Part shown: one piece after another, positions 1 through 59,882 of the stretch
How the letters are laid out: the number at the start of each line of letters is the position of its first letter
How positions within the stretch are numbered: position 1 is the first letter of the stretch
Origin: Candidatus Poribacteria bacterium
GTDB lineage: Bacteria > Poribacteria > WGA-4E > WGA-3G
NCBI GenBank assembly: GCA_009841255.1
Contig: VXMD01000006.1
Location: 81,718-141,599, forward strand
DNA: 59,882 nt
Direction: 5' to 3'
Position numbers and translations under genes: made by a program
The notes under the pieces: generated by a model
The model's input: the letters and a program-made list of their open reading frames with translations, nothing else
The model's database searches: none
What the model was told of the DNA's origin: nothing

Positions 1-55
1 GAGAAATGACCGTCAAAGTTCAAGCGCGGTTGTTCCTCCGCAAGGAAACTTAAAA
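1..55 (+). repeat. Leader repeat, copy a (cut by window edge)
   Basis: A 55-bp block is repeated exactly at 112-166. It ends in CCGCAAGGAAACTTAAAA. The 5' half lies outside the window. Unlike copy b it is not followed by a start codon: the codon 12 nt after AAGG is CTT. It therefore looks like the inactive upstream member of a tandem pair with 111-bp spacing. Confidence 0.85.
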
Positions 56-81
56 CTCTTTATTTTCATAACATCGGAAAC

Positions 82-168
82 GTAGCCTGCAACAACGACG
101 CAGGCGGATTTGAGAAATGACCGTCAAAGTTCAAGCGCGGTTGTTCCTCCGCAAGGAAACTTAAAAGT
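82..168 (+). repeat. Leader repeat, copy b, upstream of nuoK
   Basis: Begins GTAGCCTGC and forms a 6-bp stem (GCCTGC 85-90 with GCAGGC 100-105, 9-nt loop). The tail TTCCT-CCGCA-AGGAA can form a second hairpin that holds the AAGGA. AAGG at 153-156 is exactly 12 nt before the nuoK ATG, so the repeat probably supplies the ribosome binding site. Related copies lie at 5936, 7669, 22055, 22160, 46438 (minus), 52066 (minus) and 52209. Confidence 0.85.
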
Positions 169-468
169 ATGTCATTAGAGTATTATCTTATATTGAGCGC
201 GCTCTTGTTCACAACGGGAGTCATTGGCGTTCTCATCCGCAGGAACGCTATCATCATCTTTATGTGTATCGAACTGATGCTAAACGCCGCGAATCTCGCC
301 TTTGTCGCAATCAGTCGGAGCCTCGGTGAAGCAACAGGACAGGTGTTCGTTTTCTTTGTAATGACTGTCGCCGCCGCCGAAGTCGCGATCGGTCTCGCAA
401 TTATCGTGAGCGTCTTCAAACATCGACAGACGATCAATGTCGATGAAGTTAATTCATTGAAAGGTTAA
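169..468 (+). CDS. nuoK: NADH-quinone oxidoreductase subunit K
   Basis: The 99-residue product has the length and three hydrophobic segments expected of NuoK, a small antiporter-like membrane subunit of complex I. Glu35 (in MCIELMLNA) and Glu71 (in [10 protein letters not shown]) sit where the two conserved membrane glutamates of the proton path lie in this family (E36 and E72 in E. coli). The ATG at 169 follows leader repeat copy b, whose AAGG is 12 nt upstream. No other Shine-Dalgarno sequence is present. It is the first visible gene of a nuoK-L-M-(antiporter)-N order; nuoA-J would be expected to the left, outside the window. Confidence 0.96.
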
Positions 469-562
469 CAACGAGCTCTTGATTTAGGCATTAAATATAA
501 AATGACTGTTTCTCTTTACTGGTTCTTGGGAACGATTTAATCATAACCACTGTTGTTGAAAT

Positions 563-647
563 GGAGCGAAAACCCGATTTTGACAACGGAGCTTTTAACA
601 GCAAGTTTTGGCTTGCAAGCTTCGCCAAAAGGGAGCGAAAACCCAAT
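563..647 (+). repeat. Direct repeat and hairpin in nuoL leader
   Basis: In the 190-nt gap between nuoK and nuoL, GGAGCGAAAACCCGAT (563-578) recurs as GGAGCGAAAACCCAAT (632-647) with one mismatch. TTTTGGC (606-612) can pair with GCCAAAA (624-630). The second unit runs into ATCGTTAAAAATT directly before the nuoL ATG. A similar unit occurs at 32433-32455 inside the start of another gene. I see no separate Shine-Dalgarno sequence for nuoL. Confidence 0.6.
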
Positions 648-658
648 CGTTAAAAATT

Positions 659-2548
659 ATGACAATAGAATTAATTGTTGTCCTGTTAGTTGCCCCACTT
701 GTTGGGTTTCTGATTAACGGGTTATTAGGAAAATGGCTAAAAGGTAACGAGCAACTGAGCGGGTGGATAGGTTCACTCGCCGTGCTTGTCTCTTTAGTCT
801 GTTCGATTATCGCTTTTGCCAGTTTGCACGGCGGTGCTGCCCCGTTCGATGAAACACTCTATGAATGGATTACAGGCGAGTCGTTCGCTTTCAATATCGG
901 ATTCCGTGTGGACGCACTCACGTCAGTCATGCTGTTAGTAATTACAGGTGTTGGATTCCTTATCCACGTCTATTCGATCGGTTACATGCATGGTGATGAA
1001 GGCTACACACGCTATTTTGCCTATCTAAACCTGTTCGTCTTTGCAATGCTAATCTTAGTCCTCGGCAACAACTATCTCATGATGTTTGTCGGATGGGAAG
1101 GCGTTGGACTCTGCTCATATCTCCTCATCGGATTCTGGTATGAGAAACAAACAGCAACAGATGCTGGAAAAAAGGCGTTCATCGTGAATCGGATCGGCGA
1201 CTTCGGATTCTTGCTGGGCATGTTTACCCTATTCGCAGCGTTCGGAACCCTCGATTTCGCATCGATATTTGATGCCGCTGAGGCGGATAATTTTCAGAAA
1301 ATCTTTGGTGCCAGTACCCTCGTAATTGCGACGCTACTACTTTTCGTTGGCGCAATAGGTAAATCAGCGCAGATTCCGCTCTATGTATGGCTCCCAGACG
1401 CAATGGAAGGTCCTACACCTGTCAGCGCATTGATTCACGCCGCGACAATGGTGACAGCCGGCGTATATATGGTAGCACGCTCCGCTGTGCTTTATAATAT
1501 AGCACATACCGGCGAAGTAGTCGCTTGGATCGGCGTTTTGACCGCCTTCTTCGCAGCAACGATAGCACTGACTCAGAACGATATAAAACGTATCCTCGCC
1601 TATTCCACTGTGAGCCAACTCGGGTATATGTTCCTGGGTGTAGGGGTTGGTGCCTATGCGTCTGGTATTTTCCATCTTGTAACGCACGCCTTCTTTAAAG
1701 GACTGATGTTCCTCACCGCTGGCAGTGTGATGCACGCAATGGCAAATGAATTGGATATGCGAAAGATGGGTGGCTTAAAGGCAAAGATGCCGATAACACA
1801 CTGGACCTTTTTAGTGGGTGCTCTCGCTATTGCGGGATTCCCATTTCTAAGCGGTTTCTGGAGTAAAGATGAAATCCTGCACAGTGCATGGGGGAGTTCA
1901 CCGATTATTTACGTCATCGGTTTAGTCACAGCATTCCTGACGGCGTTTTACATGTTCCGCCTAATTTTTGTGACGTTTTATGGTGAATCGCGCGTTGAAC
2001 CCGAAGTCGCTTCCCATCTCCACGAGTCCCCACCTGTCATGTGGGTACCACTGGCAATTCTCGCAATTCCTTCCGCCTTGATCGGTTTACTTTTAGGGTG
2101 GGGTGGACATGACAGTTGGTTCCATCATTTCACGAAAAGTGTGTTTCCAGAAGCACACCATGAGGCATCAGGGAATGTGATCTTGTTCATGGTGATTTCA
2201 TCAGTTATCGGTTTAGCAGGCATTGCCTTCGCATGGTCACGTTACCGCGAAAGGACACCCTCTGATGAACCCACCAAGGCGCTACACAAACTTCTCGCGA
2301 ACAAGTACTATGTTGATGAGGTATATAACGCACTCATCGTACAACCGATCAAAAACGGTTCACATTACCTACTCTGGCGGATTGTAGATAACGGCATTAT
2401 TGATGGGATTGTCAACGGTGTGGGATCCATTATCCGATTCATTGGTGGAACGTTGCGCCGCCTCCAGACAGGACTTGTCCAGGTGTACATCGTATCAATG
2501 GTTCTCGGAATAGTGTTATTCCTCGCATACTATCTGTTCTTTACCTAA
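659..2548 (+). CDS. nuoL: NADH-quinone oxidoreductase subunit L
   Basis: The 629-residue polytopic protein is the large antiporter-like subunit of complex I that pumps ions in the distal membrane arm. It shows the proton-pumping core with GWEGVGLCSYLLIGFWY, the KKAFIVNRIGDFGF segment, and the conserved helix HAATMVTAGVYM. A C-terminal amphipathic stretch of about 100 residues (YYVDEVYNALIVQPI) is typical of NuoL. The frame is open upstream to a TTG at 608, but the ATG at 659 starts MTIELIVVLLVAP, a normal NuoL N-terminus, and the upstream stretch translates repeat DNA. It is followed by a 38-codon ORF and then nuoM in the same direction. Confidence 0.96.
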   Translation: MTIELIVVLLVAPLVGFLINGLLGKWLKGNEQLSGWIGSLAVLVSLVCSIIAFASLHGGAAPFDETLYEWITGESFAFNIGFRVDALTSVMLLVITGVGFLIHVYSIGYMHGDEGYTRYFAYLNLFVFAMLILVLGNNYLMMFVGWEGVGLCSYLLIGFWYEKQTATDAGKKAFIVNRIGDFGFLLGMFTLFAAFGTLDFASIFDAAEADNFQKIFGASTLVIATLLLFVGAIGKSAQIPLYVWLPDAMEGPTPVSALIHAATMVTAGVYMVARSAVLYNIAHTGEVVAWIGVLTAFFAATIALTQNDIKRILAYSTVSQLGYMFLGVGVGAYASGIFHLVTHAFFKGLMFLTAGSVMHAMANELDMRKMGGLKAKMPITHWTFLVGALAIAGFPFLSGFWSKDEILHSAWGSSPIIYVIGLVTAFLTAFYMFRLIFVTFYGESRVEPEVASHLHESPPVMWVPLAILAIPSALIGLLLGWGGHDSWFHHFTKSVFPEAHHEASGNVILFMVISSVIGLAGIAFAWSRYRERTPSDEPTKALHKLLANKYYVDEVYNALIVQPIKNGSHYLLWRIVDNGIIDGIVNGVGSIIRFIGGTLRRLQTGLVQVYIVSMVLGIVLFLAYYLFFT

Positions 2549-2616
2549 ACTGTGGAAGATCAGATAAAGACATTTCTACATTCAATCGTAAGTTGAGAAC
2601 TTGGTGGCAGAATAAC

Positions 2617-2733
2617 ATGCCGGATGACGACTTTTCAAAACGCCGCCGCAAATTGGCTGAGAAAGACGAAGACCGTTTGCTTTTTTGGTTCTTTCCTTCG
2701 GCGTGGCTCTGGAAAAATTTCTTCAGGCGATGA
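2617..2733 (+). CDS. Possible 38-residue basic/aromatic small protein
   Basis: An ATG-initiated ORF of 38 codons fills much of the 226-nt nuoL-nuoM gap. It has a charged first half (MPDDDFSKRRRKLAEKDEDR) and a Trp/Phe-rich second half with WFFPSAWLW. The composition suggests an amphipathic or membrane-associated peptide. The upstream GGTGGCAG is at best a weak ribosome binding site. Small accessory polypeptides are known around complex I in some bacteria, but I do not recognise this one. It could be a chance ORF. Its place in the operon is the main support. Confidence 0.35.
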   Translation: MPDDDFSKRRRKLAEKDEDRLLFWFFPSAWLWKNFFRR

Positions 2734-2774
2734 TTTATTCCTTTAGCCGATAACCATTAAAAAGGAGATTTTTT

Positions 2775-4337
2775 TTGCTACTTTCAACAGTCATTTTTTT
2801 ACCACTGCTCGGCGTGATAGCGATTGCCTTGCTCAGAGGACTCGGTGCTTCTGCTGTCAAAGGCATAGCACTTATCATTGGGATCCTGACGTTTATTATC
2901 TCGTTGGGGCTTTACACTGGGTTTGACACAGAAACCGCAATGTTTCAAAGTGTCACACAGCAGGCGTGGATTCCCGGTTTAGGGACAAGCTACCACATCG
3001 GCATTGATGGTATTTCCCTATGGTTAGTGTTGCTGACAACGTTCCTGACACCGGTGTGTATCCTTGCCGCATGGAACTCGGTCGAGAAAGGGTTGAGTGG
3101 CTTCATGATGTCGCTCCTCGCCCTTGAGACTGGGATGTTGGGTGTCTTCTGTGCGTTGGATCTGTTCCTCTTTTTTGTATTTTGGGAGTCGATGCTGATA
3201 CCGATGTACTTCCTCATCGGTATTTGGGGTGGAGAGCGTCGAATTTATGCCACTGTGAAGTTCGTGCTTTATACAATGGCGGGCAGTGCGCTCATGTTGG
3301 TTGGTATTTTGGTACTCTACTTCCAAAACAACAATAGTTTCGACCTCACAACGCTCAGCGGGCCGTTTGAACACTCACATCTATTGTTTTTGGCATTTTT
3401 CATTGCATTCGCAATTAAGGTTCCGCTCTTTCCCTTCCATACATGGCTACCAGATGCCCACGTTGAAGCTCCTACCGTGGGAAGTGTCATCCTTGCCGGG
3501 GTGCTACTAAAGATGGGGACTTATGGGATTATCCGATTCTGTTTACCCCTCTTTCCCGATGCCGCAGCACGGTTCACGCCGCTGATCGTACCGCTCGCCG
3601 TCATCGGCATCATTTATGGTGCTTTGGTGGCGATGGTGCAACCCGATCTGAAAAAACTGGTCGCATATTCCAGTGTGAGCCACCTCGGTTTCGTCGTGTT
3701 AGGACTGTTTTCTAAAAATCCAGCCGGTATTCAAGGAAGCGTCTTACAAATGATTAATCACGGTTTGAGCACGGGAGCGTTGTTCCTTTTGGTCGGAATG
3801 ATCTATGAGCGCCGACACAGTCGCATGATCGTAGATTTCGGGGGCTTGGCGAAGCGGATGCCGATCTTTGCTACAATTTTTATGGTGGTGACGTTATCCT
3901 CAATCGGGCTACCGGGCTTGAATGGATTCGTCGGTGAATTTATGATACTCTTCGGTAGCTTTGTTCAAGGAGCCTTCTCAAAGGTATATGTAGTTCTGGC
4001 AACAGCAGGCGTGATTCTCGCAGCGGTGTATATGTTATGGATGTTCCAACGCGTGATGTTTGGGACCCTGGATAAAACAAATGAAGCGTTGCCGGACTTG
4101 AACGCACGCGAGATCGTTGTGATGCTTCCGATACTACTGTTCATCGTTTGGATCGGTGTTTATCCAAAACCTTTCCTGAGTAAGATGGAGAAATCCGTAG
4201 GTCTTGTCGTGACAAAGGTGCAAGCCGAACCGGCTGTCGGACGCGCCGGAGACCAGACAGTAAAAGACACCGAACTCGCTCTACACGGAACACAGCACAC
4301 ACAACATGAAAAGATTGAAAAGGAGGCACGGCAGTAG
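2775..4337 (+). CDS. nuoM: NADH-quinone oxidoreductase subunit M
   Basis: The 520-residue polytopic membrane protein is the second antiporter-like subunit of complex I. Diagnostic segments include LLTTFLTPVCILAAW, the LFFVFWESMLIPMYFLIGIWG stretch with its conserved Glu, FHTWLPDAHVEAPT and LKKLVAYSSVSHLGFV. The start is TTG at 2775, giving MLLSTVIFLPLLG, preceded by AAAGGAG at 2761-2767, a strong ribosome binding site. The C-terminal tail after about residue 470 is long and polar (AVGRAGDQTVKDTELALHG), beyond the usual end of the family. The antiporter gene starts 33 nt downstream. Confidence 0.95.
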   Translation: MLLSTVIFLPLLGVIAIALLRGLGASAVKGIALIIGILTFIISLGLYTGFDTETAMFQSVTQQAWIPGLGTSYHIGIDGISLWLVLLTTFLTPVCILAAWNSVEKGLSGFMMSLLALETGMLGVFCALDLFLFFVFWESMLIPMYFLIGIWGGERRIYATVKFVLYTMAGSALMLVGILVLYFQNNNSFDLTTLSGPFEHSHLLFLAFFIAFAIKVPLFPFHTWLPDAHVEAPTVGSVILAGVLLKMGTYGIIRFCLPLFPDAAARFTPLIVPLAVIGIIYGALVAMVQPDLKKLVAYSSVSHLGFVVLGLFSKNPAGIQGSVLQMINHGLSTGALFLLVGMIYERRHSRMIVDFGGLAKRMPIFATIFMVVTLSSIGLPGLNGFVGEFMILFGSFVQGAFSKVYVVLATAGVILAAVYMLWMFQRVMFGTLDKTNEALPDLNAREIVVMLPILLFIVWIGVYPKPFLSKMEKSVGLVVTKVQAEPAVGRAGDQTVKDTELALHGTQHTQHEKIEKEARQ

Positions 4338-4370
4338 GAGCGATCTCCGAATCGCGACGCTCGATCATAA

Positions 4371-5861
4371 ATGAAGTTTAAATTTGCATCAGGTCTTATT
4401 TTTTGTTTGATTTTGGGGATTGCGTTATCAGTTTCAGTGGGGGTTTCCTTCGGAGCAGATGATGCACACGGCGGCGATGCCCATCACGGTCATGGCGTAG
4501 ACGGGGCAAAATTGCCGCTGTGGAGTATCATTCCATTCGTGGGTATACTCCTCTCTATCGCGATTTTCCCACTTGTGTTGGATTCCCATTTTCTCGTCCA
4601 CCACGGCGGAAAAATGTCATTGATTTGGGCATCTGCCTTCGCAATTCCCTATCTCATAGCGTTTCAAGGCGCAGCGTTTTACGATATTCTGCATATCTAT
4701 CTATTAGACTATATCCCATTCATCCTCCTTTTATGGGGTTTGTTCACAGTTGCGGGTGGGATTCTCGTGCGTGGCACGTTGCGTGGCACACCGACCCTCA
4801 ATACATTCTTACTGTTAATTGGCACAGTGATTGCATCATGGGTCGGAACTACCGGCGCATCAATGCTACTGATCCGCCCGTTAATCCGAGCAAATGCATA
4901 CCGAAAGAATAAGGTTCATCTCATTGTCTTTTTCATTTTTTTAGTCAGTAACATCGGTGGTTCTTTAACACCAATAGGAGACCCGCCTCTATTTCTCGGT
5001 TTTCTCCGAGGGGTGCCGTTCTTCTGGACAACGACAGCATTATTGCCGCACATGCTATCTATAAGCGTCGTGTTGCTTATTCTGTTCTTTATATTTGACA
5101 CTTTGATGTTTAAACGAGAAGGTGGTGTCGTCCCAGATGATGGAACCAACGAGCCCGTTCGCGTAGAAGGACTTTTCAACCTCGTCTTCTTATTCGGTAT
5201 CATTGCCGCCGTTCTAATGAGCGGTACTTTCAAGTGGGGAGAAGTCAACATCCTTGGCGTTCACGTGTATTGGCAAAATATTGCTCGTGAAGCATTGATT
5301 GTTGTTATGGGGCTACTATCCCTTAAATATACACCCTTCAGTGGTGAATTACGTCAATCCAACGAATTTTCATGGGAGCCGATTGAAGAGGTAGCAAAGG
5401 TGTTCGCCGGAATCTTTATGACAATTATTCCAGCATTGGCGATCCTGAAAGCAGGAGAGGAGGGTGCCCTTGCAGGCTTAATTGGTGCTATGCAACAACC
5501 GTATCACTATTTCTGGATTACCGGTGTCCTGTCGAGTTTCTTGGACAATGCGCCAACATACTTGACGTTCTTCAACACCGCGCTCGGAAAATTACACCTT
5601 ACAGAGACAGTGGTCCCACAAATTCTGTCAGGTCAATTAACGGGTCCAGAACATCGTGAGTTTGCTAGATTACTAACTGCTATCTCCGTCGGAGCAGTTT
5701 TCATGGGGGCGAATACCTATATCGGCAACGCCCCGAATTTCATGGTGAAGGCAATCGCGGAACAGAGTGGTATTCGTATGCCGAGCTTCTTCGGATATAT
5801 GCTCTGGTCGGTAGTCATCTTATTCCCACTTTTTGTGATTGTAACGTTTGTGTTCCTGTAA
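4371..5861 (+). CDS. NhaD-type Na+/H+ antiporter-like protein
   Basis: This 496-residue integral membrane protein begins with a cleavable-looking hydrophobic segment (residues 5-28) followed by a His/Asp-rich stretch (DDAHGGDAHHGHG). The rest is hydrophobic. It carries SNIGGSLTPIGDPPLFLGF, characteristic of the NhaD/CitMHS-like ion transporter superfamily, and a second reentrant-like segment SFLDNAPTYLTFFNTALG. Related proteins exchange Na+ for H+; citrate-type transport is the alternative for this superfamily. It lies between nuoM (33-nt gap) and nuoN in the same direction, so it is probably co-transcribed with complex I. I know of no requirement for it in the standard 14-gene operon. The His-rich loop could bind metal; that is inference. 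Confidence 0.82.
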   Translation: MKFKFASGLIFCLILGIALSVSVGVSFGADDAHGGDAHHGHGVDGAKLPLWSIIPFVGILLSIAIFPLVLDSHFLVHHGGKMSLIWASAFAIPYLIAFQGAAFYDILHIYLLDYIPFILLLWGLFTVAGGILVRGTLRGTPTLNTFLLLIGTVIASWVGTTGASMLLIRPLIRANAYRKNKVHLIVFFIFLVSNIGGSLTPIGDPPLFLGFLRGVPFFWTTTALLPHMLSISVVLLILFFIFDTLMFKREGGVVPDDGTNEPVRVEGLFNLVFLFGIIAAVLMSGTFKWGEVNILGVHVYWQNIAREALIVVMGLLSLKYTPFSGELRQSNEFSWEPIEEVAKVFAGIFMTIIPALAILKAGEEGALAGLIGAMQQPYHYFWITGVLSSFLDNAPTYLTFFNTALGKLHLTETVVPQILSGQLTGPEHREFARLLTAISVGAVFMGANTYIGNAPNFMVKAIAEQSGIRMPSFFGYMLWSVVILFPLFVIVTFVFL

Positions 5862-5865
5862 TGAT

Positions 5866-5916
5866 TATCAGTTATCGGTTGTCAGTTAAGAGAGGTATCT
5901 TACAAAAGATACCTCT
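5866..5916 (+). repeat. Hairpin after the antiporter gene, half of a dispersed repeat
   Basis: AGAGGTATCT (5891-5900) and AGATACCTCT (5907-5916) form a perfect 10-bp stem with a 6-nt loop, 30 nt after the stop codon. No T-run follows, so it is not a textbook terminator. The preceding CAGTTATCGGTTGTCAGTTAAG resembles the right arm of the element at 32262-32375 read on the other strand. It may attenuate transcription into nuoN or stabilise the upstream message. Confidence 0.5.
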
Positions 5917-5935
5917 TGAGATAGCATCAAAACCG

Positions 5936-6110
5936 GTAGCCTGCAACAATATACAGAAATACCGGATTTAGTCTGCGGATAGACTGGATTTAGTCTGGGG
6001 TTAGACTAAATCCGTTCCTTGTATTACATTGCAAAAACACGCAGGCGGATATTGGGAAAAAATCGTCAAATTTCTAACAGCGTCGTTCTTCCGCAAGGTA
6101 AAATTAAAAA
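5936..6110 (+). repeat. Leader repeat, copy c, with expanded loop, before nuoN
   Basis: The GCCTGC (5939-5944) and GCAGGC (6041-6046) arms are separated by 96 nt, instead of the 9-nt loop of other copies. The extra DNA contains GGATTTAGTCT at 5964 and again at 5986-5996, the latter forming a perfect 11-bp inverted repeat with 6003-6013. The tail CCGCAAGGTAAAATTAAAA is intact, but nuoN has its own GGAG directly after it (6111-6114). Confidence 0.75.
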
Positions 6111-6121
6111 GGAGATTTTGA

Positions 6122-7555
6122 ATGCCAATAGAGATTAACTGGCAATTACTGATGCCGGAGCTGATTATCGCTTTAACGTTACTCATCGTCCTCGTTTTTG
6201 ATCTGTTTGACTCCATTTCAAAATCGATTCTCGGTTGGATGACGATCGTTGGTGCTGGGATTGCGTTATGGGTCTCCATCCAGATGCATCAAACAGGCAC
6301 AGTTGGCACCCAATTCAACGATATGTTCAAGGTGGATAATTTCTCGCTCTTCTTCAATATCATTTTCCTTGTTTCGACGATTTTGGTCGCTTTGATTTCG
6401 ATGAGTTATTTGAGTAGGGACGACAGAAAACAGGGACCTTACTACCTACTTATTTTACTTGCGACGCTCGGTATGATGTTGATGGCGGCAGGCAATGAGT
6501 TGATTATTGTCTTCCTCGGTCTGGAACTGATGTCACTATCGCTGTATGTGTTGGCAGGCTATTTTCGGGATAATCCTGCTTCCGGCGAGGCGGGCCTGAA
6601 ATACCTGTTGCTCGGCGCGTTCGCAAGCGCATTCTTCCTTTACGGGATCGCTCTAATTTATGGGGGTGCCGGAACAACGAATGTCCCCGCGATTGCTGAG
6701 GCAATTACTGCCCCGAATAAATCGCCACTGTTGTTAGCAGGCATGTTCCTTCTCATTGTTGGATTCGGATTTAAGGTTGCGATTGTCCCCTTCCATCAAT
6801 GGGCACCGGATGTTTACGAAGGTGCCCCCACAACGATAGCGGCGTTTATCTCTGCGGGTCCCAAAGCCGCTGGGTTTGCCGCGTTCCTCAGAATTTTTAT
6901 GGAAGCACTCCCAACCCTGCAAGTCGAATGGAGTGGTGTTCTCATTGTGTTGGCAATGCTAACGATGACTGTCGGAAACGTCATTGCGATTGCACAAACG
7001 AGCATCAAGCGGATGCTCGCCTATTCAAGTATTGCCCACGCAGGTTACATACTCATTGGGTTAACAGCTGCAAATAACGACGGAATTTCGAGTGCGATGC
7101 TTTATCTGCTCGTCTACTGTGTGATGAACATCGGCGCGTTCGGTGCGGTCATCTTGGCGAAAACGGAGGACGGCGAGAGTCTCATGATTTCCGATTACGC
7201 AGGGCTTGGCCTCCGAAAGCCGTTACTCGCTATGTTTATGACGATAATGCTCTTGTCGCTCGCCGGGTTCCCGCCAACCGCGGGGTTCGTCGGAAAATTC
7301 TATATCTTTAAATCAGCCGTCCAGGCAGGGCATATCTGGCTCGTTATCGTCGGCGCGATTAACACAGCAATATCGGCGTTTTATTATCTCCGAGTTGTTG
7401 TGACGATGTACATGCGTGAACCGGAAGAGGAACTGAGTTTTACCTCGTATCCAAGCACACTTGTTGTTGGGTTAGTCCTCGCTGCGATTGGTGTATTACT
7501 CATAGGTATTTTGCCATCGCTGATGCTCACGCCGGCACAGAATTCCGTTTTTTAA
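6122..7555 (+). CDS. nuoN: NADH-quinone oxidoreductase subunit N
   Basis: The 477-residue polytopic protein is the third antiporter-like subunit of complex I. Typical segments are GMMLMAAGNELIIVFLGLEL, LKYLLLGAFASAFFLYGIAL, FHQWAPDVYEGAPT and IKRMLAYSSIAHAGYILIGL. The ATG at 6122 is preceded by AAAAAGGAGATTTTGA, a good ribosome binding site. Length is normal. It ends the visible nuo cluster. The following gene is an unrelated oxidoreductase behind another leader repeat. Confidence 0.96.
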   Translation: MPIEINWQLLMPELIIALTLLIVLVFDLFDSISKSILGWMTIVGAGIALWVSIQMHQTGTVGTQFNDMFKVDNFSLFFNIIFLVSTILVALISMSYLSRDDRKQGPYYLLILLATLGMMLMAAGNELIIVFLGLELMSLSLYVLAGYFRDNPASGEAGLKYLLLGAFASAFFLYGIALIYGGAGTTNVPAIAEAITAPNKSPLLLAGMFLLIVGFGFKVAIVPFHQWAPDVYEGAPTTIAAFISAGPKAAGFAAFLRIFMEALPTLQVEWSGVLIVLAMLTMTVGNVIAIAQTSIKRMLAYSSIAHAGYILIGLTAANNDGISSAMLYLLVYCVMNIGAFGAVILAKTEDGESLMISDYAGLGLRKPLLAMFMTIMLLSLAGFPPTAGFVGKFYIFKSAVQAGHIWLVIVGAINTAISAFYYLRVVVTMYMREPEEELSFTSYPSTLVVGLVLAAIGVLLIGILPSLMLTPAQNSVF

Positions 7556-7592
7556 TGACTACCGGCTATCAGTTAAACACACATCACAAACT

Positions 7593-7617
7593 GTAGGGGC
7601 AGGTCTTGTGCCTGCCC
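7593..7617 (+). repeat. Short palindromic repeat (GTAGGGGCA family)
   Basis: GGGCAGG (7597-7603) pairs with CCTGCCC (7611-7617) around a 7-nt TCTTGTG loop. Close relatives are at 39931-39960 and, on the opposite strand, 34811-34840. Its position between nuoN and the next unit suggests a REP-like element that could also act as a weak terminator or mRNA stabiliser. Confidence 0.75.
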
Positions 7618-7668
7618 ACTGTTTTCTAATAAACCATTCGTTTCTCAACATTTCATAGCATCCGAAAC

Positions 7669-7777
7669 GTAGCCTGTAATGAAATGGAAGGGTTTTGCTG
7701 GGGTGTTTCTTCAGATTTACGTAAGGAAACATCAAAGTCCCGAACGACTTCATCGAACCGCAAGGAAACTTAAAAAA
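7669..7777 (+). repeat. Leader repeat, copy d (variant head)
   Basis: Begins GTAGCCTGTAATGAAATGGAAGG, a variant head shared with the copy before purQ, and ends GAACCGCAAGGAAACTTAAAA. AAGG at 7762-7765 is exactly 12 nt before the ATG at 7778. Confidence 0.75.
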
Positions 7778-8746
7778 ATGTCAGACGTTAGGTTAGGTTT
7801 TATCGGCACCGGTGGCAACATGAACCGCCACTTGCGTGAATTAACCGAGATCGGCGGCACAAAATTCGTCGCCTTCTGTGATATTGTGATCGACAAAGCG
7901 GAGCAGGCGGTTACCCAATACGGTGGTAAAGCCTACGCAGACTATAATCAAATGCTCGCACGCGAGGAATTGGATGCCATTTATATTTCAATTCCGCCGT
8001 TTGCCCATGGTGCACCTGAACGCGCAGTCATTGCTGCTGGACTGCCGATGTTTGTAGAGAAACCCGTGCACATGGATACCGACGAAGCGAAAGAGATCGC
8101 AGCTGAAGTTGAAGAAAAAGGAATTATCACCGCTACCGGGTATCAGGAACGCTATCTTGATATTATTGATAAGGCGCAGGAACTCCTCGCTTCTCGACGC
8201 GTCGGGTTCTTCATGGGCTATTGGATGGGCGGTATGCCCGGCGGATGGTGGCGCGAGAAGGCGAAATCCGGCGGGCAACTTATGGAACAGACGACGCACG
8301 AATTTGATATGGCGAGATACCTCTTTGGCGAAGTCAAAACCGTCTATGCCGTCGCACGTAACGATCTAATCCCGAATACCGATTACGATATCGAGGAAGC
8401 ATCTGCCGTCTCCTTACAATTCGAGAGTGGCGTCTTCGGTGTTATGTTTTCCGCCTGCTTCACAACGAATGGGATGCGGCGTTCCGGCTTAGACATCTTC
8501 TGTGAGGACGGTTCGCTTGAATACCACCTTCGTAGTGCGCTTGTGCTCTCCACTGCCGAGGAAACGACCACATGGAATCCGCAAAACAATTGTACGATTG
8601 ATATGGATAGCACCTTTATTGAGGCAGTCCGCACAGGCGACGGCAGTGCAATCCGGTCTCCCTATTCGGATGCCGCCAAAACCGCAATTTTGTCAATCGC
8701 TGCCAACGAATCTCTTGAAACGGGTCTACCCGTCCACTTAGACTAA
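7778..8746 (+). CDS. Gfo/Idh/MocA family NAD(P)-dependent oxidoreductase
   Basis: The 322-residue protein has an N-terminal Rossmann fold (VRLGFIGTGGNMNRHL, residues 4-19) and the EKPVHMD segment typical of the family's catalytic Lys region. The C-terminal alpha/beta substrate domain starts near TTHEFDMARYLFGEV. Family members oxidise or reduce sugars, inositols and related compounds with NAD(P). The substrate cannot be assigned here. The frame is open upstream to 7679, but that part is leader-repeat DNA; the ATG at 7778 gives MSDVRLGFIG, a normal family start, with AAGG 12 nt upstream. A second, distant paralogue lies at 45421-46437. Confidence 0.9.
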   Translation: MSDVRLGFIGTGGNMNRHLRELTEIGGTKFVAFCDIVIDKAEQAVTQYGGKAYADYNQMLAREELDAIYISIPPFAHGAPERAVIAAGLPMFVEKPVHMDTDEAKEIAAEVEEKGIITATGYQERYLDIIDKAQELLASRRVGFFMGYWMGGMPGGWWREKAKSGGQLMEQTTHEFDMARYLFGEVKTVYAVARNDLIPNTDYDIEEASAVSLQFESGVFGVMFSACFTTNGMRRSGLDIFCEDGSLEYHLRSALVLSTAEETTTWNPQNNCTIDMDSTFIEAVRTGDGSAIRSPYSDAAKTAILSIAANESLETGLPVHLD

Positions 8747-8813
8747 TTGAGAGACTTTTGCTTACTATCAGGGCTATTTAGTTTTCCGTTTTTTATCCGC
8801 ATTTGATCCCTTA

Positions 8814-8841
8814 GGCCGGTAGGTGCGGTTTCCAACCGCAC
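8814..8841 (+). repeat. Hairpin repeat with GGTTTCCAACC core
   Basis: GTGCGGTT (8823-8830) and AACCGCAC (8834-8841) form a perfect 8-bp stem with a TCC loop. The core resembles the hairpins at 17108-17131 and 21107-21130. Confidence 0.65.
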
Positions 8842-8975
8842 TGGATACGTCCAAAAAAGCTGATAATTTCTTAAAACTGAATGATCCTATGCTTACTATA
8901 TCCTGTCCTTGCATCCCTTACCCGCGATGTGCTAAAATATTGGTAAAGCACCTTTTTCAAGTTCCAGAGACAGTT

Positions 8976-8999
8976 GGAGTTCCTGTAGGAGGGAACTCC
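8976..8999 (+). repeat. Inverted repeat upstream of the copper ATPase
   Basis: GGAGTTCC (8976-8983) pairs with GGAACTCC (8992-8999) around 8 nt. It lies 37 nt before the ATPase start. It could be an operator or an mRNA hairpin. It does not match a CueR or CopY site that I can recognise. Confidence 0.45.
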
Positions 9000-9035
9000 G
9001 ATTCCCGACTTTCGCTGACGGAGAACCGATGAAAA

Positions 9036-11270
9036 ATGGAATACCAACTTAACCTCCCTATCACTGGGATGCACTGCGAAAACTGTGCAAGCACCATCAC
9101 ACGGCATCTTAAAAAGATGGAGGGCATTCTTGCCGCAGAAGTTAGTCTTGCCACCGAATATGCCTCGGTTACCTTTGATGCGTCCACGCTCAACGAGGAA
9201 ACCATCGTCGATAAGATCCGAGATCTCGGTTTTGATGTTGTTGATGAGGACGAAGAAGAGGAAGCTCGCGCTGCGGAACTCCGACGGCAAAAGTTGCAAT
9301 TCACTGTCGGGGTCATCTTCACGCTCCCGCTCTTTCTGATTAGCATGGGTAGGGACTTCGGTATCATCGGCAACTGGGCACATGCGTCCTGGGTTAACTG
9401 GCTCATGCTCGGTCTGGCATTACCGGTGCAGGGGTATGTTGCTTGGGATTATTACGTCGGCGGTGCTAAAGCCTTACGCAACCGATCTGCCAATATGGAT
9501 GTGCTCGTCGCGATGGGCTCATCCGTGGCGTTTCTCTACAGCCTCGTTGTAACGATGGCATTGGAGATGGGCGCAGGGACGCGCTTTGGAACCCACGTCT
9601 ATTTTGAGACAGCCGCAGTTATCATTACGTTGATTAAGTTAGGGAAACTTCTCGAAGCACGTGCCAAAGGTCAGATAAACGCCGCCCTCAAAAAACTCCC
9701 CCAACTGTTCCCCACAACAGCGTGTCGCCTAAAAAACGACGAAGAACAACACATCCCTATTGAACAGGTCGGTGTCGGAGATGTTCTTCTTGTCCGTCCC
9801 GGCGAAAGTATTCCCGTTGACGGCGTGGTGCGCAGCGGCACGAGTGCCATTGATGAAAGTGTCTTCACCGGAGAAAGCATGCCCGTAGATAAAGGACCGG
9901 GCGACGCTCTGACCGCCGCAACGATGAACCAGAGTGGGATGCTCACAATGGAAGCCACACATATCGGGGCAGAAACAGCACTTGCCCGTCTCGTCCAATT
10001 GGTCCAAACAACGCAACAAAGCAAACCTCCTATCCAACGCGCCGCTGATGCAGTCACAAACGTGTTTGTACCTGTCGTCACCGGGATTGCCGTTGTGACG
10101 TTTCTCGTGTGGTGGTTCCTCATCGGAGCAGGGTTCACCCCTGCCATGCTCCGTTTAGTCGCAATCCTCGTCACAGCCTGCCCGTGTGCATTGGGACTCG
10201 CCACCCCAACCGCCGTTATGATGGGAACCGGTATCGGGGCACAGCGTGGTATCCTCTTCCGAAACGGTGAAGCACTCGAACGCGCAGGAGACTTAACTAC
10301 AATTGTTCTCGATAAAACAGGCACCTTGACAGAGGGGAAACTCACGCTTACCGACATCCTCACGGACATAGACGAATCAGAACTCCTACAACTATCTGCT
10401 ACCGCGGAGCGTGGCAGCGAACATCCCATCGGCAAAGCAGTTGTCCAAGCGACTAAGGAACGTGGACTGGACCTCGCTACGCCGAGTGCGTTTAAAGCGG
10501 TTACTGGACACGGTATCACCGCACAGGTCGGTGAAAACAGCGTCGTCATAGGCAATTTATCCTTCATGCAACAGCACAACATTTCGACAAGAAGATTTGA
10601 AGAGGACGCAGAACGTCTACAAACCGAGGCAAAAACAGTCCTATGGGTTGCCGTCGATGGGCAGATTGTAGGGTTGCTGGCAGTCGCGGACACGTTGAAA
10701 TCGGAAGCACACGCCGCAGTCTCGGAACTCTACGAACTCGGATGCACTGTGGTCATGATGACAGGGGATAACCGCGTTACGGCGAATGTGATCGCCAAGA
10801 CTGTGCGGATTAGCGATGTCATGGCAGAACTCAAACCCGAAGATAAAGCCGCTGCCGTTAAAAAGCTACAGGCGGAAAATGGTGGACGCGTCGCCATGGT
10901 CGGCGATGGCATTAACGATACCCCCGCATTGGCACAAGCCGATATCGGAATCTCACTCGGCACAGGCACCGATATTGCCAGAGAAACAGCACACGTGACG
11001 CTCATGCACAGCGATTTACGTGGACTCCCCGATGCAATTCGGCTCAGCCGCTCGACCATGCGCACGATTAAACAGAACCTTTTCTGGGCGTTCTTCTACA
11101 ATGTGCTTTTAATCCCTATAGCAGCCGGTGTGCTTTATCCGCTACCTTTCGTGCCGACGATGTTTCGGGAACTCCACCCGATGCTTGCGGCATTCGCGAT
11201 GGCGTTTAGCAGTGTGTCCGTTGTGCTAAATAGCTTGCGATTGCAATGGAAGCAAAATTCCCTCCTTTGA
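9036..11270 (+). CDS. copA: P1B-type Cu+ exporting ATPase (CopA-like)
   Basis: The 744-residue protein exports monovalent copper from the cytoplasm using ATP. It has one N-terminal heavy-metal-associated domain with the CxxC site in ITGMHCENCAST (about residues 9-20) and an acidic linker (DEDEEEE). Eight membrane segments follow, with the Cu+-type CPC motif (Cys382-Pro-Cys384). The actuator loop carries TGES, the phosphorylated Asp426 is in DKTGTLTEG, and the hinge is MVGDGINDTPALAQ. Length is typical. The ATG at 9036 is preceded by GGAGAACCGATGAAAA. No copper chaperone or CueR-like regulator gene is adjacent. Confidence 0.93.
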   Translation: MEYQLNLPITGMHCENCASTITRHLKKMEGILAAEVSLATEYASVTFDASTLNEETIVDKIRDLGFDVVDEDEEEEARAAELRRQKLQFTVGVIFTLPLFLISMGRDFGIIGNWAHASWVNWLMLGLALPVQGYVAWDYYVGGAKALRNRSANMDVLVAMGSSVAFLYSLVVTMALEMGAGTRFGTHVYFETAAVIITLIKLGKLLEARAKGQINAALKKLPQLFPTTACRLKNDEEQHIPIEQVGVGDVLLVRPGESIPVDGVVRSGTSAIDESVFTGESMPVDKGPGDALTAATMNQSGMLTMEATHIGAETALARLVQLVQTTQQSKPPIQRAADAVTNVFVPVVTGIAVVTFLVWWFLIGAGFTPAMLRLVAILVTACPCALGLATPTAVMMGTGIGAQRGILFRNGEALERAGDLTTIVLDKTGTLTEGKLTLTDILTDIDESELLQLSATAERGSEHPIGKAVVQATKERGLDLATPSAFKAVTGHGITAQVGENSVVIGNLSFMQQHNISTRRFEEDAERLQTEAKTVLWVAVDGQIVGLLAVADTLKSEAHAAVSELYELGCTVVMMTGDNRVTANVIAKTVRISDVMAELKPEDKAAAVKKLQAENGGRVAMVGDGINDTPALAQADIGISLGTGTDIARETAHVTLMHSDLRGLPDAIRLSRSTMRTIKQNLFWAFFYNVLLIPIAAGVLYPLPFVPTMFRELHPMLAAFAMAFSSVSVVLNSLRLQWKQNSLL

Positions 11271-11306
11271 TTAAAGCACACCTATAGGAAAATGGAAAAT
11301 TTGTCT

Positions 11307-12458
11307 ATGAAAACAACCTTGACATTACTTATTCTTTTAGCACTGTTTTCACTAAACACTTTTGCACAAGATTTTCCACCACACACGGTCCTTGAACAGA
11401 ATATAGAAGGGTTCCAGTTCAGTTCCCACGATCAGACACTCATAGGTTGGCGTGGGCACGAAATTTACTTATGGGATATTGCTACGAGCACGCGTAAAAC
11501 CACACTTAAAGCGGATGGTGAGGTTCGAAGTGTATCGTTCAGTTTTGACGGAAAAACGTTGGCGAGTGTAAGTGGAAAAGCTATCCAATTATGGGATATT
11601 GCTACAGACACGCGTAAAACCATAGATAAAGGGAATTGGAACAGCGTGTTGTTTAGTCCAGTTGATCAGATATTATTGGCAAGTGAACGTAATGGAAAGA
11701 TCCGATTATGGAATGTTGCCACGGACCTTCCCAAAGTCACTTTTGAAGGTGAAGGGGGTTCCGTGTCTTTCAGCCCGGATGGGAAGACACTGGCGAGTAC
11801 AGATTACGAGAAAATTAACTTATGGGATGTTGCTACAGGCACACATAAGGAAACCCTTAAAGTACGTACAGATTGGATTTTCAATATACTTTTTAGTCCA
11901 GATGGACGCACACTTGCTGTTGAGACTAGTACTACCACCCACTTATGGGATGTGGAAACGCGAACACACAAAGCAACCCTTGCCGGATTCGGTGTTTTCA
12001 GTCCAGATGGACGCACATTTGCCATCGGGAGCGGTGGTACCATTCACCTATGGGATGTGGAAACAGGGAACCTAGAAACGACCATTGATACCCTTGAAGG
12101 GCGTACAGAACTAATTACCGATCAACCACCCATCGCCCAACCGCCTATTGGCAAACCGCCGTCCCTTATATCAATCACTAATTCGAGAGTTTATACAGTC
12201 GTGTCTTTCAGTCCAGATGGGAAGACATTGGTGAGCGCCACTGGAGCACTCCAATTCAATGACATTACCGGTATTGATAGAGATTTATGGTTGACTATTG
12301 ATCTGTGGGATGTTGACACAAGATCGCACAAAATAACTCTTGATGAATTTAAGGAAACAGGGGTCTATCGCTTGTTGTTTAGTCCAGATGGCCAGACACT
12401 AACGGTGATTACGACGGTAAAAAGTTCTGATAATTCTCTTGCTACCATCCTTTTGTGA
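11307..12458 (+). CDS. Secreted WD40-like beta-propeller protein
   Basis: A signal peptide (MKTTLTLLILLALFSLNTFA) precedes about seven WD40-like units. Each ends in LWD(I/V)xT and is followed by VxFSPDGKTLA, as in eukaryotic-type WD40 repeats of bacteria. A Pro-rich insertion (about residues 270-290) interrupts one blade. Such propellers act as protein-binding scaffolds; no catalytic residues are evident. An ATG at 11292 would add five residues (MENLS) before the signal peptide. I prefer 11307 because it gives a standard signal sequence. The gene ends 12 nt before the convergent GT9 gene and starts 37 nt after copA, so co-transcription with copA is possible. Confidence 0.82.
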   Translation: MKTTLTLLILLALFSLNTFAQDFPPHTVLEQNIEGFQFSSHDQTLIGWRGHEIYLWDIATSTRKTTLKADGEVRSVSFSFDGKTLASVSGKAIQLWDIATDTRKTIDKGNWNSVLFSPVDQILLASERNGKIRLWNVATDLPKVTFEGEGGSVSFSPDGKTLASTDYEKINLWDVATGTHKETLKVRTDWIFNILFSPDGRTLAVETSTTTHLWDVETRTHKATLAGFGVFSPDGRTFAIGSGGTIHLWDVETGNLETTIDTLEGRTELITDQPPIAQPPIGKPPSLISITNSRVYTVVSFSPDGKTLVSATGALQFNDITGIDRDLWLTIDLWDVDTRSHKITLDEFKETGVYRLLFSPDGQTLTVITTVKSSDNSLATILL

Positions 12459-12469
12459 GATTTCTCCAC

Positions 12470-13444
12470 CTAGGTTGGTATCGCACATTCCACTGCGTCC
12501 AATACCTGTTCTACACTGATCCCCGCAATCACTTCACAACTACCGGCACCGCATCCCCCTGGATGCCTCCCTGGATGGCAAGGGTTGCAACCCAAATTTA
12601 TCCCACTCTGTACAACCGTGTGTTCGTTTCCATAGGGACCGCTCCGAATGTGGTTCGTTGAACCGAAAAGCGCGACCACAGGTGTTCCCACGGCTGCTGC
12701 GATGTGCATCGGTCCCGTGTCGTTTCCGATATATACATCGCATGCGGAAATTAACGCCGCGAGATGCCGAAGATCGTCCGTTTGGACGGAAATGGGTGGC
12801 GTCTCCATCATTTCTGCAACCCGCGTTTGGAGATGCCGCTCGTTCGGACCCGCAAAGAGTAAAATCGCTGCATTTAGTTTCTCTGCTAAAATACTGGCGA
12901 CATCCGCATAATTCTTTCCGTCCCACAACTTATATTCCCAATTCCCGCCCGGATGGATCCCGATTAGCAATCGTTCTGATTCAAGACCGGTTTCCAAAAG
13001 AAAATGGTCAGCAGCCGTCCGTTCCACTTCAGTCAATTCTAAGAGTGGGTGTGCATTCGTTGTGTCAACATCTTGTCTCTGCAGCACCTCCAAATAGCGA
13101 ATGATGGCGTGGCGATTGCTGTTACCATGCGCCATCCCCCAATGTTCCGCACCGATACATCGTGCCATGAGACTGTCCCGCAAATTGATAACGAGGTCGA
13201 ATTTGCCGAGCCGTAAGGTTTTTATCAGACGCAATCTCCCTTTCCAACCAGCGTGTTCACCTCGATTGTCATAAACAAGCGTTGCATCGATGTTGGGGTC
13301 AGTCGCAAGGAGGTCAAATGCTCGGGATCCGACGAGGAAGGTAATCTGTGCATCTCGGAAGTGCCTTCGTAAGGGTTGGATAACAGCAGTAGACAGCACC
13401 GCGTCCCCGATGAAAGAGAAACTAAAGACAAGAATGTTATTCAT
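12470..13444 (-). CDS. GT9 family (heptosyltransferase-like) glycosyltransferase
   Basis: The 324-residue protein has the N-terminal NILVFSFSFIGDAVLSTAVI signature and the C-terminal nucleotide-sugar half with GNDTGPMHIAAAVGTPVVAL of GT9 enzymes. These transfer ADP-heptose or related sugars to lipopolysaccharide core at the cytoplasmic face of the inner membrane. The ATG at 13444 overlaps the TGA of the upstream GT9 gene (ATGA), which implies translational coupling. An in-frame extension exists but would overlap the upstream gene by more than 40 nt. A Cys-rich tail segment (LGCNPCHPGRHPGGCGAGSC) may bind a metal or form disulfides. The exact sugar is unknown. Confidence 0.88.
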   Translation of the reverse strand: MNNILVFSFSFIGDAVLSTAVIQPLRRHFRDAQITFLVGSRAFDLLATDPNIDATLVYDNRGEHAGWKGRLRLIKTLRLGKFDLVINLRDSLMARCIGAEHWGMAHGNSNRHAIIRYLEVLQRQDVDTTNAHPLLELTEVERTAADHFLLETGLESERLLIGIHPGGNWEYKLWDGKNYADVASILAEKLNAAILLFAGPNERHLQTRVAEMMETPPISVQTDDLRHLAALISACDVYIGNDTGPMHIAAAVGTPVVALFGSTNHIRSGPYGNEHTVVQSGINLGCNPCHPGRHPGGCGAGSCEVIAGISVEQVLDAVECAIPT

Positions 13445-14505
13445 TTTCGTCTCGTCTCTACGGCTATCCTCGTCGCGTTCCAAACCGGTTCAACGGGCAG
13501 TTTTTTCGTGCATTCCCATCCGATTTTGCACTTGTGCGCGCTACAGGGCCAGCACGGCATATCCCGCCGCACGATAGCGGCGTTTTCACTCAATGGATGC
13601 CATGCCACGTGATCCGTCGGACCGAAGATTGCTACCGTCGGCACGTCCAACGCCGCAGCGAGATGCATCGGACCGGAATCGTTGCAGACGATCAAGTCGC
13701 AACAGGAGAGCAGTGCCCCCAATTCTCGGATTGTTTCTGGGGCGTAGGTAATAGCAGTAGACTGCATCGCTTTCTGAATATTGTCCGTTAATATCTCTTC
13801 TCCGGGACCTCGTAAAAGGAGTATCGTAGCGTTGTAGTGGTGTGCTAGTCTGTCTGCGAGTTCAGCATACTGCTTTTCGGGCCAGCGTTTATCGAACGAG
13901 CTGCCGCCAGGATGGATACCGATAAGGGATGAATCGCTACCAATACGCCACGATGCAAGCCGTGCTTTTGCAGTGGCGATCTCATCGGGCAACAAGTGGA
14001 ATATCAGTTTCCGCTTACCTTCTCCCTTACAGATTAATCGGACGAGTTCTAAGTTTCTGTCAACTTCGTGGGTTTCCCCTTTCGGATATTTACCGCGCCA
14101 GGCGTGTGTAAGGGTGGATCTGAAGCGTTTCTGATAACGCCCTAAACGGTAGGGCGCTCCCGAAAGAAAACCAACGAGATGGGACCACATCGCTGTCTGC
14201 ATAGCAACGACCAGCTGATACCGTTCACGCCGCAACTCGCGGTAGAATTGAAACTGTGCGAAGAACCCTCGGTGTTCTCCATCTCGATCGAAGACAAGAA
14301 TCCTATCCACATCGGGATTACCGATGAGCACTGAGGCATTAAGGGGACATGCTAATACCGTGATTTCCGCCGATGGATAGTTTTTTCGCAGCAACGCGAT
14401 CGCAGGAGTCGAGTTCAGCAAATCGCCAATCCCATCAACGCGGATGACGAGTATCTTATCAATATTAGGAAGTAAATCGTCATTTTTCACGGGATGGGGT
14501 AGCAT
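13441..14505 (-). CDS. GT9 family (heptosyltransferase-like) glycosyltransferase
   Basis: The 354-residue paralogue of the downstream gene has ILVIRVDGIGDLLNSTPAIA near the N-terminus, GIHPGGSSFDKRWP in the second half and CNDSGPMHLAAALDVPTVAI as the donor-binding motif. It should act with its partner in adding consecutive heptose-like residues to lipopolysaccharide or another glycan. The pair overlaps by 4 nt. The upstream AGGGA about 8 nt before the ATG is a plausible ribosome binding site. The two genes imply a Gram-negative envelope. Confidence 0.88.
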   Translation of the reverse strand: MLPHPVKNDDLLPNIDKILVIRVDGIGDLLNSTPAIALLRKNYPSAEITVLACPLNASVLIGNPDVDRILVFDRDGEHRGFFAQFQFYRELRRERYQLVVAMQTAMWSHLVGFLSGAPYRLGRYQKRFRSTLTHAWRGKYPKGETHEVDRNLELVRLICKGEGKRKLIFHLLPDEIATAKARLASWRIGSDSSLIGIHPGGSSFDKRWPEKQYAELADRLAHHYNATILLLRGPGEEILTDNIQKAMQSTAITYAPETIRELGALLSCCDLIVCNDSGPMHLAAALDVPTVAIFGPTDHVAWHPLSENAAIVRRDMPCWPCSAHKCKIGWECTKKLPVEPVWNATRIAVETRRK

Positions 14506-14687
14506 AACTTTTCCCTTGCCTGCGAAGTTAAAGTCTTATTTATTGTAGATACAAGCAGGTCGCCAAAGAGGACCCGTTCGTAGTAGCGCAATTCATTGCG
14601 CATCGCGTAAGTCCTGTTATTATAACACGAAGCAAGGGAAATGGCAAATCGGAGCATATAGCACTTCGCATAGGCGTATCCTCTGTA

Positions 14688-14717
14688 TTGACATCAGAAA
14701 GTATGGTATACTATAGT
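14688..14717 (+). promoter_or_regulatory. Candidate sigma70-type promoter touching the start codon
   Basis: TTGACA (14688-14693) is 18 nt before TATAGT (14712-14717). An extended -10, TG-G-TATACT, lies at 14704-14712. The second reading predicts transcription start at about 14719, the A of the ATG, so the message could be leaderless. No Shine-Dalgarno sequence is present. Confidence 0.45.
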
Positions 14718-14718
14718 T

Positions 14719-16611
14719 ATGCGGCACAGAGCACCACTCACAACTGAGAGCAACCAGAAATCCTCAGCACTCCGTTTCCTTTTCGGGACGCTCGTCTTCG
14801 GCTCGATCCTTATTGTCCTCACCTGTTATTGGATCATCTCTGCAGAAAACCGAGTCGTATGGGAACTGACCGATTTCTCTATCTTCCCAACCGTCCTCTT
14901 TACCTTTTTTCTCCTTGCGCTCATCACCCCACTCCTCAAACAGGTTTTCAAAGGCTTCGCACCGACAGCACGTGAACTCGCACTGACGTATACAATGGTA
15001 TCCGTAGCAACGGCACTCGCTGGACACGACATCGTTCGACAGTTAGTGCCGATGATTGCCAACGCAGGCTGGTTCGCAACACCTGAAAATGAATGGTCAG
15101 ATCTCTTCTTCCGATTCATGCCGACATGGCTGACGATTACCGATCGGCGGATCCTACAGGGTTACTTTGAGGGTGATGATACGTTTTGGCAGGAACACTA
15201 CCTAAACGCGTGGATGTGGCCCATTGTGGCGTGGAGCGGGTTGGTGATTGTCATCCTGTTTATGATGCTGTGTGTCAATATTATCATCAGGAGACAGTGG
15301 ATTGATCACGAGAAGTTGAGTTATCCTCTGACGACACTTCCCGTTGAACTGCTCGGTAATACGTCTACACTCTTCCGCAATAAGTTGTTTTGGCTCGGTT
15401 TCGGAATCGCATTTGGGCTGGAGATTCTGGCGGGCTTGAACTACCTTTTTCCCGTGATACCTGCGCTCAAGATTAAGTATCAACTCTACTTTTCTGAACG
15501 TCCCTGGAACGCAGTAGGACGTTTGCCTGTCTACGTCTATCCATTTGCGATAGGGTTTGGGTATCTCATGCCACTGGAATTGTCGCTATCGTTTTGGTTC
15601 TTCTACCTGTTTTGGGGTGTCCAACGTGTATTTTTCAGTGCAACCGGATGGACGACCGCTATCGGTCTACAAACGGAACAACGCGCCGGCGCATGGCTCG
15701 GCATTGGCACACTCGCCCTCATCACAAGTCGGCGGCAGATTCTACAAGTCCTCGGTGGTGTATTTTCCTTTAGAGCCAAAGATGGTTTATATCGGCTTGC
15801 TGTTTTTGGATTGATAATTGGCATGGCATTTGTGTTGGTGTTCTGGTATTTTGCCGGATTATCGCCATGGGTTGTGCTCGGTTATTTCAGTATCTATTTG
15901 GTGTTGTGTCTCGGGATGACGCGTATGCGCGCCGAACTCGGTCCCCCGACGCATGAACTGCACAATGTGCATCCGGATAGAATTATGCTGCTGTTCGCAG
16001 GGAGTCGATCGCTGGGTGCACAAAACCTAACCAACACAACCCTCCTTTCATGGCTTGCGTATGGGTATCGCTGCCATCCAATGCCACATCAGTTAGAGGC
16101 GTTCAAAATCGGCAGAAGCTTCCGTTTGAGTGAAAGTCGGTTGGTTGTTGCCCTGATTGTTGCGTCGATTGTGGGAACAATCATTTCAATTGTTGGGCAT
16201 GTGGCACTCTATTATGAATACCGGTTCGCACATTGGGGGGTTGGTGAATTTAACCGCTTGCAAAGTTGGATTATCGCGCCGCGGGCACCGAATCTACCGG
16301 CTATCCAGCATATTACATTTGGCTTTCTGTTCACAGGTGTGCTGACGTTTCTGAAACGTCAATTTCTGTGGTGGTCCCTCTATCCTGTGGGATATGCCGT
16401 CGGTAACGGTTGGGCTATTGGGTGGATGTGGTTCTCAATATTTTTGGGGTGGCTCTTCAAGCAATTACTTTTCACAGCGGGTGGGGTCCGCGCCTACCGA
16501 AGCGCATTGCCGCTATTTTTGGGTTTCGTCTTCGGTCAGTTCCTCGCCGGGAGCCTCTGGAGTTTGATAGGTGTGGTGTTAAATATGAACATGTACACGC
16601 TCTTTCCATGA
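14719..16611 (+). CDS. DUF6785/DUF6784-like polytopic membrane protein, paralogue 1
   Basis: The 630-residue protein has a dozen or more hydrophobic segments. It resembles the family of large uncharacterised membrane proteins annotated as DUF6785 (N-terminal half) and DUF6784 (C-terminal half). It shares with the genes at 32385 and 46580 the blocks WFATPENEW, RRQWIDHEKLSYPLTTLP, the FFYLFW helix and a C-terminal WWSLYPVGYAVGN. The fold is not established here. The layout recalls oligopeptide-transporter-like carriers, but that is inference. No clear substrate is suggested by the neighbours, a STAS protein and a phosphoesterase on the other strand. The start may be used on a leaderless transcript. 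Confidence 0.75.
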   Translation: MRHRAPLTTESNQKSSALRFLFGTLVFGSILIVLTCYWIISAENRVVWELTDFSIFPTVLFTFFLLALITPLLKQVFKGFAPTARELALTYTMVSVATALAGHDIVRQLVPMIANAGWFATPENEWSDLFFRFMPTWLTITDRRILQGYFEGDDTFWQEHYLNAWMWPIVAWSGLVIVILFMMLCVNIIIRRQWIDHEKLSYPLTTLPVELLGNTSTLFRNKLFWLGFGIAFGLEILAGLNYLFPVIPALKIKYQLYFSERPWNAVGRLPVYVYPFAIGFGYLMPLELSLSFWFFYLFWGVQRVFFSATGWTTAIGLQTEQRAGAWLGIGTLALITSRRQILQVLGGVFSFRAKDGLYRLAVFGLIIGMAFVLVFWYFAGLSPWVVLGYFSIYLVLCLGMTRMRAELGPPTHELHNVHPDRIMLLFAGSRSLGAQNLTNTTLLSWLAYGYRCHPMPHQLEAFKIGRSFRLSESRLVVALIVASIVGTIISIVGHVALYYEYRFAHWGVGEFNRLQSWIIAPRAPNLPAIQHITFGFLFTGVLTFLKRQFLWWSLYPVGYAVGNGWAIGWMWFSIFLGWLFKQLLFTAGGVRAYRSALPLFLGFVFGQFLAGSLWSLIGVVLNMNMYTLFP

Positions 16612-16663
16612 AATTGCGGTATGCGTGCGTTTAACTTTATGTTCTCAAACGACGAAGGACATA

Positions 16664-17008
16664 TCAGAAGTCCGCTAATGCCTCTGCTTCGGATTCAAAT
16701 ACCCCGATACTCTGTGTCAGCCCGATAGTGTTGAAGATATTTCGGACTTGTGTCGAGGGATGCGCAACGCGCAACATTTGACCTTTCTCTCGCATCTTCC
16801 AAAGCAGTCTGATGATCTCACCGAACCCACTACTTGTGATGAAACTGCGCCGTTCAAAATTGAGTAAAACCTTCTCTGCGTCCTGAACTTCAGCATCGGC
16901 GTAAGCCTCACTCAACATAGATTCGGAAGCATCGGTGAGATACCCTGTAATGTCAAATATAGCAATCTTTCCTTCGTGCCGAATAGAGATTTGAGAATTT
17001 GCCCTCAC
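16664..17008 (-). CDS. STAS-domain anti-sigma factor antagonist-like protein
   Basis: This 114-residue single-domain protein matches the SpoIIAA/RsbV STAS fold, with an alternating strand-helix pattern. SFITSSGFGEIIRLL places Ser59/Ser60 at the usual phosphorylation site. Such proteins bind anti-sigma kinases and release a sigma factor when not phosphorylated. The start is GTG at 17008 with AGGAGG six nt upstream, an unusually good ribosome binding site. No anti-sigma kinase or sigma gene is adjacent, so its partner is elsewhere. Confidence 0.82.
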   Translation of the reverse strand: MRANSQISIRHEGKIAIFDITGYLTDASESMLSEAYADAEVQDAEKVLLNFERRSFITSSGFGEIIRLLWKMREKGQMLRVAHPSTQVRNIFNTIGLTQSIGVFESEAEALADF

Positions 17009-17067
17009 AATTTCCTCCTGTAAGATCAGCCCTGAATTCGTTAAATTTTGTTATTAGTTGCAGTGGG

Positions 17068-17193
17068 GTCCGTTAACCTTCGGTAAAAGTTCGATCCACT
17101 ACCCCGCTGTCAAGGTTTCCTAACCTCGACAAGCTACAGTGCAAAAGTAATGCCAAAATCTACCGCTGTCCGTTAACCTTCGGTAAAAGTTCG
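17068..17193 (-). repeat. 26-bp direct repeat: phosphoesterase 3' end copied downstream
   Basis: The same 26 bp occur at 17068-17093 and 17168-17193, exactly 100 bp apart. On the minus strand they encode RTFTEG and the stop codon. The right-hand copy is the real end of the phosphoesterase gene and the left-hand copy is a non-coding duplicate. Confidence 0.8.
17108..17131 (+). repeat. Hairpin repeat (AAGGTTTCCTAACCT core)
   Basis: TGTCAAGGTT (17108-17117) faces AACCTCGACA (17122-17131) with one mismatch and a TCCT loop. It has the same design as 21107-21130. It lies between the two copies of the 26-bp repeat. Confidence 0.6.
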
Positions 17194-18117
17194 CTGAAGC
17201 GGCGTATGTTCCGGTTGTTTTCGGACGATTGTCCCGTCATCGAGATGAAGCCACGTTTCAAATTGACGTTCGCCTTCCTGTAACGCGATGACACGTGCGC
17301 CGCGGGGAAATCCCTCTCTACCGTAGGTATTGTAACCAGAAGCGCGTCCATAGCACAAGCGAATTCCGTGCAAATCGCCCCAGAAATCGTTAATATGTTC
17401 GTGTCCGACAAACGTCCCCATGACATCACCTGCTTCGTGCATCGCCGCGAAGAACCCTGTATTGAGTCGCGGCGCGCAAACGTTCTCGTATTTCACGCCG
17501 TAGCAGGTGTGAAAGTCCCATACCTCGTCATATTCAGGAATTGGGATGTGAAAAAAGGCGAGTGCCGGAAGTGGATGCCCCGCTTCAGCAGTGAATCTTG
17601 CCGATTCTTGTAGGTACCACGCAATTTGTTCGCGTTTAATCCAATCGTAGCCATCGATATTTGTTTGCGAGTAACTGCCGGAATCGATAAAATACAGAAG
17701 TGCTGCGACCACATCCTCCTCAGAACTCTGAATGGGTAAAACGTAATTTCCAACACCGGGGATATTTGTCGGTCCTGGTTCCGCGAGAGATAACGTGCCT
17801 TCTTGCATGACCGCCATCAACGCGTTGCGATCAGCGCTCCCTTCATCATCGTGATTCCCGAAGACAGCTGCCCACGGTGCGCCGCATCCTTCTACGATTT
17901 TAACAACTTCTCGCAGAGAATCGACGGCATCGTCGCACCCACCACCCGATAAAATATCGCCTGTCAGCACAATTAAATCTGGGGATTCAGCTTTTGCGAC
18001 TTGTTCCATCAACGTCGCCGATCGCTGATCGGGTTCTTCACCGTTCTCCCAATGAATATCCGTAAATTGCACGATTTTGAAACGCCTATCGTTGCGAAAC
18101 TGCAATGCATTTTTCAC
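17173..18117 (-). CDS. Calcineurin-like metallophosphoesterase
   Basis: The 314-residue protein carries the full set of metallophosphoesterase motifs in order: FTDIHW (Asp20, His22), LTGDIL, FGNHDDEG, a lone His in FFHIP, and VGHEHIND. These bind two metal ions and hydrolyse phosphomonoesters or diesters. The family includes purple acid phosphatase-like and Icc-like enzymes. There is no signal peptide, so it is probably cytoplasmic. AAAGGAG lies 17 nt upstream of the ATG, rather far. The last 26 bp of the gene are duplicated downstream (17068-17093). Confidence 0.87.
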   Translation of the reverse strand: MKNALQFRNDRRFKIVQFTDIHWENGEEPDQRSATLMEQVAKAESPDLIVLTGDILSGGGCDDAVDSLREVVKIVEGCGAPWAAVFGNHDDEGSADRNALMAVMQEGTLSLAEPGPTNIPGVGNYVLPIQSSEEDVVAALLYFIDSGSYSQTNIDGYDWIKREQIAWYLQESARFTAEAGHPLPALAFFHIPIPEYDEVWDFHTCYGVKYENVCAPRLNTGFFAAMHEAGDVMGTFVGHEHINDFWGDLHGIRLCYGRASGYNTYGREGFPRGARVIALQEGERQFETWLHLDDGTIVRKQPEHTPLQRTFTEG

Positions 18118-18142
18118 TATCTATTGTTCTCCTTTACGCTTA

Positions 18143-18170
18143 ATCATAACATAATTCCCAAAAATTACAA
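18143..18170 (-). promoter_or_regulatory. Candidate promoter of the metallophosphoesterase gene
   Basis: On the minus strand TTGTAA (18170-18165) is followed after 16 nt by TATGAT (18148-18143), 25 nt before the start codon. The surrounding gap is AT-rich. Confidence 0.35.
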
Positions 18171-18463
18171 GCGAATTCTTCGTGTAAAAATCATTTCATT
18201 TCGTATTGTCAACAAAATACCACACTCGCTTTTATAGAGACATCTGTCCCGAAAAAGATAGTTACCGGATCGAAAAATGGAAAACTGAAGGGTTCCAGGT
18301 GAGAGATCAACATATCTTGTTTTTCCCTGAAAAATTCCGTATAATTTTGGGTTATATTCAGGCTTTCTTATTTTTAACTTGAATTCTATACAAAATTGTC
18401 TTATTATAACAATATACGCCTTCAACCGCAACGCTTACCCAAAGTTTCACGGAGGAAACAACC
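18171..18463 (+). other. AT-rich gene-free stretch between divergent genes
   Basis: This gap between the phosphoesterase (minus) and the 18464 ORF (plus) contains no convincing gene. Open frames exist on both strands but lack start signals and family features. A TTGACA on the minus strand (18212-18207) has no good -10 partner. Promoters of both flanking genes probably lie here. Confidence 0.5.
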
Positions 18464-18631
18464 ATGCCAAACGAGCACATCGATGCCAACACCCCCAAAG
18501 CGATTTCCCTCGCGACCGGATTGGGTATCTCCCAAGACAGAGGTGCGCCTCGCGCCGTGGCATCGTCCCGTCAGAATGCTACAGGTCCGTTAGACTCCCT
18601 CAGCCCCCCCACTTTATATGCATTAAGTTAA
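18464..18631 (+). CDS. 55-residue protein of unknown function
   Basis: An ATG with an excellent ribosome binding site (GGAGGAAACAACC just upstream) opens a 55-codon ORF starting MPNEHIDANTPKAISLATG and ending PPTLYALS. There is no signal peptide or membrane segment. I do not recognise it. It ends 33 nt before the FN3 protein start and may be co-translated with it. The FN3 frame is itself open back to 18379 over this stretch, so one alternative is a longer FN3 protein; the strong ribosome binding site favours a separate small gene. Confidence 0.45.
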   Translation: MPNEHIDANTPKAISLATGLGISQDRGAPRAVASSRQNATGPLDSLSPPTLYALS

Positions 18632-18663
18632 TCAGTATCCTTCACAATATAGTATCAGCAGGT

Positions 18664-21051
18664 ATGGCTGTGCTGGATGCCTCGCCCCCGCGCTGCCTTC
18701 GGCTCACACGGCGTGTCTCGGCAAGGGCGATTTTTGTTGGTGTCTTACTGATACTCACGAGTCTGTTTCCAATGGAAGGGGTTACCCAAAATCGGGTACC
18801 GTCAGCCCCTACCGGACTTACAGCAACAGCCGGTGAGAATCAAGTTACGCTGAACTGGACGGCTCCAAGCGATGCAGGCAGTCACACCATTACGCACTAT
18901 GAATATTTCATGAGTAGTTCACAAGGGAATGTTCGTTGGACATCTACAGGTAGCACCAGTACAACATATACCAGAACTAACTTAAGAGGTGGACTTGAAT
19001 ATACTTTCACTGTTAGGGCAGTAAGTGCCGCTGGAAACGGAACTGGGTCAACGTCCGTAGCCGCAAGACCTACGATACCAGCACCTACAAACTTCACCGC
19101 AACTCGAGGAGATGGTCGAGTTCAGCTGAACTGGACGCGTCCAACAAACAGTTTTATTACCCTCTATGAGTATAGTACTGATGGAGGCACTACATGGGTA
19201 CAGTTTGGAGATACTAACACGACCAACACGACTGTTACTGGACTCACAAACGGAACTGAATATACTTTCGTTCTTAGGGCAAGAAGGGGTAATCTTAGTA
19301 TAGGAACAACATCCGCTTCAGTAACAGTAACACCTAACGTAGCGGCACCTACTGGACTTACAGCAACAGCCGGTGATGGTCAAGTTACGTTAAGCTGGAC
19401 AGCTCCATCTGGATTTAGCATCACGAGTTACGAATACCAGAGAGATAGTGAAGCTTGGGCATCTGCTGGAACGGCTTCCCCCTATACTGTTACTGGACTC
19501 ACAAACGGAACGCAATATACTTTCAAGGTTAGGGCAGTCGGGAGTGGTGGCGGTGGAACGGCATCGAGTTCAGTAACAGCAACACCTAACATAGCGGCAC
19601 CCACAGGACTTAGAGCAACAGCCGGTGATCGTGAAGTTACGCTCAGTTGGACAGCTCCATCAACAACGTCGACTATTACCAATTATGAGTATCTTCAAAA
19701 CAGCGGGACTTGGACATCCACAGGGAGTACTGACACGACCTATACTGTAACTGGACTGACCAACAGAACTTCATATACTTTCAGTGTGAGGACAGTCAGT
19801 GGTACCGTTAAAGGAACGGAATCGAGTTCAGTAACAGCAACACCCGGTATACCTGCCCCCACAGGACTTAGAGCAACAGCTGGAGATGGTCAAGTTACGC
19901 TCAGCTGGACAGCTCCATCTGTATCTACGATCACTGATTACGAATACAGTACAGGTAATGGCTGGATATCTACAGGGAGTACTGACACGACCTATATTGT
20001 AAGTGGACTGACCAACGGCACTTCATATACTTTCCGTGTGAGGGCAGTCAGTGGGACTGATGCAGGAACGGAATCTGTTTCAGCAACGGCAACACCATCC
20101 GCCGCGCCACCTCCATCACCTGAGGATACAACACCAGGGACAACCGAGGGACTTACCGTAAACCGTGTTAATAGTCGAGCCGTAACCTTAAGTTGGCAGG
20201 CTCCGACAAGCCTCAACGCACAGGCGATCGCTGAGTATCAGTATAGCATTGATGGCGGTCGGACATGGATCTCTACGGGGAGCACAACTACATCCATTAC
20301 AATTACAGGGGACGGATTCGGTAACCTTCCATTGACTAATTTCAAGATTCGAGCAATGAATCGGAATGCGGACGGCACAAGCTCAGTCGTCATCATATCA
20401 GCACCCGCAACACCACAGAAGCCACGGAGGGTTATACAGGACTGTCCTGTGGGTTGGGTGAGGTCAGACGGGTTTGCGGGACGCAACCGACGGGTACTTC
20501 TCTATGAAGTTAACGTAGAAATGGATCTACGGAACCCTGTCTCTATCTACAAACCGATATGGGTCGCTATCTATGTGCATCCAGACGAAGGACTTGAAAA
20601 CTTAAACGGATGGAAACTCCAAGTCGCAGTCCCCTATAATCACCATAGAGACTATCTCCTCACAGCAGAGAATTCCGTCGTTGTCGACGCGGGATTTGTA
20701 GAAGGTGGCTTTGCGTTCATAGCAAACCCAGAGGAGAATCCGTTCCCGATGACAGGGATCGGCTTTGCGGGATCCCCTGCCCCAGGTTTTGATTACCGTC
20801 TCTATGATGAGACGGGGAGGCGTGTAGACTTTGGGATCTCCTGCTATAAGCGATTTGACGTCTTTCAGGTGCTAAAGAATTTGGAAGATCCAAGAGTCTT
20901 ACGGAATGTCTCTCTTAAAGATATCGACTGGAATGCGTCTTGGTTTATCAGAAGTGAATGGACGCTTCCCCTTCCCGTCAATGTGCCGGGAGCACCCTCC
21001 GCCCCCGGCGTCAACTTAGTTGGGAAGTGGGCGGATCTGAAAAAACAATAG
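18664..21051 (+). CDS. Secreted multi-domain fibronectin type III protein
   Basis: The 795-residue protein starts with a basic region and a hydrophobic core (AIFVGVLLILTSLF), a likely signal peptide. Five FN3 domains follow from about residue 46 to 475. Each opens with PAPTGLxATAGDGQVTLSWTAPS and closes with TGLTNGTxYTFxVRAV. A more divergent sixth FN3 domain begins TEGLTVNRVNSRAVTLSWQAP. A different C-terminal domain of about 200 residues follows (from RRVIQDCPVGWV), rich in aromatic and Gly residues; I do not recognise it. FN3 arrays are usually spacers or binding modules in extracellular proteins. Near-identical domains suggest recent internal duplication. The start is uncertain because the ribosome binding site (AGCAGG) is weak. 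Confidence 0.8.
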   Translation: MAVLDASPPRCLRLTRRVSARAIFVGVLLILTSLFPMEGVTQNRVPSAPTGLTATAGENQVTLNWTAPSDAGSHTITHYEYFMSSSQGNVRWTSTGSTSTTYTRTNLRGGLEYTFTVRAVSAAGNGTGSTSVAARPTIPAPTNFTATRGDGRVQLNWTRPTNSFITLYEYSTDGGTTWVQFGDTNTTNTTVTGLTNGTEYTFVLRARRGNLSIGTTSASVTVTPNVAAPTGLTATAGDGQVTLSWTAPSGFSITSYEYQRDSEAWASAGTASPYTVTGLTNGTQYTFKVRAVGSGGGGTASSSVTATPNIAAPTGLRATAGDREVTLSWTAPSTTSTITNYEYLQNSGTWTSTGSTDTTYTVTGLTNRTSYTFSVRTVSGTVKGTESSSVTATPGIPAPTGLRATAGDGQVTLSWTAPSVSTITDYEYSTGNGWISTGSTDTTYIVSGLTNGTSYTFRVRAVSGTDAGTESVSATATPSAAPPPSPEDTTPGTTEGLTVNRVNSRAVTLSWQAPTSLNAQAIAEYQYSIDGGRTWISTGSTTTSITITGDGFGNLPLTNFKIRAMNRNADGTSSVVIISAPATPQKPRRVIQDCPVGWVRSDGFAGRNRRVLLYEVNVEMDLRNPVSIYKPIWVAIYVHPDEGLENLNGWKLQVAVPYNHHRDYLLTAENSVVVDAGFVEGGFAFIANPEENPFPMTGIGFAGSPAPGFDYRLYDETGRRVDFGISCYKRFDVFQVLKNLEDPRVLRNVSLKDIDWNASWFIRSEWTLPLPVNVPGAPSAPGVNLVGKWADLKKQ
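18810..20090 (+). repeat. Internal tandem repeats encoding FN3 domains
   Basis: Each FN3 unit of about 250-270 bp repeats stretches such as GGACTTACAGCAACAGCCGG and CTGACACGACCTATA with few changes. Compare 19722 with 19975 and 19350 with 19604 and 19863. The DNA similarity is higher than protein constraint alone would need, which points to recent unit duplication or gene conversion. Confidence 0.7.
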
Positions 21052-21106
21052 GAAGGAAAATGTTGGGTTTCACCCCATTCCTCAGAAGCAAAACCGTCCC
21101 CACCGC

Positions 21107-21130
21107 TGGCGAGGTTTCCTAACCTCGCCA
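21107..21130 (+). repeat. Perfect 10-bp hairpin (GCGAGGTTTCCTAACCTCGC family)
   Basis: TGGCGAGGTT (21107-21116) and AACCTCGCCA (21121-21130) form a perfect stem with a TCCT loop, 55 nt after the FN3 stop codon. Relatives are at 17108-17131 and 8823-8841. It may act as a transcript end structure but has no T-run. Confidence 0.75.
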
Positions 21131-21195
21131 ATCTTCTACTGTCCAAGTAATCGTATATTTTACCATAAATGCCCCTAACGTCGGATATAATAACC

Positions 21196-21224
21196 TTGCT
21201 ATATCCATCTTTACGTGGTAATAT
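21196..21224 (+). promoter_or_regulatory. Candidate promoter of pyrK-like gene
   Basis: TTGCTA (21196-21201) and TAATAT (21219-21224) are separated by 17 nt. Transcription would start near 21231, next to the ATG at 21232. No Shine-Dalgarno sequence is visible, so a leaderless transcript is likely if this start is right. Confidence 0.4.
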
Positions 21225-21231
21225 ATATGCT

Positions 21232-22050
21232 ATGCCAAGCAACCGTCCATTGGACACCTACGACACTCGAACGACTGTTCTCTCTAACGAAGCGGTAGCG
21301 GAAGCGCATTACTTGTTGCGATGTGAATGCGCCGAGATCGCGCAACATGCGCGCCCAGGTCAGTTTGTCCACGTCATGATTTCACAGGATACAGGAATGT
21401 TACTCCGCCGTCCTTTCACTATCTATACGGTAGAAGGACCCGAGATAACGATGCTCTATCAGATCATCGGCGCGGGGACAAAGCAATTGTCGGAGATGCC
21501 GGAAGGCGCGCCACTACACGTCTTGGGACCGCTCGGTAATACGTTTAATCTTGCCACAAAACCTGAACCCGCGATTCTTGTCGGTGGCGGTGCCGGTATT
21601 GCTTCGCTCATGTTACTGGCTGTTGCGTTACGCGAAAACGACATACAGACGCTCGGATTGGTCGGTGCCCAACATCACGCCCGACTCCTGAGTGTGTCGG
21701 ATTTAGAATCTATCGGCATCGCAGTACATATCGCCACAGACGATGGGAGCATCGGGCATCACGGCTATGTAACGGATGTCCTCACGGATTTGCTGAGCGA
21801 AACCAAATGGCACCGTCCGACGATTTACGCTTGCGGTCCCCACGGGATGCTCGCCGCTGTTACAAAAATTGCCACTGATTTTGAAGTGCCTGCCCAAATT
21901 GCGATGGAGAATCGGATGGGATGTGCGATGGGGGTCTGTCTCGGCTGCGTCTGTCCCGTCCGAATAGACACAGATCGCTTTGAATACCAACGCGTTTGTA
22001 CCGAAGGTCCCGTCTTCAACGCAACCGACATCGCATGGAACGTTTTGTAG
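21232..22050 (+). CDS. pyrK: Dihydroorotate dehydrogenase electron transfer subunit-like protein
   Basis: The 272-residue protein has a ferredoxin-reductase-like FAD domain with RRPFTIYTVEG, an NAD-binding domain with ILVGGGAGIASLML and YACGPHGMLAAV, and a C-terminal [2Fe-2S] site. The site cysteines are Cys231-x4-Cys236-x2-Cys239 and Cys256 in RVCTEGPVF. In PyrK these pass electrons from dihydroorotate dehydrogenase B to NAD+ in pyrimidine synthesis. pyrD is not adjacent, so a related flavoprotein role cannot be excluded. The frame is open to 21169; I chose the ATG at 21232 (MPSNRPLDTYD), which fits family length and the nearby promoter. Confidence 0.85.
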   Translation: MPSNRPLDTYDTRTTVLSNEAVAEAHYLLRCECAEIAQHARPGQFVHVMISQDTGMLLRRPFTIYTVEGPEITMLYQIIGAGTKQLSEMPEGAPLHVLGPLGNTFNLATKPEPAILVGGGAGIASLMLLAVALRENDIQTLGLVGAQHHARLLSVSDLESIGIAVHIATDDGSIGHHGYVTDVLTDLLSETKWHRPTIYACGPHGMLAAVTKIATDFEVPAQIAMENRMGCAMGVCLGCVCPVRIDTDRFEYQRVCTEGPVFNATDIAWNVL

Positions 22051-22054
22051 TCCT

Positions 22055-22256
22055 AACGAAACCGTAGCCTGCAACAACGGCGCAGGCGGATTTCACGAAC
22101 CCGCTTAATAGTTTAGAAGCACTTCATTTCTCCGCAAGGTATCATTAAAAAACAGTTCCAACGAAACCGTAGCCTGCAACAACGGCGCAGGCGGATTTCA
22201 CGAACCCACTTGATAGTTTAGAAGCACTTTATTTCTCCGCAAGGTATCATTAAAAA
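22055..22256 (+). repeat. Tandem pair of leader repeats upstream of bioB
   Basis: Two near-identical units (22055-22153 and 22160-22256) are offset by 105 bp. Both contain GCCTGC and GCAGGC arms and end CCGCAAGGTATCATTAAAAA. Only the second has a start codon 12 nt after AAGG (22241-22244), the bioB ATG. In the first the matching codon is ACA. The tandem arrangement mirrors the 1-55 and 112-166 pair before nuoK. Confidence 0.85.
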
Positions 22257-23336
22257 ATGGAAACGACTTTTTATCAAAAATTAACATCCCTTAGTCTGAG
22301 CGGCGAATTGCTCTCCGATACGACGTGTGAGAAACTCCTAACCGCATCGGAAACAGAATTACTCCCACTACTCGATGCCGCGTATCAGGTTCGCAAAACC
22401 TACTTTCAGAATGCGGTCCAACTGCATATCCTCAACAACGCCCAGAACGGCTACTGCCCAGAGGATTGCCACTATTGCGCCCAAGCGAGTTCCGCAACAA
22501 CAGATATCGAAGCCTACCCCTTAAAACCGGACACCGAGATTCTCGCAGAAGCCGAACGCGCTTATGAAGACGGGGCGTATCGCTACTGCATTGTCATGAG
22601 CGGACGCGGTCCCTCACCCAAACGGGTCAACCACCTTGCGAAACTCATCCGCACTGTCAAAGCGCGCTATCCGATCGAAGTGTGTCTCTCCGCCGGATTG
22701 ATTGATGTAGAATCTGCTGGTGTCTTGAAAGAAGCCGGATTGGACAGATTGAACCACAATCTGAATACTTCCGAAGCCCATTATCCAAAGATATGTAGCA
22801 CCCACAGTTATCAAGACAGAATGGATACATTGCAAGCCGCACAGACGGTCGGACTCGCCTGCTGTTCAGGTGTGATCGTTGGGATGGGTGAAGGGACGGA
22901 TGACCTAATTAAGGTCGCGAAAGAACTCAGGCAACTTGAGGTAGCATCACTCCCAGTAAACTTTTTCTTACCAATCTCTGGCACGCAGTTGGTGGAAACG
23001 CCAACACTAACGCCTGATTATTGTCTCCGCGTGTTATGTCTCTACCGATTCCTGAATCCGAAGGCGGAGATACGAGTCGCCGCCGGCAGGGAACACCATT
23101 TCCGGAGCATGGAAGTGATGGCACTCTATCCAGCAAATTCGATGTTTATAGAGGGCTACCTGAACGCAGAAGGCTCGACGACATCGCGCACACTGGAGAT
23201 GATCCGGGATGCCGGATTTACGGTGAAAACAAACGCTGATGATCTGGAACAACCCAAGCGGAGAGAAACAGAAAAAAGAGATGTCCTTCTCAAGGAGTTG
23301 AGAGTCCTCCGCCCGCGCATGGAATCCGATGCTTAA
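22257..23336 (+). CDS. bioB: Biotin synthase
   Basis: The 359-residue radical SAM enzyme inserts sulfur into dethiobiotin to make biotin. The [4Fe-4S]-SAM cysteines are Cys67, Cys71 and Cys74 in GYCPEDCHYCAQ. Further family segments are CLSAGLIDVESAG, DRLNHNLNTSEAHYP, SLPVNFFLPISGTQL and the RVAAGREHHF region that holds the conserved Arg near the second cluster. Length is typical. Other bio genes are not adjacent. Translation appears to start from the leader repeat (AAGG 12 nt before the ATG). It is convergent with serS (20-nt gap). Confidence 0.95.
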   Translation: METTFYQKLTSLSLSGELLSDTTCEKLLTASETELLPLLDAAYQVRKTYFQNAVQLHILNNAQNGYCPEDCHYCAQASSATTDIEAYPLKPDTEILAEAERAYEDGAYRYCIVMSGRGPSPKRVNHLAKLIRTVKARYPIEVCLSAGLIDVESAGVLKEAGLDRLNHNLNTSEAHYPKICSTHSYQDRMDTLQAAQTVGLACCSGVIVGMGEGTDDLIKVAKELRQLEVASLPVNFFLPISGTQLVETPTLTPDYCLRVLCLYRFLNPKAEIRVAAGREHHFRSMEVMALYPANSMFIEGYLNAEGSTTSRTLEMIRDAGFTVKTNADDLEQPKRRETEKRDVLLKELRVLRPRMESDA

Positions 23337-23356
23337 AACGCTTGCATTCTTAATTA

Positions 23357-24646
23357 TCACCCAATCTGCTTTATGCCGCCCATATACGGTTGTAATACCG
23401 CAGGGATACGCACCGTTCCATCGGAATTCTGATACGTCTCAAGAAGTGCGATGACAACGCGTGGCAATGCTGTACCGGACGCATTCAGCGTGTGAACGAA
23501 CTCCGGTTTCGCACTCGCCTCAGGGCGGAAGCGGATGTTCGCACGCCGTGCTTGGAACGCCTCGAAGTTGCTGCAAGAGGAGACCTCTAAGAACCGTTGC
23601 CGTGCAGGTGCCCAGACCTCAATATCATAGCATTTCGCTGCGGCAAAACCGAGTTCCACTGTGCAATGCTGCACGACGCGGTAAGACAAACCGAGTGCTT
23701 GTAGGACACTCTCAGCGTTTGTCAACAACGATTCATGCTCAGCATAAGAGGTTTCAGGTGTGGTGAACTTCACCATCTCCACTTTGTCAAATTGATGGAT
23801 ACGTTGTAAACCGCGTGTGTCTTTACCATAAGCACCCGCTTCACGTCGAAAACACGGTGTATACGCCGTGTAATAGATAGGTAAATCTTCATCGGAGAGT
23901 ATCTCACCCGCGAAAAGATTCGTTACAGGAACCTCAGCCGTTGGAATCAGAAACAGATCGCTGTCCGGATTTTCCTCGTCCCTATCGCATCGGTACATAT
24001 CTGCCTCAAATTTAGGGAGTTGTCCTGTGCCTGTCATTGTCGGACGATTGGCAAGGAATGGCGGTGAGACTTCGGTGTAACCGTGCTGAGTCGTGTGCAA
24101 ATCAAGCATAAACTGAATTAATGCCCGCTCCAACCGCGCCCCGAACCCTTTGAAAAGCACAAAGTTGCTCCCCGCGACCTTCGCACCGCGTTGAAAATCA
24201 ACAATATCCAGTTGCTCGGCGATCTCCCAATGGGGTTTCAGCTCAAAATCGAAACTTGGCAATTCACCCCACGTTTTAATTTCGATGTTGTCATCTTCAC
24301 TCGTGCCGACAGGTGTGCTCGCCTCTGGCATATTTGGGATTGTCAACAGAATGGCATCTATCTCGGCTTTCGTAGCGTTGGCTTCGGCGGTGAGTTCCTT
24401 GATGTTTTGGGAGAGTTCCCGCATCTCGGCGATAGTTTCTGTCGCGTCCTGTTTCGCCTTTTTACGTTCAGCAATTTGTTGTGAAACTTGGTTCTGGTGC
24501 GCTTTGAGGGATTGTGTATGTGTCAAGTTCTCACGCCAGCGTGTATCTAATTCTACCAACCTGTCCAGTTCAGCTTCTGTATGCCGATCTGTTAACATCT
24601 GGCGGACATCTTCGGTATTTTCGCGAATAAACTTAAGATCAATCAC
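23357..24646 (-). CDS. serS: Seryl-tRNA synthetase
   Basis: The 429-residue class II synthetase charges tRNA-Ser. The N-terminal long antiparallel coiled coil (about residues 30-105, with [17 protein letters not shown]) binds the tRNA long variable arm. The catalytic core has motif 2 [20 protein letters not shown] and motif 3 [18 protein letters not shown]. Length and start ([18 protein letters not shown]) are normal. It is convergent with bioB. Confidence 0.97.
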
Positions 24647-24692
24647 GGCGGTGCCGCTCCTCTATATTTGGATTTGTACTGTGCTATTGCGT

Positions 24693-24746
24693 CTGTAACG
24701 AAAATAACCACAGCATTATTGGAAACAATCTACGGCTGTTGCGGCA
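24693..24746 (+). repeat. Direct repeat flanking the TPR gene, left copy
   Basis: CTGTAACGAAAATAACCACAG and the following bases to GCGGCA resemble 25508-25560 over the whole length with scattered changes. The pair brackets the TPR gene in the same orientation. Confidence 0.5.
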
Positions 24747-24747
24747 C

Positions 24748-25461
24748 TTAATCTCCGGTCCGCCAACTATATTGCTGCCAATAGTCAGGGTTATCAAGCT
24801 CTTGAAGGTGCCGTTCTATCTCTGCTATGATGTGTAGGTCAGTCGTGAGTCCCAAGATTTTTTGGAAATCCGCTTTCGCTTCCTGCATCCGTCCTAAGAA
24901 TCCTTTTGTTTCGCCTCGGATTTTGTAAGTTCTAACATCATCGGGATTCTGCCGAATTTTTTCATCAAAACCAGCAATCCCCTCCGTATAAAAATTTAGA
25001 ATGTCTTCTGCATCCTTTCGTTCGGAAAGGATTGCCGCGGCACATGGATCGATTCTGAGGGCTTCATCGTAATCGGCGATTGCCGCTTCATATTGGTCCA
25101 AATTGTATTTCGCATTTCCTCGCCTGTAGTAAGTATCAGAAAGGTAGCGGAAGTTAGGATCTAATCGTATGACTGCGTCAAAATCAGCAACCGCGGAACG
25201 CAGCACCGCGTGCCGAGCAGCAATCACGGGCTCGCGGAGTGCCAGGTAGTCTTTCAGACATGCTCGATGGAAATACGCTTCAGCAAAATTCGGATTGACG
25301 CGGAGTGCCGCATCATAATCCGCAATGGCAGACGGATCTTGATCCAGCGAAGCCCTTGCGAACCCTCGATTGAAGTAGACCTCAGCAGAAGCTGGATTCA
25401 GCCGAATCGCCTCATCGTATTCAGTGAAAATGAATGCGTCAGGTTCTTTATCAGTCCGCAT
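24748..25461 (-). CDS. TPR repeat protein
   Basis: The 237-residue protein is built of about six tetratricopeptide units, such as YDEAIRLNPASAEVYFNRGF, YDAALRVNPNFAEAYFHRA, FDAVIRLDPNFRYLSDTYYR and YDEALRIDP. TPR arrays mediate protein-protein contacts. No enzyme domain or signal peptide is present, so a cytoplasmic adaptor role is likely. The ATG at 25461 (MRTDKEPDAF) is chosen over an extension to 25566 that would translate the flanking direct repeat. The ribosome binding site is weak. Confidence 0.72.
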   Translation of the reverse strand: MRTDKEPDAFIFTEYDEAIRLNPASAEVYFNRGFARASLDQDPSAIADYDAALRVNPNFAEAYFHRACLKDYLALREPVIAARHAVLRSAVADFDAVIRLDPNFRYLSDTYYRRGNAKYNLDQYEAAIADYDEALRIDPCAAAILSERKDAEDILNFYTEGIAGFDEKIRQNPDDVRTYKIRGETKGFLGRMQEAKADFQKILGLTTDLHIIAEIERHLQELDNPDYWQQYSWRTGD

Positions 25462-25507
25462 GTTTGTACACCTATGCCCGGTGTTGTTAGCCCTGATAGT
25501 AACTGTC

Positions 25508-25560
25508 CTGTAACGAAAAAACCACAGAATTGTAAAACACAACCTGTGGCTGATTCGGCA
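25508..25560 (+). repeat. Direct repeat flanking the TPR gene, right copy
   Basis: CTGTAACGAAAAAACCACAG to TTCGGCA matches 24693-24746. CCACAG (25522-25527) can pair with CTGTGG. It lies between the TPR gene and tRNA-Asp. Confidence 0.5.
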
Positions 25561-25574
25561 TAGCATAATAGAAA

Positions 25575-25649
25575 CGGGCCCGACGGGACTTGAACCCGCG
25601 ACCTCCTGCGTGACAGGCAGGCGCGCTAAACCAACTGCGCCACGAGCCC
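25575..25649 (-). tRNA. tRNA-Asp (GTC)
   Basis: On the minus strand the acceptor arms GGGCTCG and CGGGCCC pair. The D-arm is GCGC...GCGC. The anticodon stem CCTGC/GCAGG encloses loop CTGTCAC with anticodon GTC. The T-arm is GCGGG-TTCAAGT-CCCGT (one wobble pair). The discriminator is G, as expected for tRNA-Asp. CCA is not encoded. Confidence 0.95.
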
Positions 25650-25661
25650 ATAATTTTCAAT

Positions 25662-25804
25662 CTCGCAATCGAGGGACTTTTCACTTTAAGGCGGTCACGG
25701 TAGGTAGGCGGGACAGGACTTGAACCTGTGACCTACAGCTTGTAAGGCTGTCGCTCTAGCCACCTGAGCTACCCGCCCAGAATTTTTTCAATCCCGGAAT
25801 CGGG
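25662..25804. repeat. Paired small hairpins upstream of each tRNA
   Basis: CTCG-CAAT-CGAG (25662-25673) and CCCG-GAAT-CGGG (25793-25804), both after a TTTTCAAT motif, lie just upstream of tRNA-Asp and tRNA-Val respectively. Only the tRNA-Val side is extended by AGAATTTT/AAAATTCT. They could be processing or stabilising structures. Confidence 0.4.
25705..25778 (-). tRNA. tRNA-Val (TAC)
   Basis: On the minus strand the acceptor arms GGGCGGG and CCCGCCT pair with one G-T. The anticodon stem ACAGC/GCTGT holds loop CTTACAA with anticodon TAC. The T-arm is ACAGG-TTCAAGT-CCTGT. The discriminator is A. CCA is not encoded. It lies 55 nt upstream of tRNA-Asp in the same direction, so the two are probably one transcript. 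Confidence 0.95.
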
Positions 25805-25977
25805 AAAATTCTCAGTTTAATTTCGCAATCAAGACCCTCAATAGCACAATTAAGTATACCACAGAGTTTAGTGTTTGTCAAGAAAAAAATAAAAAATGAT
25901 CACTTTTTTCAAAAAGGTAACTTTTCAGACCCTTTTCGCGAACGAGTCCTATGTACTGTAACCCTAATTCCAGTAAA

Positions 25978-26682
25978 TTATTCACGGGGTTTGTCGTTTC
26001 CGCGATACGGTCGCTCACCACGCACAAGCACTCTCCGAGGATTCTCTTCCCATGTCAGTTCATCAGGACTATGGTAACCGAGCGTCATACTCATTCGCGT
26101 TCTATCCGTGCGATTAACCCCCGCCGAGTGAACGATCATGCTGTCAATGGCGAGCAAACCCCCCGCTGGCATTGGTAACGGAATCGCTTGGCTTGCCGCG
26201 ATGTACTGGATTGTATCGTCCTTGAGACTCGCGAACGCAGGCAAATGATGGGAACCCGGGACAACCCGGGTACAGCCGTTCTCTAAATTTGTATCCTCCA
26301 GATAAATCAAAACAGTTGCAATCGTCCGAGACCAATGGCCAACATCGCGATGCAACTCAAGCGAATGCGTTGAACCCGCATCTCGGAGATAGATGTGATT
26401 GTGGCGATTCAGCACAAATTCTATGTTCGACCCCAGTAATGATTCCAAGGGATTGAGGATCTCGTCGCAAGTAATCGTTTCTCGAAAGATGCCGCCCCGC
26501 TGCCAAACAGCAGAGATTCGGATAATTCTATCGCCTTGTCGCGCAACGGGTTCCACGCCTTCTGCCATGTCTTTTAATGCCGCCGCTTTCAGTGCCTCCA
26601 CGTGGTCCTTAGAGAGTTGCGTCGGAAATTTAATAAAACCGTTATGGCGAAACAACTGGATTTCTTGGGGTGTCAGTTCCAT
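25978..26682 (-). CDS. Phytanoyl-CoA dioxygenase family protein (1 of 3)
   Basis: The 234-residue Fe(II)/2-oxoglutarate-dependent oxygenase has the iron facial triad visible as His111-x-Asp113 (ELHRDVGHWS) and His185 (MIVHSAGVNRTDRTRMS), with a 2-oxoglutarate Arg at 194 or 196. The jelly-roll core strand VPGSHHLP is also present. Family members hydroxylate diverse small molecules; the substrate here is unknown. The ribosome binding site AAGGAGAATCCG before the ATG is good. It stands alone on the minus strand next to the tRNA genes. Confidence 0.88.
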   Translation of the reverse strand: MELTPQEIQLFRHNGFIKFPTQLSKDHVEALKAAALKDMAEGVEPVARQGDRIIRISAVWQRGGIFRETITCDEILNPLESLLGSNIEFVLNRHNHIYLRDAGSTHSLELHRDVGHWSRTIATVLIYLEDTNLENGCTRVVPGSHHLPAFASLKDDTIQYIAASQAIPLPMPAGGLLAIDSMIVHSAGVNRTDRTRMSMTLGYHSPDELTWEENPRRVLVRGERPYRGNDKPRE

Positions 26683-26859
26683 CGGATTCTCCTTACCTCG
26701 TTTTTAAAGTCAATTATAAGATGTTAGTTTAACGTGAATCCAAAAGAGAATCAATAAAGAAATGTGTTCGTAGAGTTTTCTTAGGAAGCGGAAACAATTA
26801 CACCTTAACAGCGCAATTTGGTAACGAAAGATGAGAATATTTCGTTTTGTTTTATAGGA

Positions 26860-27043
26860 TAACCCAAGTTGCTACTAAAAAGTTTAGGGCAGTTCAAAAA
26901 CGGTTTGCAGACAATTTCCCTACCCGGGGTCCCCACCCGTTACTCGGAAGGGGGGACGGGGTAATATGTCTATAGAAAACGGAATATTTATCTCCACCGC
27001 ACCCCGTAGGGGTGCTATGTCAAATAGATGGCAACTTGCGTTA
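26860..27043 (+). mobile_element. 184-bp MITE-like element, copy 1
   Basis: Left end TAACCCAAGTTGCTAC (26860-26875) and right end ATGGCAACTTGCGTTA (27028-27043) are imperfect terminal inverted repeats (13 of 16 match). GGA directly flanks both ends (26857-26859, 27044-27046), a 3-bp target duplication. The interior is rich in CCCC/GGGG and has no gene. A copy of identical length is at 34453-34636. The element lies just upstream of the amidase gene, within a 388-nt gene-free gap. Confidence 0.8.
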
Positions 27044-27070
27044 GGATATAAAAAAAATCGGAGAAGAATA

Positions 27071-28510
27071 ATGAAAATATGGTGTTCTTGCTTGCTGATC
27101 CTTTCTTTCCCAGTCCTATCTGGATGTGTAAGCATGTCCGGTTACAGAGCCGCTTCACTGCGCCATCAGGCGTATGTGAGCGGCGAAAAACACGCGACTG
27201 CCGCAGAGTGGCGTGCGCTTATTTCAGAGTTTCAGGAAGTTATTGATGCAAATCCGGCAGGACCCACAGCGGATGATGCACAATACGCCATCGCTTCCAG
27301 TTGGGCTTGGAGCATCAAAGCCGGGGACGCTGAAGCACCGCAGCAGGCAATTGTAGCCTTCCAAAAACTGATTCGCAACTACCCTAATTCGCAGTATGTC
27401 CCACAAGCACACTATTGGTTGGGACGTTGCTATGCCTATGTCGGAGACGACTACCGAGCCATCACACAATACCAGATTGTGGAGAGTCGCTATGCGGATT
27501 CTGAAGTATTCCATCCCGCCCAATTAGAATTGGCACGCGTGTATGTGAAACAAGGTTACATCACACGCGCCAAGACACTCTATGATAATCTTATCGCATC
27601 TTCAATAGATCAAGAAATTACTGTTGCTGCTACTCAGGAACTACAACATCTCCAAATACAACGAAAACCAACAGTATCGTCGCCTGAAAGGGTAGCTCAG
27701 GCACAGACGCAACCCAAAAAACTTCAACCGCCTATTCCCGAAACGAAAAAATCTTTGGTTCCTGAATCACTGACACGTGAATTCGGGTTAACCGCGAAAA
27801 CGATTGTCATTGACCCGGGTCATGGCGGCAAAGACCCAGGCGCATTGGGGAAGCGGACTTTACGAGAGAAAGACATTGTCCTCAGCATCTCTGAAAAACT
27901 TCGTGAGGTGCTAACGCGAAAAGGCTACACCGTCTTGATGACACGTGATACCAACCGTTTCATACCGCTCAAGGAACGGACTGCCTTCGCAACGCACCAC
28001 AAAGCAGATCTCTTTCTGAGCATTCATGCCAACGGCAGTAAAAACACTAAAGCAAAAGGTATTGAAACTTATTATCTGAGTGTCACCAGTACGGACAAAG
28101 CCGCAGCAGATATTGCAGCGCGAGAAAACGCAGACTCCGGCTACAGTATCCAAGAACTGGAGGTATTACTGAAAGGGATTATACAGGAGAGTAAGAGCGA
28201 AGATAGCAAGCGATTGGCAAGACATGTACAACAAGCATTGGTACAAGCGACAGGTGCAGTCGACCGTGGGGTCAAACACGCACGGTTTGTCGTTTTGATT
28301 GGAACAAACGTACCTGCTGTCCTCATTGAGACCGGATTTATATCGAATCTGACGGAAGGGCGAAAACTCACAACACCGGCGTATCAACAGAAAATCGCCA
28401 CTGCTATCGCACAAGGCATCGAGAAGTTTTTGGGAAAAACCGAGGAAGCACCTCTGGTCAAAGGTGGAAACCCAAAATTTGCCACCACACGTGTTGAGAG
28501 GGACAGGTAA
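27071..28510 (+). CDS. Lipoprotein N-acetylmuramoyl-L-alanine amidase with TPR region
   Basis: The 479-residue protein begins with a lipoprotein signal whose lipobox LSGC puts the lipidated Cys at residue 19. Residues 40-200 form TPR-like units (YPNSQYVPQAHYWLGRCYAY). A Pro/Gln-rich linker leads to an Amidase_3 domain (about 240-460). Zn ligands are visible as His in IDPGHGGKDPG, Glu in LREKDIV and His in SIHANGS, with the catalytic Glu in LIETGFISN. It cleaves the amide between MurNAc and L-Ala in peptidoglycan, in the periplasm on a membrane anchor. The frame is open into the upstream mobile element, but ATG 27071 has GGAGAAGAATA before it and gives the signal peptide. The stop codon overlaps the next start. 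Confidence 0.92.
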   Translation: MKIWCSCLLILSFPVLSGCVSMSGYRAASLRHQAYVSGEKHATAAEWRALISEFQEVIDANPAGPTADDAQYAIASSWAWSIKAGDAEAPQQAIVAFQKLIRNYPNSQYVPQAHYWLGRCYAYVGDDYRAITQYQIVESRYADSEVFHPAQLELARVYVKQGYITRAKTLYDNLIASSIDQEITVAATQELQHLQIQRKPTVSSPERVAQAQTQPKKLQPPIPETKKSLVPESLTREFGLTAKTIVIDPGHGGKDPGALGKRTLREKDIVLSISEKLREVLTRKGYTVLMTRDTNRFIPLKERTAFATHHKADLFLSIHANGSKNTKAKGIETYYLSVTSTDKAAADIAARENADSGYSIQELEVLLKGIIQESKSEDSKRLARHVQQALVQATGAVDRGVKHARFVVLIGTNVPAVLIETGFISNLTEGRKLTTPAYQQKIATAIAQGIEKFLGKTEEAPLVKGGNPKFATTRVERDR

Positions 28511-30513
28511 TGTTTTCAAGCCAAACCGTAAATAAGCGGCTCAATATCACGATAATTGTGCTTATTTGTGTCCTTCTCTTGCATATCGGTGAACGCAACC
28601 TTGCCGTCTCACAACAAGCACAGATTGCGATCCTCTTACCGACAGCCGCGTCGGGTGTATCGAAAGGAGACGTTCAATATGCGCGTTCCGTCGCGAAGCG
28701 ATTCAGTCGAATGCTCGGCATCATCGGATTCACTGCAGATATCTTTGAAGAATCATCACTCTCTAAGGCTCGACTCGAATCCTGTAAATTAATTGTCCTT
28801 CCATTGAACGCCACCTTATCAACACAGACGACCCGTCTTTTGAAAAATTTCGTTGCCGATGGCGGTAAACTGTTCGTAACCTATAACTTAGCGGATACAG
28901 TGGCACCGCTGCTGGGTTTGCGTCAAACGGGTTGGTTAAAAGAGGGATCACCTGGACAGTTTACTTCAATTCAGCTGAGAGCACCCGAAATCCCTGATAT
29001 ACCGACATCTATTAGACAGGCGTCGTGGAATATTACAGTCGCCGCCCCAACAACACCACAGACAAAAATTATCGGGTATTGGCACAATATGGCAGGAGAA
29101 TCGACAGGCTTGCCTGCCCTTTTTATGGGTGAAGCGGGGGTCTTCTTCAGTCACATCTTCCTCCCAGACGACATTCTCACCAAGACACGATTCCTCGCCG
29201 CACTCTTAGGACATCTCGTCCCAGAATTTCGGCAACTCCTTGCCAAACGAGCTATAAAGACCATCACCACTGTGGGACATGCCGGCGGGCTTGAGGCTTT
29301 AGCCTCCTTTGTTCAACAAAGTGGCATACCAGAAGCGGTAGACGCTTTGGAAACAGGAAAGCGTTTGATGGTTAAGGCGCGCGCTGCGTATAACACCAAG
29401 ACATACAATACGGCGATAACGACCGCCCGGGCAAGCCGAGAGGCGTTTTCAAAAGCCTATTTCTTGTCGCATCTTAGCCTTGAAACCGAGGGGCGCGCCG
29501 TATGGAATCATTCCGGACTTGGTGCCTATCCCGGTGATTGGGATCGGTCTGCCAAAGAATTGGCGGCGGCAGGCGTGAACATGATTCTCCCAAACATGGC
29601 GTGGGCAGGGGTGGCGCATTATTCCAGTAAGGTCTTACCGCAGAGCGACACCTTTACGCAATATGGAGATCAGTTAGCACAGTGCGTCACGGCGGCACAC
29701 AAGCACGGTTTAGAGGTGCATGTGTGGAAGATTACATGGAATTTGGAAGGGGCACCAAAAGAATTCATTGAGAAAATGCGGGAAGATGGACGAACCCAAG
29801 TCTCGGCAACCGGAGATCCGCTCAATTGGCTCTGCCCATCACATCCGAAAAACGTCCAGTTGGAATTGGAGAGTATGCTGGAAATTGTAACGAATTACGA
29901 TGTAGATGGCATCCATCTGGATTATATCCGTTACCCGGGAAGTCATGCGTGTTACTGTGAGAAGTGCCGTGAAAGATTCATACTTACAACGCGACAGCAG
30001 ATTGACGAATGGCCCAAGGCAGTCCTGCCTGAAACAGGAGTTTATAGCGACACGTATATTCAGTGGCGGTCGCAACAAATCACGCGTTTGGTTCGCTTGC
30101 TACACAAACGTCTGCGAGAAGCGGATCCTAACATCAAACTCTCTGTAGCCGTCTTCGGTGGGTATCCAGCGTGTGTCGCTTCTATCGGACAGGACTGGAT
30201 CACGTGGGCAAAGGCGGGTTATGTTGATTTTGTATGTCCAATGAACTACACAGAGGACACAAACTATTTCACGGAATTATTAGCCAACCAACTCGCTTTG
30301 ATGCCGAAAGGGGTAGCCATTTATCCCGGTATTGGCGCAACCGCCACGAATTCGCTGTTGACACCCGATGCGGTGATTGCGCAGATTTATCTCTCGCGTT
30401 CCTTAGGGGCTTCAGGGTGGACGATTTTTGACTATGCCCTTGATATCTCTGAGACTGTACTACCTGCACTCGGAGCAGGTGTAGGAAAATCTAAAGTACA
30501 GCCGGCACATTGA
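28510..30513 (+). CDS. Secreted glycoside-hydrolase-like protein (GHL10 type)
   Basis: The 667-residue protein has an N-terminal signal or anchor segment (ITIIVLICVLLLHIG). Next comes a Rossmann-like region (about 35-260) resembling the ThuA/GATase-like modules often placed before such domains. The (beta/alpha)8 domain has LHVWKITWNL-like text and DVDGIHLDYIRYPGSHACYC, the hallmark of glycosyl hydrolase-like family 10 (DUF187/YngK type). A CxxC pair (CYCEKC) follows. Such proteins are thought to act on cell-wall or extracellular glycans; the bond is unknown. Its ATG shares a base with the amidase stop (TAATG), so the two are translationally coupled and may work together on the cell wall. Confidence 0.83.
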   Translation: MFSSQTVNKRLNITIIVLICVLLLHIGERNLAVSQQAQIAILLPTAASGVSKGDVQYARSVAKRFSRMLGIIGFTADIFEESSLSKARLESCKLIVLPLNATLSTQTTRLLKNFVADGGKLFVTYNLADTVAPLLGLRQTGWLKEGSPGQFTSIQLRAPEIPDIPTSIRQASWNITVAAPTTPQTKIIGYWHNMAGESTGLPALFMGEAGVFFSHIFLPDDILTKTRFLAALLGHLVPEFRQLLAKRAIKTITTVGHAGGLEALASFVQQSGIPEAVDALETGKRLMVKARAAYNTKTYNTAITTARASREAFSKAYFLSHLSLETEGRAVWNHSGLGAYPGDWDRSAKELAAAGVNMILPNMAWAGVAHYSSKVLPQSDTFTQYGDQLAQCVTAAHKHGLEVHVWKITWNLEGAPKEFIEKMREDGRTQVSATGDPLNWLCPSHPKNVQLELESMLEIVTNYDVDGIHLDYIRYPGSHACYCEKCRERFILTTRQQIDEWPKAVLPETGVYSDTYIQWRSQQITRLVRLLHKRLREADPNIKLSVAVFGGYPACVASIGQDWITWAKAGYVDFVCPMNYTEDTNYFTELLANQLALMPKGVAIYPGIGATATNSLLTPDAVIAQIYLSRSLGASGWTIFDYALDISETVLPALGAGVGKSKVQPAH

Positions 30514-30627
30514 CAAGCATATTCCCTTTCATTTTTCTATCAGGATCCCTAAAACACCTTCGTGATTGCCTCTCCACACTTGCGGTATGGAAGTCCAATT
30601 TTTTCTCCATCTTACCGCAGATTCTGC

Positions 30628-30656
30628 TTGCATACTGTTGATAAATCGTGTAAACT
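30628..30656 (+). promoter_or_regulatory. Candidate promoter of the first sulfatase gene
   Basis: TTGCAT (30628-30633) is separated by 17 nt from TAAACT (30651-30656). The 5' leader would be about 120 nt. The rest of the 269-nt gap shows nothing else recognisable. Confidence 0.35.
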
Positions 30657-30782
30657 AAATTGAAAGCAACATCTTTCGTAATAAGCGTGCACGTGGGTAA
30701 AAGGACAGACTTAAAAATGTTCTAAATACACGGTGTAGAAGTTTACTCCCCTATAGAAGATTAAAGGAGATTTTTTGAATTA

Positions 30783-32240
30783 ATGGCTCAAAAACCGAAT
30801 ATCCTATTTTTGATGAGCGATGAACATAGTCCACATGCTATAGGATGTGAAGGCAATGACATTGTCCAAACACCGAATCTTGACCAGCTCGCAACATCTG
30901 GAACCTATTTCGAGAGTGCCTACTGCCAAGTCCCGCTCTGCACCCCCTCCCGGATGTGTATGCTAACTGGAAAGTATGCCCATCGGTGTTCAGCATGGAA
31001 TAACGGGTCTGTCCTGTTTCCCGAGCATCTCACGATGCCTGCACATTTTGCACAGCACGGCTATGCGACTGCCCTCGTTGGGAAGATGCACTTCGGTGGC
31101 AAAGAGCAAAACAACGGTTTCCAGTCTCGACCGTACGGTGACCTGCGTGGGTATGCCGGACACCAAACAGATCCGCTGACCCCATCTGGTCCGCGACAAC
31201 GAACGCGGCTCGCTGGAATCACCGAAATCCCGACCAGCCTACTGCAAGAACGGGTTATCAATACGGAAACACTTGAGTACTTAAGATCACAACCCGCAGA
31301 ACAGCCGTGGTTCCTGCTGGCAAGTTACAGTCGCCCACATTTCCCGCTTACAGCCCCAAAACGCCTTTTCGATAAGTATTGGCCCGATAATGTTGATATG
31401 CCCAACGTTCCAGAGGGACACTTGGAACAGACACACCGCTTCGCGAAAGGTTTACGGGACAATTTTAAGACAAATGAAATCCCGTTGGAAGAGGCTCGAA
31501 AAGCACGAGCGGCGTACTATGCCTGTTGCGAATTCCTGGATGAGACCATTGGAGATCTACTCACACTTTTGGAGCGCGACGGCTTATTGGATAACACCAT
31601 CATCGTCTACACGACAGATCACGGTGAAATGGCAGGAGAACACGGACAGTGGTGGAAATCCAGTTACTATGAAGCCGCAGCACGAGTGCCTTTAATCATA
31701 TCGGATAGACATCTGCCGCAGTCACACGGAGAACGCGTAACAGCACCTGTCGAATTGAACGATCTCTTTCCGACCCTATGCACCAGAGCCGATATTCCTA
31801 TCCCTGAAGATTTAGATGGGGCAGACCTGACAAATCTTATGACAGGAAACGCTGAAGGTTGGCGTAACACTGCAATCACCGAATACTGGTCGAACCAGAC
31901 AACGGGACCCATGCGTATGCTCCGAACGCCGCGCTATAAATATGTCGCCTTTCCTGAAGATGAATCCATTCTTTTCGATTTAGAAACAGACCCCAATGAA
32001 TTTGAGAATCTTGTAGGTCAGGCAGCGTCGCAAGAACTGGAGGCATCCCTACATGAACAACTCATGAACGGATTCTCATGGGAGTCTGTCAGAGAACAGA
32101 TGACTGTGGATAGAGAGCGAAGTCGAGATTTCAAGGAACCGTGGGGGAAAGGCACTCCGAATCAGTATACACTCCCTGACGGGCGTGTTGTCGATGCGGA
32201 AACCTGTCTCTATCGTCCCTCAATGAGAGACGAAGCCTGA
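30783..32240 (+). CDS. Sulfatase (formylglycine-dependent), 1 of 2
   Basis: The 485-residue type I sulfatase has the modification signature CTPSR at Cys53-Arg57, followed by MCMLTG; this Cys is converted to formylglycine. Metal-site residues are seen in LFLMSDEHSPH and in YTTDHGEMAGEHGQWWK. No signal peptide is present, so it is cytoplasmic unless exported another way. It hydrolyses sulfate esters, probably from carbohydrates. A ribosome binding site (AAAGGAG) lies about 12 nt upstream. The next gene is DUF6785-like paralogue 2. A formylglycine-generating enzyme or anaerobic maturase is not in the window. Confidence 0.92.
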   Translation: MAQKPNILFLMSDEHSPHAIGCEGNDIVQTPNLDQLATSGTYFESAYCQVPLCTPSRMCMLTGKYAHRCSAWNNGSVLFPEHLTMPAHFAQHGYATALVGKMHFGGKEQNNGFQSRPYGDLRGYAGHQTDPLTPSGPRQRTRLAGITEIPTSLLQERVINTETLEYLRSQPAEQPWFLLASYSRPHFPLTAPKRLFDKYWPDNVDMPNVPEGHLEQTHRFAKGLRDNFKTNEIPLEEARKARAAYYACCEFLDETIGDLLTLLERDGLLDNTIIVYTTDHGEMAGEHGQWWKSSYYEAAARVPLIISDRHLPQSHGERVTAPVELNDLFPTLCTRADIPIPEDLDGADLTNLMTGNAEGWRNTAITEYWSNQTTGPMRMLRTPRYKYVAFPEDESILFDLETDPNEFENLVGQAASQELEASLHEQLMNGFSWESVREQMTVDRERSRDFKEPWGKGTPNQYTLPDGRVVDAETCLYRPSMRDEA

Positions 32241-32261
32241 ATAGTTGTCGGCTGTCAGCCG

Positions 32262-32375
32262 TCGGTTAAAGAGGTTTTTGGTAACAATTTATGCGGTATT
32301 GGAATATTCCAAGTAGCGGTTGATTGTTACAAAGCACCTCTTAACTGAAAACCGATAACTGAAAACCAATAACTA
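32262..32375 (+). repeat. Dispersed imperfect inverted repeat element
   Basis: Left arm 32269-32288 (AAGAGGTTTTTGGTAACAAT) faces right arm 32323-32342 (ATTGTTACAAAGCACCTCTT). The palindrome GGAATATTCC (32301-32310) sits in the loop, and flanking AACTGAAAACCGATAACTG units follow. Part of the arm recurs at 5866-5916. It lies between the sulfatase and DUF6785-like paralogue 2 genes. Confidence 0.6.
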
Positions 32376-32384
32376 TTAAAACCG

Positions 32385-34418
32385 ATGTTGCTAAACACGC
32401 CTCAAAAACCCGATGTTAATAACCGGAAAATCGGAGCGGAACCCCAATCGTTAAAAAACCAAAAAATCCGGTTCCCTGCTATTCTCGTAGGATTGCTTTT
32501 GATAGGGGCGATGTGTGCAATCACACCCTACAACAACTATTTCCTACAAAATACCAAGATCGCAGGCAATCATCTCCCTGTTGGTTCAATCTTCGGGCTT
32601 CTCATTCTGGTATTTCTTGTCAATGTACCATTGCGTAAGTTGATGCGGAACGGGCGTTTTGCCTTCTCCGCGCTTGAATTAACCGTGGTCTGGATGATGT
32701 TAATCGTCGCAGTCGGCATCCCGTCAATGGGGTTGTTGCAGTTTCTGCTTCCATCTCTTGTTGCACTGCAGTACTTCGCAACGATGGAGAATGATTGGTC
32801 AGAAACACTCCATCCACACGTCCCAGAATGGCTCGTCGTCACGGAACCGCGCGCCGTAACAGACTTCTATGAAGGGATTTCTCCGGGTGAAAGCGTCCCG
32901 TGGATGCTCTGGCTGAAACCCTTACTCGTCTGGGGTCTTTTCGTTCTGGTCTTCTATTTTACAACGCTCTGCCTTTCCACAATCCTCCGAAAGCAATGGG
33001 TAGAACGCGAAAGGTTCTCCTTCCCTTTAATTCAGATTCCGATACAGCTCGCCGCTGAACCGGCGCGCGGCACACTCCTCAACACCTTTTTCAAAAACAG
33101 ACTCCTTTGGGCAGGAATGATACTACCGGTGGTATTGCACCTTATCAACGGGTTGCATGCCCATTTTCCGAGGGTACCAGAGATTCCGCTGATTTACAAT
33201 ATTTACACCGTCTTCACCGAAAAACCGTGGCATACACTCGGATGGTGGCCTGCCATGCGGTTCGTCATCTATTTTTCGGTCATTGGGATAGCCTCTTTAC
33301 TCACGCTTGAGGTTTCGTTTAGTCTCTGGTTCTTCTATCTCTTTTTCAAACTCCAATACATCATCATGAATGCGATCGGACTCAGCATCGGTCCATGGAT
33401 TAGTTGTAGCCGTCAAGTGATGGGCGGTTATCTCGTCTTTGTTCCCGCGGTTTTCTGGATCGGGCGTGAACACATCATCACAATTTTTAGGAAAACGTTC
33501 GGTCTCGGACACACAAGGACGAGCGATTCCGCCATAGGAGAACAACCAATAGACGATTCAAACGAACCGGTCTCGTATCGTGTGGCACTGCTTGGATTTC
33601 TCTTAGGCTTTATCGTTCTTGTGGTGTTTTTGGTCATTACCGGTGTAACAACGTGGGTTGCGGTCGTGACGCTGCTCTCTATCTTTATCACATCGATTGT
33701 CTTGTCTTGGATGGTGGTTAACGGAGGGCTGTTGCTTGTCCAGGCGCCTTTCTTCCCTTCGGAATACATTGATATTACGCTCGGTTCCAACGCATTAGGA
33801 CATAAGAGCCTCGCGATTCTGAGTTTCCAAAGGACCTTCCTACGCGATTGGGGCGAGTTTATGATGCCAAACTTTCTACACAGTTTCAAAGCGGCAGATG
33901 AAGTAAAACTCGCCCGTCGTCGTATCATGCCGATTTTATGGATCTCAATTGTCGTCGCACTCCTTGTTTCTGTCTATGCTTCGTTGACGCTAATTTACGA
34001 CAAAGGTGCGCTGTTTTTACAGAGTTGGTCTTTCGTAGTCGCGCCGCGTAACTATTTCCAACGGATGAGCAGCCTCATTCAATTCCCTATTGAGACGAAA
34101 TGGGACGAAGTGTACAGTATGATTGCTGGCGCCGGGTTTACAGGTTTTATGCTCTGGATGCGACAGAACTTTGTCTGGTGGTCCCTCCATCCAATCGGTT
34201 ATCTGCTCGGCGCAACTTACCCACCTTTTCACCTCTGGTCGTCGATTCTGATCGGGTGGTTCATTAAGTATATGGCACTCAAGTTTGGCGGTGCCTCGAC
34301 GTATCGGAAGATTCGACCCGTCGCCTTCGGCTTGATTTTCGGCGAGTATGTGATGGTAGGGCTATGGATGATAGTTGGGTTCTTTACAGGGATCGGTTAT
34401 TTTGCGTTACCGTCGTGA
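32385..34418 (+). CDS. DUF6785/DUF6784-like polytopic membrane protein, paralogue 2
   Basis: The 677-residue protein is the most divergent of three paralogues but keeps FATMENDW, RKQWVERERFSFPLIQIP, a SFSLWFFYLFF helix and FVWWSLHPIGYLLGA. It is strongly hydrophobic with about a dozen or more membrane segments. The function is unproven; a carrier role is inferred from topology and from its place between a sulfatase and a sugar-acid dehydratase gene. The first 27 codons are polar and include DNA similar to the nuoL leader repeat (GGAGCGGAACCCCAATCG at 32433-32450), so the native start is uncertain. No ribosome binding site is visible before 32385. Confidence 0.72.
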   Translation: MLLNTPQKPDVNNRKIGAEPQSLKNQKIRFPAILVGLLLIGAMCAITPYNNYFLQNTKIAGNHLPVGSIFGLLILVFLVNVPLRKLMRNGRFAFSALELTVVWMMLIVAVGIPSMGLLQFLLPSLVALQYFATMENDWSETLHPHVPEWLVVTEPRAVTDFYEGISPGESVPWMLWLKPLLVWGLFVLVFYFTTLCLSTILRKQWVERERFSFPLIQIPIQLAAEPARGTLLNTFFKNRLLWAGMILPVVLHLINGLHAHFPRVPEIPLIYNIYTVFTEKPWHTLGWWPAMRFVIYFSVIGIASLLTLEVSFSLWFFYLFFKLQYIIMNAIGLSIGPWISCSRQVMGGYLVFVPAVFWIGREHIITIFRKTFGLGHTRTSDSAIGEQPIDDSNEPVSYRVALLGFLLGFIVLVVFLVITGVTTWVAVVTLLSIFITSIVLSWMVVNGGLLLVQAPFFPSEYIDITLGSNALGHKSLAILSFQRTFLRDWGEFMMPNFLHSFKAADEVKLARRRIMPILWISIVVALLVSVYASLTLIYDKGALFLQSWSFVVAPRNYFQRMSSLIQFPIETKWDEVYSMIAGAGFTGFMLWMRQNFVWWSLHPIGYLLGATYPPFHLWSSILIGWFIKYMALKFGGASTYRKIRPVAFGLIFGEYVMVGLWMIVGFFTGIGYFALPS

Positions 34419-34452
34419 TCTGTGCGTGCGTATATAGACCGAAACTATAAAT

Positions 34453-34636
34453 TAACCCAAGTTGCTACCTAACAAACTATAGACGTTTGAATGAATTTTC
34501 AAGTCCTTTCCTTACCCCATAGGGGTAATATATCTATAGAAAAGCGATTTTCAATTCCCCGCACCCGGGGTCCCCACCCGTTACTGGGAAGGGGGGACGG
34601 GGTGCTATGTGAATAGGAGAATGGCAACTTGCGTTA
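34453..34636 (+). mobile_element. 184-bp MITE-like element, copy 2
   Basis: Left end TAACCCAAGTTGCTAC (34453-34468) and right end ATGGCAACTTGCGTTA (34621-34636) are identical to copy 1. AAT flanks both sides (34450-34452, 34637-34639), again a 3-bp target duplication. Internal sequence is similar to copy 1 in its G/C-rich right part. No gene is inside. Confidence 0.82.
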
Positions 34637-34666
34637 AATTAGATGAATCTTTTAAATGAGGTATAT

Positions 34667-35890
34667 ATGGAATCAAATCAAACTCCGCTCACTGAGGCGT
34701 GGAAAACACGTGCCAAAACCCGACATGCTGTTGTTGGGATTCGGACATGGCACGTCAACCTAAATCCTCGGGCTATGCCCAGTTTAGGGTTCGCCAAGGG
34801 GCAGAAACCTAATAGGGCAGCCACAAGGGTTGCCCCTACTGGGCAGACAGCGCATGTCGATTGGCGCGGTCCCTTCGCCGCACAAGCAGGAGCGTTAATC
34901 GTCGAAATTACCACTGATAAGGGGTTGAAAGGATACGGTCTCGGCGGTGGAGGACTTGCGGGCGCGCTGATTATTGAGAAACACCTTCAGAACTTCGTCA
35001 TCGGACGCGATCCGCTTGATGTTGAGGAGATTTGGGAGCGTCTGTATCATATCACCTCAATCTATGGACGGCGCGGCTTGGTAATTTACGTCCTGAGCGG
35101 CATAGAACTCGCGCTTGTTGACCTGTGCGGAAAGATTGTGGACGCGCCTGTCTATAGTCTCATCACGGATACACCACACCTTGAGATTCCTGCCTATGCC
35201 ACCGGTGCTGATGTTGGCTATTACGCAGAAAACGGGTTTCCCGCTTGCAAGTTGCCGCTACGCAACGGGCTCGCTGAGGGTGAAAACGGGTTTGCCCAAA
35301 ACGTTGAGATGATACACGCCGCACGAGACGCTGTCGGAACCGAAACAGAATTGATGGCAGACATCTATCTCCGTTGGGATGTGGACTACACACTCCGTTT
35401 CGCCGAGGCAGTTTCTGACGTGAATCTCAAATGGATCGAAGAACCGATCCCGCTTGACGACTATGCAGGCATGGCGCAGTTAGTGCGTGAAGTTCAACCG
35501 GCTTGGATTGTCTCTGGTGAGCATGAATTCACGCGATACGGATTTCGGGAGTTGCTAAGATGGAAGGCAGCGGATATGATTCAACCCGACATCAGTTGGG
35601 CGGGTGATTTCACGGAATGTTTACGCATCGCGCGTGAAGCCGCTGAGTTGGATATCCCGACATGGCTCCACCAAGCAGGGACACCGTGGGGCTTGCATCT
35701 CACTGCTTGTCTTCCGATGCCGTGTATGGCAGAGACTTTCGGTCCTTCCCGAGACGGCGTTGAGAACGAGTTATATCGTCGCTTGCGCCCCGTACCGCAC
35801 GATGGACTTTTCACCCTCAACGATGCGCCCGGCTTTGGCGTAGATTTGGACGAAGAGTTGTTAGAGGGATACACAGTTGACCGGTTGTAG
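34667..35890 (+). CDS. Enolase-superfamily (mandelate racemase-like) sugar-acid dehydratase
   Basis: The 407-residue protein has the N-terminal capping domain and a (beta/alpha)7 barrel. Metal ligands are visible as Asp232 (MADIYLRWD), Glu258 (KWIEEPIP) and Glu285 (VSGEHE). Candidate catalytic residues are Lys195 (CKLPLRNG) and His335 (TWLHQAGTPWGLH). The KLP and SGEH pattern resembles rhamnonate dehydratase-type enzymes, so dehydration of an aldonic acid is likely; the substrate is inferred. ATG 34667 has GAGGT six nt upstream and is preferred to ATG 34643. Residues about 34-60 are encoded by inserted repeat DNA (see 34811-34840) and are foreign to the family. Confidence 0.87.
   Translation: MESNQTPLTEAWKTRAKTRHAVVGIRTWHVNLNPRAMPSLGFAKGQKPNRAATRVAPTGQTAHVDWRGPFAAQAGALIVEITTDKGLKGYGLGGGGLAGALIIEKHLQNFVIGRDPLDVEEIWERLYHITSIYGRRGLVIYVLSGIELALVDLCGKIVDAPVYSLITDTPHLEIPAYATGADVGYYAENGFPACKLPLRNGLAEGENGFAQNVEMIHAARDAVGTETELMADIYLRWDVDYTLRFAEAVSDVNLKWIEEPIPLDDYAGMAQLVREVQPAWIVSGEHEFTRYGFRELLRWKAADMIQPDISWAGDFTECLRIAREAAELDIPTWLHQAGTPWGLHLTACLPMPCMAETFGPSRDGVENELYRRLRPVPHDGLFTLNDAPGFGVDLDEELLEGYTVDRL
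34811..34840 (-). repeat. Palindromic repeat inside a coding sequence
   Basis: GGGCAGCC (34815-34822) and GGTTGCCC (34828-34835) form an 8-bp stem with one wobble. On the minus strand the unit reads AGTAGGGGCAACCCTTGTGG, matching the family at 7593 and 39931. The reading frame of the dehydratase gene stays open through it. Confidence 0.75.
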
Positions 35891-36042
35891 ACAGGTTGCA
35901 TCGGACGCGGTTTGAAACTCGTATTACACAAAAATAGTGGAGATTTCAGACCGCGCCAGCAAGCAATATATTTCTGTAGGTTTCACTTTTCTCAAAGCAT
36001 TGTTCTGTTTTGACCAGTACTTCATCTGTGATGTGTTGCCGG

Positions 36043-36858
36043 TTAAGAGATTGGGCGAAGAGACTCAGATGTCAGCTGATCATGTGCCCATCCGCTACAA
36101 TCGCTGTGGACATAGACAATATCGTTGATGACAATTCGGCGATTGTTAGGATACTTGCTCACTAAGTCGTGTCCTCGTAAGTAGCGGCCGTCGTAGCGTC
36201 TGAAGAAGATTGTGCGTCCACCGCTTTCGACAAATACCTCTGCAAGTTCACCGCCGTGTGGGTTGGAAATGTCAACATCTAAAACGCGGAGGCAGTGAAA
36301 AGTGTTTTCGCCGATTGTCACATCATAAGTGCCTGCGCCGAATCCGTGACCGTCGGTAATCTTGTAAGAGCCATCGGTTTGAAGTTGGTACCGACCGTCG
36401 TCTACGATCCGTCGTTTCAACGGACCGCCCCACTGCTCTTCAAACGATTCGTCACCGATTGTGTAGAATACCGCTTCCCCATCTATCATATCAACAACGG
36501 AAATCCATCTTGTATGGGTATCGTTAAGTGTTGCGTATATCAGATCCGGAGGACACACTGCGGGCCAGTCCCTCGGTGCCAACCATTCTCTCACGCGCAG
36601 TTCTACACAATCAATGTCCCGAATTATCGCAGCGGTGGTAGGGGTAATCTCTACAATTGCGTCGAGTTCCAGTGTATTGGCATCATACTCAGCCCGGAGG
36701 TGGGGGTCACCCATCTCTGGAACGGCGAACCACCATTGAAGTTCAGGACAGTCAACCTCGAAGATACGATCGTCGCTTTCAGCAATCTTTACGTCTGGAC
36801 GTTTCTGTGGAAAGGGATGCTTTGGCATCTCATTGAAGTGCGCCTGTTTCGTGTCCAT
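36043..36858 (-). CDS. Conserved-looking hypothetical protein, 271 residues
   Basis: I do not recognise this protein. It is soluble, without a signal peptide. The second half is beta-rich with FHCLRVLDVD, GGELAEVFVESGGRTIFFRRY and RIVINDIVYVHSDCSG; the first half has charged and aromatic text. It starts at ATG 36858 with AGGAGG nine nt upstream, a strong ribosome binding site. An upstream ATG at 36906 lacks one. Codon use looks normal for the window, so it is likely a real gene. It lies between the dehydratase and the PhyH/VOC pair and could belong to the catabolic cluster. Confidence 0.75.
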   Translation of the reverse strand: MDTKQAHFNEMPKHPFPQKRPDVKIAESDDRIFEVDCPELQWWFAVPEMGDPHLRAEYDANTLELDAIVEITPTTAAIIRDIDCVELRVREWLAPRDWPAVCPPDLIYATLNDTHTRWISVVDMIDGEAVFYTIGDESFEEQWGGPLKRRIVDDGRYQLQTDGSYKITDGHGFGAGTYDVTIGENTFHCLRVLDVDISNPHGGELAEVFVESGGRTIFFRRYDGRYLRGHDLVSKYPNNRRIVINDIVYVHSDCSGWAHDQLTSESLRPIS

Positions 36859-37008
36859 ATTATAAATCCTCCTATAACCATAATATCCTGAAAATGTATA
36901 ATCCATATTATCAAATTAAATTCTGAAAATATTAGATTAAGGCTTCGGGTATACTCTGAATATTAAGGTTTCAAGCGAAGGCTTGGCTATGTACACATAT
37001 TAAAGTTG

Positions 37009-37836
37009 CTACTGTGATTCTGGATATTTCTCCTTCATCCGTTTGACAGCATCAAGTTTCGTCTGTTGCCAATCCGTCCAGTCTTTTTTCCCTTCATAGC
37101 GGACGACATCGTGGATCGTTGCGCGGGGTTGGTAGGTAATGTAATTCCCTGTGTGCCATGCAAGGTTCCGATACACCATGAAATCTCCCGGTCCCAGATG
37201 CACTTGAACCGCCCCCGGAAACTGCCGACAGTGTTCTAAGCAGAAACGTTCAGCTTCAGCGTTAGATCGCCCTTCAGCAGGTTTCCGCAACTTCGGATCG
37301 TTTGTTGATTGTTCTTCACCGGGCAGATCCCACTGGCGTAGGTGACTACCCGGGACGAACCACGTACAGGAGTCCGCATAAATCGCGCAATTAACCTGGT
37401 TGAAGTGGCGCAGGTCGTACCACACTTCTGCCAGTTTCGCTTTGACAATCTCGTCACGTGCCTCGGGCGGAACCTCTACAACGCCATCTCGGTGCCAACC
37501 GATATGCCATGGATGTTCAAGCGGCTCAACAAGGAGTCCCATGATGTCAACGTGTCCATGTGTATAGTCAGGACCCAGTAGTTTTTCGATAGCGTCTCGA
37601 AGTTCCGGCAACTCCGTGTAGTCATAGAAAGGCTGCAGATCCAATTCGTCGCCGTAATTGGATAGCGGTTGGATCCGTTGCGTTTGCGGTCCATTGCATT
37701 TATGTGCCAGATCGCGGGCTTTCTCTGCCTCTTGACGCAGATCGGTGAGCAACGACGGTGGCACAATCCCTCGAAAGATAAGATACCCTTCTGAGAGGTA
37801 TTCATTGACCATAGAATCTTGAAATTGAAATGCCAT
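37009..37836 (-). CDS. Phytanoyl-CoA dioxygenase family protein (2 of 3)
   Basis: The 275-residue Fe(II)/2-oxoglutarate oxygenase has His115-x-Asp117 in IGWHRDGVV and distal His228 in LAWHTGNY, with WFVPGSHLRQWD as the core strand. It is larger than the 25978 paralogue and has an inserted segment (about 170-200). The ATG at 37836 is preceded by GGAAAGGACA. It follows the VOC gene by 18 nt and is probably co-transcribed. The stop codon TAG lies in AAGTTGCTAC, which resembles one end of the MITE-like element. Confidence 0.88.
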   Translation of the reverse strand: MAFQFQDSMVNEYLSEGYLIFRGIVPPSLLTDLRQEAEKARDLAHKCNGPQTQRIQPLSNYGDELDLQPFYDYTELPELRDAIEKLLGPDYTHGHVDIMGLLVEPLEHPWHIGWHRDGVVEVPPEARDEIVKAKLAEVWYDLRHFNQVNCAIYADSCTWFVPGSHLRQWDLPGEEQSTNDPKLRKPAEGRSNAEAERFCLEHCRQFPGAVQVHLGPGDFMVYRNLAWHTGNYITYQPRATIHDVVRYEGKKDWTDWQQTKLDAVKRMKEKYPESQ

Positions 37837-37854
37837 TGTCCTTTCCAATACAGA

Positions 37855-38259
37855 TTAGACCGTCACACCGCGCCATTCATCCTGCGCGCAGGTAATATCG
37901 ACGACATTTCCGTCGGGATCAGCGACTTTGAAGGAGCGATCCGGCGGCTTACTGTCATCAATCTCATCCCCTTTTTTCACATTATCCATAATCAATTCAA
38001 AACCGCCATCTCGGAGGGTGTTGTAAATACCCGCCAAATCCTCAACAATGATACCGAAGTGGATAAACTCTGTCCCTTCTTCAAAGGGTGGACGTTCTAT
38101 CCCGTTATATTGAAGAATCGTCATGTTCAACGTACCGTCTGAGAGGTCTAACCCACCGCGTCCGCGATACCCGACAAACGCAAAACCGATGGTTTCGTAA
38201 AAACGGCGCGAGGCTTCCATATCCTTCGTCCGCAGTGCGATGTGTCTCAAAAATGCCAT
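37855..38259 (-). CDS. VOC (glyoxalase/bleomycin-resistance fold) family protein
   Basis: The 134-residue protein has two beta-alpha-beta-beta-beta units. HIALRTKDMEASRRFYETIGF opens the first, and FIHFGIIVEDLAGIYNTLRDGGF and DPDGNVVDITC fall in the second. Likely metal ligands are His7, Glu/His near IHFGI and the C-terminal Asp/Glu. The family includes glyoxalase I, dioxygenases and epimerases, so the reaction is open. The ATG at 38259 follows GGAGACAGGACA. It is upstream of the PhyH gene in the same transcript. Confidence 0.85.
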   Translation of the reverse strand: MAFLRHIALRTKDMEASRRFYETIGFAFVGYRGRGGLDLSDGTLNMTILQYNGIERPPFEEGTEFIHFGIIVEDLAGIYNTLRDGGFELIMDNVKKGDEIDDSKPPDRSFKVADPDGNVVDITCAQDEWRGVTV

Positions 38260-38371
38260 TGTCCTGTCTCCTTTTTCGTGAGATGAACCAGATATGCCAA
38301 AGACGTATTGAAATTTCACTTTATTTTATTATAAAATCCATTCAATGTCAATAGACCACCGACGACGTCTC

Positions 38372-38399
38372 TTGACAAAAACCCGCGTGTGCATATAAT
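38372..38399 (+). promoter_or_regulatory. Strong sigma70-type promoter
   Basis: TTGACA (38372-38377) and TATAAT (38394-38399) are both consensus and are 16 nt apart. Transcription would start about 38406 and lead into the sulfatase at 38435 with GAGGG before its ATG. This is the best promoter match in the window. Confidence 0.75.
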
Positions 38400-38434
38400 G
38401 AAGGAAATCTAATAAAGTTCACGAGGGATTTTAG

Positions 38435-39892
38435 ATGCGTCCTCAGGGGTCCAACCTACTCTATATCCATTCCGACCAGCATAACCCGTATGTGACGGGT
38501 TGCTACGGCGACCCATTGGTGCAGACACCTCATCTCGATAGCCTCGCCGCCGAGGGGGTGGTGTTTGAAAACGTCTATTGTCCATCTCCGATCTGTGTGC
38601 CTTCCCGGATGTCGATGTTAAGTGGACGCCATCCCCATGAGAACGCCGTCTGGACCAACAGTCACATCCTCGATTCCAGTATTCCTACGTTTGCACATGC
38701 AATGGGTGCCGCCGGATATAAACCGGTGCTTATCGGACGAATGCACGCATTGGGACCGGATCAGCTGCACGGATATGCCGAACGCCTCGTCGGAGACCAC
38801 GGCCCAAACTATCACGATGGACGCGGTGTTGATCACGGTGAACTTTCTGGCACTGCGGGACCAGCACGTGTGAGTCTCGAAAAATCAGGGGCAGGCCAAA
38901 GTGCATATCAGGTGCATGATGAAGATGTAACCGCTGCAACAGTTGATTACCTCAATCGACTCGGCGTCCAGAAACGGGCAGGGCTTTTGAACGCTCCATT
39001 TTCGATTTCCGTCGGGTTTATGTTACCGCATCAACCTTTCGTTGCCCGTCAGGAGGATTACCAGTTGTATGAAGCGCAGATGACGATGCCGCAAAACCCT
39101 CAACCCTTCTCAGAGGCGTTGCATCCTTACTTTCGGTGGTGGCGTGAGAAGTGCGGTATTGTTGAGGTCTCCGAGGCTGAGATCCTTCGCGCACGCACGG
39201 CATATTGGGCATTGGTAACCCGAATGGACGTGATGATTGGACAGATCTTAACCGCACTCCGAGAAAACGGGTTGGATGAGAACACGCTAATCCTCTATAG
39301 CTCAGATCACGGTGAACAGGTTGGCGAACACGGACTCTGGTGGAAACAGACGTTTTATGAACATTCCGTGAAAGTCCCCGCAATTTTATCGTGGCGAGGC
39401 ACTTTACCGGAAGGCATCCGGTGTGATCGGGTCGTCAGTTCACTTGATTTGAACGCCACGATGCTCGATGCACTCGGCGCGCCACCTTTACCGCATTCCC
39501 GCGGGCGAAGCACCTTACCGCTCCTCCGCGGTGAGGATACACAATGGGAGGACCTTGCATTCTCTGAATATTGTACCGAAGATGGATGCTATCATCGGAT
39601 GATTCGAGAGGGTGAGTGGAAGTTGAACTACTATCACAGTCAATCCCCACAGCTTTTCAACTTGAACCACGACCCAAACGAATTGCAAGACCGATCAGAT
39701 GATCCAGCATGCCAAGAGGTTTTGGCACATTTGACACAGAAGGTATTAGATGGATGGAATCCAGATGCGGTTGCAGCGCAAATGGAAGCAAAGCGTACGG
39801 ACACACAAATTCTCGGCAGATGGGGACGGAACACACAACCTCCAGATCAGTACCGTTGGAATCTGCTACCAGAGATGGATTATCTGGATTAA
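38435..39892 (+). CDS. Sulfatase (formylglycine-dependent), 2 of 2
   Basis: The 485-residue type I sulfatase has the formylglycine signature CVPSR (Cys54-Arg58) followed by MSMLSG. Metal-site residues lie in YIHSDQHNPY and YSSDHGEQVGEHGLWWK. Like the first sulfatase it has no signal peptide. It probably removes sulfate from a carbohydrate or related ester. It is transcribed from the promoter at 38372-38399, divergently from the VOC/PhyH pair, and is followed 101 nt later by a third PhyH gene in the same direction. Confidence 0.92.
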   Translation: MRPQGSNLLYIHSDQHNPYVTGCYGDPLVQTPHLDSLAAEGVVFENVYCPSPICVPSRMSMLSGRHPHENAVWTNSHILDSSIPTFAHAMGAAGYKPVLIGRMHALGPDQLHGYAERLVGDHGPNYHDGRGVDHGELSGTAGPARVSLEKSGAGQSAYQVHDEDVTAATVDYLNRLGVQKRAGLLNAPFSISVGFMLPHQPFVARQEDYQLYEAQMTMPQNPQPFSEALHPYFRWWREKCGIVEVSEAEILRARTAYWALVTRMDVMIGQILTALRENGLDENTLILYSSDHGEQVGEHGLWWKQTFYEHSVKVPAILSWRGTLPEGIRCDRVVSSLDLNATMLDALGAPPLPHSRGRSTLPLLRGEDTQWEDLAFSEYCTEDGCYHRMIREGEWKLNYYHSQSPQLFNLNHDPNELQDRSDDPACQEVLAHLTQKVLDGWNPDAVAAQMEAKRTDTQILGRWGRNTQPPDQYRWNLLPEMDYLD

Positions 39893-39930
39893 ATCCAATA
39901 GGTTTGGACGTTTTAACACAGGTTTTCAAG

Positions 39931-39960
39931 TCTGTAAGGGTAGGTCTTGTACCTACCCTA
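39931..39960 (+). repeat. Short palindromic repeat (GTAGGGGCA family)
   Basis: GGGTAGGT (39938-39945) and ACCTACCC (39951-39958) form a perfect 8-bp stem with a CTTGT loop. Compensating changes relative to 7597-7617 (GGGCAGG/CCTGCCC) show the pairing is retained. Confidence 0.75.
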
Positions 39961-39993
39961 CTATGTCTTTTGGACAAAAAAAGGAGAGACAAC

Positions 39994-40857
39994 ATGGCGA
40001 ACAGTCCAATTCTCAAGGGTGAGCCTTTTAGCGAAGAGAAAACGGCACAGATTGCCGAGCAATTCTTCCGTGATGGCTTCGTCTATATTCCCGGAGTGTT
40101 GACCGAGGATGAGGTTACCGCACTACGGGACAAATCTGATGAGCTTTTCGCGGATCCACAACTCATGGAGAGAACGAATCCTGAACTCGCCGATGTCAGA
40201 TATATCCAGATGGGTGCGCATGCTGACTCTACGGAGTCGTTACCCTTCATTCTACGAAATACCATCGAACTTGATCCAATCTTCCGAGATATGCTCCTCC
40301 GAGAGCCAATCCTGAGCTTGGCAGAGGCGATCGTCGGTGAGAACTGTAAGTTTTGTGGACAGAACGTCCTACGGAACCTCCCTGGACTTTCGATTGACCG
40401 ATGGCATGTCGACGGCTCAGTTCACTTTCCCGTCACCGAGAAAATGCCGCGCCACGATCCGCGTCTCCGGATGCCTGTGATGTGGTTCACCGTCCAGATG
40501 GCGTTGAATGATATTGATACGATTGAAGAGGGACCGACACAGTACGTCCGCGGCAGTCATTACTCTGGCAGACATCCAAACGATCAGGAAAACCCTGAAT
40601 TCGAAGGGAATAAACCTGTTTCTATTCTCTGCAAGGCGGGCGACATCTATCTGCAAGACCCCCAGTGTTGGCATCGAGGTGCACCGAATCTTTCCGGTAA
40701 AACACGTTACATTTTACAATCGCAATACGCCGCTTATTGGGCGTATTGGCGGTTTAGTCTCTGCAACGGCGTGCCTGTTCCTAAAGACGCTCTGGAAAAT
40801 GCAGACGATCGGTTGATGAGTCTCTTAGGACGCCCACGTGTGAGTGACTTGAATTAG
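39994..40857 (+). CDS. Phytanoyl-CoA dioxygenase family protein (3 of 3)
   Basis: The 287-residue Fe(II)/2-oxoglutarate oxygenase has His138-x-Asp140 in DRWHVDGSVHF and His227 in CWHRGAPNLSGKTRYI, with an Arg that would bind 2-oxoglutarate. YVRGSHYSGRH is the core strand. The ATG at 39994 has AAAGGAGAGACAAC before it. The frame is open further upstream, but that stretch overlaps the sulfatase gene. It is downstream of sulfatase 2 and separated from it by a palindromic repeat. The substrate is unknown. Confidence 0.88.
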   Translation: MANSPILKGEPFSEEKTAQIAEQFFRDGFVYIPGVLTEDEVTALRDKSDELFADPQLMERTNPELADVRYIQMGAHADSTESLPFILRNTIELDPIFRDMLLREPILSLAEAIVGENCKFCGQNVLRNLPGLSIDRWHVDGSVHFPVTEKMPRHDPRLRMPVMWFTVQMALNDIDTIEEGPTQYVRGSHYSGRHPNDQENPEFEGNKPVSILCKAGDIYLQDPQCWHRGAPNLSGKTRYILQSQYAAYWAYWRFSLCNGVPVPKDALENADDRLMSLLGRPRVSDLN

Positions 40858-40933
40858 CCCCCTAAATAGATAAAGAATCCTATTTCATTACTGTCCGATC
40901 CGTAAACGAACGTCACAGAAAAGAGGCAAACAG

Positions 40934-42898
40934 ATGACACGGCAAAGGATGTTACCTGTCTTTTGGATCGCCACAGTCATGTTCTTCGTCGGTTTAGCAC
41001 CACAGCTTAGCGCGGATGTGAATGCTGAATCTAATGAGAACGAATGGGTACCAACCAACGGTCCCTACGGTGGAGATGTCAATACGCTCTATGCGACGCC
41101 TGAAGGCGTACTTTTCGCTGGAACGGGCAGTGCAGGCATCTTTCGTTCAACGGATCTCGGTAATTCTTGGACACCCGCCAATACTGGATTGCCTGATTTC
41201 TCCGGAGACGGTTTATATGCCGCAGTTTACGCACAAAAGGGGGACACGCTTTATGCTGGTAGTGGGGGACTATATGCCTCAACTGATGGTGGAGACACAT
41301 GGCATCACGTCCCGATGTTCCAAAAGCGTGTGTCGGTCAGCGGTGTTGTGATTATCGGAGCCCGTATATACATTGGCACATTAGGAGCCGGCGTTTGGTA
41401 CTCCGATGACGATGGTGAGTCGTGGATACCGATGAACGAAGGCCTGGACAACCGATTAATCCGTGAACTTTCAAAAATAAGAACAACACTTGTCGCTGGC
41501 ACAGAGAACGGGGCTTTTCGCAAAAAAGCGAATGAGGACGTGTGGACACCCATCAATGCAGGCTTTGTGAAGCGACTGACGGATATGGAGCAGATCAATC
41601 GCGATCGGATTGCGGCCGGATTGAAGCCGTTGCGGCGAGATTTTCTGTCCGGATTACGGGTTGACGCGTTCACGACTCTGGAAAATCGACTTTACATGGG
41701 CATACATACAGGTAGAGATGATGATGGGCTTTTCCGTTCAGATGACGAAGGAGCCTCATGGACACGCATCACTGTCAAAGAGATGGTGCATACCGTTGAG
41801 GCGTTGACAGCGTTTGGGACAACACTCTACGCGAGTACATTCGGCGGCGGTGTTTTCCGTTCAGAGGATAAAGGCGATTCTTGGACAATGGTCAACAATG
41901 GACTAACGGATCTAACAGTTTCTGCCTTGTTGGCAGTGAGTGAAGACACTGTCTTTGTTGGAACACTGGATGGCGGTATTTTTCGCACCACAGATGGCGG
42001 TGATTCCTGGGTGGAAGCCAACACAGGATTGATGAATACACCGGTCAGTGAATTGGCAGTTATTGAAGATACAATTTACGCTGGAATAGGGCATAGACTC
42101 GTCTATTCAGTTGACGGTGGTGAGTCGTGGCAACCCGTAAAAATTCCCCCAATGCCGATCAAATACCATTTTTCAGCGTTATCCGTCTCAGGTGGAAAAC
42201 TTTACATTGCTGCTACCAAATTTGCCCCGCGGAGTCAGGGCGGTGTAGTGGGTGGTATTTTTCGGTTAGATGCCGAGACCCATTCGTTGATTGAGCTTAA
42301 TACCGACAGTGAGTTGTACGGCATCGAATGCATGGAAATCGTAGGCTTAACCTTCTATGTCGGAACCCAGCGCAGAGGTGTTTTTCGCTGGACACCGGGC
42401 TTAGATTCGTGGGCAAATCTTGGTTTGGAAGGAAACGTCGTCACGGCATTGTCAGTGAATGGAAAGAAAATCTATGCCGGCACTCAGCGCGGCGGGATAT
42501 TTCGTTTGGACGGCGTAGGAAAGCCCTGGCAATTTATCAATTCAACGGATATGACAAGTAATTTTATATCGGATTTCAGATGGATTGAATCGACACTCTA
42601 TGCAGCAACCGTGGGAAAGGGCATCTTCCGTTCCACTAACGATGGTAACTCTTGGACACCCCTAAATGACGGATTGGAAGATCTATCAGTGATGACAATA
42701 GAAGCAGATGATACTAACGCCTACATAGGCACATATTATGACGGCGTTTTCCAGTGGATAGAAAATAGGAAGAGGTGGGAACGAATTGGTTCACTGCGTC
42801 GCCGGACTGATTCGTTGGTAATACATGACGGTTCTCTCTACGCTGGCACCGTGGGAGGCGGCGTGTTTAAGATTCCAATTAAAAAGAAGACCAATTGA
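40934..42898 (+). CDS. Secreted beta-propeller (YCF48/sortilin-like BNR repeats)
   Basis: The 654-residue protein starts with a signal peptide (about residues 1-28, LPVFWIATVMFFVGLAPQLSA). It then has about twelve repeats of the form LYAGTxGGGVFRSTDxGxSW, the Asp-box type repeat of BNR, YCF48 and VPS10 propellers. These form extracellular sialidase-like or binding propellers; catalytic sialidase residues are not evident. Cys residues are nearly absent. The following amidase gene starts 17 nt downstream, so the two are likely co-transcribed. Confidence 0.8.
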   Translation: MTRQRMLPVFWIATVMFFVGLAPQLSADVNAESNENEWVPTNGPYGGDVNTLYATPEGVLFAGTGSAGIFRSTDLGNSWTPANTGLPDFSGDGLYAAVYAQKGDTLYAGSGGLYASTDGGDTWHHVPMFQKRVSVSGVVIIGARIYIGTLGAGVWYSDDDGESWIPMNEGLDNRLIRELSKIRTTLVAGTENGAFRKKANEDVWTPINAGFVKRLTDMEQINRDRIAAGLKPLRRDFLSGLRVDAFTTLENRLYMGIHTGRDDDGLFRSDDEGASWTRITVKEMVHTVEALTAFGTTLYASTFGGGVFRSEDKGDSWTMVNNGLTDLTVSALLAVSEDTVFVGTLDGGIFRTTDGGDSWVEANTGLMNTPVSELAVIEDTIYAGIGHRLVYSVDGGESWQPVKIPPMPIKYHFSALSVSGGKLYIAATKFAPRSQGGVVGGIFRLDAETHSLIELNTDSELYGIECMEIVGLTFYVGTQRRGVFRWTPGLDSWANLGLEGNVVTALSVNGKKIYAGTQRGGIFRLDGVGKPWQFINSTDMTSNFISDFRWIESTLYAATVGKGIFRSTNDGNSWTPLNDGLEDLSVMTIEADDTNAYIGTYYDGVFQWIENRKRWERIGSLRRRTDSLVIHDGSLYAGTVGGGVFKIPIKKKTN

Positions 42899-42915
42899 AG
42901 TAAGGAGAAAAGAAC

Positions 42916-44316
42916 ATGCATGAAACGCCGTTGCACTTTAAAACGATCACCGAGATATCGGAAGCGATCGCCTCAAAACAGGTGTCGCCTGTAGAGATTA
43001 CGACCGCACTGTTGCAGCGTATCGGCGAACTTGACGGTCGATTGAAAAGCTACGCCACAGTGATGGCGGATTCCGCAATGACCGCAGCGCAGGAGGCAGA
43101 ACAGGAGATTGAATCCGGGACATATCGCGGTCCACTTCATGGGGTCCCTATCGCTGTAAAGGATCTCTGCTTCACGAAGGGTGTCCGCACGATGGGTGCA
43201 GCGAAAGTGCTTGTGGATCACGTCCCATCGTTTGATGGCACTGTTATTGCAAAACTTGAGGCAGCGGGTGCTGTCCTGCTTGGCAAGCTCAACCTGACCG
43301 AAGGTGCAATGGGCGGCTATAACCCCGAATTTGACATCCCGAAAAACCCGTGGAATCCCGATCGGTGGACAGGCTCATCGTCGAGTGGTTCCGGCGTTGC
43401 AACGGCGGCAGGATTGTGTTTCGGTTCGCTCGGCAGCGACACAGGCGGTTCCATCCGTTTTCCTTCAGCGGCATGCGGACTCGTTGGCATAAAACCGACG
43501 TGGGGGAGAGTCAGTCGTTACGGGGTACTCGCCCTCGCCGAATCAATGGACCACGTCGGTCCAATGACGCGCAGTGTTGCCGATGCCGGGATTATGCTTG
43601 AAGCAATCGCTGGATTTGACGAAAACGATCCGACTTCTCTACCAAATCCGATCCCGAACATGCTTGAGCGAATTGGGCAGGACCTTCAGAGTATTCGCAT
43701 CGGATTCGACGAGAACTATGCCACGAACGAAATTGACACTGAACTCGCCGAAGCGGTGCGTGCTGGCGTGGAAATCTTGGCGGATCAAGGCGCTGAAATC
43801 GTTGAAGTGCAAGTGCCGGATGTCGATGAATACGTCTCGGCGTGGCCCACGCTATGTTCAACAGAGGCAGTGTTAGCACACGCCGCCACCTATCCATCCC
43901 GACGGGATGATTACGGACCTTGGTTCCAAGGGTGGTTGGATATGGGCGCGAAGGTGACAGGTGCCGGATACGCCAAAGCGAACAACTTAAGAGCCGCCTG
44001 TACAGGACATTTCAGGCGGGTGTTTGAGGGGATCGATGTCTTGGTATGCCCATCAATGTCAGCCCCACCACACCGCGTCTCACCAAAGATGTTGTACGGA
44101 CGGTATGATGCCCGAGATCCGAAGTTCCAACGGTTCACCGTGCCCTTTGACTACAACGGTGCCCCGACGCTATCTGTGCCGTGTGGCATGAACAGTGAAG
44201 GTCTACCGTTGAGCATTCAGTTCGTCGGAAAACACTTGTCAGAGCCGTTGTTATGTCAGGTCGGGCATGCCTATGAAAGTGCGACCCCGTGGCACAATCT
44301 TCATCCGGATGTTTGA
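42916..44316 (+). CDS. Amidase-signature family amidase
   Basis: The 466-residue enzyme has the amidase-signature Ser-Ser-Lys triad: Lys82 in IAVKDL, a cis-Ser in WTGSSSSGSG (153-160) and the nucleophile Ser179 in SDTGGSIRFP. It hydrolyses carboxamides. It is GatA-like in sequence, but gatB and gatC are not adjacent, so a free amidase is more likely than the transamidosome subunit. AAGGAGAAAAGAAC before the ATG is a good ribosome binding site. It is convergent with the SMP-30 gene. Confidence 0.87.
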   Translation: MHETPLHFKTITEISEAIASKQVSPVEITTALLQRIGELDGRLKSYATVMADSAMTAAQEAEQEIESGTYRGPLHGVPIAVKDLCFTKGVRTMGAAKVLVDHVPSFDGTVIAKLEAAGAVLLGKLNLTEGAMGGYNPEFDIPKNPWNPDRWTGSSSSGSGVATAAGLCFGSLGSDTGGSIRFPSAACGLVGIKPTWGRVSRYGVLALAESMDHVGPMTRSVADAGIMLEAIAGFDENDPTSLPNPIPNMLERIGQDLQSIRIGFDENYATNEIDTELAEAVRAGVEILADQGAEIVEVQVPDVDEYVSAWPTLCSTEAVLAHAATYPSRRDDYGPWFQGWLDMGAKVTGAGYAKANNLRAACTGHFRRVFEGIDVLVCPSMSAPPHRVSPKMLYGRYDARDPKFQRFTVPFDYNGAPTLSVPCGMNSEGLPLSIQFVGKHLSEPLLCQVGHAYESATPWHNLHPDV

Positions 44317-44330
44317 ATGAAATAGCAAGT

Positions 44331-45359
44331 CTACTTCTGCGGCAGGTGATACCCCTCTTTCGTCGTTTGGATGCTGTAGAGGCAATTTTCTGCGGTTATA
44401 TAGAGCGTCTTGCTTGTTTTGCCGCGTCCAAAGGCGACATTCGTGGGTTTATCGGGAGTCTTGACGTACGCCAATTCCTCCCCCTCAGGCGTGTAGACGC
44501 GGACGCCGGGTCGGGTCTCATCGCGCACTGCCACGAAGAGATTTCCTTCGGCATCAACGACCATACCGTCCGGACCGTCTTGTGGGGCGTAGTCAACCAA
44601 CACTTTTCGGAAAGTCGCCGTACCTTCGGGTGAGAGGTCATAGGCGAGGAGTGCCATTCGTCCATTCAGCAGGGGTATATCCTCAGGGAAACTGCCCATC
44701 GCACCGTTGTCATGACTGATAACATAAAGGGTTTGCTGATCCGGAGAAACCGCCACACCGTTGGGTTTACCAGCGTCTGTAACGACGAGATGAACAGAAC
44801 CGTCTGGATCAATCCGATAGACGCCAAAGATGGGTTGTTCAACGGGCTCTTGCCCGGCATACCGCGGATCCGTAAAATAGATACATCCCTGTTCATCAAT
44901 CGACAGATCGTTGGGTGAATTAAAGGGTTTTCCATTATACAGACCGGCAATAATCTCGCTCTTACCCGTCGTCAGGTCTGTCCGAGTGATCCTACGTCCC
45001 CCAAAATCCGCACCCTCTGCGACAACCAAGCGACCGTGCGCGTCAAACTTCGTGCCGTTGGACATCCCACTCGGAGAACGGAAAACGGTTGTTTCTCCAG
45101 TCTCCGGATTGTGTTTCCAGATATTCCCTGCTTGCATATCCGTCTGATCGGTGAAAGTGATGTCGCTGAAATAGACGGTTCCGTCCGGCGCGACGGAGAC
45201 CCCTTCTGTAAAATGCGCCCCGTTGAAGAGTTCTTTAAGTTCGGCATCCGGGGCAAAGATGGTATTGTGGCCTGCTGCATTCCCAATCAACACAGGTGCT
45301 AACGCGAAACCTGCCGCAATAGCAGATATGAGAGATTGTGACATATTTAGATTCGGCAT
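44331..45359 (-). CDS. SMP-30/gluconolactonase-family protein
   Basis: The 342-residue protein forms a six-bladed propeller of the SMP-30/gluconolactonase/LRE type. It has FTEGVSVAPDGTVYFSD near the start, GKPFNSPNDLSIDEQGCIYFTDPRY, and GPDGMVVDAEGNLFVAV. The metal ligands expected are Glu in TEGV, Asn in SPNDL and Asp in PDGM. It would open an aldonolactone to an aldonic acid, which fits a dehydratase using the acid. An N-terminal hydrophobic stretch (SAIAAGFALAPVLIGNAAG) suggests export. GGAAGGAGCAGAAC precedes the ATG. Confidence 0.87.
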   Translation of the reverse strand: MPNLNMSQSLISAIAAGFALAPVLIGNAAGHNTIFAPDAELKELFNGAHFTEGVSVAPDGTVYFSDITFTDQTDMQAGNIWKHNPETGETTVFRSPSGMSNGTKFDAHGRLVVAEGADFGGRRITRTDLTTGKSEIIAGLYNGKPFNSPNDLSIDEQGCIYFTDPRYAGQEPVEQPIFGVYRIDPDGSVHLVVTDAGKPNGVAVSPDQQTLYVISHDNGAMGSFPEDIPLLNGRMALLAYDLSPEGTATFRKVLVDYAPQDGPDGMVVDAEGNLFVAVRDETRPGVRVYTPEGEELAYVKTPDKPTNVAFGRGKTSKTLYITAENCLYSIQTTKEGYHLPQK

Positions 45360-45420
45360 GTTCTGCTCCTTCCAATTCCATTTTTCAATGGCAAGATTCT
45401 ATCACACATTCCAAACGTCG

Positions 45421-46437
45421 TCAACCCATCGGATGGGGACCGTGGGTGATTACACCCTGTCGGGCATGTGCGTAAACGGCATCTTGGATTTCAAGGATAC
45501 GCACCGCATCTACAACTGTCGGCTCGAAGGTACCACCGTCGCGGATAGCATCAAATGCCGCCCCCATCACACCTTGAATCCTTGCACCATGTGAGATATC
45601 TTCGCTGAACTGGACGCCTTCGATCGTATGCACTTCGATCAAAGGTTCACCGTTGCGACCATACTGTTCAAACACGGATGCCTTCGTTCCAATGAATCGG
45701 AAGAAATGATCACCGCCACGTTTACCGGACGGATACGAATATCCCGATTCAATAATACCAGTGATACCGTCTTCCGTTCGTAGCACGCCAACACCGCTGT
45801 CCTCCACGCCGCGGCTGTGCATAGAGTTAGACATGACCGCACCAACGACTGTGATTTCCCGAACACCGACAAACTGAAGGAATGTGTCAATGCCGTGTGC
45901 CGCTTCGACTGCCCAACATCCGCCACCCGATATACTCGGCGTGTTATGCCAAGCGGAGGGAGTCGGATCGTAACGGGATGGGGGTCCATTGTTCAATCTA
46001 CTGCTGTAGAGAACGAGGTCACCGAGACTCCCATCAGCGATCATCCCTTTGACGACACTCACGATTCGACTCGCACGATTCGGTAGCACAAGCGCACTGA
46101 AAACCCCGTGCTTTTCCGACGCCTCAGCGGCTGGACGCAACCGATCCGCACAATCCGCGAAGGGTTTGTCCAAGAGGTAGGGGATACGCCGGTCCACGCA
46201 CGCCTGCACATAATCCGGCATCTCGATGTGTTTCCCCGCGACGAGAGCGGCGTCCGGTTTGCTCGCTTCAAGACATTCTGCTGCTGTCTCATATCCGGGA
46301 CACTGGAAATCATCTGCCAACTGTTGCCGAGGTCCCGCTTCGGCATCCATGACGCCTACAATCTCGTGTCCGAGTTCATGCGCCGTGCGAGCCATACTCC
46401 GTCCGTGGTGACTATAGGAAAGAACAACTAATTCCAT
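45421..46437 (-). CDS. Gfo/Idh/MocA-family oxidoreductase, second paralogue
   Basis: The 338-residue protein has an N-terminal nucleotide-binding fold (MELVVLSYSHHGRSMARTAH) with a changed dinucleotide loop in place of GxGxxG. YLLDKPFADCADRL gives the EKP-like motif as DKP. The C-terminal half carries WAVEAAHGIDTFLQFVG. A sugar or polyol dehydrogenase role is likely but the substrate is unknown. The start is ATG 46437; the leader repeat in minus orientation lies directly upstream, with AAGG exactly 12 nt before the ATG. The extra 21 codons of open frame upstream are repeat DNA. Confidence 0.82.
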   Translation of the reverse strand: MELVVLSYSHHGRSMARTAHELGHEIVGVMDAEAGPRQQLADDFQCPGYETAAECLEASKPDAALVAGKHIEMPDYVQACVDRRIPYLLDKPFADCADRLRPAAEASEKHGVFSALVLPNRASRIVSVVKGMIADGSLGDLVLYSSRLNNGPPSRYDPTPSAWHNTPSISGGGCWAVEAAHGIDTFLQFVGVREITVVGAVMSNSMHSRGVEDSGVGVLRTEDGITGIIESGYSYPSGKRGGDHFFRFIGTKASVFEQYGRNGEPLIEVHTIEGVQFSEDISHGARIQGVMGAAFDAIRDGGTFEPTVVDAVRILEIQDAVYAHARQGVITHGPHPMG

Positions 46438-46526
46438 TTTTTGATTATTCCTTGCGGTTCGGTAAGGGAAGTTAGAGATTTCACGTGCCATTCCGTACAC
46501 CCGCCTGCTCCGTTGTTGCAGGCTAC
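46438..46526 (-). repeat. Leader repeat, minus-strand copy before the oxidoreductase
   Basis: Read on the minus strand it begins GTAGCCTGCAACAACGGAGC and ends GAACCGCAAGGAATAATCAAAAA just before ATG 46437. AAGG lies 12 nt before the start. The head has the GCCTGC/GCAGGC arms. Confidence 0.8.
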
Positions 46527-46579
46527 GGCTTCGTTAAACCTATTTTCAATTATTCCTTAAAGCAACACATTAAAAACTT

Positions 46580-48505
46580 TCATCTATAAAATGAATACAT
46601 CGGCATGCCTGTGAAGAGTCGAATCAGCACCCACACGCCACCTACCATGAATTCGCCGAGGATCAGTCCTAAAAAGAGTGGATACGCCTTACGATAAAGG
46701 CGAATCCCGCCCACCTTCAGTAAGATTGTTTTGACACCCCAACTGATCAGTATCGAAAACCACAACCGACCGATTGTTGATTTTTCACCAGCGACCATAT
46801 AACCCGCAGGATGGAAGGGCCAGAACGGAAATATTGTTCGCAGCCACCAGAAGAAACCGGTAAAGAGTGCGCCGATGCCGATAAAAATCACGGCAGGAAC
46901 ATCGGTGTCAACAGGGTGATAGATCCAACTTTGAAGGAGATTGTAGCCACCTGTGCCGAGGTCACTCACAACACCGATATTGTACCCGACGACAAGATAT
47001 GCCCAAAACGATGCCAGAATCCCGATCACTGAAGCGAACATCATCGCGACAATGAGTCTGCCGGAGCGCATGCCTGTCTCCTCTGCAAGTTTAAAGCCTT
47101 CAAGTGTATGCGGCATTGGATGGGCGCGCGATCCACGATTGAAGGTGAGATAGAGACGCATCATCGTTAAACTGCCGTGCGAAATCAATCGGGTGCCGAA
47201 AATATCTGTGAGAATATCGTGGGGCGTTGCGTATGTCCGTATCGTCGGCGGTCCGACTTCAGCACGGATACGCGTCAGACTCATCGCCAACAGGTAATAG
47301 ATTAAAAAATAGAGTCCAATGGTCCAGAATTCCATCCCGCCTTGTCGTGAAAAAGCGAACAGGAAGAACAAGCCGCACACCAACCCAATTGCCGCCCAAC
47401 GATAGCGTATCGGTTCCCTACTGTCGTCGATGTCGCCCGGTGCCTTCCGCCACCGAAAGATATACCTAAGAATCCTAAGAAAGTAGCGGCGTCCGCCCCA
47501 GAGTGCGAGACACGCAAGTATAAGATACCCACCCATCACCTGTTGCCAGTCGTAAGGAAACCCCGGCATAACGTCAAGACCGAGTGCGCTGCCCAATATC
47601 CGTTGTGCTTTCCAAAACCAGTAAAAAAACCAAATTGAAAACGACATTTCCAGCGGCATCAGATAGGCGAGTCCAACGGCGAACGAACGGATATAAACCG
47701 GTGTCCACCCCATTGAACTCCACGGTTTCTGCGTGAAGTATTGACCAAGTTCAGCATGCCGCACCGGGATTTCAGGGATCTCAGGGAAAAGCACCTGGAG
47801 ACCATTGATGAGGTTGATGCCGCCTGCAATCGAAAACCCAAGCCACATCATCGGCGATCGGAAGAGTCGACCGTCGAGCCTTGTCATTTCCAACGGCAAT
47901 TGCACGATAGGGTACGTCAATCGTTCATGCTCGATCCACTGTCTTCGGAGGAAAACGTCCAAACAGATCATCACCCAGATAAGGACGGTCAGAAAGAGGG
48001 TCCACCAGAGAATCGGGCGTAACCATCCCCGCAGATGCACCATCCTATAAATCGTGCTCTCCCCATCGTAGAACGCCTGCAGGCTCGCCATATCGTTAGA
48101 CGTAAGCCACGGAGGCAGATACCGCCAAAACAGTTGTTTCCATTCGTTCTCAGGGGTCGCGAACCAGAACGCGTCGGATATCGTCGGGATAACCGTTTGC
48201 ATCATATCGTGTCCCGCGATTGCTGAAGAGAGCGACAGTATCACGAAGACCGTCAGAAGTTCACCCTGCCTCAGAGCAAACCGCGGCAGAAACCGATTCA
48301 ACAACAGGTTAAAAGGGATGAGCACCATCAACGTGATAATCACGTTATAGATGAGGGACATCGTCGTCGGGAGGGTGCTCCAGAATTTGAGGTGGTTTGC
48401 CATGATGAAGTAGGTATTCACTGGAATCAGTAGCAAACCGAGGACAATGGCACGGAACGTTACGCCGGGATGGGGATTTTGTTTTTTCAATGTTGCGTTT
48501 GCCAT
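46580..48505 (-). CDS. DUF6785/DUF6784-like polytopic membrane protein, paralogue 3
   Basis: The 641-residue protein is closest to paralogue 1 (14719). It shares WFATPENEW, RRQWIEHERLTYPIVQLP, SFSIWFFYWFW, RIRAEVGPPTIRT, MPHTLEGFKLAEE and FWPFHPAGYMVAG. A dozen or more membrane segments span the length. The conserved charged Arg/Glu motif between helices may face a substrate path; that is inference. No Shine-Dalgarno sequence is clear before ATG 48505. It is downstream of the coiled-coil membrane protein and upstream of the 45421 oxidoreductase, on the same strand. Confidence 0.75.
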   Translation of the reverse strand: MANATLKKQNPHPGVTFRAIVLGLLLIPVNTYFIMANHLKFWSTLPTTMSLIYNVIITLMVLIPFNLLLNRFLPRFALRQGELLTVFVILSLSSAIAGHDMMQTVIPTISDAFWFATPENEWKQLFWRYLPPWLTSNDMASLQAFYDGESTIYRMVHLRGWLRPILWWTLFLTVLIWVMICLDVFLRRQWIEHERLTYPIVQLPLEMTRLDGRLFRSPMMWLGFSIAGGINLINGLQVLFPEIPEIPVRHAELGQYFTQKPWSSMGWTPVYIRSFAVGLAYLMPLEMSFSIWFFYWFWKAQRILGSALGLDVMPGFPYDWQQVMGGYLILACLALWGGRRYFLRILRYIFRWRKAPGDIDDSREPIRYRWAAIGLVCGLFFLFAFSRQGGMEFWTIGLYFLIYYLLAMSLTRIRAEVGPPTIRTYATPHDILTDIFGTRLISHGSLTMMRLYLTFNRGSRAHPMPHTLEGFKLAEETGMRSGRLIVAMMFASVIGILASFWAYLVVGYNIGVVSDLGTGGYNLLQSWIYHPVDTDVPAVIFIGIGALFTGFFWWLRTIFPFWPFHPAGYMVAGEKSTIGRLWFSILISWGVKTILLKVGGIRLYRKAYPLFLGLILGEFMVGGVWVLIRLFTGMPMYSFYR

Positions 48506-48566
48506 ATAGAGACTGGGACTTGTGGTTTGTAATGGAGCAATTTTTTATGGCAGGAGGGTTGAAGGG

Positions 48567-48803
48567 TTATTTGACAATAGCAACAACAATAGAAATAATT
48601 AGCGCACCGATGGCGCATGCGGTAACGATCCAACTTCGCACCCCTGCAATCGCGCTTTGTTTTCCTTTGAGTTCCGATATACCATTCTCAACAGTGCGGA
48701 GCCGGGTATCCATCCCATCTAAACGCTGATCCATCCTATCTAAACGCTGATTGACTTGATCAAAGCCGTCTTTCATTAACTGGTAGAGTTCTTCATTTGT
48801 CAT
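48567..48803 (-). CDS. Small coiled-coil protein with C-terminal membrane anchor
   Basis: The 78-residue protein has a heptad coiled coil (residues 15-47, with VNQRLDRMDQRLDGMDTRLR) and a single C-terminal membrane helix (SWIVTACAIGALIISIVVAIV). It resembles the general design of XhlA-type hemolysin-accessory proteins, but homology is not established. AAAGGAAC before the ATG is a fair ribosome binding site. The heptads are encoded by a tandem 20-21 bp DNA repeat (TCTAAACGCTGATCCATCC units at 48718-48755). It lies 61 nt upstream of paralogue 3. Confidence 0.6.
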   Translation of the reverse strand: MTNEELYQLMKDGFDQVNQRLDRMDQRLDGMDTRLRTVENGISELKGKQSAIAGVRSWIVTACAIGALIISIVVAIVK

Positions 48804-48875
48804 TTCTCTGTTCCTTTGGCTTTCCGCAGATTATGCCAATTCAAACTCGCTTTTAGTAGAATTATACCACAATTT

Positions 48876-50630
48876 CTATTTTCTGTCACCTGCTTTTTTT
48901 AGTTTCCTTCTCGCACGCCAATATGCAAACTGCCGGAGATAATAACCGAGGTTTTTCGGAATTTTCTTAAACTCTGGCACAAATGGGCACCTCCCGCCGA
49001 TTACCACCAACTCTACCTTAGCACGCGTCATCGCAACGTAGAAAACGCGCCGCTCCTCTGCGAGTTTACTATCACGACGCGGGAAACGCCGCCTCAGTGT
49101 GTTATGGATGAGAATAACCTTTTCCCATTCCCTGCCTTTTGCCTTGTGGATCGTCGTCACTTCGACAGGATGCGCGTGCCTGGCGAGCATTTCTTGAATC
49201 TGATCGGTTTCGTAGTTCGTGCGCGCCAAAATAGCGGTTTCCTGAGATGATTTCAATTCACGGCGTAAGAGGGTTTCCATAGTCTCAGGGGTTGTCTCTA
49301 AGGTTTTTATGTGCTGTTGCATCGGATTGTGGGCGCGGAGATTTTTACGGATGCGTGGCGTGTTTCGCTCAATCAAGGCTCTTGCGTGTTCGACAATCGT
49401 TGACGTGGAACGATAGTTCCGCGTGATTTCGTATTTTGCGACATCCCGCCGATCGGTAAATTCCTGCATAATTTCGGAATCGCCACCGCGAAACCCGTAA
49501 ATGGCTTGGTCGTCGTCGCCAACAGCGAAAAGGTCTTCCGATAAAAGCGAAATCAGTCGGAAGTCAGCGGGGGCAATGTCTTGGAATTCGTCGACGAGCA
49601 GATACGGGTATTTGTCCCGGTAGGTTTGCCGAAGATCCGGACACGTTTCAAGCAAGTTTGCGGCGTGGATTATCATATCCTCGAAATCGACAGCGTTTGC
49701 CTCGGTTTTGAGCGTTTCATATTTTACGGCAAAAGCCTGCGCCACGCGATCCTCAAGCATCGTTGGGTCGAACAATCCTGTGGTGACCTGCCGTTTTGCT
49801 CGCATAACGGTCTCTTTTATGTCGTTAAAACGGTCGCGGAGATTCTCAAAGTCAGGGTCTCTGTCGAGATGTTCTTTGTATGGGATCTCGAAATGCTGGC
49901 AGAACATTTCAAGCACGAGCTGGTTGCCATACTGCACCCGCAACGGATCGGCACGATTAAACACGTCTGCACGTTTTCTGTAGAACGCAATCCAGTGCGC
50001 CTCGCGACGATTCGCCTCTCGTCCTGGCACCCATTCAAGCACCTCAAAACTGAAATGTGTTTCACTTTCGGCTCGGATCGCTTGTCGAAGTCGGTCATTT
50101 GATGAGTGATCGAAGTGTTCCTTCCGCCGCCGATCTGGATTTGTCGTTTGCCCGATGTAACATCTGCCGGTACTTTTACTCTCTATCCTATAGATGGCAA
50201 CCGAGGCATCAGAGGCTTTCCGTTCAATCTGCCTCCGTTCTTCCGAGATAATTTTATCTATCTGTCCCGCCCAAATCTCAGGGATGTGACGAAATCCCGA
50301 GCGTTCATAGTTTTCAGTGATAATGTCTTTACCGAAGGCATGAAGTGTTCGGATTACAGGTTTTTGGGACGTTTCAGTGTTATCAGAGAATTTTGATGAC
50401 GCGAGTCCAGACAGGATTCGTATTTCCATCTCTTCAACGGCTTTTCTATTGAAGGCGATAGCGAGGATTTGCGAAGGTGGGATGTTGTGTGTCTGGATCA
50501 GGTTCAGAATCCGTGCCGTTACAACTGTCGTTTTGCCGCTGCCGGGTCCCGCGATGACAATAGCCGGACCTCTGACATGATTCACGGCTTTTTCTTGGTT
50601 TCTATCAAGTCTCATATAGTTTAAATTCAC
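48876..50630 (-). CDS. UvrD/Rep-type SF1 helicase with embedded GIY-YIG nuclease domain
   Basis: The 584-residue protein has all main SF1A helicase motifs: Walker A GPGSGKTT (28-35), Ia AFNRKAVEEMEIR (60-72), Ib TLHAFG (95-100), II DEFQD (347-351), III GDDDQAIYGFRGG (371-383), IV NYRST, V TTIHKAKGREWE (492-503) and VI EERRVFYVAMTRAK (525-538). Inserted after motif Ib, in the 1B subdomain, is a GIY-YIG domain at about 143-226. It shows AIY (145-147), YIG (158-160), DRRRKEH (166-172), Glu210 in REAHWIAFY and Asn225. It should unwind DNA and may nick it. The start is GTG 50630, overlapping the upstream stop as GTGA; ATG 50615 is possible. The UvrD C-terminal extension is short, so this is smaller than full UvrD. 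Confidence 0.88.
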   Translation of the reverse strand: MNLNYMRLDRNQEKAVNHVRGPAIVIAGPGSGKTTVVTARILNLIQTHNIPPSQILAIAFNRKAVEEMEIRILSGLASSKFSDNTETSQKPVIRTLHAFGKDIITENYERSGFRHIPEIWAGQIDKIISEERRQIERKASDASVAIYRIESKSTGRCYIGQTTNPDRRRKEHFDHSSNDRLRQAIRAESETHFSFEVLEWVPGREANRREAHWIAFYRKRADVFNRADPLRVQYGNQLVLEMFCQHFEIPYKEHLDRDPDFENLRDRFNDIKETVMRAKRQVTTGLFDPTMLEDRVAQAFAVKYETLKTEANAVDFEDMIIHAANLLETCPDLRQTYRDKYPYLLVDEFQDIAPADFRLISLLSEDLFAVGDDDQAIYGFRGGDSEIMQEFTDRRDVAKYEITRNYRSTSTIVEHARALIERNTPRIRKNLRAHNPMQQHIKTLETTPETMETLLRRELKSSQETAILARTNYETDQIQEMLARHAHPVEVTTIHKAKGREWEKVILIHNTLRRRFPRRDSKLAEERRVFYVAMTRAKVELVVIGGRCPFVPEFKKIPKNLGYYLRQFAYWRARRKLKKAGDRK

Positions 50631-51061
50631 TTAGGCATACGCCGCACCCATAGCAGTAACGCTACATTCATCGCGCCGATAAAGCCGAAAACATAGGATT
50701 GGATGCCTACCAACGTATCAAGTGAGCGGATGAGGAAGGGACAAAGAATCGGTAAGCCGAGTGCCAAGCAGGTATAAAAGGTCAGAAGTTTTGCACCTCT
50801 CGCTTCCCAGAAGGTTATCTGCCGCCTTAAAACCTGTAGATACGATTGATCCCACAGTCGGGAGGTCCACTTCCCCTGCATGAAACCCAAGCCGATCCCT
50901 AAGCCGTAACCAAAACTCGACCACCGAAGATCAATCCGGACGTCCTGTGAAACGACAACCACCCAAAGCAGTTGCCCCAACACTGAAAGAATTATGAATG
51001 CCCAAAAAACAGGCAATTTCATATAGAATGGGAGGAGACGCCGATATAACTTATTTGGCAT
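50627..51061 (-). CDS. Small polytopic membrane protein coupled to the helicase
   Basis: The 144-residue protein has two clear N-terminal/C-terminal pairs of hydrophobic segments, about 16-37, 49-61 (weak), 92-110 and 120-138, with basic ends (MPNKLYRRLL, WVRRMPK). I do not recognise it. Its TGA overlaps the helicase start by 4 nt (GTGA), so the two proteins are probably made together. The ribosome binding site is weak. A role beside a helicase-nuclease could be membrane-linked defence or DNA uptake; that is speculation. Confidence 0.65.
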   Translation of the reverse strand: MPNKLYRRLLPFYMKLPVFWAFIILSVLGQLLWVVVVSQDVRIDLRWSSFGYGLGIGLGFMQGKWTSRLWDQSYLQVLRRQITFWEARGAKLLTFYTCLALGLPILCPFLIRSLDTLVGIQSYVFGFIGAMNVALLLWVRRMPK

Positions 51062-51137
51062 TTTCTAATGTATTGCTTCTGGGCTGCTGCGTCCGTTGTC
51101 CTTGCAGGTTTCCGGTTAATTCGCGACTGGGTCTGAG

Positions 51138-51237
51138 GGTCGGTTGGCACTTAAAAATTAATGTTTATTATTCCCCATAAACACACATTTTAAAGGTCAA
51201 AAGTTTCGAGGATCGGTTGGTTCTTAAAATTAATGTT
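51138..51237 (+). repeat. Direct repeats in the purQ-membrane protein gap
   Basis: GGTCGGTTGGCAC and the following TTAAAAATTAATGTT recur as GATCGGTTGGTTC and TTAAAATTAATGTT about 73 nt later (51211-51237). I see no gene in the 215-nt gap. Confidence 0.55.
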
Positions 51238-51276
51238 CAGGGCTCAATGAGGTGTGGTCAGACACAGCACTTGTTC

Positions 51277-52065
51277 CTACAAGAGATTAGCTTTGGCGTA
51301 ATTAACCGCGTTTTTGAAGATCACCAATCCGTCGCCTTCTTCAGAACGGATATCTTGCGTTTTAGCGGGTTTCCGTGTCCAACGTGGATGATTCCATTTC
51401 GTCAGGAACCGTTCGGGGTGGGGCATTAATCCGAAAATCTTGCCTGTTGCATCGCATATCCCCGCAATATTGTTATCGGAACCGTTCGGGTTGTTGGGAT
51501 ATCCACGCTCCGCATACCGAAACACGACCTGATGGTTCGCTTCTAATTCTGATAGCACATTTGCTGGAGCAGTAAATCTACCTTCAGCGTGTGCGACAGG
51601 GAGATACACATGCGCTTTGACCCCTTTTGTAAAGATACAAGGACTCTCTTGTGTTTCCATATCCACCCACCGACACTCGAATTTTGCCGAGGTATTCATC
51701 GCTAACGTCGCCCGCTGCGCCATCTCTGAGGTACCGTTTCCGGGCAGTAAGCCTGTTCTCACAAGGACTTGAAACCCATTGCAGATGCCAATTATTAACT
51801 TACCATCTTCGACAAATCGATTCAGGGCATTTGTAAGTTTGTGTTTCATCTCGACCGCTAACAGGATACCCGCCGCAATGTCATCACCGTAGGAGAATCC
51901 ACCGGGAATCGCGAGGATCTGATAGTCGGCAAGATTAATTTTGCCTGATATGAGGTGTTGGATGTGAACTAACGCTGTCTCTGCACCGGCGAGTTGGAAC
52001 GCCATATCCGTTTCCGCATCGCAGTTCGTGCCTGCAGTCCGTAAGATAAGTGCCTTTGGTTTCAT
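51277..52065 (-). CDS. purQ: Phosphoribosylformylglycinamidine synthase subunit PurQ
   Basis: The 262-residue class I glutamine amidotransferase supplies ammonia to PurL in purine synthesis. The catalytic Cys95 is in IIGICNGFQVL, and His/Glu are in LMPHPERFLT. The PurQ start (KALILRTAGTNCDAETDMAF) and GGFSYGDD are typical. AAGG of the leader repeat is 12 nt before the ATG at 52065. purL is upstream in transcription, 246 nt away; purS is not in the window. Confidence 0.96.
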   Translation of the reverse strand: MKPKALILRTAGTNCDAETDMAFQLAGAETALVHIQHLISGKINLADYQILAIPGGFSYGDDIAAGILLAVEMKHKLTNALNRFVEDGKLIIGICNGFQVLVRTGLLPGNGTSEMAQRATLAMNTSAKFECRWVDMETQESPCIFTKGVKAHVYLPVAHAEGRFTAPANVLSELEANHQVVFRYAERGYPNNPNGSDNNIAGICDATGKIFGLMPHPERFLTKWNHPRWTRKPAKTQDIRSEEGDGLVIFKNAVNYAKANLL

Positions 52066-52184
52066 TCTTTTAACTTTCCTTGCGGTTCGGTTTTTTTAAT
52101 GTTTCCTTGCGGTTCAGTCAGGTGGGTTGGACGCACAATAAGGTGTCTTTGCGTATATCCGCCTTCCACTTCGTTACAGGCTAC
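52066..52184 (-). repeat. Leader repeat, minus-strand copy before purQ, doubled tail
   Basis: Read on the minus strand the head is GTAGCCTGTAACGAAGTGG (variant head). The tail GAACCGCAAGGAAA occurs twice in tandem (about 30 bp apart), and the second is 12 nt before the purQ ATG. It lies head to head with the plus-strand copy at 52209. Confidence 0.8.
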
Positions 52185-52208
52185 TATTTTCCTTGATACC
52201 CTGAATCT

Positions 52209-52319
52209 CGTAGCGCGTAATGTAATGGAGCGCGGATTTGAGAAGAAACCCCTAAAATCCTAACCCCGTTGTTTTTCCGCAAGGTACGTTTAAAAATCCG
52301 CTAAGGTAAAATTAAAAAA
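52209..52319 (+). repeat. Leader repeat, plus-strand copy overlapping the purL stop
   Basis: The head is GTAGCGCGTAATGTAATGG (another variant). Two tail units follow, CCGCAAGGTACGTTTAAAAA and a second ending AAGGTAAAATTAAAAA. The second tail contains the purL stop (TTA at 52312-52314) on the other strand and the last Phe and stop codons, so the repeat forms the gene end. Confidence 0.7.
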
Positions 52320-54711
52320 CGTGCCAAGCAGATTTGAGAATATCAATCGAGGTATCAACGATCGAGCACCCAGTCTTTCCTGTGATGACGAACTCGGGTG
52401 TGTTTGAAACAGTACCAAGACAGCCAAACGGTATTCCCGCCATGTGATTTTCGTAGGCATGTTGGTGTTGAGGTTCAATCTCTACAAGAAATCGACTATT
52501 TGATTCCGAAAACAGGAGGAAGTCGTCAGCACTGATATCTTCGCCTGTGGGGATACCGTTAAGACTCAGAGATATCCCGTAGCCACCAGCAAAGGCCATT
52601 TCTGCCGCCGCTACACCGATACCCCCTTCAGAACAGTCATGACACGAACGCACCAGTCCACTGTTGATAGCACTGCTGAGACGTTCCATCGTCAATTTTC
52701 CTTCACTCGGACGAATAGCAGGGGCAGTGTTACCGACAAACCCGTGGATGTGGAAGTAGTGCGAACCGCCTAATTCCGCATAGGTATTGCCTACGACATA
52801 GATGAAATTGCCGGGAGTTTTTACGTCCATTGTGACGGCGCGTTGAATGTCGGGCATAACGCAGATAGCGGATATGAGGAGTGTCGAAGGGATTGCGCGT
52901 TGTTCACCGGTCGTGGTATCCCGATATTCGTTGTAGAGGCTATCTTTACCGGAAATAAACGGTGTGCCGTAAGCGGTTGCGATGTCGTAACATGCCCTCG
53001 CCGCACGAACGAGTTCACCGAGTCGGTCGGGTTTGTCCGGATTCCCCCAACAGAAATTGTCCAATAATGCAGTCTTCTCTAAGGTGCCACCAACAGCAAC
53101 AATATTTCTTAAAGCCTCATCAATGGCTGCTGCTGCACTGAGGTACGGATCCACATCGCTATATCTCGGATTGATGCCGTTCGCAACGATTACACCCTTT
53201 CGGCTGCCTAAAACTGGAGTTATGACGCACGCGTCACTCGGTCCATCGTTTTCTACACCGACAAGGGGATTGATAACCATTCCACCTTGGACACCGTGAT
53301 CATATTGCCGGATAACGGATTCTTTACTCGCGATATTTGGACTTGCGAGAAGTTGTTCGAGATCATTCGTATAGGAGCGGTTTTCAACCCCGACTCCTCT
53401 ATCTCGCGACGCCATATCTGGGTGCTTCGGTAGTTCCCAAACCGCCTCTTTCACAGGCATTGGCAGCCCATGGTGGAGAAACTCCATCTCCAAATCAGCA
53501 ACCACTGTGCCTTCATAAAAAACCTGTAACCTATGTGTATCTGTGAAAGTCCCAAGGACTGTGGCTTCAACGACTTCTGCTTCGCATATTTCCATGAGTT
53601 CGTCCAGATTCTCCGGTGGCACAGCGATGACCATCCGCTCCTGTGCTTCGGAGAGCCAGATTTCCCACGGGGCAAGTCCTTCGTATTTCAGAGAGACACG
53701 TTCGAGATGCACTTCCGCCCCTATATCTTCTCCCATCTCTCCGACAGCGGACGAGAACCCGCCAGCACCGCAATCGGTTATGGAACGATAAAGATTTCGA
53801 TCTCGCGCCTGTAACAACGCGTCGACAATCTTTTTTTCCATAATCGGGTTGCCGATCTGCACCACACTGCCGAGGCTTTCAGAGGTATCGTCCAATTCCG
53901 CAGAGGAGAAAGTCGCACCATGAATACCATCGCGCCCGGTTTGTCCGCCGATCGCAACCACCAGATCACCGGGTTCAACGGATTTCTCACATCTGTTTCT
54001 CGGTATTAAACCGACGTTTCCGCAGAAAACGAGCGGGTTTGCGGTATAACGGGTGTCAAAAAGGATAGCACCGTTCGCCGTAGGGATACCCATTCGGTTG
54101 CCGTAATCGCGCACCCCAGCGACAACCCCTTTAAAGACACGCTTCGGGTGGAGCGTCCCTTTCGGGAGTTGCGTGTATGGCGTATCCGGCATCCCGAAAC
54201 AGAATACATCTGTGTTTAGGATCGGTTTCGCCCCGAGTCCTGTGCCGAGTGAATCTCGAATGACACCGCCGATCCCGGTCCCGGCGCCCCCATACGGTTC
54301 AATCGCTGAGGGATGGTTGTGTGTTTCGACCTTAAAAACGAGATTGAATTGTTCATCAAACTCGATAATCCCAGCGTTATCTGAAAAGACGGAGACACAC
54401 CAGGGTTTCGCTATCTCCTCAGTCGCACGTTGAATGAAGCTTGGAAACAAGCCGTCAATCTGCTCTGGTGCTTTTCCTTCTTCGGAATAGAGGATGGTGC
54501 TTTTGAATGTTTTGTGAACGCAATGTTCAGACCACGTCTGGGCGATGGTCTCTATTTCTACATCGGTAGGGTTGCGTCCGAGGGTTCCGAAGTGCGTCTG
54601 AATTGCCTGCATCTCGTTCAGACTCAAGGATAGCGTTCCTTCTCGACTGATACGCATCAATTCGGCATCGTCTGCGTTCAGAATCTCTATTTCGTTAACC
54701 GTACTTGACAT
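52312..54711 (-). CDS. purL: Phosphoribosylformylglycinamidine synthase subunit PurL
   Basis: The 799-residue large subunit converts FGAR to FGAM with ATP and ammonia. Family text includes WSEHCVHKTFKSTI, VFKVETHNHPSAIEPYGGA, GLGAKPILNTDVFCFG and GIGVAAAEMAFAGGYG. It is somewhat longer than the usual PurL of Gram-positive type. The ATG at 54711 follows a GGAGAAAG stretch. Its last codons and stop lie in a leader repeat tail. purQ follows on the same strand. Confidence 0.96.
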   Translation of the reverse strand: MSSTVNEIEILNADDAELMRISREGTLSLSLNEMQAIQTHFGTLGRNPTDVEIETIAQTWSEHCVHKTFKSTILYSEEGKAPEQIDGLFPSFIQRATEEIAKPWCVSVFSDNAGIIEFDEQFNLVFKVETHNHPSAIEPYGGAGTGIGGVIRDSLGTGLGAKPILNTDVFCFGMPDTPYTQLPKGTLHPKRVFKGVVAGVRDYGNRMGIPTANGAILFDTRYTANPLVFCGNVGLIPRNRCEKSVEPGDLVVAIGGQTGRDGIHGATFSSAELDDTSESLGSVVQIGNPIMEKKIVDALLQARDRNLYRSITDCGAGGFSSAVGEMGEDIGAEVHLERVSLKYEGLAPWEIWLSEAQERMVIAVPPENLDELMEICEAEVVEATVLGTFTDTHRLQVFYEGTVVADLEMEFLHHGLPMPVKEAVWELPKHPDMASRDRGVGVENRSYTNDLEQLLASPNIASKESVIRQYDHGVQGGMVINPLVGVENDGPSDACVITPVLGSRKGVIVANGINPRYSDVDPYLSAAAAIDEALRNIVAVGGTLEKTALLDNFCWGNPDKPDRLGELVRAARACYDIATAYGTPFISGKDSLYNEYRDTTTGEQRAIPSTLLISAICVMPDIQRAVTMDVKTPGNFIYVVGNTYAELGGSHYFHIHGFVGNTAPAIRPSEGKLTMERLSSAINSGLVRSCHDCSEGGIGVAAAEMAFAGGYGISLSLNGIPTGEDISADDFLLFSESNSRFLVEIEPQHQHAYENHMAGIPFGCLGTVSNTPEFVITGKTGCSIVDTSIDILKSAWHVF

Positions 54712-54726
54712 TACTTTCTCCGGTAT

Positions 54727-55944
54727 TTATTTATTGCCTTCTTGAAGAGATTTTGCTGCAAATATTGTCAAGCATAATTCTTCGTTAAAGAGTTCATAGA
54801 CAGGTATTTTCCCACTCAACTGCTCACTTTCGTTCAGAATGATGCCAACACCTTCTCCACGTCCTTCTAAAAAATGTCTCCGCTTTACTTGTTTTTCTAC
54901 ATCGTCATCTAAAGTAATTTCCGAAAGTAAACGTGCCAAGAGTTCATTACGCGTGGCTTGATTATAGGGTAATTTATCAATTGTTAAAGAATTTGCTAAT
55001 GCCCCCGGGGAATATAACTCAAGCCGGTCAGCAAACATGAACAGGCGAATTTTTGAGCCGTGTTTTGAATAGTCTCTATGAACAACCGCGTTAACGATTG
55101 CCTCAAATACGGCACGCATGCTGTATTGGGGCTGGTCTATCCTTCCAACTTCCTTACGCGCGGATACCTCGTTGTGTTTTTGAACAAATTTAAAGGCATC
55201 TATAATCTGTTGGTCAAGAGGACCTCTAAAATCCTTTGCATCAATCTGGTAGTTGGCATCTTTTACTTTCCCGCTATAATAAACGGCTTGGATAAAACTG
55301 TTATATAGGCAATCATCAGGTGTATCGTGACACATCAAAACCCCAGCGACAGAAGCCCGAATCTCCCTGCCTTCCTGAACGAGTAAAGTTCTTTTTAGGA
55401 GTAGGTCCTCTATCACATTTTCAGTGGCATCTTCTGTGATGAATCGTTGATAGAGCGGTTCTCTTAGTGTTCTTCTATATGTGTTTGGAACGGGTAGTGT
55501 GTTGAAATGAGTTTTGCGTGGTTGTGAACGGGTTTGAAACAGGCGTGTTAACTGTTGTGTTGACATCTCTTTTTTTGTTTTTTCTCGACGCGTGTAATAC
55601 CCGTTATGAGTCTTGTGAACAAAAAAACTTCGCGGGATCTCTATTTTTAGCAGGTTTTTACCATCAAGCCGTAATTTTTCCGTGAAGATCGGAACGGTAG
55701 GTTCAATGCTATCATTGCATATTTCAATAACCCTTTTTTCTACATTATCCAATTTCTGCAGTTCAATTCCAATGATTTCTTTGTTGTCGTCAACGCCAAT
55801 GAGTATCATTCCCCCTTGGGCATTTGCAAAAGCAGCGATCTCGTCTGCTATGTTGTCTCTGTGAGGGACATCTCTTTTGAATTCCATCGTTGAGTCTTCA
55901 CCAAGAAGAATTTTTTCAATAAGTTCGGTTTGACTGTGAAACAT
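54727..55944 (-). CDS. AlbA_2 (Schlafen-like) domain protein with GHKL ATPase-like domain
   Basis: The 405-residue protein has an N-terminal AlbA_2 domain (about 15-130) with EDSTMEFKRDV and AFANAQGGMILIGVDDNK, and a C-terminal HATPase_c_4-like half with IVNAVVHRDYSKHGSKIRLFMF and LELYSPGALANSL. Such proteins are often annotated as ATP-dependent transcriptional regulators. Several act in phage-defence or mobile islands. GGAGG overlaps the stop of the upstream relic and lies 7 nt before the ATG at 55944, so the two were one operon. It ends 15 nt before purL. Confidence 0.82.
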   Translation of the reverse strand: MFHSQTELIEKILLGEDSTMEFKRDVPHRDNIADEIAAFANAQGGMILIGVDDNKEIIGIELQKLDNVEKRVIEICNDSIEPTVPIFTEKLRLDGKNLLKIEIPRSFFVHKTHNGYYTRREKTKKEMSTQQLTRLFQTRSQPRKTHFNTLPVPNTYRRTLREPLYQRFITEDATENVIEDLLLKRTLLVQEGREIRASVAGVLMCHDTPDDCLYNSFIQAVYYSGKVKDANYQIDAKDFRGPLDQQIIDAFKFVQKHNEVSARKEVGRIDQPQYSMRAVFEAIVNAVVHRDYSKHGSKIRLFMFADRLELYSPGALANSLTIDKLPYNQATRNELLARLLSEITLDDDVEKQVKRRHFLEGRGEGVGIILNESEQLSGKIPVYELFNEELCLTIFAAKSLQEGNK

Positions 55945-55946
55945 AA

Positions 55947-56183
55947 CTAACCTCCAAGATGAATACGTTTATAACGCTGTTCAAATGCCCTTTCTCCACC
56001 TTCAAGAATGTTGCATATAGATTCTCTAACATTTCTTTGTTGGATACTTGCGGGATGTTGCACTTCAGTTTGACCATCCACTGCCTCAAGTGGCAAAACC
56101 ATTTCAGCATCACCATTAACCACGATATTGGCATTGTGTGTCACCACGATAACCTGCCGTTTGCTTTTATTTCACGCAACCCG
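55947..56183 (-). pseudogene. C-terminal relic of an AAA/TrlF-like ATPase
   Basis: The frame ending at 55947 gives VIVVTHNANIVVNGDAEMVL and ends LEGGERAFEQRYKRIHLGG, typical of the C-terminus of large SMC/TrlF-like ATPases. Upstream, LREIKANGR is in the next frame, so a small deletion near 56150 (GGCAGG region) shifted the frame. The 5' part is missing and replaced at 56184 by a 62-bp repeat element. An ORF of 66 codons survives but is unlikely to be functional. Confidence 0.7.
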
Positions 56184-56245
56184 TTTGTAGCATAACCTGT
56201 TAGATTGTGCATCTCAGAACGCAAACTGAAAGTTTACGCTACAAA
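56184..56245. mobile_element. 62-bp element with terminal inverted repeats
   Basis: TTTGTAGCATAA (56184-56195) and TTACGCTACAAA (56234-56245) are inverted repeats (11 of 12). It sits at the break point of the ATPase relic. No target duplication is clear because the other side is not recognisable. Confidence 0.55.
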
Positions 56246-56306
56246 ACACCTACCCATAATGACCCATTTCAATGAAAAACGGTATCTGCATGCCGAAATC
56301 TTGTAA

Positions 56307-56322
56307 GTAGCAACTTGGGTTA
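56307..56322 (-). repeat. Isolated terminal repeat of the MITE-like element
   Basis: GTAGCAACTTGGGTTA is the exact reverse complement of the left end of the 184-bp elements. The other end is not found within about 200 bp, so this is a truncated copy. Its TTA gives the TAA stop of the downstream small gene (56320-56322). Confidence 0.7.
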
Positions 56323-56508
56323 ATCAGAGGAACCAGATTTTTCAGGTTTCCTTTTGCGATAGGGTGAGAAATCCGCGTAGTTCATGCCTTGTTTTATTCG
56401 TTGCTCCCGACGTTTCATCATAAAATCCATAAGAGCATCTACGTCCCCGAACAGAGCCGAAAGTCGTTCCTTTGCCTGCCGACACTCTTTCAAAATTTCG
56501 TCATTCAC
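56320..56508 (-). CDS. 62-residue protein in the toxin-antitoxin operon
   Basis: The start is GTG 56508 with GGAGG seven nt upstream. The product is helical and charged (ECRQAKERLSALFGDVDALM) with a basic tail (YRKRKPEKSGSSD). I do not recognise it. It starts 16 nt after the antitoxin stop and is on the same strand. An ATG at 56544 would give 74 residues but would overlap the antitoxin and lacks a ribosome binding site. The stop codon is in the MITE end repeat. Confidence 0.6.
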   Translation of the reverse strand: MNDEILKECRQAKERLSALFGDVDALMDFMMKRREQRIKQGMNYADFSPYRKRKPEKSGSSD

Positions 56509-56524
56509 GAGAGTTCCTCCACTA

Positions 56525-56797
56525 TCATCTCTCGGAGGTTTCATTCCAATGTTCCAGTTTCTTTAACACAAAAGACAAATCATTGATTGTAAAGTCCCGC
56601 AACCGACCGTTTCTCAGATCGCTCATTTTAGATCTATGCATCCGCAAAAAATCAGCCGCTGCCTTTTGCGTCATGCCTCGATCAGCGATCAAACGATTAA
56701 TCTTATATGCCAACTGTGCCTTCTCCAGTCGCTTCTCGGGAGCAGGAAGCTCTAAATCCTTAAAAACGTTCCCTGAACTGGGAGTATAGTCTGCCAC
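56525..56797 (-). CDS. XRE-family antitoxin (HigA-like)
   Basis: The 90-residue protein has a helix-turn-helix of the HTH_37/XRE type: MTQKAAADFLRMHRSKMSDL (about 41-60). It would bind DNA and neutralise the adjacent toxin, repressing the operon. GTG at 56797 follows AAAGGCGG and is 3 nt after the toxin stop, so translation is coupled. The order toxin first, antitoxin second is that of higBA. Confidence 0.85.
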   Translation of the reverse strand: MADYTPSSGNVFKDLELPAPEKRLEKAQLAYKINRLIADRGMTQKAAADFLRMHRSKMSDLRNGRLRDFTINDLSFVLKKLEHWNETSER

Positions 56798-56800
56798 GGT

Positions 56801-57166
56801 TTATCCGCCTTTCGCTAAATCTTGAGCGATTTTCAATCGGCGTTTTATCCGATCGATTTCTCTTTTTGGGGTCCCAATACCTCTTTTAGATTTCTTTTCA
56901 AAAGCGTGTAGGACGTAAATTGTATCACCGATTTTGGTAGTGTACACGGCTCGATAGGTATTCCTTGCATAATCGCTGCGAACCTGCATGACCCCCGGAA
57001 ACCCTTTTAAAGGTTTAGCTTTTGGATGCTTATCCCCAACCTGTGCAACATAAAGAGCATACCCTATTTCATCTTGAACTTCTGGTGGAAATTCTTTCAA
57101 ATCCTTATGTGATGAACGGATCCAAATTATAGGTTTTAGCTCATGTTCCTGTTTGAGCGCTCTCAT
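56801..57166 (-). CDS. RelE/HigB-family toxin (Gp49-like)
   Basis: The 121-residue protein has the Gp49-like fold of HigB/RelE mRNA interferases: FPPEVQDEIGYALYVAQ, KPLKGFPGVMQVRSDYARNTY with the conserved basic surface, RAVYTTKIGDTIYVLHAFEKKSKRG and a basic C-terminal helix. It would cleave mRNA on the ribosome when free of its antitoxin. It is the first gene of a three-gene operon. The ribosome binding site is weak. Confidence 0.85.
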   Translation of the reverse strand: MRALKQEHELKPIIWIRSSHKDLKEFPPEVQDEIGYALYVAQVGDKHPKAKPLKGFPGVMQVRSDYARNTYRAVYTTKIGDTIYVLHAFEKKSKRGIGTPKREIDRIKRRLKIAQDLAKGG

Positions 57167-57308
57167 ACTGGATCCTTTAAAAACTCCTATTCGTTGAGAG
57201 ACAACCGTAAAAAGTTCTCAAGGTCATGTTTTATATAATAACACGGACTGTCCTGAAAATCAAAATATTGCCAAACTGGAACGGGCTACACGTCTGGTTC
57301 ATCTCATC

Positions 57309-59882
57309 TTACTTCCGTATTAACATCTTACGCGTTGCGGTGAAATCACCTGCGGTGAGCGTGTAGAAATAGACACCACTCGCCACAGATTCACCTACAT
57401 CGTTTCTACCATCCCAATAGGCGGCGCGGCTCTGGCTCTGATAAATCCCAGCAGGTAGGTGTCCCAACACCAACGTCCGAACCAATACTCCATTTACTGA
57501 ATAGATACGCAAGGTGACCTCCGCAGGCTCCGACAACTGATACGGGATCCACGTCTCCGGGTTGAACGGGTTCGGATAGTTCGCCAGCAGTGCCGTCTCC
57601 TCTGGAATCAACAATGCTAAGAGGCGTTGAAGGTTAGCGATACCCTCTCGGAAGGCAGCAGAGCCATCGTTTTCAATCTGTGCTTGTGCTATCCAGGTCT
57701 GGACCATCGCAGGATCTAATCTGTGTATATCGTCCATCGTAAGAATAGAAGGTGCAGCTGCAGCGATTGATTCGCCGAGATGCTGTGCGACAAGGATGAT
57801 ATCCAGGATACTGACAGTTCCATCACCATTCACATCAACTGCCGAGTGGGGAGGCACCGTCTTTCCTAACTGTTGTGCGATAAGGATTATATCCAAGATA
57901 CTCACTTGTCCGTCGCGATTTACATCCCCCATGGCGAGTTGCCCCGCTACAACGAGCGTAACTTCATGGGGACCCGCGGAAATTAAATCGCCTATGCTGG
58001 CACCGAACTGAACATTCTGTAACTTCAGTTGCGTTTCACCGCCTGCTTTCGCTGAAAAATTCACTGAAAGCAGCGTACCTGTGCCGGTGACACCGCCTTC
58101 ACTGAGCAGTGCGGAACTGAGTCCTGTAATCTTCCCAGATCGGTTATCTATTTTTCCTTTTTGGAAGAAAGTTGTTCCGCCTCCTGTTTTCAAGAAATCA
58201 CCTTCGTTTACTTCAATGGCTTCAAGCACCGCAGGATCAAACGCAATATCAAATTGCCATCCCGAGAAATCGTAAATATCTTCTGCGCTCAGGTCAAGGG
58301 TGAAGGTATCACCGGCATGGATTTTAGGAGTAGAGAAAGTGTACCCGATACTGGGGTTTGATATCGTATATTCTGTGCCAGGTTCAAATCCAAAAAAGAG
58401 AGACCATCGGCTATGCCAATACTCACCTGCCACTAACACTACATTTTTCCCTTTTTTTAGCGTGGCAGGGAAAACATTTTGATAATCGTGATTACCTCGA
58501 TCGATAATGTACTCTTCATGGAGTAACTTGCCATTCAGCCAAACTTTCCGACCCAAACTGGCCCCTACGAATATTCTTGTCTGCTGGGTCCGGGGCGAAT
58601 ACAAAGTAATAGAGGCGTAGATGACCAATTCCAAACCCTGCTTCGGGTAATGAAAGTCCCCATGGTCTTCAATCGCACCTTGAGGATCCAATAATCGCCT
58701 AATATTGTTTTCGTTTCGCCCTGAGTCCCTAAAGTTATAAGATTCAAGTGTCCCGACTGACCACACACTGTCCCCTACTACATCCCCCGCTGATGCACCG
58801 AGGGTAGCGATTTGCTGTTCCGTAACTTTACCCTCGGAGGCCGCTTTCAAATAATCGGTAAGCAGTCCAATGCCACCCCAGCCCTCTGCTTGAACAGGTA
58901 ACATCAACCATTGCCAGGGGCCTGCAATTTTCGGTCCCCCTTGGGGGAAAGCTGGGTTGCGGTACCACGTGAACTCCGTCAGATTTTTACGGATGTCGTC
59001 TAAATGTGAAAAGTCAGAAATGTTATTTTCGTGAAGTTCTAAATTTTTTAAGTTCCGCAGAGATGCAAGCGGTGAGACATCTACGATTCGGTTTTCAGAA
59101 AGTATCAACGTTTCCAAATTAACCAATCCTGCTAAGGCGGAAACATCCGAAATATCAGTATTGTGCAGATCAAGATGCTTTAATTCTGTTAATCCCGACA
59201 AAGGTAAGAGATTCGAGATATTATCCGTATGCGTAAGCCCCAGCCATTTCAGTTTTGTCAAGCCTTTTAAGGGTGAGAGGTCAGTCGCTTTGACATCATA
59301 TAAACGCAGTCTCGTTAGGTTGGTCAATCCTGCCAAGGGGGAAAGGTCGGTAATATCAGAATCGACGGTGTTTAACTTTTGTAAATTTTTGAGTCCTGCT
59401 AAGGGGGCGAGACTTCTTATACGCGTTGCTTCGGCACCTATGACTTCAAGCGCATGCAATCCTGATAGAGGTGAAAGGTCTACGACTTGAGTGTCTGAAA
59501 AATATAGCTCACGCAATTTTGTTAAAGCCGAAAGCGGTGAAAGATCGGATAACGGGTTAATATCAAGAAATAATACTATCAAATTTTTCGCGAATTCAAG
59601 TCCAGTCAAATCGCTGATTTCTCTATCAGCCGCATCAATTTCGCTCAAAGTCGCTATATCTTCTGCAGTAATCGGGGTATTGGGAGATTTGCCGAGTGCC
59701 TCTATAATCACAGCACGCAGATTCGGATCCGGAATGTGAACCGTCCCCCTGGGTGTCGGACGAACCGGACGCACAATAACCGGCGTGACCGAGGTATCCG
59801 GCGAGTTGAGCGCACCGATCACTTCGCTGAACCGAGCTGTCCATGCATCCCGTTTGACGTTGCCACCACTCAGCAGACCCGT
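57309..59882 (-). CDS. LRR-cohesin-dockerin extracellular protein (5' end outside window)
   Basis: The frame stays open to the right edge, so the N-terminus, including any signal peptide, is missing. Numbering from GTG 59822, there are nine or so leucine-rich repeats (about 70-290, LTxLRxLxLxxTxIxDLSPLA, internalin-like). A beta-rich module with VWLNGKLLHEE follows (395-485), then a cohesin-like domain (about 490-627) and two dockerin-type repeats GDVNRDGQVSILDII (632-646) and VDVNGDGTVSILDII (662-676) with calcium ligands. A FlgD-like C-terminal domain has NYPNPFNPETWIPYQLSEP (748-766). It is probably a cell-surface protein exported with C-terminal sorting. Confidence 0.86.
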   Translation of the reverse strand, partial: TGLLSGGNVKRDAWTARFSEVIGALNSPDTSVTPVIVRPVRPTPRGTVHIPDPNLRAVIIEALGKSPNTPITAEDIATLSEIDAADREISDLTGLEFAKNLIVLFLDINPLSDLSPLSALTKLRELYFSDTQVVDLSPLSGLHALEVIGAEATRIRSLAPLAGLKNLQKLNTVDSDITDLSPLAGLTNLTRLRLYDVKATDLSPLKGLTKLKWLGLTHTDNISNLLPLSGLTELKHLDLHNTDISDVSALAGLVNLETLILSENRIVDVSPLASLRNLKNLELHENNISDFSHLDDIRKNLTEFTWYRNPAFPQGGPKIAGPWQWLMLPVQAEGWGGIGLLTDYLKAASEGKVTEQQIATLGASAGDVVGDSVWSVGTLESYNFRDSGRNENNIRRLLDPQGAIEDHGDFHYPKQGLELVIYASITLYSPRTQQTRIFVGASLGRKVWLNGKLLHEEYIIDRGNHDYQNVFPATLKKGKNVVLVAGEYWHSRWSLFFGFEPGTEYTISNPSIGYTFSTPKIHAGDTFTLDLSAEDIYDFSGWQFDIAFDPAVLEAIEVNEGDFLKTGGGTTFFQKGKIDNRSGKITGLSSALLSEGGVTGTGTLLSVNFSAKAGGETQLKLQNVQFGASIGDLISAGPHEVTLVVAGQLAMGDVNRDGQVSILDIILIAQQLGKTVPPHSAVDVNGDGTVSILDIILVAQHLGESIAAAAPSILTMDDIHRLDPAMVQTWIAQAQIENDGSAAFREGIANLQRLLALLIPEETALLANYPNPFNPETWIPYQLSEPAEVTLRIYSVNGVLVRTLVLGHLPAGIYQSQSRAAYWDGRNDVGESVASGVYFYTLTAGDFTATRKMLIRK

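Follow-up and report, generated by a model that had tools for sequence, protein, structure and literature searches.

Miniature elements of Candidatus Poribacteria share their ends with IS982-family insertion sequences and are flanked by 7-bp TANNNTA target duplications

Insertion sequences of the IS982 family are characterized by AC ends and target duplications of 2-10 bp (PMC7335449), and MITEs of this family are already known: MITECca01 and MITECca02 of Cardinium are described as derived from ISCca4, an IS982-family element (PMC9769881). Here, we analyzed a stretch of 59,882 nucleotides from a Candidatus Poribacteria genome (the window), in which two repeats are non-autonomous miniature elements (MITEs) that add another family to this group. 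The Cardinium elements are like those of Poribacteria in being short, gene-less and mostly intergenic, in having IS982-type ends and in far outnumbering the intact parent, but they are ~240 bp long, come from one strain and keep a little parent sequence beside the end, whereas the Poribacteria MITEs have ~152-bp cores, occur in many genomes, target TANNNTA and have a hairpin-cassette interior unrelated to the parent. Compared with IS982 insertion sequences (PMC7335449), the parent identified here has the same AC ends, the same transposase family and a duplication within the 2-10 bp range, while the MITEs lack a transposase gene and reach about one sixth of the size. No paper on Poribacteria MITEs and none containing the string CCCAAGTTGCTAC was found in the literature searched, a scope that excluded subscription papers and ISfinder.

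An earlier note on this DNA had reported the two repeats with their coordinates, an equal length of 184 bp (by its ends) and identical pairs of 16-mer ends, all of which were confirmed. The outermost TA of each of those ends is, however, target DNA, and the elements proper are 180-bp cores running from AC to GT. Copy 1 occupies 26862..27041 on the plus strand (nhmmer with a profile built from class-A elements, positions 1-153 of 153, E 5e-29), with a left terminal inverted repeat ACCCAAGTTGCTAC at 26862..26875 (+), the same end as in IS982 parents, and a right one at 27028..27041 (-); TAGGATA stands at 26855..26861 and identically at 27042..27048. Copy 2 lies at 34455..34634, also on the plus strand (class A, 1-153 of 153, E 1.5e-28), with terminal inverted repeats at 34455..34468 (+) and 34621..34634 (-) between identical copies of TAAATTA at 34448..34454 and 34635..34641. 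With up to 3 mismatches, the end 16-mer has six occurrences in the window, where 0.32 are expected (0 of 100 shuffles reached six), and with up to 2 mismatches it has 86 matches genome-wide, against 7 for a reversed control pattern. The supposed lone end at 56307-56322 belongs, as its left end, to a class-B MITE at 56183..56320 on the minus strand, whose right terminal repeat is eroded (class-B profile, 1-140 of 153, E 3.8e-32); class B has the same ends as class A and an unrelated interior. A supposed partial end at 37004 was rejected as an element, the 10-mer at 37003-37012 being matched by neither MITE profile at E up to 10.

The interiors of the window MITEs hold no transposase gene, and the claim that the whole window lacks one stands for the two models scanned, PF13612 and NF033520, neither of which has a match there. 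That the elements would need a transposase from a parent elsewhere was borne out. The parent, an IS982-family insertion sequence, measures 921-923 bp, has the same ends and is mostly flanked by 7-bp duplications; it is full-length in congeners and decayed in the own genome. An intact copy of this type was not found in this assembly (87 contigs, from which repeats may be lost), so the elements could move today only if an IS982 copy were present but unassembled or came in from outside. Four parents of 921-923 bp (L193, L196, L197, and L198) have open transposase frames, both matching ends and a duplication of 7 bp, within the IS982 range, and a fifth (L200) has both ends and an open frame, its right flank being cut by a contig end. 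Their assignment is based on the NF033520 profile, which the five transposases match with 166-186 bits at a cut-off of 130, and their ends are ACCCAAGTTGC, with the 5'-AC of the IS982 family. Elsewhere, a Pseudanabaena copy has a 6-bp duplication (TACGTA), and in three IS982 elements with these or near ends (L195, L201, and L204) the flanks share at most 2 bp. The decayed own-genome copy (L067) has the same ends over 605 bp (609 bp by the ends of the earlier note), TATTATA on both sides and an 83-aa piece matching NF033520 (E 9.2e-7). The sole own-genome match to PF13612 (L068) was rejected as a parent, as it is another transposase without these ends, and most of the 30 IS982 loci first examined (L069-L098) were set aside because of other ends. 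Homology between MITEs and parents is limited to the ends (924 alignments of 12-22 bp, none in the interior), and the MITE interior is not a reduced form of the transposase gene.

We therefore consider it very probable, judging from sequence comparison, that both copies are MITEs on which an IS982-family DDE transposase acts in trans, cutting at ACCCAAGTTGCTAC ends, using TANNNTA targets and leaving a 7-bp duplication. The transposase would recognise the inverted repeat, the element would be inserted at an AT-rich TANNNTA site, and a staggered cut would leave the 7-bp site duplicated on both sides. The ends that the MITEs share with intact IS982 elements, the 7-bp duplications and the single-copy empty sites in relatives are direct observations. 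That these ends are cut by this transposase alone is inferred, as are the transposition chemistry and recent activity.

In class A, the interior is a cassette of two hairpins (hairpin, ATGTCTATAGAAA, spacer, hairpin, TATGT), and this genome also has such cassettes without IS982 ends. In copy 1, the 4-nt loop of hairpin 1 (26921..26963, +) is replaced by a 32-nt palindrome (26926-26957), as seen from the alignment with an un-inserted twin (L012) that is identical outside this one loop, and hairpin 2 lies at 26999..27015 (+). In copy 2, hairpin 1 (34513..34527, +) is followed by a hairpin 2 (34561..34605, +) in which the same palindrome (34567-34598) replaces the loop, according to a 91% alignment with the un-inserted L013. 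Both copies are thus 156-bp elements (by the ends of the earlier note) in which the 32 nt stand instead of a 4-nt loop, though in different hairpins, and their equal length is a coincidence and not the family signature it had been taken for: un-inserted relatives measure 156 bp by those same ends, and the cores of own-genome elements with a perfect 7-bp duplication range from 152 to 352 bp. The palindrome is also dispersed on its own, and smaller dispersed palindromes can take the place of cassette loops.

REP/REPIN-type repeats are intergenic dispersed hairpins as well, with palindromes that receive other elements and a linked REP-associated tyrosine transposase. The Poribacteria MITEs, in contrast, have transposon ends as their borders, with target duplications beside them; REPs are mentioned in the review PMC10969869. 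It is quite improbable that a hairpin-specific enzyme has spread the repeats as REP/REPIN-like or other hairpin elements, with the IS982 ends irrelevant. The genome has 75 double-hairpin cassettes, and for 26 of them no end is present within 330 bp at up to 1 mismatch, a point in favor of such an enzyme, as are the compensated changes in the stems. The remaining 49, however, have an IS982-type end by the same measure, against 0 of 3000 random positions; this 1-mismatch count was used in place of a 3-mismatch count (62/75), which was dropped because ~42% of random positions pass the same test. Duplications and empty sites also track the IS982 ends, and class B combines these ends with an unrelated interior. 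As for the stems, 98.8% of cells are paired and two-sided changes occur in 17 cells versus 4.4 in shuffles, which supports hairpins kept as hairpins but is not taken as proof of RNA, since just 3 of the 13 pairs show variation on both sides and the sequences tested are those from which the stems had been chosen. Single-strand DNA folding of a 150-nt stretch was not extreme in copy 1 (z -1.65) or copy 2 (z -2.48), with values of -3.18 in L012 and -10.35 in an Armatimonadetes element. The only Rfam matches in the seven loci scanned were two tRNAs close to copy 1, and in these loci the cassette thus has no counterpart among described RNA families.

The target duplications had previously been read as 3 bp (GGA and AAT), a parse which fits both window copies, and TANNNTA does resemble three free bases flanked by element-borne TA. 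The corresponding alternative, MITEs of a different transposase family (e.g., IS5-type) with 3-bp duplications and ends TAACCC...GGGTTA, is nevertheless highly improbable. Full elements with these ends encode IS982 transposases, one of them (L198) with TATATAA on both sides, and in copies that lack TA at the inner edge the whole 7 bp is still repeated. Among 103 copies from 60 genomes, six have a non-T base after the right end, and of these four show perfect 7-bp repeats (CGTTTTA once, AATTATA three times), one a 9-bp repeat and one a 6/7 match. The empty site of copy 1 is a single TAGGATA in two relatives (L264 and L266), TAGGACA in L262 and TAGGATT in L265, and that of copy 2 is a single, near-identical TAAATCA in L250. 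As neither the non-TA copies nor the empty sites show a 3-bp duplication, the duplication is 7 bp, consensus TANNNTA, and the flanking TA belongs to the target. When the duplications were tabulated, as had been suggested, they proved perfect over 7 bp in 13 of 42 own-genome candidate pairs, all TANNNTA, and match at 6/7 positions in 6 more, while the 23 pairs matching at 5/7 or fewer are partly chance pairs of a loose search and partly decayed copies. A further 93 public-genome elements share the inner 3 bp in 50 cases, with the outer TA on both sides in 47 of the 50, but the search pattern fixed TA at the element edge, so the TA preference is drawn from the 103 copies. Copying of intergenic sequence by segmental duplication or gene conversion, or a misassembly, is hardly credible given the different flanks with matching 7-bp duplications and the empty orthologous sites, even if conversion could give the identity of copy 1 and L012 outside one loop.

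The IS982 ends identified here reach beyond Poribacteria. Thermus and Pseudanabaena have IS982 copies that carry them, and same-ended MITEs, whose hairpin interiors are unrelated, are present in Armatimonadetes, Abditibacterium, Anaerolineales and a cyanobacterium. The 14-bp end is unchanged between transposases of ~41-56% identity from different phyla; thus, from host to host, identical ends enclose hairpin interiors that are unrelated. In the loci examined, the IS982 copies of MITE-bearing Armatimonadetes and Abditibacterium genomes have other ends; the Anaerolineales genome has one weak IS982 match without these ends, and the Oscillatoria princeps genome has no match. Palindromes of other hosts lay outside MITEs in 1 of 35 matches, in a small sample of loci.

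The cassette is found within IS982-type ends and also at loci adjoining a TGTAAATATTTTGGCAG sequence. It is conceivable, if rather doubtful, that the double-hairpin cassette is itself the mobile or selected unit, captured by different transposon ends, with loops that act as docking sites where 4-nt loops are swapped for small dispersed palindromes, giving a palindrome-in-hairpin-in-MITE nesting. On this reading, the different palindromic interiors of similar total length that lie within the same IS982-type ends in several unrelated bacterial groups would suggest that these MITEs functionally require both hairpin content and length. For an abundant MITE family in a sponge-associated phylum, the analysis thus names the parent and establishes the true target rule, and the loop exchange between copy 1 and L012 offers a clean natural example for studying the movement of very small palindromes.

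The two class-A MITEs reported for the window, a stretch of contig C6 in a Candidatus Poribacteria genome (copy 1 and copy 2, elements carrying a double-hairpin cassette), and their end sequences were confirmed on re-inspection, with 180-bp cores at 26862–27041 and 34455–34634, or 184 bp when the outer TA on each side is counted. Both copies are intergenic: copy 1 is flanked by genes for PhyH and an N-acetylmuramoyl-alanine amidase, copy 2 by a DUF6785 gene and a gene of the enolase superfamily. The end sequence was over-represented genome-wide (86 matches with ≤ 2 mismatches vs. 7 for the reversed pattern). A MITE of class B, a class with the same ends and an unrelated interior, is found on the minus strand at 56183–56320, has lost its right terminal repeat and is flanked by a Schlafen/AlbA-domain gene (54727–55944) and a Gp49-like gene (56801–57166), both on the minus strand.

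The ends can be parsed as TAACCC...GGGTTA with a 3-bp duplication or as ACCC...GGGT with a duplication of 7 bp (copy 1, TAGGATA; copy 2, TAAATTA). As a TANNNTA target fits both parses, copies with other inner bases are decisive. Within 60 related genomes the strict end pair matched 103 elements, and in six of them the right end was not followed by T; four of these six showed an exact 7-bp repeat (CGTTTTA once, AATTATA three times), one a 9-bp repeat (AAAGATATA), and one agreement at 6 of 7 positions. The 3-bp target duplication proposed in the earlier note was thus not borne out. In the own genome, a perfect 7-bp repeat flanked 13 of the 42 candidate pairs, always TANNNTA, while 6 pairs matched at 6 of 7 positions and 23 at five or fewer. 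Among the 93 elements from public named genomes, for which the inner TA was fixed by the search pattern, the inner three bases were common to both flanks in 50, and in 47 of these TA was also present on both outer sides. Empty orthologous sites carried a single copy of the target, namely TAGGATA (two loci), TAGGACA and TAGGATT (one each) among the 8 loci compared for copy 1, and TAAATCA at one of the 11 compared for copy 2, most of which were too diverged to align there.

Copy 1 differs from L012, a 156-bp element, only in the loop of hairpin 1, where 32 nt (26926–26957) stand in place of the 4-nt TGTA. Copy 2 is 91% identical to another 156-bp element, L013, and in its hairpin 2 the same palindrome of 32 nt (34567–34598; core CCACCCGTTACTGGGAAGG), with one base different, takes the place of the CATA loop. 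Both copies measure 184 bp because 32 nt replace a 4-nt loop in two elements of the 156-bp type. The 19-base palindrome core (≤ 2 mismatches) occurred 20 times in the own genome, 41 times in the related genome G005 and 81 times in the congener G018, with zero matches for the reversed control and none in the more distant G044; many copies lie outside MITEs, dispersed on their own in Poribacteria. Loop contents in the 42 own-genome pairs were of the 32-nt type in 5, the AATGCC...GGCATT type in 2, the TTGCTTCGCAGTGAGA type in 6, and a longer AT-rich insert in 2. This last insert (AATTTAATCGGGTAATT ... AATTACCC), located inside a MITE hairpin of L001 (contig C1) and L044 (C12), itself contains another palindrome, giving three-level nesting.

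The class-A interior consists of two hairpins, each followed by TATGT. Across 32 elements, 98.8% of the stem cells were paired and two-sided changes, confined to 3 of 13 pairs, occurred in 17 cells vs. 4.4 in shuffles. A 17-base part of the cassette (≤ 1 mismatch) was found 75 times in the own genome vs. 0 for the reversed sequence; an IS982-type end (≤ 1 mismatch) was present within 330 bp for 49 of these cassettes and absent for 26, compared with 0 of 3000 random window positions in the control. Inverted cassette pairs without good IS982 ends occur at L342, L348, L357 and L360 (own contigs C13, C31, C26 and C80), and in three of these four (L348, L357 and L360), as well as in L358, a TGTAAATATTTTGGCAG-like sequence lies near the cassette; the four inverted pairs could perhaps represent a second transposon family using the same cassette.

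IS982-family models matched in 47 of the 60 related genomes, exceeding the curated cut-off in 32. Among 20 IS982 regions examined with their flanks, four (L193, L196, L197, L198) were complete elements of 921–923 bp that carried both ends and were flanked by 7-bp duplications, one (L200) had both ends and ran into the contig end, and three (L195, L201, L204) had both ends with flanks sharing only 2 bp; no end pair of parent size was detected in the remaining 12. The postulated parent element with the same ends is present in complete form in related genomes. The only IS982 copy with these ends in the own genome (L067, contig C86) is decayed; it is flanked by TATTATA on each side, and a fragment of it matches the IS982 model (E 9.2e−7). 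MITE–parent alignments covered the ends only (12–22 bp), with no interior alignment between MITEs and IS982 parents. According to a review of the family (PMC7335449), IS982 elements have AC ends and duplications of 2–10 bp, and these elements share both features.

When the species-genome collection was searched with the strict end pair (element length 140–170 bp), 92 loci with 93 elements were recovered, by our own sorting 76 of them in Poribacteria (42 class A, 25 class B and 9 other). By the same sorting, the others came from one Anaerolineales bin (7), one Armatimonadetes bin (5), one Abditibacterium (3) and Oscillatoria princeps (2); binning errors could misplace some. Their interiors were unrelated palindromes, with total lengths of 144–167 bp within the 140–170 bp searched, and their duplications including TA measured 6 bp in 8 of 17, 7 bp in 4, 8 bp in 2 and 12 bp in 1, with none in 2. 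One Abditibacterium locus (L273, G063:C15) has an IS982 gene whose ends are of another type; MITE-like end pairs of the present kind stand on its two sides, at distances of ~190 bp and ~80 bp. When plasmids were searched by tblastn, the best matches listed were IS982 transposases at 41–56% identity. Four were examined: a Pseudanabaena element of 907 bp with these ends and TACGTA on both sides; one from Thermus thermophilus plasmid pHB5008b (891 bp, transposase ~41% identical), whose two 14-bp ends are identical to the poribacterial ones and whose flanks share only TA; a Rhodothermus element with a near version of the ends and a 7-bp duplication; and a Sphaerospermopsis element with a weaker end pair. 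The end sequence is thus a property of a wide IS982 subgroup, and nothing special beyond this is needed to explain the cross-phylum MITEs.

The poribacterial repeats are well supported as a MITE family derived from IS982, a kind already known, for which MITECca01 (PMC9769881) offers a comparison. Specialists would look at the 7-bp TANNNTA rule, at the exchange of hairpin loops and at the cassette in its free-standing form.

Follow-up and report, generated by a model that had tools for sequence, protein, structure and literature searches.

In this study, we analyzed a stretch of 59,882 nucleotides from a Candidatus Poribacteria bacterium (contig VXMD01000006.1), referred to here as the window. 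An open reading frame of 584 codons lies on the minus strand at 48,876–50,630, from a GTG at 50,630 to the stop at 48,876. The initial annotation had described an open frame with a helicase and a GIY-YIG nuclease domain at this site without naming its strand, and our analysis confirmed this frame. Since the orthologues of the fusion gene converge at Met6 when their starts are compared, the true start is probably the ATG at 50,615 (Met6), which would give a protein of 579 aa. Residues are numbered from the GTG unless Met6 numbering is indicated.

The fusion gene is preceded on the same strand by a gene for a 144-aa hydrophobic protein without a Pfam match (50,627–51,061). The stop codon of this gene overlaps the GTG of the fusion gene (gtga), and translation of the two genes may therefore be coupled. 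Further along the minus strand, purQ (FGAM synthase, glutaminase subunit; 51,277–52,065) and purL (FGAM synthase; 52,312–54,711) are in fixed synteny. The neighbours of the fusion gene are thus purL, purQ, the 144-aa protein, a DUF6785 protein, and an AlbA_2/HATPase protein, and no repair gene adjoins it in the window. The AlbA_2 protein is a Schlafen AlbA_2/RecG-C-like ATPase protein encoded next to purL (54,727–55,944, minus strand). It gave weak PADLOC matches to Argonaute-associated profiles, and no other neighbour gave a PADLOC match.

Helicase Core and Subdomains

The SF1A motif set, with the Q-motif and motifs I to VI, is complete and in order, as judged by reading of the sequence, Pfam, and an alignment of 46 family sequences. 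This agrees with the complete UvrD/Rep series in one frame that had been described before. All parts of the gene are given on the minus strand. The N-terminal part of RecA-like subdomain 1A (50,316–50,615) contains the Q-motif, motif I (Walker A, GPGSGKT, with Lys33), a readable motif Ia, and motif Ib (TLHAFG). The C-terminal part of 1A (49,473–49,694) contains motif II (DEFQD) and motif III (GDDDQAIYGFRGG), and RecA-like subdomain 2A (48,994–49,472) contains motifs IV (TRNYRST), V (TTIHKAKGREW), and VI (EERRVFYVAMTRAK). Subdomain 1B starts with a helix (model residues 118–136; 50,205–50,315), and its remainder lies beyond the insertion (49,695–49,952). Pfam matched UvrD-helicase at residues 9–393 (E = 4e-61) and UvrD_C at residues 488–544 (E = 4e-23). 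The best NCBIfam model of the fusion protein was PcrA with 215 bits, where the PcrA cut-off is 911 bits.

A full-length AlphaFold2 model was built from the 46 family sequences, paralogues among them. Its mean pLDDT was 80.9, with 91–96 in the insert, and the RecA2 half was weak in places (pLDDT 38–58). The body of the model matched UvrD, PcrA, and Rep with Z of about 27 (VIA-align), and the core 1A-1B-2A fold was present. The family profile was then compared with PcrA. Profile positions 2–107 aligned with PcrA 11–116, 278–475 with PcrA 167–377, and 475–535 with PcrA 556–620. The insertion therefore falls between PcrA 116 and 167, which is within subdomain 1B. In the same alignment, the 2B subdomain between motifs IV and V (PcrA 378–555, about 180 residues) has no counterpart, and 2B is thus absent near residue 480. 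The loss of 2B is a point that the initial annotation did not contain. Because 2B has no counterpart, we class the protein as a UvrD-like helicase lacking 2B and not as PcrA, UvrD, or Rep. Removal of 2B from Rep activates monomers for unwinding and impairs protein displacement (PMC6158625).

A GIY-YIG Domain within Subdomain 1B

The insertion is a GIY-YIG nuclease domain of the I-TevI type (residues 143–226; 49,953–50,204, minus strand). The Pfam GIY-YIG model matched residues 145–219 with E = 2.1e-10 and 41.2 bits, where the cut-off is 22.6, far beyond chance. The hallmarks are Tyr147 (in AIY, a variant of GIY), Tyr158 (YIG), Arg168, His172, Glu210, and Asn225. Their order and residue numbers are as first described, and so is the place of the insertion between motifs Ib and II inside 1B, which Pfam, AlphaFold2, and the profile alignment to PcrA all support. 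The clean domain boundaries and the uninterrupted frame are likewise supported.

A structure prediction had been suggested as a check of the insert, and it returned a GIY-YIG fold. Modeled alone with AlphaFold2, the insert had a pLDDT of 90.7 and matched I-TevI with Z = 13.2 and an rmsd of 1.9 over 85 residues. PD-T4-3 came next (Z = 7.9), followed by UvrC (6.7) and Slx1 (5.1). I-TevI was also the sole PDB match of the insert by sequence profile (E = 1.5e-12), and the top PHROG matches of the region were homing endonucleases. No UvrC model matched the fusion protein, and UvrC and a Cho-like protein are encoded by separate genes. We consider this architecture, a GIY-YIG domain inside 1B of a UvrD/PcrA-type SF1A helicase, practically certain. 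By analogy with the position of 1B in UvrD/PcrA structures, the nuclease would adjoin the DNA path.

We next considered conservation and selection. In Met6 numbering, K28, Y142, Y153, R163, H167, E205, and N220 are invariant over the 46 sequences, and DEFQD is invariant too, paralogues included. The median omega over 130 pairs was 0.097 in the GIY-YIG part and 0.08–0.13 in the helicase parts, and both parts are under strong purifying selection. Given an omega of about 0.1 and invariant catalytic residues in both parts, both predicted activities appear to be needed. The intact motifs and the strong constraint on both parts support the earlier view that this is probably a working fusion.

The domain might instead take the place of 2B as a grip on DNA junctions, without cutting. 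GIY-YIG domains bind DNA, and in a protein lacking 2B, the duplex-contacting subdomain, another contact with the duplex may be needed. However, none of the 46 sequences departs from the catalytic residues, the metal-binding Glu and the Tyr pair among them. If the domain served for binding alone, these residues could be lost, as seen in the degenerate second copy of the domain in long paralogues. We consider this explanation quite unlikely.

Distribution and Inheritance of the Fusion Gene

Within one Candidatus Poribacteria family, a genome search found the fusion gene in 54 of 59 genomes, namely 34 of the 38 genomes of the genus of the window and 20 of the 21 genomes of three other genera. In other Poribacteria families, none of 26 genomes carried the fusion, and two of them gave matches limited to the GIY-YIG part. 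The gene has no counterpart at the syntenic region in at least two genomes of the family, G022 (L220) and G034 (L219), so it is dispensable and can be lost. The 144-aa gene was not found at L220 either. Homologues had been proposed as a check for an artefactual insertion, and the same architecture recurs in dozens of assemblies made independently, several of which consist of a single contig. An assembly or frameshift artefact was therefore rejected.

The order purL, purQ, 144-aa gene, fusion gene is kept in most loci with the flank on the contig. In sister families, purL and purQ are present at the corresponding site, in some together with the 144-aa gene, and no helicase was found there with or without the insertion. 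Distances between fusion proteins track those between PurL proteins, with a Mantel r of 0.90 where the best of 999 permutations gave 0.42. The fusion gene is chromosomal and vertically inherited at a fixed site. Entoporibacteria have been reported from sponges and the coral Porites (PMC8546597). Because several isolate names resemble those of Entoporibacteria from sponges or Porites, the carrier family is probably the sponge-associated Entoporibacteria. One bin, RHO2_bin_17, contains two copies with equal score and identity on different contigs (L187 and L186), which may reflect a recent duplication or a mixture of strains.

We also searched for fusions outside Poribacteria, using one scan of a genome collection with patterns from Poribacteria, collections of viruses, phages, and plasmids, and 398 Pseudomonadota genomes. 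The window protein alone gave no match in viral contigs. The 1B-GIY region gave 53 matches there, and no ORF of these also matched the helicase. The full-length family matched helicases at 80 viral loci, and GIY-YIG was matched at none of them. By tblastn against phages and plasmids, no record covered 80% of the query. Two haloarchaeal plasmid helicases aligned across the insertion (L153 and L154) and a faecal phage contig (L155) were rejected as fusions, having no GIY-YIG match. The sole match of the genome-collection scan outside Poribacteria, Ramlibacter L204, was rejected as well, with the GIY-YIG part only in a 401-aa frame lacking a helicase match. The 398 Pseudomonadota genomes gave no match; that set held no positive control, and the same query does match Poribacteria. 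Since the searches of viruses, phages, and plasmids yielded no fusion, we rejected the idea that the gene as a whole came from a virus or plasmid.

Paralogues and Origin of the Domain

Several genomes carry tandem paralogues of the fusion gene that are 46–56% identical to it (L170:8108–10474, L162:7785–11483, and L203:829–4734). Behind the helicase they have a tail of GrpE (PF01025, E = 4e-26) or of four S1 domains (PF00575, E = 4e-59), and GrpE-fused paralogues occur in eight genomes. The paralogues at L203, L166, and L171 have a second tandem GIY-YIG copy, which keeps a YIG-like element and seems to lack the catalytic Arg and Glu. Neither the tandem paralogues with their GrpE or S1 tails nor the restriction of the fusion to one family was mentioned in the initial annotation. 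Since the GIY-YIG domain occupies the same position in the tandem paralogues, it was inserted before the tandem duplication.

In a tree of GIY-YIG domains, the fused domains formed one clade (100/100) amid homing-type domains that stand alone in viral contigs and in Poribacteria. The tree has few columns and long branches and does not settle the sister group of the fused clade; its I-TevI row was entered by hand, and no conclusion uses the place of this row. Another genome of the same genus (G018) has stand-alone GIY-YIG genes on its contigs C3 and C2 (L093, L094, and L095) that are 37–40% identical to the fused domain.

These relationships raise the question of a selfish homing-type insertion that settled where it does the helicase gene no harm and brings the cell no benefit. 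The nearest matches to the domain are I-TevI and phage homing endonucleases, and the site is a tolerant region of 1B. However, no copy of the fusion helicase without the domain was found, and the domain shared by the paralogues predates their duplication. We saw no NUMOD-like DNA-binding part and no intron or intein splice motifs in the fusion gene. The omega of about 0.1 and the family-wide invariant active site also point to a host function. This makes a purely selfish insertion very improbable.

The 144-aa gene and the helicase gene are separated in some loci by an optional cassette that encodes an HNH nuclease of 135 aa and a small RHH-like protein, at L162:4385–5358 and about ten other loci. 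This cassette is present in about a quarter of loci and absent from the window. It may be taken, with the tandem paralogues and their differing tails, as a sign of anti-phage or anti-element defence, in which a solitary effector would move along foreign or replicating DNA by its motor and cut it with its GIY-YIG domain. The helicase part scores against PADLOC profiles of GajB and of reverse-transcriptase-associated helicases, and GIY-YIG domains are known in PD-T4-3 and PD-lambda-1 defence (PMC10952713). However, the scores of PcrA and Rep models are similar to that of GajB, so the GajB matches reflect shared helicase motifs. No GajA-like neighbour was found in the window, where the AlbA_2 protein beyond purL, with its weak PADLOC matches, is the only defence-like neighbour. 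Typical defence genes also differ from the fusion gene, which stays at one locus, is inherited vertically almost throughout the family, and is strongly constrained. Defence therefore seems unlikely, with a real chance left to it.

Discussion

The genome of the window has its own canonical PcrA, UvrC, and AddA-like genes and a Cho-like GIY-YIG protein elsewhere, so the fusion is an extra enzyme that replaces none of them. We tentatively favour, at close to an even chance, a domesticated homing-type nickase on a 3'-5' helicase lacking 2B, which would cut at junctions for genome maintenance. A UvrD-like helicase gene would have captured a homing-type GIY-YIG domain before the family diversified, and the domain would then have been domesticated. 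The protein is expected to load on single-stranded DNA and to move 3'-5', a polarity taken from homologues. Without the autoinhibitory 2B, it might unwind as a monomer. The GIY-YIG domain mounted on 1B may nick, as its homologues do, the junction of single and double strands that the motor reaches or creates, such as a flap, gap, fork, or D-loop. One polypeptide would thus unite unwinding and incision, which elsewhere need two proteins. Its likely role would be in repair, recombination, or fork processing, and genome maintenance would fit a fixed, constrained chromosomal gene better than defence. Several points count against this overall reading: no repair gene adjoins the fusion gene, the gene is dispensable, and helicases without 2B displace proteins poorly (PMC6158625). 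The RecA2 half of the model is weak in places, so the placement of the nuclease relative to the DNA path is tentative. The GajB-like PADLOC scores and the variable paralogues would suit defence as well.

The fusion may be the first of a class of helicase-nucleases, a proposal that we put somewhat below an even chance. Such a class would combine a nuclease on 1B, loss of the 2B regulator, unwinding and nicking by a single chain, and a domesticated homing nuclease, and it would mark out a single Poribacteria family that is probably associated with sponges. SF1A helicases normally depend on partner nucleases, and as long as motor and nuclease are separate proteins, their coordination is difficult to examine. 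A natural protein of about 580 residues that lacks 2B and carries its nuclease on 1B in the same chain would offer a small model system for the coupling of unwinding and incision. It would also be a case of a selfish homing domain that became a fixed host enzyme. Because the fusion is near-universal in one Poribacteria family and absent from related ones, it is a candidate marker of the genome biology of this lineage.

The fusion shares the complete motif set and the core fold with UvrD, PcrA, and Rep, and differs from them in the absent 2B and the nuclease in 1B; a true PcrA is encoded separately in the same genome. With I-TevI and phage GIY-YIG homing endonucleases it shares fold, catalytic residues, and sequence. 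Homing endonucleases reside in an intron, an intein, or a free-standing mobile gene with a targeting part, whereas the fusion lacks an intron and a NUMOD-type targeting part, and its domain lies inside a host chromosomal helicase fixed in the family. RecB, AddA, and AdnAB also join a UvrD-like motor to a nuclease, but theirs is a C-terminal PD-(D/E)XK nuclease, and the genome has its own AddA-like protein. In Gabija, GajB is a UvrD-like helicase (PADLOC E = 3e-64 for the fusion) that works with a nuclease; this nuclease, GajA, is a separate OLD-family protein, and none is encoded beside the fusion gene, which is thus not a Gabija system. The motor of HsdR is of the SF2 type. An HsdR-type protein has a GIY-YIG domain inserted near residue 800 (PMC1564403, Fig. 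1 legend), inside a motor protein as in the fusion, but it is a Type I restriction subunit and not UvrD-like. In the literature we found no description of a UvrD-type helicase with GIY-YIG inside it, nor of GIY-YIG in Poribacteria, in line with the initial annotation, which named no characterised example. The nearest described protein is Tlr8p of the Tlr1 element in Tetrahymena, in which a GIY-YIG domain follows a PIF1-like SF1 helicase at the C-terminus (PMC1564403, PMC3671162, PMC4642659). Tlr8p belongs to a eukaryotic polinton-like mobile element, whereas the fusion is UvrD-like and holds its nuclease inside 1B.
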